From: a virus | Virus record (IMG/VR): IMGVR_UViG_3300047319_000011 | Coordinates: 1-33,079 of that record | Strand: one strand, 5' to 3' | Length of the DNA: 33,079 bases | Part shown: positions 1 to 33,079 of the stretch, in pieces | How the letters are laid out: each line of letters opens with the position of its first letter | Numbering within the stretch: the stretch's first letter is position 1 | Made by a program: the position numbers and the translations under genes | The notes under the pieces: model-generated | The model's input: the letters and a program-made list of their open reading frames with translations, nothing else | Databases searched by the model: none | What the model was told of the DNA's origin: nothing

Positions 1-32
1 GCGCGCAGCAGTGCCTCGGACGGGATACAACA

Positions 33-128
33 GGTGCAGAGTGGCCGGATTCGAACCGGCGAGCGAAGCTAGTCCTATGACCTCGCATACCAAACCTGTC
101 TAGGACGTCTCCTAGGCATTCACTCCAC
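33..128 (-). tRNA. tRNA-like element, anticodon not resolved
   Basis: Read on the minus strand, the 3' end has a canonical T-arm: GCCGG, loop TTCGAAT, CCGGC. It is followed by CACTCTGC, which pairs over 8 positions (two G-U) with GTGGAGTG at the 5' end. The 60 nt between acceptor and T-arm give the length of a class II tRNA (Leu, Ser, Tyr). I could not find a 5-bp stem with a 7-nt anticodon loop. Instead GTCCTAGAC pairs with GTC-A-TAGGAC around a 16-nt loop, and GCGAG in that loop can pair with CTCGC just before the T-arm, like a pseudoknot. No CCA is encoded in the expected place. It could be a divergent phage tRNA, a decayed tRNA, or a tRNA-like regulatory RNA. Confidence 0.45.
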
Positions 129-220
129 GTACAGACTACCGATTGTTAAGCGTGTTTACAGTCGCAAGCCTGTCGTCATAGTTAAATTAAATAGGATTCC
201 TACTGAAATTACGACTGGAA

Positions 221-964
221 TCAGGCCTGAATGGCTTGCAATTCTCGCTGCAATCCGTCCCAGTTTAGGCCCGGAGGAGAAATGCCAGAGTTGGCAAGCC
301 AGTCACGCGACACTACTGCATACGCCTCGTCGCAATACTTCTGCATGAAGGCATTCGTTACCTTGACGAGCTTGCCCCAGGTCACGATCGTGAAGGCGTC
401 TTCGTCGTAGGCAACAGCACAGATGGCATGGCCGCCCCAGCTATTCGGCTCGCTCAGGGCTTCAGGGGCACCGGGAACGACGTCCCAAACATTCTGGGTC
501 TGCGCCGTCAGAGGCAAAGCTACGCCCAGATAGACGCCGCCGAAATACTGCACCGATAGCCGAAGTTCGTTCAGATCGCGCGGGTTGAGCGACGCGAAGG
601 AAACCGTATCGGTGCCGATCGACGTCGGCACGCCAGCGAGGCTCCAATACCGAAGCACATCCATCTCGACAGCCCCTTCGTCGACCTTCGGATAGCCTGA
701 CGTAGCCGCATACAAAGCCAACGTTTCAGCGTCGGTCGGCTCGAAGTCAAAGCCGTTGTTGACCAGCCAGAGTTGAATCAGGTGATAGACGGCAGCTGCG
801 GTACAGCAACCATGGAGGTCGTTTGCAAGCATTCCCCACGACTTGACGGCCTTCGTCCAATCGACGGCTCGTGCAGCCTGCACTGACATCATGTGCTTCG
901 ACAGATGCGGCACGCGCGGGTCTGCCTTCGGCAATTGCTTGCCTAGTTTGAAATGTGCGTGCAT
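221..964 (-). CDS. Papain-fold (C1-like) cysteine peptidase homologue
   Basis: The 247-residue product resembles phage and bacterial proteins with a papain-like fold. An N-D-x-H-G-C-C-T segment at residues 48-55 fits the nucleophile region, SWGGHA at 175-180 fits the catalytic His, and TWG at 195-197 sits where papains carry N-S-W-G. The usual Asn therefore appears to be Thr, so activity is uncertain. There is no signal peptide. The ATG has GGAA about 8 nt upstream and begins 1 nt after the DUF1353 gene, so it is the last gene of the lysis-side run. Fold assignment is from motif memory, and the substrate is unknown. Confidence 0.6.
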   Translation of the reverse strand: MHAHFKLGKQLPKADPRVPHLSKHMMSVQAARAVDWTKAVKSWGMLANDLHGCCTAAAVYHLIQLWLVNNGFDFEPTDAETLALYAATSGYPKVDEGAVEMDVLRYWSLAGVPTSIGTDTVSFASLNPRDLNELRLSVQYFGGVYLGVALPLTAQTQNVWDVVPGAPEALSEPNSWGGHAICAVAYDEDAFTIVTWGKLVKVTNAFMQKYCDEAYAVVSRDWLANSGISPPGLNWDGLQRELQAIQA

Positions 965-965
965 G

Positions 966-1331
966 TCAGGGGTTCCAGTGAAGCCAGCCGAAGGCGCGCA
1001 CGCCGAGCCACATCGAATTGCGCGCGAACCACGAAACGCCCGTCACTGCCGAGGCTTCGCGAAGCACGGCATCGGCCATTGCGCGCGGGACGAGATGCGA
1101 CCCATAGAGGTAGTCATGGATCACAGACGCTTCGCTGGCTCGGTCACCAAAGAGCATGTAGGCGAGCGGAGCACGTGGCACCGAGGCGAAGTCAGTCACC
1201 ATGCCGGCAGGTGCCGTGATGGTCATCGCAGCGACGTCAGATTGATAGACAAGCGGCGCAGTCAAGCGCCACTTACCATCGTCCTGTCCGCTGGCGTTCT
1301 CGACCCTTAACTCGGACAGGAATGCACTCAC
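966..1331 (-). CDS. DUF1353 family protein
   Basis: This 121-residue protein has the DUF1353 pattern: a beta-rich N-terminus, A-G-M-V-T-D-F-A-S-V-P-R at residues 41-52, then VIHDYLYGS at about 69-77. The family is common near phage lysis and tail genes and has no proven function. The start is a GTG whose bases overlap the TGA of the upstream lipoprotein gene (GTGA). No Shine-Dalgarno is visible, so translation probably depends on coupling. The family call is firm; the role is unknown. Confidence 0.8.
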   Translation of the reverse strand: MSAFLSELRVENASGQDDGKWRLTAPLVYQSDVAAMTITAPAGMVTDFASVPRAPLAYMLFGDRASEASVIHDYLYGSHLVPRAMADAVLREASAVTGVSWFARNSMWLGVRAFGWLHWNP

Positions 1332-1756
1332 GATGCAACCGCGCCCGAAGCAGGAACGACCGGCGAACCGTACTGAAGCAACGCGGCCGACAGGGCCGTC
1401 TGGAATGCGATCAGGCCAATCTGCACAGTCATCTTCGCCGAGTCGTCAATCGGGATCAGAGCGATGACCTGGATCGCCGCAGGAATCGATGTGTTGATCA
1501 GGTTCGTGACGGTCGACGGATCGACGGATGCACTGGCGGCACAGACCGCGGCGTTATCGGTGACGAACTTGTCGAGCACCGCCTTTTGAACCGGGTCGGT
1601 CGTCATTGCGGCAACGGACATTGCAGTCGGCTGGACGACCGAGCAAGCCTTAGCGACTTGCGCCTGGAAGGTCGCGGCATTCTGGGTGACGGATGCGCAA
1701 CCGGCGAAAGCGAGCGCGGCGAAGCCTGCCGCAAGCAGCATGGAGAAGCGTTTCAT
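1328..1756 (-). CDS. Phage lipoprotein
   Basis: The 142-residue product starts MKRFSMLLAAGFAALAFAGC: two charged residues, a hydrophobic segment, and Cys20 in a lipobox-like F-A-G-C. It is therefore probably exported and lipidated at Cys20. The rest is Ala/Val/Thr-rich with two more cysteines (38, 72). I recognise no domain. The reading frame stays open further upstream, but this ATG has AAGGAAATC just ahead and gives a clean signal peptide. It lies between the holin-like gene and DUF1353. A spanin-like or outer-membrane role is possible but not shown, and there is no paired Rz-type gene. Confidence 0.75.
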   Translation of the reverse strand: MKRFSMLLAAGFAALAFAGCASVTQNAATFQAQVAKACSVVQPTAMSVAAMTTDPVQKAVLDKFVTDNAAVCAASASVDPSTVTNLINTSIPAAIQVIALIPIDDSAKMTVQIGLIAFQTALSAALLQYGSPVVPASGAVAS

Positions 1757-1785
1757 GTGATTTCCTTCAGTGAGAAGCGGAGGGG

Positions 1786-2007
1786 TTACTGCGCGGGCGG
1801 AGTAGTGGGCTGCTTGCTTGCAGAACGTGCGGCCAAATAGTTGAGCGCGTAATGCGAGCCAGCCACCAGAAGACCGGCGACCAGAGACGAAACGCTCGGC
1901 GGCACCGGAACGTGAAAGGCGAGACCGAGAGCCCATTCGACAGCGGGCATGAGAGTGGCAGTCGAGATGGCGACGCCACCGGTGACGACGGCTGAGGTTT
2001 GGTTCAT
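1786..2007 (-). CDS. Holin-like small membrane protein
   Basis: The 73-residue protein has two likely membrane segments, about residues 6-30 and 39-60, and a short polar tail ending in TTPPAQ. Size, topology and neighbours (HNH gene upstream, lipoprotein downstream) fit a phage holin, which forms lesions in the inner membrane so the endolysin can reach the wall. A clear AAGGAA lies 6 nt before the ATG. The lysozyme gene is not adjacent but about 2.7 kb upstream, and a second membrane protein lies next to it, so which of the two is the holin is open. Confidence 0.6.
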   Translation of the reverse strand: MNQTSAVVTGGVAISTATLMPAVEWALGLAFHVPVPPSVSSLVAGLLVAGSHYALNYLAARSASKQPTTPPAQ

Positions 2008-2009
2008 TG

Positions 2010-2369
2010 CTATTCCTTGTCGGACAAAGGACGGTTCTTGAGCTTGCCGAGCCAGATCGCGGCATCGAGCAAGACGTCAACGTTGAAGCTGCGGAAGCTA
2101 CCTAGGTGACCGAACCAGAGGTGGCACGAAACGCCGTTCTTCTTCGATTCGCAGAGCGTCACGAGATTGGACGGGTCGAGCTCAAGGTCTGGATGAAGGT
2201 GAAAAGGCCGCTTGTGATGAACCTCTAACTTGTCGGTTCCACCACAAACAGCACACGTCGGATGCAGCGCCAGGTGCTGCTTGCGCACTGTGGGCCAATG
2301 CCCCGAGCGTGCAGCAGTGATCGGATGCTTGCCTTTAGCAGCATCGACTAGGTGTTTTACGATGGGCAT
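2010..2369 (-). CDS. HNH endonuclease
   Basis: The 119-residue protein has CAVCGG at residues 39-44 (zinc knuckle), LEVHHKRPF at 48-56 (first HH), PSNLVTLC at about 66-73 (N) and a later Cys-His segment (SCHLWFGH). This is the phage HNH nuclease pattern, with a metal-dependent nicking or cleaving active site. Such proteins often aid packaging in phages that have cohesive ends, but those usually lie beside the terminase, whereas this one is near the lysis genes. The only in-frame ATG at the N-terminus directly follows a hairpin and T-tract and has no Shine-Dalgarno; no better in-frame start is apparent. Confidence 0.85.
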   Translation of the reverse strand: MPIVKHLVDAAKGKHPITAARSGHWPTVRKQHLALHPTCAVCGGTDKLEVHHKRPFHLHPDLELDPSNLVTLCESKKNGVSCHLWFGHLGSFRSFNVDVLLDAAIWLGKLKNRPLSDKE

Positions 2370-2392
2370 AAAAAAGCCCGCAGAGCGCGGGC
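2370..2392 (-). terminator. Intrinsic terminator before the HNH gene
   Basis: On the minus strand GCCCGC and GCGGGC form a 6-bp stem around a 5-nt loop, followed by six T. It lies 20 nt after the stop of the fibre adaptor gene, and its T-tract runs straight into the ATG of the HNH gene. Confidence 0.75.
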
Positions 2393-2413
2393 CTCATAAG
2401 GAGTGTGACTGGA

Positions 2414-2698
2414 TCAGGTGACCTGAAACAGGAACCACTTTCTATTCGTGGCGCCCGTGCTATCGGTGATGACGCAAGCGATTTCGTAGGCGACGCCGGT
2501 AGTTCCACCAGATAGCCAGAACACGACCTGAGTCCCTTCGATGACTCCCGCTTGCGATAGCGTGATGCCGGTCGGAACGGTGATCGTTGCCTGCGTCAGC
2601 GTTGCGCCGAGCGCCAGCTCGGCAGCCCACTCGAACGCATAGGGAAGGTTCGCTATCGGGTCTTTCGGCGAGATGCGATTGTTTGGAAGGCCAACCAT
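2414..2698 (-). CDS. Phage fibre-tail adaptor-like protein
   Basis: The roughly 94-residue product begins MVGLPNNRISPKDP. It contains AELALGATLTQATITVPTG and TQVVFWLSGGT, the pattern of small Ig-like phage proteins called fibre-tail adaptors: D-P, a W-region, G-x-T-I-x-x-A-x-x-x-V-P, then W-L-S-G-G. These are thought to link fibres to the tail. An ATG 33 nt further upstream exists, but the chosen ATG has AGGAAC 7 nt ahead. The gene follows the repeat-rich fibre-like gene, which fits the role. A hairpin terminator follows. Confidence 0.65.
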   Translation of the reverse strand: MVGLPNNRISPKDPIANLPYAFEWAAELALGATLTQATITVPTGITLSQAGVIEGTQVVFWLSGGTTGVAYEIACVITDSTGATNRKWFLFQVT

Positions 2699-2723
2699 GG
2701 TTAGTTCCTGGCCGTGCGGCCTG

Positions 2724-4229
2724 TTATCCAACTTTGAACACTCGCGTCTCAGGCGGCACGACGTATGTCCGTGTTTCTCCAGCCACCGTGAATAGACGGT
2801 TCTCTGCGTAGACGTGGAAGATCGCCGGGTTGACGTCGGCTGAGGTGATGACGCCGGTAGCGATGCAGACGTTTGGTTGCTGAGTGCTGGCAGCGGCGCC
2901 GACTATTGGCGCGAGAATGACTTCGCCAGTTGCAGTGGACGTATTGACTTGCTGAACACTCGCTGCGGAGCCCGACACTCGAACAGCGCCGCTGGCCGAA
3001 CTGGAGTTGGCCGCCTGAAGTGATGTAGCCGACCCGGCGACAGCAACCACGCCCGCAGACAGCGCGACATTCTTGCTCTGCGTCGAAGCGCCGCCACCCG
3101 AGACAGCGATGCTGCCCGATGCCGCAGAAACGTTCGGTTCTTGAGTGCTCGCGGCACTGCCTTGAACGACGTTGCCGATCGCGCCCGAAGCGCTCGATAT
3201 ATTCGGCGCCTGGATGCTTGATGCTGCGCCAGTAAGCGCAACCGATCCCGATGCTGCCGAGACATTCGTCGACTGCAAAGACGAGCTTGAGCCGGACACA
3301 CGAACAGAGCCGACCGCATTGCCGGTGTTAGGCGCCTGATTCGACGCCGCGGCACCGCCTACAATGCCCGCGCCGGCAGCAACGCTGGTGTTCGCCGCTT
3401 GGGCCGAAGCCGCCGCGCCAGATATGCGGACAGAGCCCGAGGCAGACGAAGCGTTGGCGGCCTGCGTACTTGCAGCAGAACCGACGATCGCAATAGAGCC
3501 GCTCGCCGACGCAGCGTTCTTTGCCTGCGTACTGACCGACGATCCAGAAACCGAAATTGAGCCGGCAGCAGACGATACGTTGGGCGCCTGCGTCGATGCA
3601 CCCGAGCCAGTAACCGGACTAGTGCTTGCGAGATAATTGGCACTCTGCAACGTTGCGTTGCAGAAATTTCCGGCACCAGCGTTGACGGTCGTCAGTGTGA
3701 CCGCAAGAGTGAGCGTTTGGCTCGCACTGTTCGCGCTATACGTCAGCGTCGTGAGGTAGTCGGCAGATGCGCCAGCCGCAACGCCAGTAGGTGTGTGAGT
3801 AACCGCAGTGGCACTACCGTCCGACAGTGTGGCGACCAGTTTCGCCGCAGCAGTATTCGCCCCGGTGTCGCCGCCGTACAGCCCCCACGCAATGACAACT
3901 GTGCGCGTCGTGGTATCGGCGGGGACGGTGAACTGGAACCCGTTGCCGACAACCGCTGAACCTGACGCCGGAGCAAAGATGCCGTCGCCGCTTGTGGCGC
4001 TGGCGGTCGGGGTGCCATCTGTCCACGTGATGCTGCGTACGTCGGGCCCGTAACCGGCAAGCGTAACGCCGGTTCCGATCGCGGTAGGCAGAGAAATGGT
4101 CGAGCCGCCGCCACTCTTTCGGTTCGGGCTCGTCGCGCTTTGCGGGAACTGAATCCAGTCAGTCTGTACGGGCGAACTGAGATTGACGGCGGATGAATTT
4201 ACAGCAGTGGAGCCGGATAGGCTTCCCAT
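2724..4229 (-). CDS. Repeat-rich fibre-like structural protein
   Basis: The 501-residue protein has three parts. Residues 1-200 look like beta-sandwich domains rich in T, S, G and A. Residues 208-462 hold 12 tandem repeats of about 21 residues with a pattern G-[SA]-x-x-S-x-Q-x-x-N-x-x-x-A-x-G-x-[VI]. Residues 475-501 repeat a short R-x-[FY]-x-V-P/A-x-E unit common at the C-termini of phage virion proteins. Composition and context suggest an extended beta-structured fibre or virion surface protein. No enzyme motif is seen. The overlap with the adaptor gene downstream suggests one unit. The exact family is not recognised. Confidence 0.6.
   Translation of the reverse strand: MGSLSGSTAVNSSAVNLSSPVQTDWIQFPQSATSPNRKSGGGSTISLPTAIGTGVTLAGYGPDVRSITWTDGTPTASATSGDGIFAPASGSAVVGNGFQFTVPADTTTRTVVIAWGLYGGDTGANTAAAKLVATLSDGSATAVTHTPTGVAAGASADYLTTLTYSANSASQTLTLAVTLTTVNAGAGNFCNATLQSANYLASTSPVTGSGASTQAPNVSSAAGSISVSGSSVSTQAKNAASASGSIAIVGSAASTQAANASSASGSVRISGAAASAQAANTSVAAGAGIVGGAAASNQAPNTGNAVGSVRVSGSSSSLQSTNVSAASGSVALTGAASSIQAPNISSASGAIGNVVQGSAASTQEPNVSAASGSIAVSGGGASTQSKNVALSAGVVAVAGSATSLQAANSSSASGAVRVSGSAASVQQVNTSTATGEVILAPIVGAAASTQQPNVCIATGVITSADVNPAIFHVYAENRLFTVAGETRTYVVPPETRVFKVG
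2844..3608 (-). repeat. 12 tandem ~63-bp coding repeats
   Basis: The DNA encodes 12 degenerate repeats of 19-24 residues inside the fibre-like protein. The conserved Gln-x-x-Asn and Ala-x-Gly positions recur every 21 residues on average. The repeats differ in sequence and length (some carry 1-3 extra residues), so they are long diverged, not a recent slippage expansion. Confidence 0.85.
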
Positions 4230-4249
4230 GCGAGCCCCCGGTTACTTGA

Positions 4250-4663
4250 TCAGTTGCCGTTGGTCAGCGTGAAGCTGGAGATCGAGACTGTTTGGCCGGT
4301 AGCGATCGACGCTGAGCCGGTGAAATTCAGGTCGGCGCCCGATGTGCCAACGCTGCCGTCAATCAGAGCCGTGCCGCCCGAGGTCGTGAAGCGATACCAG
4401 GTCGCCGCAGTGCCTGCGCCGGCGCCTGCCGTGCCCGTGCCATTAGCGATCGCGCCTACCGTAAGCACCCCAGCAGATGCAGTGCCGAAGGTCGCCGCGC
4501 ACGTATGGGTCGAAAGAGCCACCTGCGACGTGACCGCAGTGTCTGGCGATGCGGGCTGCGTGCCGCTGTACAGGGTGAGAACAGCCGATGCGCCTGCCGC
4601 CGTCGAAATGGCGGTCTGTTGCGAGGTCTTCAGTGCAGCCGAGTACTTCAGGTTCGATGCCAT
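4250..4663 (-). CDS. Small phage virion-type protein of unknown function
   Basis: The 137-residue protein matches the style of a common phage protein family: an N-terminal LKYSAALKTSQQTAI, then LTLYSGTQPASPDTAV, a Gly/Ala/Thr-rich centre, WYRFTTSGG, IDGSVGTSGADL, and a C-terminal GQTVSISSFTLTNGN. I know these as small beta-rich proteins encoded beside fibre genes, without an established function. It lies just before the repeat-rich fibre-like gene and after a terminator hairpin, so it may start a transcription unit. No signal peptide or membrane segment is seen. Confidence 0.65.
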   Translation of the reverse strand: MASNLKYSAALKTSQQTAISTAAGASAVLTLYSGTQPASPDTAVTSQVALSTHTCAATFGTASAGVLTVGAIANGTGTAGAGAGTAATWYRFTTSGGTALIDGSVGTSGADLNFTGSASIATGQTVSISSFTLTNGN

Positions 4664-4677
4664 TCGGGCTCCAGAAA

Positions 4678-4701
4678 CGAAAACGCCCGCACACGGCGGG
4701 C
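4678..4701 (-). terminator. Intrinsic terminator
   Basis: Minus-strand GCCCGC and GCGGGC form a 6-bp stem with a 5-nt loop, followed by GTTTTCGTTTC. It lies between the lysozyme gene and the next gene of the fibre-adaptor cluster. Confidence 0.65.
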
Positions 4702-4722
4702 TGGATAAGTTTTATGCGTGAG

Positions 4723-4745
4723 ACGAATATTTGACGATTATTCGT
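4723..4745. repeat. AT-rich inverted repeat ACGAATA-N9-TATTCGT
   Basis: A perfect 7-bp inverted repeat with a 9-bp centre lies just after the lysozyme gene. It may be a weak hairpin or a protein-binding palindrome. No gene start lies close enough to assign an operator role. Confidence 0.4.
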
Positions 4746-4756
4746 TTGGCAGATAT

Positions 4757-5203
4757 TTACGCGGGCATCAGCCCGGTCTCCATTGCCGTGCACAGGCGTA
4801 CAGCTCGATCGCCTACCTGGCCATACCAGTCGCTGGCCTTCATTCCGGCAGCAGCGACGGCATACGAACCCCGCTGCATGGCCGCAAGCGTGTTCTTGAA
4901 GCCAAGTAATTTACCGATACCGAGGTTGAAGCACATGTTCGCAATGACGCGCTGGCGAACCTCGTCGAGCTGGCGCCACCAAGGAAGGTTTCGGTCCAGA
5001 TTGGCGAACGTGTCGGCGATGTCTTGCTCGAGCAGTTGCGTGACCTGTGCTGGCGTCAACGGGTAGGCCCAGTTCGACGGCAAAGGCTTGGCTTGCAGGT
5101 TGTGGCCGACGCCGGTTGTCTGAATGCCTTTGGTGTCCTTGTACGGCCAGTAGCGCACGCCTTCATCGCGGCGCAGTTCGGCCTCGAGAAGTGTGGTGTT
5201 CAT
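4757..5203 (-). CDS. Endolysin, T4-type lysozyme (GH24 muramidase)
   Basis: The 148-residue enzyme should cleave the MurNAc-GlcNAc bond of peptidoglycan at lysis. The GH24 catalytic triad is readable near the N-terminus: Glu14 in RRDEGVR, Asp23 in YKDTKG and Thr29 in TTGVGH. Further landmarks are VRQRVIANMCFNLG at about 95-108 and the C-terminal WYGQVGDRAVRL helix. There is no signal peptide or SAR-type anchor, so it needs a holin. The start ATG overlaps the TGA of the upstream membrane-protein gene, which indicates coupled translation; a longer open frame upstream is ignored. Confidence 0.92.
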   Translation of the reverse strand: MNTTLLEAELRRDEGVRYWPYKDTKGIQTTGVGHNLQAKPLPSNWAYPLTPAQVTQLLEQDIADTFANLDRNLPWWRQLDEVRQRVIANMCFNLGIGKLLGFKNTLAAMQRGSYAVAAAGMKASDWYGQVGDRAVRLCTAMETGLMPA

Positions 5204-5502
5204 CCTTGCCCCGGCCAGCGACCATGCATAAGACCCCAGACCGCCGCCGCAAACGCGATGAACGGGCCAAACCACACAACCAGTTTCCGAAGCACCCGCC
5301 CGGTCGCCGTGAAGAATCCAATCCCACCCTTGGCGAGCTTCAGCAGCTCGACCAGTTCCTGAGTGTTCGACTCAACACGCAACGTCGCCTCAGTGTTTGC
5401 CGATAGCTCGCCACGCCAGTCAAAGACCTGTTGCTCGATCGTGCTCATGCGTTGCTCCAGGGCGGTGATACGGTCATCGCCGTGCGGGTGTGGATGGTTC
5501 AA
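5200..5502 (-). CDS. Coiled-coil membrane protein, candidate holin
   Basis: The 100-residue protein has a His-rich N-terminus, a heptad-like helix (ITALEQRMSTIEQQV, then further to about residue 55), and one hydrophobic segment at about 70-92 (VVWFGPFIAFAAAVWGL). Proteins of this layout often sit directly before phage endolysins and are annotated as holins or hypothetical membrane proteins. ATG of this start has no Shine-Dalgarno; an internal ATG at 5448 has GGAG 7 nt ahead and would give 82 residues. The heptads run across both, so I keep the longer form. The stop overlaps the lysozyme start. Confidence 0.6.
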   Translation of the reverse strand: MNHPHPHGDDRITALEQRMSTIEQQVFDWRGELSANTEATLRVESNTQELVELLKLAKGGIGFFTATGRVLRKLVVWFGPFIAFAAAVWGLMHGRWPGQG

Positions 5503-5521
5503 AGGAGTGGCCCCGGAAATG

Positions 5522-5545
5522 AAAAAAGCCGCTCGAGGGCGGCTT
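5522..5545 (-). terminator. Intrinsic terminator
   Basis: AAGCCGC pairs with GCGGCTT around a 6-nt loop, with a T-tract on the minus strand. It lies upstream of the coiled-coil membrane gene and so insulates the lysis pair from transcription coming through the membrane-protein gene. Confidence 0.75.
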
Positions 5546-5564
5546 ATGGTCTGGTCTGAATGTT

Positions 5565-5588
5565 AAAAACCGCCCGGAGGCGGTTTAA
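5565..5588 (-). terminator. Intrinsic terminator with UCCG tetraloop
   Basis: AAACCGCC and GGCGGTTT form an 8-bp stem. Read on the minus strand the loop is UCCG closed by C-G, an UNCG-type tetraloop, with a T-tract. It lies about 25 nt after the stop of the membrane-protein gene. The A-rich and T-rich flanks may allow weak function in both directions. Confidence 0.85.
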
Positions 5589-5613
5589 AGCGGATGTGTG
5601 CGCTTTGTTCTGG

Positions 5614-7380
5614 TTAGTGCTGTGTATCGAACCACCATTTTGGGACGGCCACGGAATCGCCAGCTGGATTCATCGGTTTGGGAATGTCGCGCACCGAGAT
5701 GTTCGAATAGCGGTTGAACGCGGTGTTGAAGGTCTCGGCGTCGACCTTGTCGCGAAACTGATTCCAGAAGTGCCATTGCGGGACGGCGGTCGTGTAGGCG
5801 ATCGACTTGAACCCGAGCCCGTTCTGCACCGCCGCAGGGAAAAACTGCTTCACGAGATACCCAGTTTTCGGATCCACTGCGTCACGCATCTGCGCCATGA
5901 CGGGCGTGTCTTCACGGTTGAAGATCGGCCACGCCTGCTGCAACGGGTTGAACCGGCCAATGACCAGCGCCACGGTCACGAGTGACGCGGCAAGCAGCGG
6001 CACGGCTGGGTCGATCTTCGTGTGGCGCGCGACCAGATAGGCGGCAACGGCGAACGGGATGATCAGCAGGTCGATCAGGTTCGGCCAGAACGGGACTTCG
6101 GAGCGGGCCTTTGTCAGCATCCATCCGATCACTACCAGTGAAACGAAAGCCACGATACGCGCAGGCTTTACGGAATAGCCAAGGCGTGTCACCACATGCA
6201 CGACGAAGAAAAGCAGCAGCAAGCCCTGTGCGTACTGCATCCGGCTTGGGTGGACGTTCTCCCACAGCAGGAGTCGGCCAATGCTCGACGGGATCGGCAG
6301 CAGTTCCCACGCCAGCATCATTGCGAGCGCGACGCCGAGAATGAGCGAACGCCGCAAAAACACGCGGTCTTTCACCGCGGCCGGCAGGTTGCGATAGTTC
6401 GCGAAACATATGGCCAGCAGGACGAAGAACACACCGAACGTGGCGGATTCGCAGATGTTCGAATTCGGCACCAGTTCATGAAAATGCCCATCGAACATCG
6501 AGAAGGGGAACAGTTGCGAGATAGCCTGGCGCAAACCGATACCGGCGCCCGAGAAGGCGCGGCCACCCGGATACAGCGTCTTCATCGTGGCGAGCAGATA
6601 GTCCTTCAGGTAGAGCGCGGTGGTCGCAGATGCTGCACCGGCCGCGACTACTAGCCCGGCGAACGGCACGGGCCGCATCCACTCCTTTCCGTACACGATG
6701 ACGAATACCGCACCGACGAAGGCCAGCGACACGATGTACGGGGGATAAAACATCTCGATCATCATGCCGGTGAGCAGCCAGTAGAACAGCAGCAGTCGGC
6801 CCCACTTCGGAATGCGGTGCACGAATAGAACAGCCATCGCCGCGCCGTAGAGCGCGAACAGCACGCCCTTGTCGGTCCACCAGAACTGTGAGTAGGCGGT
6901 GAAGTACGAGCAGAAAGCCAGCAGGACGGACGCCGCGCGACCGGCGCCTATGACCCGGAACAGGTACGTGTAGCCAAGGATGAACAGGGCGAATACGGCG
7001 AAGTAGTGGAAGGAGAATGCGTAGGCCGGGTTGACGAAGCGGTACAGCATCATCGTCGGCTTGAAGAACCAGCCCCAGTCGTTGATCGGCACCGCGAACG
7101 CGATGCGCATATCATCGTTGTAGGGCGACGTCTTGTTATAACGCTCGAAGTGATTGTTGACCGATCCCGCAGTCAACGATGTGATGACCGCCCACTCATC
7201 CGACCGGATCGGGCGAGGCTCGCCAGCCACGATGCCGGTGTCCTTTGCGTGGAGCACCTGTAGCATAAGTCCGTACGACGAGGGTGACCATGTTTGCGAG
7301 ACGTACACCACGCCCAGAAGCGCAATGGCGATCGGGAGCAACCATCGAAACGTGCAAAAACGCTTGATATATGTTGGCAT
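5614..7380 (-). CDS. Multi-spanning membrane protein, probable surface-glycan conversion gene
   Basis: The 588-residue protein has about a dozen hydrophobic segments beginning at residues 12-28. It has a large extracytoplasmic loop with G-E-P-R-P-I-R-S-D-E-W after the first segment and a soluble C-terminal tail of about 100 residues. The R-S-D-E-W loop and topology resemble bacterial membrane proteins of the GT-C/YfhO-like kind linked to surface polysaccharides. It has no counterpart in virion assembly and sits between a terminator and an untranslated gap. I infer a cargo gene changing the host O-antigen or a similar glycan, as phages do to block superinfection. The ATG has a weak ribosome site, so the start is uncertain. 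Confidence 0.65.
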   Translation of the reverse strand: MPTYIKRFCTFRWLLPIAIALLGVVYVSQTWSPSSYGLMLQVLHAKDTGIVAGEPRPIRSDEWAVITSLTAGSVNNHFERYNKTSPYNDDMRIAFAVPINDWGWFFKPTMMLYRFVNPAYAFSFHYFAVFALFILGYTYLFRVIGAGRAASVLLAFCSYFTAYSQFWWTDKGVLFALYGAAMAVLFVHRIPKWGRLLLFYWLLTGMMIEMFYPPYIVSLAFVGAVFVIVYGKEWMRPVPFAGLVVAAGAASATTALYLKDYLLATMKTLYPGGRAFSGAGIGLRQAISQLFPFSMFDGHFHELVPNSNICESATFGVFFVLLAICFANYRNLPAAVKDRVFLRRSLILGVALAMMLAWELLPIPSSIGRLLLWENVHPSRMQYAQGLLLLFFVVHVVTRLGYSVKPARIVAFVSLVVIGWMLTKARSEVPFWPNLIDLLIIPFAVAAYLVARHTKIDPAVPLLAASLVTVALVIGRFNPLQQAWPIFNREDTPVMAQMRDAVDPKTGYLVKQFFPAAVQNGLGFKSIAYTTAVPQWHFWNQFRDKVDAETFNTAFNRYSNISVRDIPKPMNPAGDSVAVPKWWFDTQH

Positions 7381-7606
7381 TGCGGTTGAATTAAGGCGTG
7401 AGAAGCCGGATGATACCGCAAGCCAACGAACCTTCCTTACTGGACTGACAGCAATGGGAAATACAACAACCCTGAAAGTATGTTTCGCATCAGCGCGCCG
7501 GAAGTACGGCACCCCGGCGCTCTGCGCGTTTTCAGTAGTCGCACTTGGTTACGGCGCGCTGATTTACTACATATCTCAAGGGGCTGGAGGCCTCTAAAAC
7601 AATGTC
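7381..7606. other. Gap upstream of the membrane-protein gene, with a 12-bp inverted repeat
   Basis: ATCAGCGCGCCG at 7489-7500 is repeated exactly as CGGCGCGCTGAT at 7552-7563, 51 bp apart. I found no convincing sigma70 promoter in either direction. A 47-codon plus-strand frame from an ATG at 7454 to 7597 has one hydrophobic stretch but no good ribosome site, so it is not called. The gap probably carries the control region of the membrane-protein gene. Confidence 0.5.
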
Positions 7607-8791
7607 TTATCGGCGCCGAACTGCCCAAATAGTCCCGCCAACAGTCATCGTCCCGCTGAACGTGGGAGCGGACGTGAGGAAGAGGGTTGCCGAAGATGCC
7701 AGCTTTAGCGTGAAGTTAGGGCACGGCATTTCTATGCCGGTACTGGTGCTAACTCCTAATAGAACGCGCTGACCAACAGGAGCTTGTGCGCCTGTCGTGG
7801 TAGTCAGGCCAAAATTGATCCCCGCTGTACCGCTGGAAGATGACCCTGTCCATGAACACGTCACATCCCACTGCCCCGCGGTCAACGGTATCGAAGTGAC
7901 GTTCGTCAGTACGGTGCTTGTCTGCGCAACACCAGACGCCGTATTCGTGACGGTTTCCCCCTCACTCCCGGCCTGCGCGCTGTCGTTCGTCGTCGTGCCG
8001 ACGATGCCCGCAGTGCTCGACGGTGTGATCGTGCTCGTCGCCTGAAGCGTGGTGAACTTGCCAGTGCCCGGCGCCGTACCGCCGATCGCGGGCGGTGAAG
8101 CGAGATACGTGCTGAACCCCGTACCGCTGACCGTACTGCTCGCCGCGAGCGTGGTGAACGATCCGGTGCTGCCGCTGATGGGACTGTTCGCTATGCCGTC
8201 CGTCATCGTGACGACGCCGGTCGAACGCGTGATCACGAACGGGTTATCAATGCTTGCGCCAGCGTCCGTATAGCGCGTGATCTGGAAGTTCGAACCGACG
8301 TTCGAACCGCTGTTTGTCACGTTGTTACGGACGACGCCCCACATCGTGACGCCACCAGTCTGCAAATACAGATCGGCGGTGTTCGCATTCACCGCGTTGA
8401 CGGTCAGCGTGCCGTCGCCAGAAGCTGGCGACACCGCAACGGCACCAGTGAACGTCGAGCCCGTCAGCAATGCGAAGCTCGATCCGCACGTGAAGCCGGT
8501 TCCAGACGTGTACTTGATCGCGTTGTTCGTGCCGCTGCAACTCGGCAGCACTACTGCCGCCGGCGATGCGCTCGACGCAGTGACGTTTGCGACGACGGTG
8601 TTTGCGGCCTGCGCGGCGAGCGCGGTCGCAGTCACATTCCCCCACGCTGGCGGAGTGCTCGGCCCGGTCGATACGGCCGCCTGACCGCTCGTCGAGCCTG
8701 CCGGGTTCAGCAACTGGACAGGACTGAGCGTGACTGCGCTCGCCGCCAACGCATACAGCGCCAGCGCGATTGACGCAAAAAATCTTTTCAT
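7607..8791 (-). CDS. Tail-fibre-like protein with an N-terminal signal peptide
   Basis: The 394-residue protein begins [20 protein letters not shown], a clear Sec signal peptide with cleavage likely after A-S-A. Then come TLSPVQLLNPAG and a fibre-like Thr/Ser/Gly/Ala-rich body. The centre has G-S-T-F-T-G-A-V and TGSFTTLAAS repeats, typical of phage fibre shafts. The C-terminal 110 residues (SIPLTAGQWDVTCSWTG to GTIWAVRRR) resemble a beta domain found at the ends of phage fibres. Its start overlaps the tailspike stop (ATGA). A signal peptide on a virion-type protein is odd: it may be exported, or be a fibre relative with a periplasmic or surface role. Confidence 0.65.
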   Translation of the reverse strand: MKRFFASIALALYALAASAVTLSPVQLLNPAGSTSGQAAVSTGPSTPPAWGNVTATALAAQAANTVVANVTASSASPAAVVLPSCSGTNNAIKYTSGTGFTCGSSFALLTGSTFTGAVAVSPASGDGTLTVNAVNANTADLYLQTGGVTMWGVVRNNVTNSGSNVGSNFQITRYTDAGASIDNPFVITRSTGVVTMTDGIANSPISGSTGSFTTLAASSTVSGTGFSTYLASPPAIGGTAPGTGKFTTLQATSTITPSSTAGIVGTTTNDSAQAGSEGETVTNTASGVAQTSTVLTNVTSIPLTAGQWDVTCSWTGSSSSGTAGINFGLTTTTGAQAPVGQRVLLGVSTSTGIEMPCPNFTLKLASSATLFLTSAPTFSGTMTVGGTIWAVRRR

Positions 8792-10029
8792 GGGGATCCT
8801 CCGCCGATGGTATTGCCAGTACCAACGTTAGTTACATTATTTGTACAACCTGAATAGAGATTCGATTGAACATTAACTCTAGTTGAACTCACATCGAGTT
8901 GAACTGCATTTTCCAGGGCAAAGAAAGTATTTGCTGCAATCGTGCCTCCGGCAAGGATGCCTCCTTGAGCAGCATTCCAGTAGATTCCTACAGTACCTGA
9001 CAGAACTGCCGCTGCACCAAACTGGTTTCCAACAATCTGAAAGTTACCGTAGTTGGAACCTGTAATTCCCCGAGAGTTTGCGGCCTGCAGAATAATAAAA
9101 TTATTCATAACCATCAACCCTGGGAAAGGTTCATTTAACTGCATCGCAGCTTGAGCGCAGTTAATCTGACAATTTGATACGATCAGTTGGTCCTGACCAC
9201 CGGCTCCAAGAGGCGCTTGGATACCAATCTGACCACCCGTAAAATTACACTGGTTAACTGTTACGCCTTGGTACCACTCCAGGTATCCAATACCAATATT
9301 GAGAATGGTAAAGAAGCAACCAACAAAGTTTGCGGCGACGCCTTGGCAGCTTGCATTCAGGCCGTGGAGTATGACACCGGTTCCTTGTGTTGCGGTACTA
9401 CTGCCAACAAAGTTGCAGTTGGTAAAGTTGATATTAGAAACAGCAAATGCATCGACACCAAATGCCCATACATTATTGACACCATAGCCATCACTTCCGC
9501 GGAAAGCTACATTCGTGATAGAACTCAAGCTCGACAAAGCGGGGTTGGGAATAGATGTCGAGTTCTGATGCAAGAACAACGCCGTTGCAGTGTTTGCAGT
9601 ACCACAAGTAAAAGACAGATCTCTAATCTGAACGCTGTTAAATGCCCCCAGATAATTGATTCGCAAACCAATGCTAGAAGAGGGCCAGCACAATTCTGTT
9701 ACGTCTAGACCAGAACCAACGATTGAGATTGAAGCTCCGACATTGGGAAAGGTGTAGGTGATTGTGGAATTGAAAACGTACTTGCCCGGAGGGAAGCAGA
9801 TAATCACCCGACCAACATACTGCTCGGCCGCCGACAGTGCGGCATTGAGCGCGGCGGTATTGTCCGTCACGCCATCGTTATTGCCCCCATACTTGCGGAT
9901 ACTCAACGTTGTAAGATCCCCCACAAATTCGGAAGTCACCAGCTTCGTGGACCTGTCCGTCAACGGTGGTGTGATCGACGTAGGCGCATTATCGAACGTC
10001 GCGTCCTTCATCTTGAATGGTGCGCTCAT
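8788..10029 (-). CDS. Tailspike with pectate-lyase-like beta-helix
   Basis: The 413-residue protein has a short attachment N-terminus ([16 protein letters not shown]) and then [20 protein letters not shown] at about 42-61 and FPPGKYVF at about 79-86, the start of the pectate_lyase_3 right-handed beta-helix. From residue 100 onward repeated N-x-x-F/I and I-x-x-C-x-[FI] rungs follow (for example [28 protein letters not shown]). Such proteins bind and often depolymerise surface polysaccharide. The catalytic residues cannot be read by eye. The part coding the beta-helix is clearly richer in A+T than its neighbours, which suggests exchange of the receptor-binding part. It overlaps both neighbours by ATGA. 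Confidence 0.8.
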
Positions 10030-10886
10030 ACCGGATACCCCGCTGCGTTAATCCAGCCAGTAGGCGAAGATGCTTTGGACCAGATTGGAATGCCCAGCGC
10101 GTCATCGCCCCAGAATTGCCAGTCATAACTAGGTGTCGGACGAACAGTTCCGTGTTGCGGAGATAGTTGAAGTGGTCCGACAGAGCCGAACGAGGGAACG
10201 CCGATGGTGCGTACAAGTCCGCCGATTACGGCGACCGTTTGAATTCCAACCGGGATAGTAGGATTGAAGCCAAGCACCCGGCCGACCAATGAATAGTCGT
10301 TCTGAAATGCGGTATCGAAAAGCACCAGGATGTTGTTGATCGAGCCGTATGTGCCGGCCAATGTGATACTTGTGGTTGTGCCTGGGACGAATTGTGTGGC
10401 GCCAGCCGAACTCATCGACTCACTGGACACCGTTTGCGAAACGCTCACGGTGTAAGTTCCCGTTCCCCCAGCGCCGGTCCCGAGACCGGTGATCGTCGTG
10501 CCCGCAGTAATGCCGGCACCGTATAGCGTCTGCCCAATCGCGAGAGTTCCACTGGAGACCGAGGTAACCGTCAGCGTTACCCCAGAAATCGATCCGGTAA
10601 ATGACGGACCCGGCGTAAAAACTTCGCGCGCCGCATTGGTGAGAGTCAGATCATTGACGGTCGCATAAACCAGTGCTCCGCTCTGCAGGATCGCCAACTT
10701 CTCCACGCCGGTCAGCGCATTGCGAGCAGGAAGATTCGCGGGATTGACCTTCGCGTTCACATAGGAAGCCAGATTTGCGGCTGGCATCGCTGCTTCTGTG
10801 CCGTTCTGCGATGCGTAATACAGGTCTGCATCATTTGGCGTACCGGCAGATGGGAATTGTTTAAGCTGCTCGCCAGTGACAGTCAT
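10026..10886 (-). CDS. Tail fibre protein
   Basis: The 286-residue product starts [24 protein letters not shown], a form common at the N-terminus of phage fibre proteins that dock to the baseplate. It also has [22 protein letters not shown] at about 56-77. Residues 95-165 are a Gly/Thr/Ser-rich beta module ([31 protein letters not shown]) that I recognise as a mobile insert found in many phage structural proteins. The C-terminus ends [20 protein letters not shown]. It is likely part of the receptor-binding apparatus. A UCCG-loop terminator lies just upstream. Confidence 0.7.
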
Positions 10887-10901
10887 GTCAGTTCCGGAAA
10901 T

Positions 10902-10924
10902 AAAAAACCGCCCGGAGGCGGTTT
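10902..10924 (-). terminator. Intrinsic terminator with UCCG tetraloop
   Basis: AAACCGCC pairs with GGCGGTTT (8 bp). The minus-strand loop is UCCG, and the T-tract covers TTTTTTA. It lies 14 nt after the tail fibre assembly gene and about 15 nt before the next fibre gene start. Confidence 0.85.
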
Positions 10925-10938
10925 ATTCTGTTGTCGTC

Positions 10939-11355
10939 CTACGTGCCAGACGGATATGGGGGTTTGGACGGCAAGCCATTCGCTGGGTCGCCGGATGTCG
11001 CGCTAACAACCTCGCGGAGCGCCCTGCGATATGCGGTCCATGCGGGAGGGACGGCCACTCCGTTCTCATAGCACCGCAAGATTGTGGTGTCCGAGGCGTC
11101 CAGAGCGGCCATCGCGTCCGCTTGATGGGACGCCCGCGCATCCGCCGCCTGCCGCGCCTCTATCTGCGATGTGGTCGGCGCCGTAAGAGTGTGATCGATG
11201 ACAGTCCAGCCAAGAGGGGCATCTAGACACGCCTGCCATTGCGCGCCGGTAATTTCAATTGCCCGTTCAATGCTTGCCGGTACAGGACTGTCTTCGCTGT
11301 CGTAGAAGGCGACAATCTCGCCGCTAGAACCATATGCCGCGAATTTTTGCCCCAT
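10939..11355 (-). CDS. Tail fibre assembly protein-like
   Basis: The 138-residue protein starts MGQKFAAYGSSGEIVAFYDSEDSPVP. It then has E-I-T-G-A-Q-W-Q-A-C-L and a helical region with EARQAADARASHQADAM, ending in a Pro/Ser-rich tail. This order (beta N-terminus, [DE]-x-[ST]-x-x-x-W/Q-x-L, helical region) matches the small chaperones that follow fibre genes in many phages. It starts 1 nt after the stop of the adjacent fibre gene, as expected. The frame is open upstream, but this ATG is the one compatible with the fibre stop. Specificity for which fibre is unknown. Confidence 0.65.
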   Translation of the reverse strand: MGQKFAAYGSSGEIVAFYDSEDSPVPASIERAIEITGAQWQACLDAPLGWTVIDHTLTAPTTSQIEARQAADARASHQADAMAALDASDTTILRCYENGVAVPPAWTAYRRALREVVSATSGDPANGLPSKPPYPSGT

Positions 11356-11356
11356 T

Positions 11357-12283
11357 TCATTTACCGAAGGCGAACCAGTTGCAGGCGTGAGCGCTACGAA
11401 TGGTCGGCGAACCATTCAGCTGATAGCCATCCACATTAAAGCCAGTCGTCGTAATACTGCTCGGCACGTCAAGAGTGCCGCCAGTCAGGACAGAAACGGA
11501 ACTGGGCACAACGCCATAACAGGCATTCGGGAACGCGATCGGGAAAGGAACGGCCACCGAGCCCGCACCACTGGTGCTGGTGGTACCCCATTGGAAAATG
11601 ATCCCGTTTGGCAACTTCGTGTAACCGTTGGCTGCCGCGAGCGAAGCAAATTGCCCGAGGTTCACTGCGTGATTGGTTTGGGTTCCTGCTGCAACCTGCT
11701 GAGAGCCGCCGACACACTCATACAGAATCCAGCACAGGTTTCCGCCATTGAGCAGCGGTGAGACAAAGGAAACCAACGTTGCTAGGCCATTAGTGGGCAA
11801 TTCACCGCCTTGCAATGCAGAGCCGGCCAGGCCATAAATTGGCGCAGCAGTTAAACCATCCGGTGCGTAGGTAGATGCGCCCGTATTGGCATGCGCAATG
11901 GCAACTTTCTGTGCAAATCCACTGGCCGTGGGCAGAGCTGCAAGGGGCGCAGGATTGGCTGCTGCATAGGCATTCGCCGTACCTGTATCGGTCAGGATGG
12001 TTGCCGTTCTGGCAGCGGCCGAAACTGCCGCTTGCAGGTTAGCCAACAGAGTTGCTGTCGTGCCATCGTCGATAGCAGTGTGCCCACTGTTATTCACGAT
12101 GAACGAAGCAAGCACGGCAGCCATGATGCTGCTTTGACGCCATACCTTGTTGAGTTGCGCCGACTGCGCGATGCCGGACGAGAAGCCGCCTGTTTGCCAG
12201 GTCGCTCCCAGGTAGGAGGCTTGCGGAACTACGTTTGATCCGGATGCCCCGGCGAATACGAGAAAGTCGTTCTCTAAAGCCAT
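11357..12283 (-). CDS. Tail fibre protein with C-terminal tip domain
   Basis: The 308-residue product begins MALENDFLVFAGASGSNVV and later has VAALVASFIVNNSG-like and QTNHAVNLGQFA segments typical of gpH/gp37-type phage fibres. The last 80 residues (NGYTKLPNGIIFQWGTTST, VPFPIAFPNACYGVV, NWFAFGK) form the tip domain seen in phage tail collars and fibres. GGAG lies 8 nt before the ATG. It is directly followed by the assembly protein gene. It sits next to the DUF2612 baseplate protein, where the first fibre is normally encoded. Confidence 0.8.
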   Translation of the reverse strand: MALENDFLVFAGASGSNVVPQASYLGATWQTGGFSSGIAQSAQLNKVWRQSSIMAAVLASFIVNNSGHTAIDDGTTATLLANLQAAVSAAARTATILTDTGTANAYAAANPAPLAALPTASGFAQKVAIAHANTGASTYAPDGLTAAPIYGLAGSALQGGELPTNGLATLVSFVSPLLNGGNLCWILYECVGGSQQVAAGTQTNHAVNLGQFASLAAANGYTKLPNGIIFQWGTTSTSGAGSVAVPFPIAFPNACYGVVPSSVSVLTGGTLDVPSSITTTGFNVDGYQLNGSPTIRSAHACNWFAFGK

Positions 12284-12303
12284 GAATGCTCCGAGCAGGC
12301 AAT

Positions 12304-12327
12304 AAAAAAGCCGCCCGGAGGCGGCTT
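12304..12327 (-). terminator. Intrinsic terminator with UCCG tetraloop
   Basis: AAGCCGCC pairs with GGCGGCTT (8 bp); the minus-strand loop is UCCG and six T follow. It separates the baseplate unit from the fibre unit. Confidence 0.85.
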
Positions 12328-12345
12328 GCAAGATTTAAATTTGTG

Positions 12346-13104
12346 TCAGGCCGAAACCGGGATAACCCATGCGCCCTGATCGAAACCAGCAACGCTGGAA
12401 CTCCCGCTCGAGCCGCCTATGACAACCGGTTGTCCGGCAGACGTAACAACCTGATCGCCAGCCGATGTCACGACATAGGCAGAAAGAACAGCATCGAAAC
12501 CGAAAACTGGCGTATCTGGTTCGCTAGGGATGGCATAGAACTCGACCAATACGCCTGCGGGCCTGAGATTCAGATAGCCGCCAGCAAAGAGAGCGAGCGT
12601 AACGGCGTTTGGCGTTGGACCAATCAGGACGATGCCCATCGACATGTCCTGGTTGTCCTGAATCAGGATTTCATATCCGAACGCCGAGAACAGGCCGTTC
12701 CAGATCGTGTACGCGCTGGGTACTGTGCCGTCCCATGAATTCGCTGCTATGACCGCGTATAGGAGAATTCGATATGCATCATCTGGCAGAGCAACGAGGC
12801 CACTGGTCGGGTCAAATGGTCCTAGCCATGTTCCGAGATCGAAGCCGACTCCGTCTGTGTCAAGGCTGAAATACACGCCGACAATCGGCTCAGACAGATA
12901 GCGGCTTCGACCCACCCACTGCCCAACAACATCCAGTTGCACACCGACCGCAGAATTCAGGTCATACAGCGCGGGAATGCTGCCAAGCGAAACCTGCATA
13001 TCGGCAAGCGGCTGAACGAGTGCAGCCACAGTAGCCATGAAATTCGGCTGTGTGTTGTGCTCCGATGTTATGAGCGAGGTGTACGGAGTGATATCGCCGC
13101 TCAT
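12346..13104 (-). CDS. DUF2612 baseplate/tail protein
   Basis: The 252-residue protein has a helical N-terminus (MATVAALVQPLADMQVSL at 23-40), then GVQLDVVGQWVGRSRYL at about 54-70, LPDDAYRILLYAVIAANSWDG at 106-126 and NGLFSAFGYEI at about 135-145. That is the DUF2612 pattern, the functional counterpart of P2 gpI / Mu gp48 that joins baseplate wedge and fibres. A C-terminal extension of about 50 residues (TSAGDQVVTSAGQPVVIGG) is variable. It lies 3 nt after the J-like gene, in the normal order J, I-like, fibre. Confidence 0.85.
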   Translation of the reverse strand: MSGDITPYTSLITSEHNTQPNFMATVAALVQPLADMQVSLGSIPALYDLNSAVGVQLDVVGQWVGRSRYLSEPIVGVYFSLDTDGVGFDLGTWLGPFDPTSGLVALPDDAYRILLYAVIAANSWDGTVPSAYTIWNGLFSAFGYEILIQDNQDMSMGIVLIGPTPNAVTLALFAGGYLNLRPAGVLVEFYAIPSEPDTPVFGFDAVLSAYVVTSAGDQVVTSAGQPVVIGGSSGSSSVAGFDQGAWVIPVSA

Positions 13105-13107
13105 AGA

Positions 13108-14520
13108 TCAGGTGTTCAGGATGACGTTAGAAGAGGTGCACTGAGCTGCGGCGTTAAATGTGATCGGTAGATTGCCGGCCAGATACACTAGAGATCCATT
13201 ATTGACTGTCTTTCCAGTCGGGATTGCCGGAATAAATCCAAGTGTTGATCCGGATACCGACGTAATTACGGCCGGAATCTCGGATGAATCGCTCGCAACG
13301 AGCGTGATGGATTTTCCGATTGAATAAGGTGCTGGATTTGCTACCGTGACTGCCGCAGTTCCTGCCACATACGGGCCACCCGTTGTCGTCATGTCGGAGC
13401 GTGCGAGATAGATGGAATCTATGTCGTATGTCTCTGACAGCGCATTGAGTTGTGTCTGGGTAAGGCCCGTTGAGCTTATTGCTGCATTCCCTTGAAGCCC
13501 GGCGGGAGCCAATACCTTATTCAGGTTCACATCCGTGCCGATCTCCAAGCCTTCGATGAATGCCGCTACCGTGGACTGGATAGATGTGCCAGTCGTTGCA
13601 ACATATCCCGTTAACGGCGTGATGTTGATCACGGCATAAACCGGAATTTCTGCCAGTTGGAAAAAATTGATTGCCACTGGCACCCCGGCCGGGTCTTGCA
13701 CAATGATGCTCGTTGTGCCGTAAGTGTCGGTTCCTGGGGACTTCGTTTTCTCAATTGTCGTTGCAATCGTGGTGGCATCACCACCCTCAACAACCACAGA
13801 GATCGAGTGCGCCGGTAATCCATTTGAATCAACTATCGACGTCGGATTCTCGTAAATTGCATACCGGCCAACGCCCGAGATGTTCGCCACCTTTGAGATG
13901 ATCGAATTCAGTGGCGTCAGGGCGGGGAGCGACGTCGAGATAGTCTGACGTTGGCGCAGCGCAGAATCCGTCTCGACCGGGTTTCCGATGGAGGCCGCGG
14001 CGGGATTGGTAACCGACTGCCATCCGAGCGTGGGCGTCGCAATCTTGGTAACCGTTCCGGCGGCCGCTCCAATTGCGCCGGCGGTGGCGCATGTGGCAGT
14101 AACCGTCACAGTGCCAGTCACAGGAATCGTGACGGAACCCGGCAGATTCCATTGATTCCCTGCTGCATCCTGGACGATGCCGCTAGTGATGACCGTGCCA
14201 GCCTGTCCAACGATAACTACATTGACGGTCGAAGCAGTCGCAATTTCTCGCTGAATGCCGTTGATCTTGACGACGCTAGACAGGCCAGTGCCCTGCGCGT
14301 AACTGGGCGAAAATGAGTTGTAGACGGCAATCGTGCTTTGATTGCAATCATTGATAGCTTGGGCGAATGCCGCGAGGAGCTGTCCATCCTGGCTATCTGG
14401 CGTTAAGACCGCGTCGCTACCATAGATAGACCAGTATGTGTTTTGCAGCGCGGCGAAGATGTCGTTATAGGACGGCGCCGAGATACCAGTCGCATCGATC
14501 GTACATGCTAGTGTTGCCAT
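13108..14520 (-). CDS. Baseplate wedge protein, J-like
   Basis: The 470-residue product has the baseplate J pattern: an N-terminal helical region with SAPSYNDIFAALQNTYWSIYG and TPDSQDGQLLAAFAQAI (to about 60), GTGLSSVVKINGIQRE at 77-92, and a beta region. Then come NPVETDSALRQRQ at about 180-192 and NISGVGRYAIYEN at 212-224, as in Mu gp47 and P2 gpJ. It forms the outer wedge of contractile baseplates. It overlaps the stop of the gp25-like gene by one base and is followed by DUF2612. Confidence 0.92.
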   Translation of the reverse strand: MATLACTIDATGISAPSYNDIFAALQNTYWSIYGSDAVLTPDSQDGQLLAAFAQAINDCNQSTIAVYNSFSPSYAQGTGLSSVVKINGIQREIATASTVNVVIVGQAGTVITSGIVQDAAGNQWNLPGSVTIPVTGTVTVTATCATAGAIGAAAGTVTKIATPTLGWQSVTNPAAASIGNPVETDSALRQRQTISTSLPALTPLNSIISKVANISGVGRYAIYENPTSIVDSNGLPAHSISVVVEGGDATTIATTIEKTKSPGTDTYGTTSIIVQDPAGVPVAINFFQLAEIPVYAVINITPLTGYVATTGTSIQSTVAAFIEGLEIGTDVNLNKVLAPAGLQGNAAISSTGLTQTQLNALSETYDIDSIYLARSDMTTTGGPYVAGTAAVTVANPAPYSIGKSITLVASDSSEIPAVITSVSGSTLGFIPAIPTGKTVNNGSLVYLAGNLPITFNAAAQCTSSNVILNT

Positions 14521-14873
14521 CAGAGCGTCGCCGTGATTGTCGTTTGCCCGTATCGGGTATTGATCGTTGCTGCTACTGAAAACTTGCGGGTCGTCGGATC
14601 AAAGGTGCTGGCGTAGTCGACAATCTCAGTCACACCCTGCGTCTCAAGGATGATTTCCTGAATCGCAATGTCTCGGGTTGCTTCGGTTCCGTAGCCTAGA
14701 ATCTCTGTGCTGTACGGAACACCAGTCGTCGTATCGAGGAACCATTCGCCGGCGATCAGTAGCAGGCGTGTCTGAACAGCCTGGGCGACCGTGGCCGGCG
14801 TATTAATCAGGAAATTGGCTTGCCCCTGCCCAATCTGGTAGTCGCCCGAAGCGGACAGTTCTCGGTATCTCAT
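14520..14873 (-). CDS. gp25/W-like baseplate wedge protein
   Basis: The 117-residue protein begins MRYRELSASGDYQIGQGQAN, followed by AQAVQTRLLLIAGEWFLDTTTGVPY and a DIAIQEIILETQGV segment. This is typical of the short gp25-like (P2 W-like) wedge proteins that help trigger sheath contraction; E-G-E-W-F-type residues are replaced here by AGEWFLD. The frame continues upstream without a plausible start. The chosen ATG has no Shine-Dalgarno because a hairpin lies immediately before it, yet it fits the family N-terminus. Confidence 0.8.
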   Translation of the reverse strand: MRYRELSASGDYQIGQGQANFLINTPATVAQAVQTRLLLIAGEWFLDTTTGVPYSTEILGYGTEATRDIAIQEIILETQGVTEIVDYASTFDPTTRKFSVAATINTRYGQTTITATL

Positions 14874-14886
14874 TTCGTATGGGCGT

Positions 14887-14908
14887 AAAAAAGCCCACCG
14901 AAGTGGGC
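14887..14908 (-). terminator. Intrinsic terminator with UUCG tetraloop
   Basis: GCCCAC and GTGGGC form a 6-bp stem; read on the minus strand the loop is UUCG closed by C-G. Six T follow. It lies 14 nt past the spike gene. Confidence 0.85.
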
Positions 14909-14922
14909 CTATGTTGAGAAAA

Positions 14923-15663
14923 TCAATTGGGCGGCCCAGTGTTGCCGCCTTGCGGGTCTGGGTGCGTATGCGTGCTGTCGATCGCCTTCCCGTTCGATGT
15001 AACCGAACCAATAAAATTGATGATTCCCGTGATGGTTGCCGCGACACCACTGGCAGTGCTGCCCGCCATACCAGCGAGCCACGTAAGCAGGCCCTGGATG
15101 GTCACGGCGCCTGTGAACAGATTCGTCGGAGCATCCACCTCAAATCCGCCCGGCGCAACGATCTTTACCTTCTGCGTCGTCGGGTTCAGATCGAAATAGG
15201 TCGAGCCGTCATTGCTTCGGAGTTGCGTCGAGTTTCCGCTCCAGCCGCCAATCCTCGTCGCCTGACTGAACGGACCCGGAATCGCAAACCCATCCGATAG
15301 ATCATGCATCCGCAGTTCAGCTTGAACCTGAATTCCGCCGGATTGCCACCAGGAGTCGATGCAACGTGACGAGAACACGATCAGCGCTTCATCTCCCTGA
15401 GTGACCGGGAAGGTGAGGGTGCAGCCGCCTCCGCGCGGGAAGCAGACCGGGACATCCACAAGTAAGGGGAGTTGAACCCAGGAGGTGCTACCATTCTTTG
15501 CGCGGACGAGTCCTTTAATCGCTGGCTGCGCCGTGCAAGTTATGGCGTCTGAATCGAAGCTCTGGATGATCGCCGGGAGCGCTGTCCAGATACCCGCTTG
15601 ATGCCCATCGAGAGCGATTCTCAACGCCTCTTCATGGTCGGCTGAGCGTTCTGATTGGAGCAT
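14923..15663 (-). CDS. Gp138-type membrane-puncturing spike protein
   Basis: The 246-residue protein has an OB-fold-like N-terminal region (IWTALPAIIQSFDSDAITCTAQPAI, residues 25-49; VCFPRGGGCTLTFPVTQGDEALIVFSSR, about 73-100). A beta-helical stretch follows (VKIVAPGGFEVDAP), then a C-terminus with HTHPDPQGGN. The H-x-H pair near the end matches the iron-binding tip of P2 gpV-like spikes. The protein should cap the hub and pierce the outer membrane. The ATG has no Shine-Dalgarno; the bases upstream belong to the divergent plus-strand gene, 6 bp away. Confidence 0.88.
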   Translation of the reverse strand: MLQSERSADHEEALRIALDGHQAGIWTALPAIIQSFDSDAITCTAQPAIKGLVRAKNGSTSWVQLPLLVDVPVCFPRGGGCTLTFPVTQGDEALIVFSSRCIDSWWQSGGIQVQAELRMHDLSDGFAIPGPFSQATRIGGWSGNSTQLRSNDGSTYFDLNPTTQKVKIVAPGGFEVDAPTNLFTGAVTIQGLLTWLAGMAGSTASGVAATITGIINFIGSVTSNGKAIDSTHTHPDPQGGNTGPPN

Positions 15664-15669
15664 AGAGAG

Positions 15670-16074
15670 ATGAAGATTTTGTTTGCCGCAATCTTGATCG
15701 CGGGGTTTTCGAATGCCAACGCATCTGGCCTCGATGATCTCGAACCAAAGCCGTCCGCAATTCCTGGGTTACCGGATCTGAAGAGGCCTGTTTTCCTATC
15801 TCCTTCGTCTCTTGTATGCGGGTACAGCGATGACATCGTTGGTGCATCAAAGACTTTCAGAGCGAACGCCATGACGCCACTCTTAACGTCTTTACTACAA
15901 CAGCGAGGCTGTGCATTTTCCGACAAGGCCACGAAGGTGCAGATTGAATTGCCGGATGCCAGATCAGAGCAATACTTCTTGCAGAAACAATGGCGCTACG
16001 TCGCAATCATTTGGCGAGGCGGCAGTGGTCAGAGGTGGCTCGGATATACGATGATCGACAATCTCCACAACTAA
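15670..16074 (+). CDS. Predicted secreted protein, lone plus-strand cargo gene
   Basis: The 134-residue product starts MKILFAAILIAGFSNANASG, a good Sec signal peptide with cleavage after A-N-A or A-S. The mature part has two cysteines (55, 86) that could form a disulfide, then WRYVAIIWRGGSGQRWLGY near the C-terminus. I recognise no family. AGAGAG lies just before the ATG. It is divergent from the spike gene (6 bp apart) and its TAA overlaps the hub gene's TAG. Among genes otherwise all on the opposite strand, this is typical of a cargo gene expressed on its own. Function is unknown; a periplasmic host-modifying role is only a guess. Confidence 0.7.
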   Translation: MKILFAAILIAGFSNANASGLDDLEPKPSAIPGLPDLKRPVFLSPSSLVCGYSDDIVGASKTFRANAMTPLLTSLLQQRGCAFSDKATKVQIELPDARSEQYFLQKQWRYVAIIWRGGSGQRWLGYTMIDNLHN

Positions 16075-17012
16075 CCAGCAATCTGCACCGACTCCGATGC
16101 TTGGGCCGTTGCATCCACTGCCAGGCAAATCAGGTCTGTGTACCACTGCTGACCGCGCGTATCGCCCTCAGTCTCGCTGACAAGAACACGGTAGAAGCCT
16201 GCTGCTGTAGTTTGAGCTGCCGCAGATAACCCCGTGTAAGTCAAACCCTGCTGCACGACCGTCAGCGTATTGATGTCGGCCTGCTCAATCTGGACAAGGC
16301 AGCCCACACGAATCAGTGGGTTAAGAAGTGTTCGAGCCCGCACGCCATCTGCTGTAGCTTCCGGGATTCCAATAAGGCCAGTCGTCGATGAAAGCTTCAC
16401 CGCCTCGCCAGGCCTGTAGCCTGTCACCGGCACGATTACAACCTGCCCGTTCTGGATGCTCCAGCGGAAACCGTATTTGTTCGACCAGTCTCGAGCATAA
16501 TCGCGGCTCATTCCCCACAGCACCTTGCCGCGGGCGAGAGATTGCGCGGGGATGCCGCCGACCAGGCCATTGACGTCTGTGGCGTAAGGCAACTTCCCAT
16601 CAGTCGAGTTCTGCTGGAAGATTGCGGCCAGAACCTGCTCCGGCGTGCTGCCAGCCGCGATCGTCTGATTCAGCAGGCCAAAGTTATAGAACTCGTCGCC
16701 ATCGGCCGCCCAGATGTCGAGATACGAGTCGACATTGCGCTCACGCCCACGCATGAACTGCTTGATGGTTCCCTGAAACAGAATGCCGAAGTTGCCGGTT
16801 TCATATCCGGCCTGAAGCGTGATCGTCGTGAACTCACCCTGAATCTTTCTTACTGTCGAATCACTCAGGTTATAGACGCGGACATATAGTGTGTTTGGCG
16901 ATTGTGTATCGTGCTGGCGCGTCTCAAACTTGAAGCGAAGTTCGGACAGGTCCAGACCATCTGTCCCGGCAGAGACTATCAGAGTCGCTTTCCGTCCGAA
17001 TTGATCGCTCAC
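16071..17012 (-). CDS. Baseplate hub protein (gpD / gp44-like)
   Basis: The 313-residue protein opens with KATLIVSAGTDGLDLSELRFKFETRQHDTQSPN and LYVRVYNLSDSTVRKIQGEF, a beta region with Y-N-L-S that I associate with contractile-tail hub proteins. GTIKQFMRGRERNVDSYLDIWAADGDEF-type strands follow at about 81-108. Then there is a helical insert and a beta C-terminus (YTGLSAAAQTTAAGFYRVLVSETEGDTRG). It should form the hub between tube and spike. It overlaps the plug gene by 4 bp; its stop overlaps the convergent plus-strand gene. Confidence 0.75.
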   Translation of the reverse strand: MSDQFGRKATLIVSAGTDGLDLSELRFKFETRQHDTQSPNTLYVRVYNLSDSTVRKIQGEFTTITLQAGYETGNFGILFQGTIKQFMRGRERNVDSYLDIWAADGDEFYNFGLLNQTIAAGSTPEQVLAAIFQQNSTDGKLPYATDVNGLVGGIPAQSLARGKVLWGMSRDYARDWSNKYGFRWSIQNGQVVIVPVTGYRPGEAVKLSSTTGLIGIPEATADGVRARTLLNPLIRVGCLVQIEQADINTLTVVQQGLTYTGLSAAAQTTAAGFYRVLVSETEGDTRGQQWYTDLICLAVDATAQASESVQIAG

Positions 17013-17320
17013 GAGACTATCCAGTACAAGTGGCCCGTAGAGCCCAAGTCATCAAAAGTTGGCACAACATCTGGCGCATTGTCAGTCTGTGCCACCAGGC
17101 TCCCGCCGAACCCGAGATATGCGTATTGCTCAAGCAGATTAGCGCCCGTAACCATCGGGATTCCGCTAATCATCGGTGTGCCTGTTGCATCTGCAATATC
17201 AATCACCCAGCATGCCGATACCCAATTCCACTTGACCGTGAATTTATACGTCACGCCAGACAGTGAGATGTTGAACGTCTGCGGCGTTGGCGATAGCGGA
17301 ATCTCGTAATACGTCGTCAT
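17009..17320 (-). CDS. Baseplate plug-like protein (Pam3 gp18-like)
   Basis: The 103-residue protein starts MTTYYEIPLSPTPQTFNISL and has YKFTVKWNWVSACWVIDI at about 25-42 and a D-L-G-S-T-G-H-L-Y-W-I-V tail. This is the pattern of the small plug proteins of minimal myophage baseplates, which close the hub before infection. It sits between the Dit-like and hub genes, as in such phages, with 4-bp overlaps on both sides. Confidence 0.75.
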   Translation of the reverse strand: MTTYYEIPLSPTPQTFNISLSGVTYKFTVKWNWVSACWVIDIADATGTPMISGIPMVTGANLLEQYAYLGFGGSLVAQTDNAPDVVPTFDDLGSTGHLYWIVS

Positions 17321-18009
17321 GGCAGGGCGGATACGTTGATGTTGGGCGTCGGCACCGGGTAGGTAGTGCCCATATCAGATACTGCAGCATTCTTGCCTGG
17401 ATCAGCCATAACCGATGAATCGGGGACGGTCACGGTTTGCGTCTGCGCCATCAGAATCTGTTTGCAGCCGATCCGCACAATCAATGAGTTCTCGGCCTCC
17501 TTGTCCGTCGTCGTCGACAAGGACTTTATCAGCATGTTCTTGTAGGTGCGCTTACCGGTGTAGATCGTGAACAGGGTTCTAGCCCGGTAGAGCGTCAGCA
17601 GATTGCTATACGCCTGCTGAACGACAGATAGGCCGCCACTAAGCGACGTGAGCGCCGTGGCGACTCCAGATACGGCCTCTGCGGCTGCAACCAAAGTTCT
17701 GGCAGCGCCGTTCTGTGCCGCGGCGAATCCAGCCAAGGCACCTACAGCACTTGTCTGATTGGGGCTATTGGAAAACCCGTATGTCAGAATCAATTCTGCC
17801 GGCCTCACGAAGGCATGGTCGGCAATGACCGTGCCTTGCTCGACAGGATGCTCAGTGACCTCTAGCTCGTCCTGATGAACTTCCTCGAGAACTGCCTGAG
17901 CAACAATTGCCAATGTTCCATCCGCAAGGGACATACCGCGTTTTGGCTTGATGACCAGCAGTTGAAGCCCAATCTGAGCGCCGGACTCGAGAAATCCTAA
18001 AGCGCTCAT
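17317..18009 (-). CDS. Dit-like baseplate protein
   Basis: The 230-residue product has an N-terminal beta region including LEVTEHPVEQGTVIADHAFVRPAEL (about 49-73), which matches the Dit-like phage tail protein N-terminal domain. A helical Ala-rich segment (94-136) and a beta part with TLFTIYTGKRTYKNMLIKSL at about 145-164 follow. It probably joins the tail tube end to the hub. It lies directly after the tape measure gene and overlaps both neighbours by 4 bp. Confidence 0.78.
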   Translation of the reverse strand: MSALGFLESGAQIGLQLLVIKPKRGMSLADGTLAIVAQAVLEEVHQDELEVTEHPVEQGTVIADHAFVRPAELILTYGFSNSPNQTSAVGALAGFAAAQNGAARTLVAAAEAVSGVATALTSLSGGLSVVQQAYSNLLTLYRARTLFTIYTGKRTYKNMLIKSLSTTTDKEAENSLIVRIGCKQILMAQTQTVTVPDSSVMADPGKNAAVSDMGTTYPVPTPNINVSALP

Positions 18010-19586
18010 TGAACCGCTCCTGCGAAGTTTCTAACCATATCGCCGTTGACGCGGCCCTGTTCCCCGAGAACAGTGCGGGCCGTGCCGTGCGGATCCGGTG
18101 AGCCGTGGACGTGAATGTCGGTTTTCTGTTGAATCGTCACCGAACCACCAGCAGCCGATGCAGATCCAACCCCCAACTTGCCATATGCCGATCCGTTCTC
18201 GTGGGCAAAGATAGCCTGCGACAAAGAACCAAGCTGGCTTCCATTCAATACCTGATCAGGCGACAGCCCTAGCTTTTTTGCCACATCAGCAATGTAGGCC
18301 TGAGTATTGTTTTCATTGCCGGGCGCCCAACGAGATATGACTTTGCGAATCGTATCGAAGCCGCGTGCCGCATAGCTACGGAGCAGCGCCATCGTAGCCT
18401 GCATCCCGGTTTGCATATCAGCAAAGATCGCAAAACCCTTGTCATCTGCGCCGATGGCACCAGCGCTGTTTGCAAAACTGCCGGACCGAATATTCCCGGG
18501 GTTATTGTTACGGATACCGCGGGGCGATGATGAGGTGGGCGGCAATTCAATAACGGCGCCGAATGATTCTCCAGCTTGCCCCGCCTGAGATCCTCCAAAC
18601 AACCGCTCAGCCGCCTGGCGCTTCTTCCGAATCCAGGCAATGAATGGGCTATCACCCGTGTGATATCCATCTGCCGGTGTAGCAGTGCTGCTACCACCAA
18701 AAACACTTGCTATCTTCGCGATGCCGCCAGCAATATTGCCGATGACCTTGGCAACTTCCCAGGCCTTCGAGAGAAAGACATCGACGTCTTTGCCGACCTC
18801 ATCCCAGTTGATCTCAGAGACCCACTTCGCCACAGCCTCAAGGGCCGTTGCGATCTTCTGAGCCACCTTATCGGCGTTGCCTGCTTCCCACCGCTCAAAC
18901 TGGGCAACGATGGTTTGCAGGACCGGTGCCAGATGCTCCTGCAGCAACACCCAGAACAGATGAACGTCGGACAGCAGATCGCGGATTGAGTTATCGAAAT
19001 CCGTTCCTGCCTGCGCCGCCTGTTCCGGGTTGATGCCGAACGCACCAAGGTTAGCTCGATACCGGTCCTGGGCCGCCTGAATCTTCGGCAGTCCATTTTC
19101 TAGCATCAGCAGCGTATCGGGATCGATGCCGAACAGGCCTGCATATTGCGCCGCGATGTACGGCTGCATCTGCTTCATCTTGCCGACGAAGCCCTGGAAC
19201 TGCTCGAGGGGGCCGTTGCCGGTTACGCCTAGCTGCTGGAGCAGCCCGTTCATGCCGGGATTCAGCCGCAGAGTGCGCGTGAAGCCTTCGAGCGACGTCT
19301 GCGCCTGGTCGGCAGTTAATCCGATCTGACCTGCGGCATAGCGCAACGCCATGAGGTTGCCGACCGTCTCGCCTGTACGCTGCGATGCATAGTACAGGCG
19401 CTCCATCTCTCCTGAGATGATTTTGACGCCGGCCACAACTGCGCCGGCTGTAGCGACAATCGCGGCACCAAGTCCCATCACCATCTTGGTGACGGACGCC
19501 AGTGAAGCGGTGAATTTCTTCAGGCTGGTTTCATCGGTCTTGTAGCCGATAGAAACCATGAACTCCCTAATGACGTCTTCGTTCAT
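18006..19586 (-). CDS. Tape measure protein with C-terminal lysozyme-like domain
   Basis: The 526-residue protein has a helical N-terminal part with a hydrophobic segment at about 34-58. Two further helical regions with amphipathic stretches (to about 300) follow. A domain at about 356-475 starts GIRNNNPGNIRSG and contains FAIFADMQTGMQATMALLRSY, a peptidoglycan-degrading lysozyme-like module found in phage structural proteins. The end holds DIHVHGSPDPHG. It fixes tail length and may open the wall on entry. It is short for this role, so a short tail is expected. It overlaps the chaperone extension by 4 bp. Confidence 0.85.
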   Translation of the reverse strand: MNEDVIREFMVSIGYKTDETSLKKFTASLASVTKMVMGLGAAIVATAGAVVAGVKIISGEMERLYYASQRTGETVGNLMALRYAAGQIGLTADQAQTSLEGFTRTLRLNPGMNGLLQQLGVTGNGPLEQFQGFVGKMKQMQPYIAAQYAGLFGIDPDTLLMLENGLPKIQAAQDRYRANLGAFGINPEQAAQAGTDFDNSIRDLLSDVHLFWVLLQEHLAPVLQTIVAQFERWEAGNADKVAQKIATALEAVAKWVSEINWDEVGKDVDVFLSKAWEVAKVIGNIAGGIAKIASVFGGSSTATPADGYHTGDSPFIAWIRKKRQAAERLFGGSQAGQAGESFGAVIELPPTSSSPRGIRNNNPGNIRSGSFANSAGAIGADDKGFAIFADMQTGMQATMALLRSYAARGFDTIRKVISRWAPGNENNTQAYIADVAKKLGLSPDQVLNGSQLGSLSQAIFAHENGSAYGKLGVGSASAAGGSVTIQQKTDIHVHGSPDPHGTARTVLGEQGRVNGDMVRNFAGAVQ

Positions 19587-19813
19587 TTCCGGCTTTCCAT
19601 GTATGCCTGAATGCGGCGCTCGTTCTCGTTTTTAACGCTGAGCGCATCGACAAGAAGCGCGATGTCAGCCAGATCAACAGTTCCGTCGATCAATGATTCA
19701 TACTTGATCAACCCCTCCATGACAGGCAGAAGTAACCAGTCTTCTCCATCTGGAAGCGAGGCGAGGCTTACGCCACTCAGGCCGCCACCTGAGAAGTCAG
19801 CGACGACCCTGCG
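19583..19813 (-). CDS. Tail assembly chaperone, -1 frame extension (DUF6889-like)
   Basis: This frame continues from the slippery site and encodes about 76 residues, SRRVVADFSGGGL through DWLLLPVMEGLIKYESLIDG to NENERRIQAYMESRK. The DWLLLPVMEG-Y-ESLIDG pattern matches the small proteins usually found between tail chaperone and tape measure (DUF6889-like). No suitable start codon precedes the conserved Trp, so expression as a -1 fusion with the chaperone (198 residues in total) is likely. The stop overlaps the tape measure start by 4 bp. Confidence 0.7.
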   Translation of the reverse strand, partial: RRVVADFSGGGLSGVSLASLPDGEDWLLLPVMEGLIKYESLIDGTVDLADIALLVDALSVKNENERRIQAYMESRK

Positions 19814-20178
19814 GGAAAAAAACTCCCGAGATTTCCCTGAATGACGGCGACGGTCAGTTGCAGCATCTGCGCCATATCGATGTCCTGAAACATCAGGCCG
19901 CCGTTGCGGACCATGACGCTGGCCCACTGGTTATTGCTCTGGCGCTGGACGGCGGCGAGGCATGTGTCGATCACGTAATCCGTGTCTTCATCCGACATCT
20001 TCGACAGCGCTTCAGCGATCGGCGCCACCAGCTCGGCAAATCCCTTAGATTCGCCTTGCAACGCACCGCCCAGGCCTGCGAGCAATGGAGCCAGCCGGCG
20101 GGCAACGTGAAACTGCTTTTTGGCATCGAGGCGGCCGATTCGGTATTGCTGCCCGCCAACGTCGATCAAGTCACTCAT
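19777..20178 (-). CDS. Tail assembly chaperone, short form
   Basis: The 133-residue product starts MSDLIDVGGQQYRIGRLDAKKQFHVARRL and is mostly helical, with FAELVAPIAEALSKMSDEDTDYVIDTCL at about 47-74. It resembles contractile-tail phage tail assembly chaperones, which bind the tape measure during tube assembly. Near its end the codons AGT TTT TTT CCC contain a T TTT TTT heptamer. Ribosomes slipping there would add the -1 extension. The position between tube and tape measure is exactly that of gpG/gpGT-type chaperones. Confidence 0.85.
   Translation of the reverse strand: MSDLIDVGGQQYRIGRLDAKKQFHVARRLAPLLAGLGGALQGESKGFAELVAPIAEALSKMSDEDTDYVIDTCLAAVQRQSNNQWASVMVRNGGLMFQDIDMAQMLQLTVAVIQGNLGSFFPAGSSLTSQVAA
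19813..19819 (-). promoter_or_regulatory. T TTT TTT slippery site for -1 frameshifting
   Basis: In the chaperone frame the seven T are read as T-TTT-TTT. A one-base backward slip keeps both codons paired and leads into the open extension frame that ends at the tape measure start. I did not find an obvious strong downstream stem-loop by eye. Confidence 0.75.
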
Positions 20179-20180
20179 GA

Positions 20181-20624
20181 TCAGGTACCTGCAGCCAATG
20201 CAGGATCCACGATGCCCGCGTTAAATTCCCATTCGATCGTGCCGGCTTCCTTGGCGTAATCGTTCTTCGGAAACTTGGTAAAGGCGACCAGCTGACAGGT
20301 GTACACGTCGCCGCGGATCGTGTCCGACGCGGTGAATATGTTTTGCCCCCAGTTGGCCGAGCTCGTGCGCTGGAAGTTGTACATCGCCGACAAAAGGGCG
20401 TTCGTTGACGAAGTCTTCTGCAGGCGAATGGTTAGCTTGCCAGCCTTGCTCGCATTCAGGCTGTGCATCGGCGTCCCGTCTGCGCCGATCTTCATGTTGT
20501 CGGCCTCTTCGGTGAATTCGACCGAGAAACCTTCTTCTGCGATGCCCGCGCCAGATCCCAAGGAGATTGCACCACCAGGGCCGATCAGCGAGGCATTGAA
20601 ATTCAGAAATGAGTAGGTTGCCAT
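20181..20624 (-). CDS. Tail tube protein (DUF3277-like)
   Basis: The 147-residue protein starts MATYSFLNFNASLIGPGGAISLGSG and has GFSVEFTEEADNMKIGADGTPMHSLNASKAGKLTIRL, then NDYAKEAGTIEWEFNAG near the end. The G-A-D-G-x-x-M-H-S, K-A-G-x-x-T-[IV]-R-L and E-W-x-F-x-A-G elements are hallmarks of the tube family of DUF3383 phages. It forms the inner tube. The start has AAGGA 6 nt ahead; a TTG one codon earlier is less likely. It lies directly after the sheath gene. Confidence 0.88.
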   Translation of the reverse strand: MATYSFLNFNASLIGPGGAISLGSGAGIAEEGFSVEFTEEADNMKIGADGTPMHSLNASKAGKLTIRLQKTSSTNALLSAMYNFQRTSSANWGQNIFTASDTIRGDVYTCQLVAFTKFPKNDYAKEAGTIEWEFNAGIVDPALAAGT

Positions 20625-20633
20625 CAATGATCC

Positions 20634-22445
20634 TTACTGGTTGACCGTGATTGCGATATTTGCGCTATGGATTGCGCCCGCTTCCTTGGCTGCGATCTGG
20701 AATGCGACGGACTTGCGTGCCGCCCGATTAGCCTGGTTCTGGGTAGCGATCGGAGGTGCGAACACGTAAAAGCCCTTCGGCATGTAATCGCCTTCATTCA
20801 GCGTGCCGAAGCCCGACGAATTCCACGTACCAGGAGCCAGGAAGCCGTTGGTCACGTACTGCGCACAGACCTGCTCCATCGTCGTCAGGATCAGGTGATT
20901 GCCAGCGTCCGTTTGCGGGATCTTGGTCGTCGACGTGTACAGCAGGTTGAACACCGCGTTCTGGATGTCGATCGCCAGGTTGTCGGCGCCCATCACGGAA
21001 TCGATGAAGTCGCCAGAGCAGCACACGCCCTGCTCGATGATCGCGGTGTTGTTGTCGTAGGCCACAAACACGTTGCAGTTGAATGCTTCGAGCGCATTTG
21101 CCTGCGTCGTGTTGATGTTCTCGGCAACGATGCCCGGCTCCTGCTTGAACTTCAGCGTGATAACCGTGTTGTTGCCGGTATAGTCCGTTGTCAGGATGCG
21201 GGCGAGCAGCGAGACGGCGGCATAGGCATTCGAACTCGAGTACTGGACAGCTGTCTTCTTGTAACCGGCCAGCTTCAGCTGATAGGCAATGTTCGTCGTA
21301 TCGCTCGCGACCAGTACCGCCGCCTCCTGCGTCGACACGCCGTAGAAATGCTTGGTCGTCGTTGCTTCGATATACGGCGCGATCAACAGGTGATCTGCAT
21401 CGATTGCGGACGGAACCGTGACGGCATACCATTGCTGGCCGTAGTTCTGGTCGAACAGGGTAACTGCCGACAGTGCAGATTCAGCAGCGATGCCTTGCGA
21501 GACATACGCGCCGGACGATGCCGCGGTCATGCCGAGCATGGCCGAAATGTCAGTTCCACTGCCACCGGTCAGTGTGGCGCCAGAAGGCGTAGCCACCGAT
21601 GCGGCCAGCGTGAACGTGTTGCCCGCCGCGCCGGGCGTCTTGTAGACGATCTGGAGCGCTGTGCTCGCCTGATTGACCGAGTAGGTCGCCTTGGAAAGGT
21701 TGACGTCTGCCGACTGGTTCAGGAATGTGACGGCGTTCGCAAGCGTCGCCGCAAGCGTCGCGCCGATCAGGATCTGGTTGCCGGTCGTCAGCGAAGTGAC
21801 GAACGTTACGGCAGTGCCGCCGATCGTGATCGTGGCTGCTGCGCTGGGATTCACGGCGAACGTGATCGAGCCAAAAGCAGTCGGCGCAGTGGCGAAACTC
21901 AGAGTCGACGCTACACCGGTCATGCCATCCGTGATTTGGAACTGCTGGAACGTCGAATTCCAGACGCACGTCGAACCTGCGACAGCCGCAGCCAGAGCCG
22001 TCTGGATTAATGCCGCGATGCCGTTCAGGTTCGTCGACGTGCCGAAGCTGGCCGGCGAGATCGTGTAAGGCGAGCCGTTGATCGTGATCGAGAATGCGGG
22101 CGTAGTGACGGCATTCCACGCGGCTATCGATTGCTGCGCAGCAGACAGGGTGGCGCCGAACAACTGCGCGGCCACCGCGGTCTTCGCCCAGCGGCCAACC
22201 ATGACCGAGGCGGGCTGGGGGGCCTGCTCAAACCACAGGACGGCAGCCTTATATTCCTCGGCGCTCGTGCCGAAGTCGGTAGCCAGATCCGCAATATCGG
22301 AATAGGTGCGGAAACGCGACACAGGGTCGATGACGTTCGACGTCCCGAGAATCAGCAGCGTTGAGGTATTTTGCGACTGAGCAGCGCTCTGCGTGAGGGT
22401 GATCGTCGCATTGACCAACCGGCTGACTGGAAGGGTGTTCGCCAT
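20634..22445 (-). CDS. Tail sheath protein (DUF3383) with inserted domain
   Basis: The 603-residue protein shows the DUF3383 sheath pattern. Early is VSRLVNATITLTQSAAQ and RFRTYSDIADLATDFG (45-60), then ALWFEQ-type and VGRW (83-86). Late are KFKQEPGIVAENINTTQANALEAFNCNVFV and GFYVFAPP. It is longer than usual. Residues about 191-295 (TITIGGTAVTFV, GNQILIGATLAATLANAVTFLN) look like an inserted beta module, since the canonical order STLSFATAP ... GTDISAMLGMT is interrupted exactly there. The N-terminal ATG follows GGGA. It forms the contractile sheath around the tube. Confidence 0.88.
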   Translation of the reverse strand: MANTLPVSRLVNATITLTQSAAQSQNTSTLLILGTSNVIDPVSRFRTYSDIADLATDFGTSAEEYKAAVLWFEQAPQPASVMVGRWAKTAVAAQLFGATLSAAQQSIAAWNAVTTPAFSITINGSPYTISPASFGTSTNLNGIAALIQTALAAAVAGSTCVWNSTFQQFQITDGMTGVASTLSFATAPTAFGSITFAVNPSAAATITIGGTAVTFVTSLTTGNQILIGATLAATLANAVTFLNQSADVNLSKATYSVNQASTALQIVYKTPGAAGNTFTLAASVATPSGATLTGGSGTDISAMLGMTAASSGAYVSQGIAAESALSAVTLFDQNYGQQWYAVTVPSAIDADHLLIAPYIEATTTKHFYGVSTQEAAVLVASDTTNIAYQLKLAGYKKTAVQYSSSNAYAAVSLLARILTTDYTGNNTVITLKFKQEPGIVAENINTTQANALEAFNCNVFVAYDNNTAIIEQGVCCSGDFIDSVMGADNLAIDIQNAVFNLLYTSTTKIPQTDAGNHLILTTMEQVCAQYVTNGFLAPGTWNSSGFGTLNEGDYMPKGFYVFAPPIATQNQANRAARKSVAFQIAAKEAGAIHSANIAITVNQ

Positions 22446-22461
22446 GTGTGCGTCCCAAAAG

Positions 22462-22484
22462 AAAAAGCCCGCTTAAGGCGGGCT
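22462..22484 (-). terminator. Intrinsic terminator before the sheath gene
   Basis: AGCCCGC pairs with GCGGGCT (7 bp) around a 5-nt loop and five T follow on the minus strand. It lies 22 nt after the tail terminator gene and splits connector genes from tail genes. Confidence 0.8.
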
Positions 22485-22506
22485 CTGAAATTTGCTAAGA
22501 GAGGGG

Positions 22507-23088
22507 TTATTGCTGGACGACGATGTCAGTCGTTACGCTATCTGCTTCAAGCGTCCCATCAGCCGACAGGATGTTCAGGACCGGGTATGCGCGCACCACC
22601 TGGCGGCGTAGCCTGAGATTCAGGTCATACCGCTTTACCCATTGCTGATTGATGAGTTCCGGCGCGGCGGTGATCTTCTTGGCCTCAAGCACATCGAAGC
22701 CGGCGCCCATCAGCGCCTCGCGATTCTGCGCAATGTAGAGACCGTTTCGCGCGAGCTTTGCATAGCCCATGCTATTCGGGCCGTAGAAACTCGCCAGCAC
22801 ATTAAGCGTCTCGTGCTGGTAGAAATTGTCCTGCCCGTTGCCAGATGACTTATGAATGACCGCGGGATAATCGTCGGGATCGTCCTCGGTCAGGCCAATC
22901 GCGCACCAGTTTTCAGTCGGTTCAGGCTGTTTTGGAACGGTGGGTTGCCAGCGCGGGCGAACCATATTCCCTGGCAGTCCGGTCAGACCTACGACAAGTT
23001 GCTGGAATACAGCGTCAAGCGCAGCGTCTTCAAGCGGAGGCGAACTCGACAGCGGCAGGATGTAGCCGCCAGTCGATGAATCGTTCAT
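22507..23088 (-). CDS. Neck/tail terminator-like protein (LIC_12616 type)
   Basis: The 193-residue product has LEDAALDAVFQQLVVGLTGLPGNMVRPRWQP at about 19-49, NWCAIGLTEDDPDDYPAVIH at about 60-79 and YQHETLNVLASFYGP at about 90-104. That is the pattern of the family of phage neck terminator proteins that end tail growth and link it to the head. A helix EADSVTTDIVVQQ closes it. It sits between the adaptor and sheath genes, as expected. Confidence 0.78.
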   Translation of the reverse strand: MNDSSTGGYILPLSSSPPLEDAALDAVFQQLVVGLTGLPGNMVRPRWQPTVPKQPEPTENWCAIGLTEDDPDDYPAVIHKSSGNGQDNFYQHETLNVLASFYGPNSMGYAKLARNGLYIAQNREALMGAGFDVLEAKKITAAPELINQQWVKRYDLNLRLRRQVVRAYPVLNILSADGTLEADSVTTDIVVQQ

Positions 23089-23089
23089 G

Positions 23090-23464
23090 TCATCCTCCCG
23101 ACAGCGGAATCAGTTCGCAGTTCGCCGCAGTGAAGCCGATGCCGAAACGGGACCAGTCTCCAACATTCGTCACGGTGTAACTGCGACCGTTCCACGTCAC
23201 TATGTCAGCGTCCTGTCCATTGTCGCCAGCCTGCAGCAGGAAGCGGCTATGCACGGTGATCGAGCCTTGAATGCGCGATCCTTCTGCCAGGCGCATCAAC
23301 AGGTCGCCCGTATTGTTGGTCACCACGCCATAGAAGGGCGTCGATATTGCGCTGTCCGTCGCGATGCCGTTGTCATCCACGGTCTGCGTTTGCCGCGCAC
23401 AGACGAGGCTATCCACGAAATCCGGATCGAGCAGGATTTCGGAGACGTCTAAAAGTGGGGGCAT
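23090..23464 (-). CDS. Head-tail connector protein, unknown family
   Basis: The 124-residue protein starts MPPLLDVSEILLDPDFVDSL, has GVVTNNTGDLLMRLAEGSRIQGSITV at about 46-71 and W-N-G-R-S-Y-T-V-T-N-V near the end. Position between gp10-like and tail terminator genes, and size, suggest a head-tail joining protein of the XkdH-like kind. The chosen ATG starts 4 nt after the upstream stop and has only a weak ribosome site; a longer frame upstream overlaps the gp10-like gene and is less likely. The family is not firmly recognised. Confidence 0.65.
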   Translation of the reverse strand: MPPLLDVSEILLDPDFVDSLVCARQTQTVDDNGIATDSAISTPFYGVVTNNTGDLLMRLAEGSRIQGSITVHSRFLLQAGDNGQDADIVTWNGRSYTVTNVGDWSRFGIGFTAANCELIPLSGG

Positions 23465-23468
23465 GGCG

Positions 23469-23951
23469 CTATTTGTTTCTGATGACGTGCGTGACTGAAT
23501 TGCGTAGTTGCGCGGTATCCACAAGAGTGTTTTCACGCGTCACGCCGCGGCGGCGCCTTGCCTCGAGTGTTGAGTCGGCGAGCTTCGGTTGAATATTGCT
23601 GTTGATTTTGGCTTTGACTGACATCTCTGCGGTCAAGCCTGCGGCGGTGAGCGCTGCATCTGCGCCGGATGGATTACCGCTTAACGCAGCGGTGGCGCCT
23701 TTCTTAAGGCGCTCCGCGCATTGAGTCTGGACATCCTGCACACCCGGGACAAGCCACGGCCGGGCGGGGATGTTCTTCGCCGGCGATCCCTTGTCGAGGA
23801 TATAGCCGATCTGCGCATTGCTGATCGGCGCTTCCTTGCGCTCTGGTGCGCTGTCGGGGATGCCAACCAGCACGTCTTTGCCGGAGAGCCTGTTGATGGC
23901 GTCGATGATGGCCTGCATATTATCGACCGTCATCGTTGCGCCAGATTTCAT
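23469..23951 (-). CDS. HK97 gp10-like / virion morphogenesis protein
   Basis: The 160-residue product starts MKSGATMTVDNMQ and contains DVLVGIPDSAPERKEAPISNAQIGYILDKGSPAKNIPARPWLVPGV at about 26-71. The N-x-x-[IL]-x-x-x-[LM]-x-x-G-[ST] and [IP]-P-A-R-P-[WF]-L pattern is the mark of gp10-like neck proteins. The C-terminus (TLVDTAQLRNSVTHVIRNK) is also typical. It takes part in head completion. GAGG lies about 5 nt before the start; an ATG six codons downstream is an alternative. Confidence 0.85.
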   Translation of the reverse strand: MKSGATMTVDNMQAIIDAINRLSGKDVLVGIPDSAPERKEAPISNAQIGYILDKGSPAKNIPARPWLVPGVQDVQTQCAERLKKGATAALSGNPSGADAALTAAGLTAEMSVKAKINSNIQPKLADSTLEARRRRGVTRENTLVDTAQLRNSVTHVIRNK

Positions 23952-23957
23952 GTTGCC

Positions 23958-24359
23958 TCAACAATGCCCGTTGATCTGAAGACCCCCCGCGCCGAACATG
24001 CGGGCGAGGCTTAAATACCGAATACCGTACGAGGTAAGCGCCCAAAATCCTGCGCCATCTAGCGCCGCGGCGCCCGTGTCGTAGCTCGTGCTGACCTTGT
24101 CAACAGCCTTCGCAGAGGTCGGTCCGGTCATTGTGCCGGGAACGCCTCCAACTGCTGCAGCAGTCTGGTCGCGTACCGACAGCGCCAGATGGTGCGCCGT
24201 AACCAGCTCGATACCGATGTTGGTCAACTCCACCCATCGGTCAGCATTGACGAGCGATGTAGCCACCGTCAGCCACGTCTGGACCAACGAATCTGGGTAG
24301 GTGGTCGCGTCCGAGAACTCAGGAAAGTCCGAACGTAGCTGGGCAGGAGTGACGGTCAT
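23958..24359 (-). CDS. DUF4054 head-tail connector protein
   Basis: The 133-residue protein begins MTVTPAQLRSDFPEFSDATTYPDSLVQTWLTVA and carries IGIELVTAHHLALS at about 49-62 and DTGAAALDGAGFWALTSYGIRYLSL at about 94-118. This is the DUF4054 pattern of connector subunits that dock below the portal. The start overlaps the stop of the AT-hook-like small gene by 4 bp. Confidence 0.9.
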   Translation of the reverse strand: MTVTPAQLRSDFPEFSDATTYPDSLVQTWLTVATSLVNADRWVELTNIGIELVTAHHLALSVRDQTAAAVGGVPGTMTGPTSAKAVDKVSTSYDTGAAALDGAGFWALTSYGIRYLSLARMFGAGGLQINGHC

Positions 24360-24538
24360 GATTTAGCGGGTCGGCCGGGTTTTCGCTGTTCTACTTCGAC
24401 AGCAGGCGCTTCGTCTGTGTGATGCAGCACGAACCAGTGCGATTCGTACTCTGCGGGGATCGTGTCGCCAGCCTTGAAGTACAGCGGCCGGTAGTCGTCG
24501 CGGGTCAGGGTGAAATCCTGATTGGCGATGCGGGTCAT
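24356..24538 (-). CDS. Small head-cluster protein with AT-hook-like tail
   Basis: The 60-residue protein starts MTRIANQDFTLTRDDYRPLYFKAGDTIPAEYESHWFVLHH and ends EQRKPGRPAKS. The first part looks like a small beta domain; K-P-G-R-P-A-K resembles an AT-hook, a minor-groove DNA-binding tail. Such short genes often follow major capsid genes in DUF2184 phages. The role is unknown. It lies just after the 13-bp hairpin and overlaps the DUF4054 gene by 4 bp. Binding DNA is an inference. Confidence 0.7.
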   Translation of the reverse strand: MTRIANQDFTLTRDDYRPLYFKAGDTIPAEYESHWFVLHHTDEAPAVEVEQRKPGRPAKS

Positions 24539-24556
24539 ATTATGCTCCGGGAAATC

Positions 24557-24588
24557 GCCGGGAGACGTCGTGCTAGACGTCTCCCGGC
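24557..24588 (-). terminator. Strong 13-bp hairpin after the capsid gene
   Basis: A perfect 13-bp stem, GCCGGGAGACGTC with its complement, encloses a 6-nt loop just past the stop of the major capsid gene. The downstream T-run is only GATTT, so it may work as a partial terminator or protect the 3' end of the capsid message. Confidence 0.7.
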
Positions 24589-24594
24589 AGCCGC

Positions 24595-25659
24595 TTAGAT
24601 TCCGTCGCGGTACGAGACCGTGGTCGAGTAGCGGAATTCAACTTGACCGAAGCGCGCCCAATACGTCGTGATCTGGTACAGCGAACGATACTCAAGCGGC
24701 GTACGCTGCAACTCCGTCATCGGGTACTGGACGTACTTCTTGTCCTTGTTGTACGCGACCATACGGTCCACCGTGCCCAGCGTGCCCGGCGTGCCGCCAG
24801 CACCAGCGCCGATCAGCCACTTGAGCGGGAGAATTTCCAGCTTCGTGCCCGACTTCGTGCAGATGTTGTTCTCGAGCAGATACGTCAGGATCGAGTAGTT
24901 CGCTGCGGTGTTGACCATCGTCGACGCGAGGTAGCCATACTGTGCCGGCGGGATCATCAGGCGGTTCGGCATGACCTTCCAGCCAGCGTTCGCCCAGGTC
25001 GTCGTCAGGATTTCGTTGACGTCCTTGAGAATTTCGGCGGGCGTCTTGGTCGTCCATTGCGGAGTGGTGCTCGCGCCGTTCGCTACGTTGCTCGGCGTGA
25101 TGATCGACGAGGCATTGACCAGACCAGCCGTGCCAATGGTTGTGTCGCCGAAATAGACCAGGTTGTCCAGGTCCATGTTGCGCTTGAGGTTCATGGCTTC
25201 AACCTTTTGCGCGTCAACCGGCTGGCCGAGGGCTTGCGCCTTCACCAGTTCGGGGACGGTGTACTTGACCTCAGCACCCCACAGGCGAACCTGTTGTGCG
25301 GTCTTGCCGATGTCGAGCGACGGTCCCGCGATCGCGTTGCCTTCGTTCGAGATCCAGTTGATGCCGCCCGGCGTCATGCCGCCAGCCATCGCGAATGCCG
25401 AGTTCGTGAACGAAGCGAGTTCGTCAGCCGGCGAGACGTCCGTGCGGATGTCGATGTCGCGCGACCAGGTGAATTCGACCAGCGGCTCGTTGAGCGTCTG
25501 ATCCAGACGTTCGAGCTGGCCGACGAGGAAGGCACCCGTCGAGTCAAGCGTCGCTTGATCGTAGGTCATCATGCCATCGGTCGTGAAGTGGCGAGCGAAC
25601 TTGCGCGACGCTTCAGCGATCTCCCGGCGCTTCAGGAATTTTTGAACAGACATGTCCAT
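24595..25659 (-). CDS. Major capsid protein (DUF2184)
   Basis: The 354-residue protein matches the DUF2184 major capsid family of this phage type. The N-terminus has SVQKFLKRREIAEASRKFARHFTTDG, the centre LDIRTDVSPADELASFTNSAFAM-type and KYTVPELVKAQALGQ. The C-terminal part carries LEILPLKWL, MVAYNKDKKYVQYPMTELQRTPLEY and FRYSTTVSYRDGI. It has the HK97 fold by family. The ATG chosen has GGAG about 10 nt ahead; another ATG two codons later cannot be excluded. No separate scaffold gene exists, so the DUF2213 protein probably supplies this. Confidence 0.92.
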   Translation of the reverse strand: MDMSVQKFLKRREIAEASRKFARHFTTDGMMTYDQATLDSTGAFLVGQLERLDQTLNEPLVEFTWSRDIDIRTDVSPADELASFTNSAFAMAGGMTPGGINWISNEGNAIAGPSLDIGKTAQQVRLWGAEVKYTVPELVKAQALGQPVDAQKVEAMNLKRNMDLDNLVYFGDTTIGTAGLVNASSIITPSNVANGASTTPQWTTKTPAEILKDVNEILTTTWANAGWKVMPNRLMIPPAQYGYLASTMVNTAANYSILTYLLENNICTKSGTKLEILPLKWLIGAGAGGTPGTLGTVDRMVAYNKDKKYVQYPMTELQRTPLEYRSLYQITTYWARFGQVEFRYSTTVSYRDGI

Positions 25660-25681
25660 TGATTTATTGCTCCAGAAATGC

Positions 25682-25702
25682 AAAACCCCGCCGAAGCGGG
25701 GT
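25682..25702 (-). terminator. Intrinsic terminator with UUCG tetraloop
   Basis: ACCCCGC pairs with GCGGGGT (7 bp); on the minus strand the loop is UUCG closed by C-G. The T-tract is short (TTTTG). It lies between the cement and capsid genes and probably gives only partial termination. Confidence 0.7.
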
Positions 25703-25728
25703 CTCAGAGGCGATTGGGCGCCGGGAAT

Positions 25729-26235
25729 TTAGATGTTGACTGCGACTTCTGTGATCCCGTATGCGTCAGCGGGGCCAGTGAAGTACCAGTTCGACGGCAT
25801 GGCGATCGTGTTGGTCGTGTCCGAGGCGGCTTCGAAACCACCAAGCGGTTTGCCAGCGGACGGCGTGGCGACGCGCACATACACGGTGCCGCCCTTGGCC
25901 GCAGTGGCAACGCCACCGAGCGAGACCATCACATAGCCGCGCTTGAGGATGTCAGTCACGCCAGAGGTCGGCGGCGTCGACGTGCCAAGCGGGTCGGTAC
26001 CGTTGCCTTGAATCGGATAGGGGCGCAGATTGACGCCCTGCACGAGCGCAGCGGTGTCGCCTGACAGGTTGATCGGCTGCACCTTGCCCGAAACGTACTT
26101 GACGGCCACGCCAAACACGGTCGGCGGCGTCGCCGAGTCGATCAGCTGAGTCTCGATCGTCGCGACTTCGGCGCGCTGAAGGTCACCGGCGAAACCAGCC
26201 GGCATGCGGAATTGATAAGCTTGCAACGAGGGCAT
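25729..26235 (-). CDS. Head cement / decoration protein (gp24-like)
   Basis: The 168-residue product starts MPSLQAYQFRMPAGFAGDLQRAEVATIETQ and has FGVAVKYVSGKVQPI and DILKRGYVMVSLGGVATAAKGGTVYVRV at about 94-121. This is the structural cement protein pattern found directly between protease and capsid genes in related phages. It should sit on the capsid surface and stabilise it. A terminator follows. Confidence 0.85.
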   Translation of the reverse strand: MPSLQAYQFRMPAGFAGDLQRAEVATIETQLIDSATPPTVFGVAVKYVSGKVQPINLSGDTAALVQGVNLRPYPIQGNGTDPLGTSTPPTSGVTDILKRGYVMVSLGGVATAAKGGTVYVRVATPSAGKPLGGFEAASDTTNTIAMPSNWYFTGPADAYGITEVAVNI

Positions 26236-26244
26236 GTCGGCTCC

Positions 26245-27663
26245 TTACTTACGGTTCGCCCAAAAATCGGCGTGGATCTTGTTGATGTCGGTTGCTTCGG
26301 ATGCTGCGTCGGTCGTCTTGCGAGCGACAGTCTTGTTCTTCTGCTTGACGAGTTCCGACGCAGCGTGGAAAGCCATCTTTGCAGCGTCACAGGTCATCTT
26401 CGACACATCAGCATCGCCGGTGATCGCGCGTACCAGATCGGCGTTGTCGGTGGTCAAGGCAGTGCGCAAAGCACGGCGGCGCAACACGCACAGTGCGTCT
26501 GCAGTCTTCTTGCCATCTGCCTTGGCGTCGAACGTCGGCAGCTTCACGCCAGGAGCGAGGATTTCAGCACGCGCCTTGGCGTCCTGGAATTCGTCGCGGA
26601 ACGATGCGGAATCGTTGGTCGACTTTTTATCGTCGTCTTTCTTTTCCTCTTCGCCATCCGAGTCTTCGGTCATGTCTTCATCACCGTCGCCGTCCGACTC
26701 GTCGTCCTTGGTTTCTTCCTTATTTTCTTCCTCGGTCGAATCCTTGGTGAGAGCCTTGACGGAGCCCTCGAGAGAAGTGAGGCGTTCATCGAACTTGGTC
26801 AGCACGGCCGCCAGGTCTGGGCCTTCGTCCTTCGTTTCCTCCTTCTCGTCATCCTTCTTGCTTTCCTCGGACTCAGCGTCCTTGGTTGGCATGTGGATGT
26901 GGATCGCGGGCATGTTGCCCCCGGCGCCGTCCTCGTCGTTCACCTCTTCAAGCGCTTTCTCAAAACCTTCCGAGTCACGCGCCATAAACAGCTTGCGCAT
27001 CTTGTCCGAAAAGGACGTAGCGCCTTTCTTTACAGCCATGGGTTCATCTCCCAAAAGTACTTTCGAACTGTCCTGGACACTACAGACAGGGCCACAGCGG
27101 GCGTTCTTCACAAGCGCCACGTGGTTTCCCACGATTGATGCCTGCCGCGCCCGCCCAGGCGCGATTTGCTGGTATTCCGCGTCGTATCCGCAGGAGATTT
27201 CCTTCAGACCGTTGTTACGAATTTCGTTGATGGCGCCTTTGTCGGTGATCAGCAGATCAGCAATCAACAGGTGGCTTTGGTCGCCTTGTCCACGACGGAT
27301 GTTGTGCGCAGCGCCTTTTGACAGGTAGGCCCAGTTATCTGGCGTCACAGGCTCGTCCGGATGGTTGAGCGTCACCGGCTTGCCGAGAAAGCTGGCGATC
27401 GTTTCCGGAGCGAACACCGCATCTTCGTCTCGCTCGACAACAATCACGCCGTCCTTGTCTTCAATGTCGGGGAGTTCTATGCCGACATAGTCCTGGGTGC
27501 CGGTACGCGCAATTGGCACGGCCTCGCAGAGCAGATAGCCTTCCGGAGTGAAGGACTGATGCGGCCCAAGCTGCTCTTCAGAGAAGAATCCGCTGGCCGT
27601 GATCGAGTCTTTCGTAGGCGTGCGTTTGCTCACGCACGCTTTGCAGTCGCACGCATGGGACAT
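26245..27663 (-). CDS. DUF2213 prohead protease with acidic scaffold-like C-terminus
   Basis: The 472-residue protein has the DUF2213 domain at about 20-190 (FTPEGYLLCEAVPIARTG, LPDIEDKDGVIVVERDEDAVF, KPVTLNHPDEPVTP, ISCGYDAEYQ, GNHVALVKNARCG). That family is thought to be a capsid maturation protease. Residues about 240-370 are extremely acidic (E, D, K, S repeats), and the last 100 are helical and basic. A protease-scaffold fusion is likely, since no separate scaffold is seen. The ATG has no clear Shine-Dalgarno and follows a structured region; a GTG 10 codons in is possible. Confidence 0.85.
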   Translation of the reverse strand: MSHACDCKACVSKRTPTKDSITASGFFSEEQLGPHQSFTPEGYLLCEAVPIARTGTQDYVGIELPDIEDKDGVIVVERDEDAVFAPETIASFLGKPVTLNHPDEPVTPDNWAYLSKGAAHNIRRGQGDQSHLLIADLLITDKGAINEIRNNGLKEISCGYDAEYQQIAPGRARQASIVGNHVALVKNARCGPVCSVQDSSKVLLGDEPMAVKKGATSFSDKMRKLFMARDSEGFEKALEEVNDEDGAGGNMPAIHIHMPTKDAESEESKKDDEKEETKDEGPDLAAVLTKFDERLTSLEGSVKALTKDSTEEENKEETKDDESDGDGDEDMTEDSDGEEEKKDDDKKSTNDSASFRDEFQDAKARAEILAPGVKLPTFDAKADGKKTADALCVLRRRALRTALTTDNADLVRAITGDADVSKMTCDAAKMAFHAASELVKQKNKTVARKTTDAASEATDINKIHADFWANRK

Positions 27664-27830
27664 GGGGTATGGTCGTAGAAAGACCGCCCATAACGGGCTA
27701 AGTCATTGTTCGAATGCGAGAATTTGCGTTTATGGCGGGTAGGGTTATAATTGGTCCTTGAGACCCCGGACGTTCAAACCATCCCGCCCTGGCAGCGTGT
27801 GAGGTACGTTACTTAAACGGCGGTCTCTTT
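27664..27830 (-). promoter_or_regulatory. Structured leader before the protease gene
   Basis: Within this gap GGCGGG pairs with CCCGCC (27734-27739 with 27783-27788), inside it GGTT/AACC and a GGTC-5nt-GACC hairpin. AGACCGCC at 27681-27688 pairs with GGCGGTCT at 27819-27826 around the whole. A local GCCC-GTTAT-GGGC hairpin (27686-27698) uses three of the same bases as the outer stem, so the two exclude each other. GGTC-7nt-GACC follows 8 nt before the protease ATG. This looks like a leader that switches; its ligand, if any, is unknown. Confidence 0.5.
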
Positions 27831-28334
27831 TTATTTCACCAGACCGTGATCGTAATAACGTCGGCCGTCCGAATAACGTTTCACGGTCAGGATGGCGTTG
27901 TGCTTCTCCCCGCCGATCTCAATCGTCGCGTGATATGTCTCGACGGACAGAACGTTGACGTCACCGCGCTTGTCTGACGCGGTCGCTACCAATTTCGCAT
28001 TTTCAAGCAGGGATGGGATCGCAGGGACCGTTCGCACCAGCGTATCTGATGCGCCGGAAAGCGTGTGCTTGACGCCCTTGCGAGTGACTAGCACATCATT
28101 CCCAGTCGCCTTGTTCTTGAACGACTTGCCAATGAATCCCTCGGCATGCTCCAAGGCCTTCTGCCGCAACTCCTTCATGCTAGTGAAGTCACCGAGCTCG
28201 TCGCCTTTCAGCGATACGGCTCCACTCGACGCAGGGCCACCACTTCCAAACTGTCCATTTCCCTTGCGCGGATGCTTCTGCTCCTCCCAGCTCGAGTCCC
28301 GAACGTGGAAATAGATGTGAAGCGATTTGGGCAT
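27831..28334 (-). CDS. LPD3/BECR-like domain protein, in frame after the MuF gene
   Basis: The 167-residue product starts MPKSLHIYFHVRDSSWEEQKHPRKGNGQF, a linker of the kind seen at the C-terminus of MuF proteins (W-x-E-x-K-H-P-R-x-x-x-G-x-F). Then come LKGDELGDFTSMKELRQKAL, TRKGVKHTLSG at about 85-95, IPSLLENAKLV and a C-terminal YHATIEIGGEKHNAIL, RYYDHGLVK. I recognise the LPD3 type, possibly related to BECR nucleases. It begins immediately after the MuF amber stop, in the same frame, with no Shine-Dalgarno. A MuF-linked effector or virion-borne toxin is an inference. Confidence 0.65.
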   Translation of the reverse strand: MPKSLHIYFHVRDSSWEEQKHPRKGNGQFGSGGPASSGAVSLKGDELGDFTSMKELRQKALEHAEGFIGKSFKNKATGNDVLVTRKGVKHTLSGASDTLVRTVPAIPSLLENAKLVATASDKRGDVNVLSVETYHATIEIGGEKHNAILTVKRYSDGRRYYDHGLVK

Positions 28335-29081
28335 CTAGTCAGGAATGATGGGTTCTGCCCAGCATCGGCAGTTGTATATGCAGCCGGGATTGGCACGTGC
28401 TCCGGTCCGCTCATCGGCGACGGGAGGGTTGAGCCACTGGAAGACGCGGCCGTTCAGCTTTCGGTGGTCGCTCCGAACGTCCGAATCTTCGGATGTGTGC
28501 CAGATGTACGAATCTGAACCGATAGAGAGGGCGCGCGCCTCAGTAAGTGTTGTGGCAGTACGCGACACTTCGGTGCGTGCAATTGTGTTGGCGCGACTCG
28601 CCGTCACCTCGCCGGTGCGCATGATCTCTTTGGCGAAGACGCTCGCGCGGGTTGAGTCTTCGATGCCAGCGAGCGTGAGATGATGCACACGCTGCGCTGC
28701 TTCCCGCGGAATGCTCTGAATCAGATCAACCTGCTCGGCTAGGAGCTGACGCATCACAACGCCGGTCGGCGCATTGCGAATTTCTTCCCGAAGACCCCGT
28801 GACAGGTCTTTTGCCAGCACCTTCCACGTCTGCTCATCCCGCAGCGCGACATCCATCAGCATGTTGCTGGCAGTCTGCGTGGCCCAGCCCTTGAGCATGT
28901 CCGCGTAGGCGTTTAGCAGGTGCTCGATCGTCGGCACCTGGCTCATGTCGCCGGGTGTGAATGGCTGGATGATGGATCCGACTTGCTGCGCCACCTTGCG
29001 CAGTTGCGAGCCGTACCGAAGCTCTGCGCCTCGCGTCCTGACCGGGTTGCGTTCGCGCTTGCGGTCAAGGGTTAGGATCAT
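28335..29081 (-). CDS. MuF / SPP1 gp7-like minor head protein
   Basis: The 248-residue protein starts MILTLDRKRERNPVR and has a long helical body. It ends with ARTEVSRTATTLTEARAL, WHTSEDSDVRSDHRKLNGRVF and NPGCIYNCRCWAEPII, the classical MuF C-terminal core. It is a minor head component thought to act in head assembly or ejection. The longer GTG frame (29108) is less likely since the ATG overlaps the portal stop as ATGA, with AAGAAG ahead. Its TAG is followed directly by an in-frame ATG of the LPD3-like gene. Confidence 0.88.
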   Translation of the reverse strand: MILTLDRKRERNPVRTRGAELRYGSQLRKVAQQVGSIIQPFTPGDMSQVPTIEHLLNAYADMLKGWATQTASNMLMDVALRDEQTWKVLAKDLSRGLREEIRNAPTGVVMRQLLAEQVDLIQSIPREAAQRVHHLTLAGIEDSTRASVFAKEIMRTGEVTASRANTIARTEVSRTATTLTEARALSIGSDSYIWHTSEDSDVRSDHRKLNGRVFQWLNPPVADERTGARANPGCIYNCRCWAEPIIPD

Positions 29082-30529
29082 TTCTTCTTGCGAAAGCGTT
29101 TGAGCCACGAAACGGCAGAGCCGGAATCGCCAGTCAGAGACGACATATCAGGCAAGTCCATCTCGCCGGGTGGCGGGGCGTTCTTTTCCTGTTCTTCGGC
29201 CTCGGCGATTGCTTCGTCCGTGATGCCGCCGAACATGCCGGTATTCGGAGCCGATGCTTTCAACTCCTTCATGCCGTCACTGATCTTGATGAGGTTAGCG
29301 TCGACCGCGGCAGTGACTGCCTCAACAGTCGACTTTGCAATCTCCGATTTTTCCTTCTCAGACATTTCTTGAAGGTTCCGGAACTCGAAGCCGAAGTCGT
29401 CGGGCAGCGGCTTGCCAAGCGACGACATTGACATGACAGCGAATAGGCGCTGCAGAGGGTTTCTGAGCTTGCGCTCCTGATTCTGCTTGACCTTCTCATG
29501 CCACTGCTTCATTTCCCCTTCACCCGTCGCTCCGAGACCGGTAGGCGACTGACCGAACAGCCGGGTGAATGGCATTCCGAGTGCGCCGCACAGTTGCTGC
29601 GCGAATTGAAGCAGCATGTCTGACAAGCCGGCGAACGAGTACTGATGAGCTTCAAACTTGTCTTTCCCGTCTACTACCGTGATGCCTTCGTTTGTTTGCC
29701 CTTGCCGGATGAACTCCATCTGCTTATGAAGTGCTGCTAAGGCTGGACCACCCATTGCGATGATGTCTCGCAGTTTGTCGACCGTCATCGTGCGGAGGTG
29801 CGCTTTGTAGATCAGCTGGCCTGCACCAACAGATGCGCTGTCGAATGCAATCAGACGGTCCCACATCGGCTCGAGCACCGACAGACCCCAGCCGTTCTCA
29901 GTGACACGCTGATAGAACGGCAGATCCATGCCATCCAGACGGATCGCCCGGGTGTAGTGGATATGTGCCTTGGGGATCGCCGCATAGTCCGCAATTACAT
30001 CGTAGTAGACCGGGCGACCCATATCGGGCCCGTATTCGGTCACTACGTCGCCGATCGGCGGGCTGATCATCCAACGATCCAGGACGAGCAGTCCTTTGAA
30101 CTGATCCTTGCCGACAGTTTCGGGCCGCAGCGGCGTCGATAGATCTTGTCCATCGATCAGCATGACAGCGATACAACCGCCGTACAGGTTCGCCCACTTG
30201 CCAGTGTCGCACAGCGCATCCCAAACAGCCATGCGCATCAAGTCCTGATCGAACCTGGTGATGTCCTCCGGATCGATCCCGGAAAACTCAACGCCCGCTC
30301 GCGTCATGTCTTCGGGCAATGCATCAACGGCTGCGCGAACGATCCATGAGCCGCGATAAGCCGCCTCCAGGTTGATCCGGTTGCGGCTCTGATACGACAG
30401 CGTGTACTGAGATGCAGACGACTGGTTATTCGTGCCCCAGCCTACGTTCGCGGCGAAGTTGGTGAAGCTGTCGTTCGTGCGGACCGGTTGCGTCACGCCA
30501 ACCTTCTGATTTCGACGTGACTTGGACAT
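29078..30529 (-). CDS. Portal protein (DUF1073)
   Basis: The 483-residue protein fits the DUF1073 portal family: RNRINLEAAYRGSWIVRAAVDALPEDMTRAGVE (about residues 48-80), LYGGCIAVMLIDGQD (115-129), YYDVIADYAAIPKAHIHYTRAIRLDG and MPFTRLFGQSPTGLGATGEGEMKQWHE. Twelve copies should form the portal ring that docks terminase. Some family members are fused to an Acb1 anti-CBASS 2H domain; here the C-terminus stops after an acidic/helical region, and I see no paired H-x-[ST] motifs. Start: ATG with AAGGA 11 nt upstream. It overlaps no TerL bases. Confidence 0.9.
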   Translation of the reverse strand: MSKSRRNQKVGVTQPVRTNDSFTNFAANVGWGTNNQSSASQYTLSYQSRNRINLEAAYRGSWIVRAAVDALPEDMTRAGVEFSGIDPEDITRFDQDLMRMAVWDALCDTGKWANLYGGCIAVMLIDGQDLSTPLRPETVGKDQFKGLLVLDRWMISPPIGDVVTEYGPDMGRPVYYDVIADYAAIPKAHIHYTRAIRLDGMDLPFYQRVTENGWGLSVLEPMWDRLIAFDSASVGAGQLIYKAHLRTMTVDKLRDIIAMGGPALAALHKQMEFIRQGQTNEGITVVDGKDKFEAHQYSFAGLSDMLLQFAQQLCGALGMPFTRLFGQSPTGLGATGEGEMKQWHEKVKQNQERKLRNPLQRLFAVMSMSSLGKPLPDDFGFEFRNLQEMSEKEKSEIAKSTVEAVTAAVDANLIKISDGMKELKASAPNTGMFGGITDEAIAEAEEQEKNAPPPGEMDLPDMSSLTGDSGSAVSWLKRFRKKK

Positions 30530-30573
30530 GCTTGAGTGAATCCTTTCTTGTGGCTCGCGAGCCTTTGGAAGAT

Positions 30574-32169
30574 TTAGCCTGCTAACTTGATCCAAACGTC
30601 TAGTTCTCTACCGGCCGGCTGATAGCAGATCATCACGGAGTCGGCCAGGTTGGGCGACATTGTTCCTTCCGGTGCCTTGTCGACGACTACCTTGCCGACC
30701 GTATTGATCGTGTAAGTCGGCTGCGACAACTCCATCGTCAACGGGACCAGTTCCTCGAGCTCGGAGTCGATCGATATGAGGTCGTCTGGATCGAATGCCA
30801 TGCCCTCAACCACAGCGCGATAGGTCGTCTGGAATCTGATCCTCAACGCCCACCATGCTTGAGCCTTGGCGTTAGCGAAGAAATCCTTGTTCTTGCGCTC
30901 TTTGACCATCTCGCCTTCTGGGTCATGGACGGCGCCGGAGCCGCGAAATGGCTCGTCTCTAACCGGGTACTTGCCGGCTAGAGCGCGCTGCTCATTGATT
31001 ACGCGGGCATCGCCACGCACGCCAGCACCTAGGCCGTCAGCGTCGTAATCGAACGCTTCGTACCCGCGCTCGTCGCATATTGAAATGGCTCGCTCGACCG
31101 TCGAGAAAATGTCGCTACCTTTTCCAGACCATGACTTGATGCAATCAAGCAGAAATCCGTGCCGTCCCGCAAAGGCATTCTTGTCCTTGCCTTCATCGGC
31201 CACATCGAGTGCGCCGCGACGACTTCCGGTCGGCTCAATGCCGAGCTTTTGGTGAGCGCCAATTGCCGCTTGCACCCACTCGGAGGGGATCAACACTCCT
31301 TCGGTCGAGGCAGCATAGTTGATATCGATTTCCTGGGCGACCGTTACGGCGTCCAGGACTTCTCGCTGTTTCGCATACCAGGCGTCATCTTTGCGTGGGT
31401 CATCGCGCCAATGGAACGTGAAAACCTTTATCTTCCCACTGTGCCGGCGCTGTGCAAACGAATTCCCCATCCCGTTCGGTGTGGAGATGTCCTGTCGACA
31501 ATTTGTTGTCGCCGACAGTGAGGCGTCAACCAGTTGCGGACGCTCAAGGAACGCCGATTCGTCGACAATATAGAAACTTGCCCGATCCCCGCGGCCAATG
31601 CCATCCCCTGATTCGCCTGTAATGACCGAGCCACTGTCAGGGAAGATGATGCGCATGTGCGGAGCATGGGAAGAAACGCTCCACGATCCTCGAAACTCGG
31701 CCGGCAGCAACGACATGAATTGCCGCGCCTTCCAAAACAGCGACTTTGGAGATCCGATCTTGTCGACGTACTCTTCTTTGCGGGAGCCGAATCCAACCAC
31801 GACGCCGGGGCTGAACAGGCAAACAGTGTCGGCTAGCGCCACCGTGAGCCACGACATCCCCATGTCGCGCGTCTTTTCTGTGATACCGGGCTCCTGTGCC
31901 TTCCAGCGCTCGAGGAACCAGACGATCCACTCTTCTTGCTTCGGGAATAGCAGGAAAGGGATCTGGGCAGGCAGTCCTCGCTCGACATTGCGAGGGTCAA
32001 ACGTCATACCCCAGTCAATGATGAATTGCGCCGGATTGTCCCGGTAGTACGTCTTCAGCGCGGGAACCAGTTGCGGCTCCGCGCGAATGCGCCGTAGCCG
32101 CTCCGCCCGCCACTCGAACACCTGCACGTAGTCAGGGTTGCGGAAGTCAAACGGAAACGGGATTGGCAT
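30574..32169 (-). CDS. terL: Terminase large subunit
   Basis: The 531-residue protein packages DNA with ATP and cuts it. The ATPase shows a Walker A-like EKTRDMGMS at 98-106 and Walker B FYIVDES at 199-205. The nuclease has an RNase H-like set: Asp322 (ALDVADEG), Asp374/376 (DYDADGLG) and Asp510 (NLADSV). The start is only 1 nt past the stop of the small subunit. It lies directly before the portal, in normal order. The packaging mode (cos or headful) cannot be judged from the window. Confidence 0.95.
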
Positions 32170-32170
32170 G

Positions 32171-32815
32171 TCATGGATTCATCAGCCGCGCATACAACTT
32201 GGCCGCCTCGATCGGATCGGCTGCGGTGAACTGTTTCGGGTTGTTGTCGCCGTCAGGTGGCTCGCTGCCGATGTTGTAAGCCTCACGCTCTAACCCGATC
32301 AGCGTCTTCAACGAGTCCGACAGCGACTTCATGGTCGACGTCCGGCCACCTAGCGACATGGCCTTCGTGTAAGCCTCATACAACTTGTCGCGCCCGTTGT
32401 CGTCCGGTTGCATCATCAGGACGCCCAGTTTTTCGTACAGGTCGCGATGCTCTGTCTGATGCTCCAACTCGGTCAGCAGCGCCATCACCAGTCCGCGCGA
32501 CTTGGAAATATCCGTGCGGTGCGCCATCCGGATATTGGCGATGATTTCAGCGTTCGCCTCGACGATAAGCCGATCGGTAACCACCTTTTCCGTGGATACC
32601 TGACTGGATACCTCGCGCTTGGATACCAGCGCGTCGGCCTTCGCCTGTATGCGTGCGGAGAGATCTCGCTCCCATCCGTCCCGCTTGGCGCGCTTGTTGA
32701 TGGCGCCGTGAGTGATTCCTTGGGATGCGGCAATCTCCCGCACCGACAACAAGCCGGCCCGGTAGTCAGCTTCAATGCGCTCCCAGTCCGGCGCGGCTTT
32801 CTTTGGCTGCGCCAT
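32171..32815 (-). CDS. terS: Terminase small subunit-like DNA-binding protein
   Basis: The 214-residue protein has an N-terminal helix-turn-helix-like stretch ([38 protein letters not shown], about 11-48). Helical regions with basic patches follow, then a C-terminal [18 protein letters not shown]. Placement directly before TerL and the HTH both fit a small subunit that recognises the packaging start and forms a ring. Other DNA-packaging proteins could look alike. Confidence 0.85.
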
Positions 32816-32870
32816 GTTTAACCTTGAGTGTTTTGTTTCTTGCGGCTCGCGGCCGCTTGGAGGAATTTAC

Positions 32871-33079
32871 TCAAGCCGCCTCAAACATCTCCGGACATAC
32901 AATCGTCCGCGCGACCTGCCCATATCGTTCGTGGTAAGTCACCAATGCCGCAGCCCGCTCCGAGATCCACCCACCGCGCGCCGAATGTGCATCTCGAGCG
33001 GCGAGCGTTGGGTGCTGCGTGACGGTCATGCCAGCGTACTCTTTCTCGTCCACATGATGACGGTGGCCGCAATGTGCGT
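32871..33079 (-). CDS. Metallophosphoesterase-like protein, C-terminal part (partial)
   Basis: This frame is open to the window edge and encodes the last 69 residues. It begins with H-C-G-H-R-H-H, then DEKEYAGMTVTQHPTLAARDAHSARGG and LVTYHERYGQVARTIVCPEMFEAA. The G-H-x-H metal motif followed by T-L-A-A-R-D-A and T-Y-H-x-x-Y-G is what I know from phage calcineurin-like phosphoesterases encoded near terminase genes. Only the C-terminus is seen, so catalytic motifs further upstream cannot be checked. An internal GTG start would give a 60-residue fragment, but the frame extends beyond it. Confidence 0.7.
   Translation of the reverse strand, partial: AHCGHRHHVDEKEYAGMTVTQHPTLAARDAHSARGGWISERAAALVTYHERYGQVARTIVCPEMFEAA

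What the first reader, a model, noticed from the sequence alone, without database searches (positions are those of the whole stretch)
15655..16080. Secreted-protein gene inserted head-to-head in the baseplate operon
The only convincing plus-strand gene begins 6 bp from the spike start and ends overlapping the hub stop. Its product has a signal peptide and no recognised family. It splits the spike from the hub, and the spike has no Shine-Dalgarno on its side. This is a classic position for a cargo gene of host-altering function.
Basis: partly seen in the sequence, partly recalled or inferred. Interest (0 to 1): 0.6.

Follow-up and report, generated by a model that had tools for sequence, protein, structure and literature searches.

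The report
Swappable secreted gene in phage baseplate
Between two genes for the phage's cell-puncturing tip sits a small, backward-facing gene for a secreted protein; related phages swap, lose and regain different genes at exactly this spot, which suggests a dedicated slot for proteins that change the host cell, perhaps by keeping rival phages out.

Summary
A 134-aa secreted-protein gene (ATG 15670, stop 16074, +) lies head-to-head with the spike gene. Its stop overlaps the hub stop by 4 nt. It is a genuine gene: against its only close relative, 17 changes are synonymous and 4 not (dN/dS 0.06). It belongs to no Pfam, NCBIfam or PHROG family.

It is one allele of a slot. All 69 hub-related loci with a 360-770-nt hub-spike gap carry an antisense ORF ending at the same 4-nt stop overlap, nearly all starting within 16 nt of the spike start, with a hydrophobic signal-like N-terminus and at least two Cys. 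The cargo falls into three sequence clusters, two of them homologous. Two phages ~94% identical over 4.9 kb and 3.5 kb on either side carry different cargo (23% aa identity), exchanged almost exactly from hub stop to spike start. Other loci look like deletion scars or have tight junctions. Carriers' spikes lack a Shine-Dalgarno. Gammaproteobacterial relatives keep secreted-protein genes in the same slot, in sense orientation.

The model resembles a bacterial SH3-like barrel (weak match). Most likely it is prophage cargo acting in the periplasm, perhaps excluding other phages. Cargo is well supported; the function is inferred. No promoter was recognised.

The parts
15670..16074 (+). cargo gene, 134 aa secreted two-cysteine protein (family C)
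   Evidence: ORF and SD; dN/dS 0.063 against L002; family C with L040 and L042, homologous to family B
15657..15660 (+). Shine-Dalgarno GGAG of the cargo gene, abutting the spike start codon
   Evidence: sequence; duplex energy -5.6 kcal/mol with anti-SD
15670..15723 (+). predicted signal peptide MKILFAAILIAGFSNANA, cleavage before S19
   Evidence: hydrophobic stretch and A-X-A site judged from sequence; a hydrophobic N-terminus recurs in the slot's other cargo genes
15817..15819 (+). conserved Cys50 codon
   Evidence: invariant in the 12-row B+C alignment
15910..15912 (+). conserved Cys81 codon, candidate disulphide partner of Cys50
   Evidence: invariant in the B+C alignment; pairing inferred
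16071..16074 (.). CTAA: overlapping convergent stops of cargo (+) and hub (-)
   Evidence: sequence; the same overlap in 69 of 69 gapped loci
14923..15663 (-). baseplate spike gene
   Evidence: PF18352 E 1.5e-38
16071..17012 (-). baseplate hub gene
   Evidence: phrog_196 baseplate hub E 7e-60; 42-49% identity to hubs of Magia, BgManors32, IFTN9 and ZHS
18006..19586 (-). tape measure protein with C-terminal lytic (transglycosylase/endolysin-like) domain, a possible target of a periplasmic inhibitor
   Evidence: phrog_2276 tape measure E 6e-60; phrog_873 endolysin residues 351-486 E 1.8e-40; phrog_7182 tail injection transglycosylase E 9.5e-12

Best explanation
The gene is prophage cargo (a moron) occupying a fixed, exchangeable slot between hub and spike. 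SHOWN: it is coding and selected; in relatives the slot is exchanged almost exactly between hub stop and spike start, or is empty, or looks deleted; it runs against the late operon and has its own ribosome-binding site. INFERRED: it is transcribed from the prophage, independently of the late operon; the product is exported, forms a Cys50-Cys81 disulphide and folds as a small SH3-like barrel in the periplasm. COMMITTED GUESS: it excludes other phages there, by blocking the incoming tail tip or its peptidoglycan-cutting tape-measure domain, in the way T4 Spackle blocks gp5 lysozyme. Separate estimates: swappable secreted cargo 0.9; expressed in the lysogen 0.65; phage exclusion as the function 0.4.
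For: Purifying selection in this frame only. 69 of 69 gapped loci with the same antisense layout; 33 of 102 loci without it. L040 versus L033: 93.9% identity over 4941 bp ending at the hub stop and 93.7% over 3549 bp from 4 bp before the spike ATG, cargo 23% aa identity; L103 versus L017 likewise, 92.7% and 97.4%. Apparent deletion scars in L009 and L029. Cargo G+C lower than its neighbours in 56 of 57 distinct loci, mean -4.4 points. Family B homologues also sit near tail-fibre genes of other prophages. The best-studied carrier, Magia, is temperate: integrase and repressor. Precedents: Tab, an antisense moron in a late operon with its own promoter, blocks tail assembly (PMC10884400); T4 Spackle, a disulphide periplasmic protein, blocks the tail lysozyme (PMC7677548). 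The tape measure here carries a lytic domain. Acinetobacter phage BUCTT20 has an opposite-strand LprI 'lysozyme inhibitor' gene beside its tape measure gene.
Against: No sigma-70-like promoter or credible terminator was found for the gene, so lysogen expression is unproven. Gammaproteobacterial relatives carry their secreted genes in sense, where late-operon transcription would give late lytic rather than lysogenic expression unless they have promoters of their own. No sequence or fold match to any exclusion protein; PADLOC empty. The best PDB match is only Z 5.2. Cargo does not track the spike: the same spike type goes with different cargo, which argues against a strict spike-specific inhibitor.
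Confidence: 0.42

Rival explanations
1. Lysogenic conversion unrelated to phages: the secreted SH3-like protein binds peptidoglycan or an envelope partner and changes envelope stability, stress resistance or interactions with other organisms.
For: SH3-like fold resembling the cell-wall-targeting SH3b domains of NlpC/P60 enzymes and an endolysin; cargo swaps independently of hub and spike; homologues near tail-fibre genes of other prophages.
Against: Does not explain why this one slot so consistently takes secreted cysteine-containing proteins in both orientations across the group. The fold match is weak.
Confidence: 0.27
2. A late-infection periplasmic function: the protein acts during lytic growth, for example to keep the producing cell from premature lysis or re-infection, and is not mainly a lysogen product.
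For: In gammaproteobacterial relatives the secreted gene follows the hub gene in sense within the late operon in essentially all of 85 loci. T4 Spackle mutants lose resistance to lysis from without and show early lysis-inhibition collapse (PMC7677548).
Against: Here and in all 69 gapped loci of this set the gene is antisense to the late operon, the wrong direction for late-promoter expression.
Confidence: 0.17
3. A structural or assembly accessory of the hub and spike (virion component, chaperone or translation regulator of the spike).
For: Always beside the spike; carriers' spikes lack an SD (mean -0.5 kcal/mol, n=40, versus -4.8, n=24, without the gene), so the insertion may alter spike dosage.
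Against: Dispensable and replaced by unrelated proteins beside nearly identical hubs and spikes; the signal peptide sends it out of the assembly compartment; homologues occur away from hub and spike.
Confidence: 0.08
4. Not a functional protein gene: an antisense shadow ORF or antisense RNA element.
For: No promoter recognised; one family C sequence with no close homologue beyond L002.
Against: dN/dS 0.063 and third-position bias in this frame only; the same type of ORF in 69 of 69 gapped loci; family A and B pairs also under purifying selection.
Confidence: 0.02

Closest known systems
Burkholderia phage Magia gp21 (QPB08703.1; phrog_38062, unknown function) and BgManors32 gp55
   Same: Same slot, antisense orientation, 4-nt stop overlap, signal peptide, two cysteines
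   Different: Family A is not detectably homologous to the window protein and is modelled as all-beta rather than barrel plus helices; annotated only as hypothetical
Tab of Pseudomonas phage JBD26 (PMC10884400)
   Same: Moron on the opposite strand inside a late operon at a fixed inter-gene position; prophage-expressed defence
   Different: Lies between the terminase genes, acts on the tape measure protein during virion assembly, and comes with a linked antidote; the window gene is secreted, its promoter is unrecognised and no antidote was seen
T4 Spackle (gp61.3; PMC7677548)
   Same: Small exported protein with a disulphide; the phage group has a tail-associated peptidoglycan hydrolase as a conceivable target
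   Different: Spackle is an alpha-helical bundle, an early gene of a lytic phage, and unrelated in sequence as far as searched
Bacterial SH3 (SH3b) domains of NlpC/P60 enzymes and endolysins
   Same: Model 39-134 superposes on 3h41 at Z 5.2, 3.3 A, 82 residues
   Different: No sequence profile match; helical insert between the cysteines; stand-alone secreted domain without a catalytic domain

Membership tests
Phage moron (criteria as used in PMC5567305) | Not a core gene; absent from close relatives | tested here: met
   33 of 102 hub loci lack it; L009 and L029 look like deletion scars; exchanges between near-identical flanks
Phage moron (criteria as used in PMC5567305) | Base composition different from neighbours | tested here: met
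   Window 50.6% G+C versus 56.4 (hub) and 58.5 (spike); lower in 56 of 57 distinct loci
Phage moron (criteria as used in PMC5567305) | Own promoter and rho-independent terminator | tested here: inconclusive
   No sigma-70 consensus site above background and no strong terminator; other promoter types are not covered by the scan
Phage moron (criteria as used in PMC5567305) | Expressed in the lysogen with benefit to the host | not testable with these tools
   Needs RNA-seq and phenotyping
T4 Spackle family | Exported protein with a disulphide | tested here: inconclusive
   Signal peptide by eye; two Cys invariant in B and C; bond not shown
T4 Spackle family | Alpha-helical bundle fold | tested here: not met
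   Model of residues 39-134 is mixed strands and helices with a barrel-like core, pLDDT about 76-94
T4 Spackle family | Binds and inhibits the tail-associated lysozyme | not testable with these tools
   Needs a binding and activity assay
Bacterial SH3 domain | Sequence profile match | tested here: not met
   No Pfam family up to E 1
Bacterial SH3 domain | SH3-like barrel | tested here: inconclusive
   Best VIA Z 5.2, mostly SH3 and SH3b rows below it; no Foldseek PDB hit under E 0.7
phrog_38062 (Magia gp21 family) | Profile match | tested here: not met
   Window protein has no PHROG match; A versus C hhalign probability 1.8%
Tab | Opposite-strand gene inside the late operon | tested here: met
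   Sequence; this is a layout feature only
Tab | Located between the terminase genes with an antidote gene | tested here: not met
   Lies between hub and spike with no second gene in the gap

The most novel reading that the evidence does not exclude
A large group of contractile-tailed phages keeps a dedicated 'secreted-protein slot' between its hub and spike genes. Unrelated exported proteins are exchanged there almost seamlessly between a stop and a start codon, in sense in one clade and antisense in others, as a rapidly diversifying exclusion repertoire aimed at the injection machinery encoded on either side.
Probability: 0.25. Interest if true: 0.78.

Novelty: new variant of a known kind. 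Interest (0 to 1): 0.55.

Why it matters
Morons are usually described one at a time. Here the boundaries of exchange fall almost exactly on a hub stop and a spike start, the gene uses the first codons of an essential structural gene as its ribosome-binding site, and the same site holds secreted proteins across Burkholderia, Cupriavidus, Caballeronia, Pseudomonas and gammaproteobacterial phages. If these proteins exclude other phages, the slot is a ready catalogue of candidate entry inhibitors, found by position rather than by sequence. It also poses a concrete question: how an essential spike is translated without a Shine-Dalgarno once the cassette is in place.

Tried and rejected
Homology to a known family: none for the window protein in Pfam, PHROGs, NCBIfam or PADLOC. 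Phage records: no credible homologue. GTDB contigs: none by peptide patterns. Foldseek against PDB gave no hit under E 0.7. BFVD gave two unnamed viral proteins at E 1e-4 and 5e-4 that could not be identified further. Common ancestry of cargo A with B/C: no profile support. Promoter search: no site above shuffled background in carriers or non-carriers. Reduced synonymous variation in the first 10 spike codons of carriers (0.024 versus about 0.12 elsewhere) fits an embedded leader, but gene starts often show this and no control was run. One or two origins of the antisense slot: AU test p 0.17 does not reject one origin, so independent acquisition is not claimed. Paper searches found no description of this slot, but only open-licence papers are held.

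Full report
WHAT IS THERE. The window (an IMG/VR virus record of 33,079 bases) is the structural half of a contractile-tailed phage with its assigned genes on the minus strand. Between spike (14923-15663, PF18352) and hub (16071-17012, PHROG baseplate hub) lies one plus-strand ORF. The best start is ATG 15670, with GGAG at 15657-15660 directly abutting the spike's start codon; the stop TAA (16072-16074) overlaps the hub's TAG in CTAA. The 134-aa product starts with a signal peptide and has two cysteines after it.

IT IS A GENE. A frame this long on this strand arises in 2.4% of shuffles of the gap, so length alone is modest evidence. The substitution pattern is not modest: against L002, a viral contig 97% identical in protein, the cargo has 17 synonymous and 4 non-synonymous changes, dN/dS 0.063, with 15 of 21 changes at third positions. 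The other five frames give ratios of 0.21 to 6.8. The spike in the same pair gives 0.061.

IT IS AN ALLELE OF A SLOT. An alignment of six related hubs was used to fetch 22 genomic and 80 viral loci. Of 102 loci with usable hub and spike, 69 have a gap of 366-773 nt and 33 do not fall in that class: 32 have a tight junction (overlap of 8 to gap of 62 nt) and one, L051, a 2.8-kb insertion. In all 69 the gap holds an antisense ORF whose stop overlaps the hub stop by exactly 4 nt; in nearly all, its start lies between 16 nt before and 10 nt inside the spike start, and its N-terminus is hydrophobic and signal-like. The chosen cargo proteins (58 distinct) carry at least two cysteines. They fall into cluster A (45; phrog_38062 type), B (9) and C (4, with the window). 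B and C are homologous (hhalign E 5.6e-7, probability 92); A is not detectably related to them.

CASSETTE EXCHANGE. L040 and L033 share 93.9% DNA identity over 4941 bp that ends at the hub stop and 93.7% over 3549 bp that begins 4 bp before the spike ATG. Between them lie a C cargo and a B cargo with 23% amino-acid identity. L103 and L017 repeat this (92.7% and 97.4%; 125 versus 185 aa). L009 and L029 keep what look like the ends of a lost cassette as 43- and 62-nt scars. Cargo G+C is lower than the mean of hub and spike in 56 of 57 distinct loci. On a hub tree the antisense state needs at least 4-5 changes; one origin with losses is not rejected (AU p 0.17). Searching 398 Burkholderiaceae genomes with the B+C profile gave four carriers; two of them (L120, L121) have the gene near tail-fibre-type genes of other prophages, not near a hub or spike. 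The cargo is therefore not tied to the spike.

CONSEQUENCE FOR THE SPIKE. The anti-SD energy upstream of the spike averages -0.5 kcal/mol in carriers (n=40) and -4.8 in non-carriers (n=24); the cargo starts average -4.9. The cargo's SD sits in or beside the first spike codons. Loci with scars also lack the spike SD, so an SD-less spike is tolerated. Translation without an SD, perhaps helped by the pyrimidine-rich complement of the signal-peptide codons, is an inference.

SENSE-ORIENTED COUSINS. Gammaproteobacterial relatives (Mulock, SEN34, YP3, yong1 and 79 viral loci) also have genes between hub and spike, but in sense. The gene that follows the hub directly encodes a hydrophobic-start protein with two or more cysteines in 82 of 85 loci by a fixed cut-off; the other three look similar by eye, one of them with a broken N-terminus. 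They fall into four sequence clusters with no BLAST similarity to the antisense cargo. Further genes behind it vary. The sense state has a single origin on the sampled tree.

STRUCTURE. AlphaFold2 on the B+C alignment (mean pLDDT 79; most of 31-134 at 76-94) gives strands, helices between the two cysteines, and a barrel-like core. VIA-align's best rows are SH3b domains of cell-wall enzymes (3h41 Z 5.2; endolysin 4krt Z 4.8), below the level that would prove kinship. The family A model (pLDDT 85) is all-beta with no informative match.

MECHANISM. Shown: gene, selection, slot, exchange, own RBS. Inferred from established knowledge: export by the Sec pathway and expression from the prophage strand. 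Committed guess: exclusion of other phages in the periplasm. Supporting context: the tape measure protein carries a lytic domain, a natural target of the T4 Spackle kind (PMC7677548), and an antisense moron in a late operon with defence function is documented for Tab (PMC10884400). Against: no promoter recognised, and sense-oriented cousins point to possible late expression.

VERDICT. Observation confirmed; cargo reading supported; host-altering function plausible but untested. The individual gene is ordinary moron material; the slot with near-exact boundaries is the interesting part and was not found described in the open literature searched.

Noticed in passing
L123, L129-L132, L134-L213, between hub and spike: Gammaproteobacterial phages hold sense-oriented accessory genes in the same slot: a secreted cysteine-containing protein directly after the hub gene, then variable genes, some resembling HEPN/nucleotidyltransferase pairs by eye. 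It looks like a cargo and defence hotspot.
   Followed up: partly
window 5614-7512 (-): DUF7657 multi-pass membrane protein (E 7.5e-62) between tail-fibre and lysozyme genes; candidate surface-modification (serotype conversion) cargo. Magia has an acyltransferase and a lipid esterase in a comparable place.
   Followed up: no
L128 1436-2019 (Acinetobacter phage BUCTT20): An opposite-strand pair next to the tape measure gene, one an LprI-family 'lysozyme inhibitor' with signal peptide (PF07007 E 1.2e-9).
   Followed up: partly
L045 2253-3014 (-): Slot cargo of 253 aa with a DUF4431-like N-terminal domain fused to the family B domain.
   Followed up: no
L009 hub-spike junction (43 nt), L029 (62 nt), L007 and L073 (32-33 nt): Short remnants that look like deletion scars of the cassette; the spike there still lacks a Shine-Dalgarno.
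   Followed up: partly
L120 1498-2061 (-); L121 1432-1824 (+): Family B cargo homologues in other prophages near tail-fibre-type genes, so the cargo family moves between phage positions.
   Followed up: partly
window 8788-10029 (-): Pectate-lyase-like fold protein (PF12708 E 1.6e-12) in the tail-fibre region, a candidate tailspike or depolymerase.
   Followed up: no
L018, about 1.9-2.4 kb after the hub, opposite strand: Secreted ORF that reads like a C-type-lectin-like domain, opposite in strand to the hub.
   Followed up: no

What the first reader, a model, noticed from the sequence alone, without database searches (positions are those of the whole stretch)
27831..29081. In-frame amber codon joins a MuF head protein to an LPD3/BECR-like domain
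The MuF gene ends in TAG and the next codon, in the same frame, is the ATG of the downstream gene. The downstream protein opens with a linker typical of the C-terminus of MuF proteins and has no Shine-Dalgarno. In related phages such domains are fused to MuF (MuF toxins are known). Here suppression of one stop would make a 416-residue fusion; without it, two proteins result. This may be regulated readthrough that loads a few toxin-bearing copies into each head, re-initiation, or recent decay.
Basis: partly seen in the sequence, partly recalled or inferred. Interest (0 to 1): 0.75.

Follow-up and report, generated by a model that had tools for sequence, protein, structure and literature searches.

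The report
Separate tagged phage effector gene
The stop codon between two phage genes is an ordinary gene boundary, but the second gene starts with a short, strongly conserved peptide that many phages place in front of toxin-like proteins, possibly a label for cargo carried in the virus particle.

Summary
The sequence facts hold. On the minus strand the MuF gene (28335-29081) ends in TAG, and the ATG of a 167-residue LPD3 gene follows in the same frame without a Shine-Dalgarno.

Readthrough and decay of a fusion are not supported. In all 27 records compared with this gene order (20 distinct), MuF has its own stop and LPD3 its own conserved ATG. In 15 they lie apart, in 6 they abut out of frame, in 6 in frame, one of these with TAA. 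None of 31 LPD3-bearing viral records fuses LPD3 to MuF; six fuse it to the portal. The best reading is stop-start coupling that makes two proteins.

The linker is not a MuF feature: 0 of 141 MuF reading frames carry it. It is a widespread motif, D..[FW].E..HPR..NGQFG.G. Portals precede it in 37 of 49 upstream parts. Zeta toxin, LPD3, ADP-ribosyltransferase, PBECR1 and topoisomerase domains follow. In 28 of 85 motif clusters it opens a stand-alone protein. I read it as a tag on virion cargo, for loading or cleavage; this is inferred. A BECR-like fold for LPD3 has weak support.

The parts
28335..29081 (-). MuF (SPP1 gp7-like) head protein, 248 aa from the ATG at 29081, stop TAG at 28337-28335; its ATG overlaps the portal stop by 4 bases
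   Evidence: PF04233 E 1.9e-16; TIGR01641; phrog_324 head morphogenesis; gap -4 to the portal gene
28332..28337 (-). TAG stop of MuF followed directly by the ATG of LPD3, same frame
27831..28334 (-). Stand-alone LPD3 protein, 167 aa
   Evidence: PF18798 at residues 52-161, 106.7 bits against a cut-off of 27; relatives
28302..28334 (-). N-terminal segment MPKSLHIYFHV (residues 1-11), conserved as M[AP].xLHI..H. in solo relatives
   Evidence: a similar [IL]H.H pattern in 7 of 28 solo motif clusters, with different cargo in some
28236..28301 (-). Tag motif, residues 12-33 (RDSSWEEQKHPRKGNGQFGSGG)
27852..28181 (-). LPD3 domain, residues 52-161: a helix, helices carrying H90, then a four-stranded sheet
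29078..30595 (-). Context: portal protein (Phage_portal_3), without the tag
   Evidence: PF06381 E 2.7e-109; no tag in the window outside LPD3
26245..27663 (-). Context: DUF2213 protein, putative head maturation protease
   Evidence: PF09979 E 1.1e-48; phrog_530

Best explanation
These are two separate, adjacent late genes. Ribosomes end MuF at TAG and re-initiate at the abutting ATG, making a free 167-residue LPD3 protein (separate genes: about 0.93; re-initiation rather than independent initiation: about 0.75, inferred). The protein opens with a short linear motif, D..[FW].E..HPR..NGQFG.G, that phages of the Phage_portal_3 / DUF2213 head type place between the portal and C-terminal effector domains, or at the start of stand-alone effectors. 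Its presence in a solo protein means the LPD3 domain does not need to be fused to be used. I take the LPD3 protein to be virion cargo, carried in the head and released into the host, with the tag serving loading or proteolytic release (about 0.5, inferred). The LPD3 domain may be an RNase of BECR-like fold (about 0.4, inferred). Shown: the gene structure, the motif, its contexts. Not shown: expression, packaging, cleavage, activity.
For: 27 of 27 records: MuF with its own stop, LPD3 with its own ATG and conserved start; 15 apart, 6 abutting out of frame, 6 abutting in frame. The in-frame state needs at least 2 changes on a MuF tree of 19 rows. Coupled junctions are common in this window: 8 of my 34 ORFs overlap the previous one by 4 bases. 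Motif: 85 clusters; E at -3 and F or W at -5 in 85 of 85, neither required by the pattern; G at +11 in 82 of 85. Codons vary at each conserved residue. Upstream parts: portal 37 of 49, MuF 0 of 49. Downstream parts, of 77: Zeta toxin 14, LPD3 11, ADPrib_exo_Tox 8, DUF2213 4, PBECR1 2, Topoisom_I 2. 28 of 85 clusters have the motif within 60 residues of the start of a frame that is closed upstream. It lies in low-confidence stretches of both models, solo and portal-fused.
Against: No expression or virion data. The immediate MuF-LPD3 junction is in frame in 6 of 27 records, so readthrough there is not strictly excluded. LPD3 has no Shine-Dalgarno, so its output could be low. The tag might be only a spacer. 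No motif-free set of portal_3 phages was examined, so the link to DUF2213 may only reflect head type. Foldseek gives no PDB match at E <= 0.001 and mostly NTF2-like folds. The best VIA-align Z is 5.8, below the 8 that the tool advises.
Confidence: 0.75

Rival explanations
1. Programmed readthrough of the TAG puts a few MuF-LPD3 fusion copies into each head.
For: Same frame, no stop beyond TAG, no Shine-Dalgarno for LPD3; TAG-ATG kept in three contigs at 77% MuF identity.
Against: 21 of 27 records cannot make the fusion by reading through one stop; the in-frame relative L028 has TAA; 5 further same-frame records have an intervening gene or spacer with one more stop. RNA z = -0.72. The linker is absent from 141 MuF frames.
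Confidence: 0.04
2. A recent stop mutation split an ancestral MuF-LPD3 fusion.
For: The two frames are contiguous.
Against: No LPD3-MuF fusion in 31 LPD3-bearing viral records; MuF ends at the same place with different stops, and LPD3 starts with a conserved M[AP] in 27 of 27 records; the junction is kept at 77% MuF identity.
Confidence: 0.02
3. The motif is only a flexible linker that joins domains, with no recognition role.
For: Low predicted confidence in both contexts; it is followed by Gly/Ser/Ala-rich sequence.
Against: E, F/W and the HPR and NGQFG core are far more conserved than a spacer needs; 28 of 85 clusters have it near the start of a solo protein, where nothing large is joined.
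Confidence: 0.3
4. The motif is conserved as a DNA joint for exchange of effector modules by recombination.
For: Different domains follow the same motif, mostly after one portal type.
Against: Codons vary freely at the conserved residues across clusters, so the constraint is on the protein; exchange between close relatives is not excluded.
Confidence: 0.08

Closest known systems
MuF polymorphic toxins (PMC5576092, passages seen)
   Same: A MuF head protein next to an effector-like domain in a phage head operon
   Different: In those the toxin is a C-terminal extension of MuF in one polypeptide; here LPD3 is a separate gene, and its motif was not found on MuF
Polyvalent proteins and their solo domains, LPD3 included (PMC5512222, passages seen)
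   Same: The LPD3 domain; effector domains fused to portal; solo LPDs near phage structural genes are described there
   Different: The passages I saw do not describe this tag; the word 'linker' does not occur in its main text
Portal-, Nudix- and protease-fused effectors of phage heads (PMC9503650, passages seen)
   Same: Nudix and ADP-ribosyltransferase domains fused to portal, MuF or the capsid-processing peptidase
   Different: Here the recurrent peptide at the joints, and at the start of solo proteins, is the feature; 'linker' does not occur in its main text
T4 capsid-targeting sequence of internal proteins (recalled; titles only)
   Same: Would work like it: an N-terminal peptide that marks proteins for the head and is cut by the head protease
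   Different: No sequence relation was tested, and neither packaging nor cleavage is shown here
BECR-fold CdiA-CT tRNases such as Kp342, PDB 6CP9 (PMC9086364, passages seen)
   Same: Among the best structural matches of the LPD3 model, Z 5.5 for 6cp9_C
   Different: Weak Z, no sequence match in the PDB set, activity unknown

Membership tests
LPD3 (PF18798) | Match over the curated Pfam cut-off along the whole domain | tested here: met
   106.7 bits against 27; profile positions 2-114 of 114
MuF / SPP1 gp7 head protein (PF04233, TIGR01641) | Match over the curated cut-off | tested here: met
   61.3 bits against 29.6; 51.7 against 39.65
MuF polymorphic toxin | Toxin domain as a C-terminal extension of at least 100 residues on the MuF polypeptide (definition in PMC5576092, passage) | tested here: not met
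   MuF ends at TAG in the window and at its own stop in 27 of 27 records
MuF polymorphic toxin | Small immunity gene downstream | tested here: inconclusive
   167 bases separate LPD3 from the DUF2213 gene; no ORF of 50 aa or more lies wholly within that gap; shorter ones were not examined
Programmed stop-codon readthrough | In-frame arrangement kept across the family | tested here: not met
   In frame and abutting in 6 of 27 records
Programmed stop-codon readthrough | Stimulating RNA structure at the stop | tested here: inconclusive
   z = -0.72 for 130 nt; pseudoknots not modelled
Programmed stop-codon readthrough | Fusion protein detected | not testable with these tools
   Needs proteomics or reporters
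Polyvalent protein | Two or more effector domains in one polypeptide | tested here: not met
   Only LPD3 found in the 167-aa protein; it is a solo form
BECR-fold RNase | BECR fold | tested here: inconclusive
   VIA-align Z 5.8 (7m5f_C) and 5.5 (6cp9_C), CdiA toxin-immunity entries, at the top of the list; Foldseek 0 matches at E <= 0.001 and mostly NTF2-like; profile comparison with a PBECR3 protein aligns mainly the tag, not the domain core
BECR-fold RNase | Catalytic residues and RNase activity | not tested
   H90 is nearly invariant in alignment A2, but no active site was mapped
Capsid-targeting / head-protease signal (T4 CTS type) | Directs proteins into the prohead and is cleaved there | not testable with these tools
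   Needs virion proteomics

The most novel reading that the evidence does not exclude
The ~20-residue motif D..[FW].E..HPR..NGQFG.G is a general cargo signal of Phage_portal_3 / DUF2213 phages. It is placed between the portal and effector domains and at the start of free effectors (LPD3, PBECR, Zeta, ADP-ribosyltransferase, topoisomerase, RelA/SpoT-like), and is recognised inside the prohead by the portal, a scaffold or the head protease, so that toxin-like proteins are loaded, cut free and delivered with the DNA. The LPD3 gene of this window would be one solo client.
Probability: 0.35. Interest if true: 0.8.

Novelty: new variant of a known kind. Interest (0 to 1): 0.5.

Why it matters
The stop-codon story itself is ordinary. 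What may matter is the peptide: if it is a loading or release signal, it gives a sequence handle for finding head-carried effectors, many of them without a known domain, in a large group of phages, and it makes the question of how such phages choose their internal proteins directly testable. Even if it is only a linker, it marks the joint where effector modules are attached.

Tried and rejected
Rejected: readthrough and recent decay (see rivals). Linker as a MuF feature: rejected on 0 of 141 MuF frames. That set comes from loci fetched for LPD3 or for the motif, so it says nothing about distant MuF families; MuF-toxin fusions in other phages are described in the papers.

Led nowhere or weak: structure search against the PDB (no match at E <= 0.001, mostly NTF2-like). 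Sequence search of the PDB with A2 (none). Comparison of LPD3 with a PBECR3 protein (the match runs over the tag and the 48 aligned columns do not reach the domain core). BLAST with the 43 N-terminal residues in phages (7 records at E up to 10). The first genome-contig scan confirmed no relative of 45 stretches; the second confirmed 6 of 47, of which one (L201, Burkholderia anthina) carries LPD3 along its whole length and five match only the tag region; I did not examine those five. Pfam gave no domain for the solo proteins L106, L139 and L021. A common protease site was looked for in 29 window proteins: [FWYL].E..H occurs in three (terminase small subunit, LPD3, a 632-aa protein) and HPR only in LPD3, so the major head protein shows no shared site; this weakens the protease idea.

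Of 124 matches, 3 with fewer than 14 residues before the motif and those cut short after it were left out; 99 unique 38-mers gave 85 clusters. One match (L137) looks like chance. I scanned 49 of 53 upstream parts and 77 of 80 downstream parts, leaving out those of second motif copies. The 32 contigs are 32 of the 34 listed contigs of 25 kb or more; L103 and L160 were left out by oversight. No motif-free control set was run for DUF2213. Loci L054-L057 and L059, which match residues 12-92 only, were not counted as LPD3. The list of 34 window ORFs taken as genes is my own choice.

Papers: that the motif is not in print rests on (four peptide strings, 0 papers; listings), and on passages of PMC5512222 and PMC9503650. 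It is not an exhaustive claim. No paper was read whole.

Full report
What is there. The window is a virus record of 33,079 bases with no group given. On the minus strand run terminase small and large subunits, portal (Phage_portal_3), MuF, LPD3, DUF2213 and the major head protein. MuF ends ...PIIPD, TAG; the next codon is ATG, opening MPKSLHIYFHVRDSSWEEQKHPRKGNGQFGSGG.... The protein is LPD3 by Pfam (PF18798, E 1e-30) and MuF is PF04233 (E 1.9e-16). MuF most likely starts at the ATG at 29081, which overlaps the portal stop by four bases; the longer frame from GTG 29108 is the mechanical one. The upstream region of LPD3 has no Shine-Dalgarno (+0.7 kcal/mol; shuffled median -2.5), but several other ORFs here are as poor, and 8 of the 34 that I took as genes overlap the previous one by four bases.

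Relatives of the junction. I compared 27 records in which a stand-alone LPD3 gene follows MuF: the window, 23 viral contigs, Burkholderia phage BgManors32, phage WC36-2 and Burkholderia anthina. They make 20 distinct cases. In 15 records (14 distinct) the genes lie 80 to 565 bases apart; in BgManors32 a separately annotated gene lies between them, and it is a DUF6527 protein. In 6 records (3 distinct) they abut out of frame. In 6 records (3 distinct) they abut in frame, five with TAG and one (L028) with TAA and a TTG codon before the ATG. The MuF stop is TAG in 5, TAA in 2 and TGA in 20. Five of the separate records are in the same frame but have one more stop in between. The LPD3 start is ATG in all 27, followed by a conserved [AP].xLHI-type sequence (L002, L033 and their kin have HIHV or HIHF). 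On a tree of 19 MuF rows the in-frame state needs at least two changes. So the arrangement drifts while both proteins persist, which is what separate genes do.

Fusion as the ancestral form. Of 31 LPD3-bearing viral records (L023 to L053, the last cut by its contig end), 23 have LPD3 alone after MuF, 6 have it fused to the portal C-terminus (L045, L046, L047, L049, L051, L052), 1 has NUDIX-tag-LPD3-DUF2213 (L048) and 1 has it alone upstream of MuF (L050); none has it fused to MuF. The portal-fused ones resemble a prophage of Helicobacter pametensis, where LPD3 follows the C-terminal part of a portal of the HI1409 family. An Achromobacter phage has an LPD3-like stretch in a very long protein annotated as putative portal.

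The linker is a motif. After removal of near-copies, 85 clusters remain. Two positions that the pattern does not ask for are fixed: E three residues before H (85 of 85) and F or W five before (46 F, 39 W). G at +11 is present in 82 of 85, D or K at -1 in 80 of 85, A at +3 in 74 of 85; conservation fades within about 10 residues on either side. Codons vary at each conserved residue, so the constraint is on the protein. In one search a looser pattern was found in 32 of 32 long contigs (33 places) and the same pattern read backwards in none.

Where the motif sits. In 32 of 85 clusters it lies more than 450 residues into the frame, in 28 within 60 residues of the start, in 7 at 61-200, in 4 at 201-450, and 14 frames run off the contig. 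Of 49 upstream parts scanned, 37 are Phage_portal_3, 6 NUDIX, 2 inorganic pyrophosphatase, 1 DUF2213, 1 ADP-ribosyltransferase and none MuF. Of 77 downstream parts, 14 have Zeta toxin, 11 LPD3, 8 ADPrib_exo_Tox, 4 DUF2213, 2 PBECR1, 2 topoisomerase I, 1 ddrB-ParB and others one or two each; families can overlap on one protein and others have no match. A PBECR3 protein with the tag lies in the same contig as a portal-tag-LPD3 fusion (L058 and L047). In 16 of 119 loci a looser pattern finds two motifs: in 10 within one frame, in 6 in two separate frames (L082, L111, L177, L100, L188, L192). The second proteins include a topoisomerase I (L192, E 3e-23) and a RelA/SpoT-like match below the Pfam cut-off (L082, 19.1 bits against 27). 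Among MuF frames in the loci then held, 0 of 141 (95 unique) carry the motif.

Which phages. Of 32 long motif contigs, 29 have Phage_portal_3, 25 DUF2213 and none the S78 prohead protease family. No motif-free control was run, so this may only describe one head type.

Fold. The LPD3 domain is predicted with pLDDT of mostly 80 to 91 per ten residues, the first 40 residues at about 50. In a portal-tag-LPD3 fusion most of the tag lies again in a low-confidence stretch between portal and LPD3 (overall pTM only 0.48). In the solo relatives the tag is about as conserved as the domain (majority fraction 0.84 against 0.79; 10 of 22 invariant) and more than the spacer after it (0.63; 0 of 8), on 13 rows of which several are close kin. 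The best VIA-align matches of the LPD3 model are CdiA toxin-immunity entries, Z 5.8 (7m5f_C) and 5.5 (6cp9_C), then 6cp8_A at 4.3; the tool warns that Z under 8 may be only a common arrangement, and NTF2-like folds follow from 3.7. 6CP8 and 6CP9 are BECR-fold tRNases (PMC9086364, passages). Foldseek has no match at E <= 0.001, and its list is mainly NTF2-like. Against viral models the matches are LPD3 and other polyvalent proteins.

How it most likely works. Shown: separate genes, the motif, its contexts. Inferred: ribosomes finishing MuF restart at the abutting ATG; the LPD3 protein is made with the head proteins; the tag marks it as head cargo, as it marks effectors tied to the portal; LPD3 acts in the host after DNA entry, perhaps on RNA. 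A simple spacer is not needed in front of a solo protein, which is why I favour a recognised signal over a linker, but loading, docking and cleavage cannot be told apart here. The absence of a like site in the window's major head protein speaks against a general head-protease site.

Known and new. Effector domains fused to portal or MuF, and solo LPDs near structural genes, are described (PMC5512222 and PMC9503650, passages); MuF toxins are described (PMC5576092, passages). I found no description of this motif in the searches made, which is a limited check.

Noticed in passing
28236-28301: The tag motif itself, shared with portal-effector fusions and solo effectors across viral contigs; 28 of 85 motif clusters are solo proteins, and several have no Pfam domain.
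   Followed up: yes
L048:3021-5363: NUDIX, tag, LPD3 and DUF2213 (putative head protease) in one polypeptide.
   Followed up: partly
L082:6057-6968 (minus): Tagged protein with a RelA/SpoT-like match below the Pfam cut-off, next to a second tagged ORF.
   Followed up: partly
L106:4710-5336, L139:4160-4837 (minus), L021:2498-2839: Solo tagged proteins with an [IL]H.H-type start and no Pfam domain; in L071 and L060, the same contigs as L106 and L139, they lie just upstream of a portal.
   Followed up: partly
L001:3694-3984: A DUF6527 gene sits between MuF and LPD3 in Burkholderia phage BgManors32.
   Followed up: no
L202-L206: Tag-region matches in bacterial genome contigs titled Gastranaerophilales, uncultured bacterium, Mannheimia haemolytica and Bacteroidetes.
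   Followed up: no
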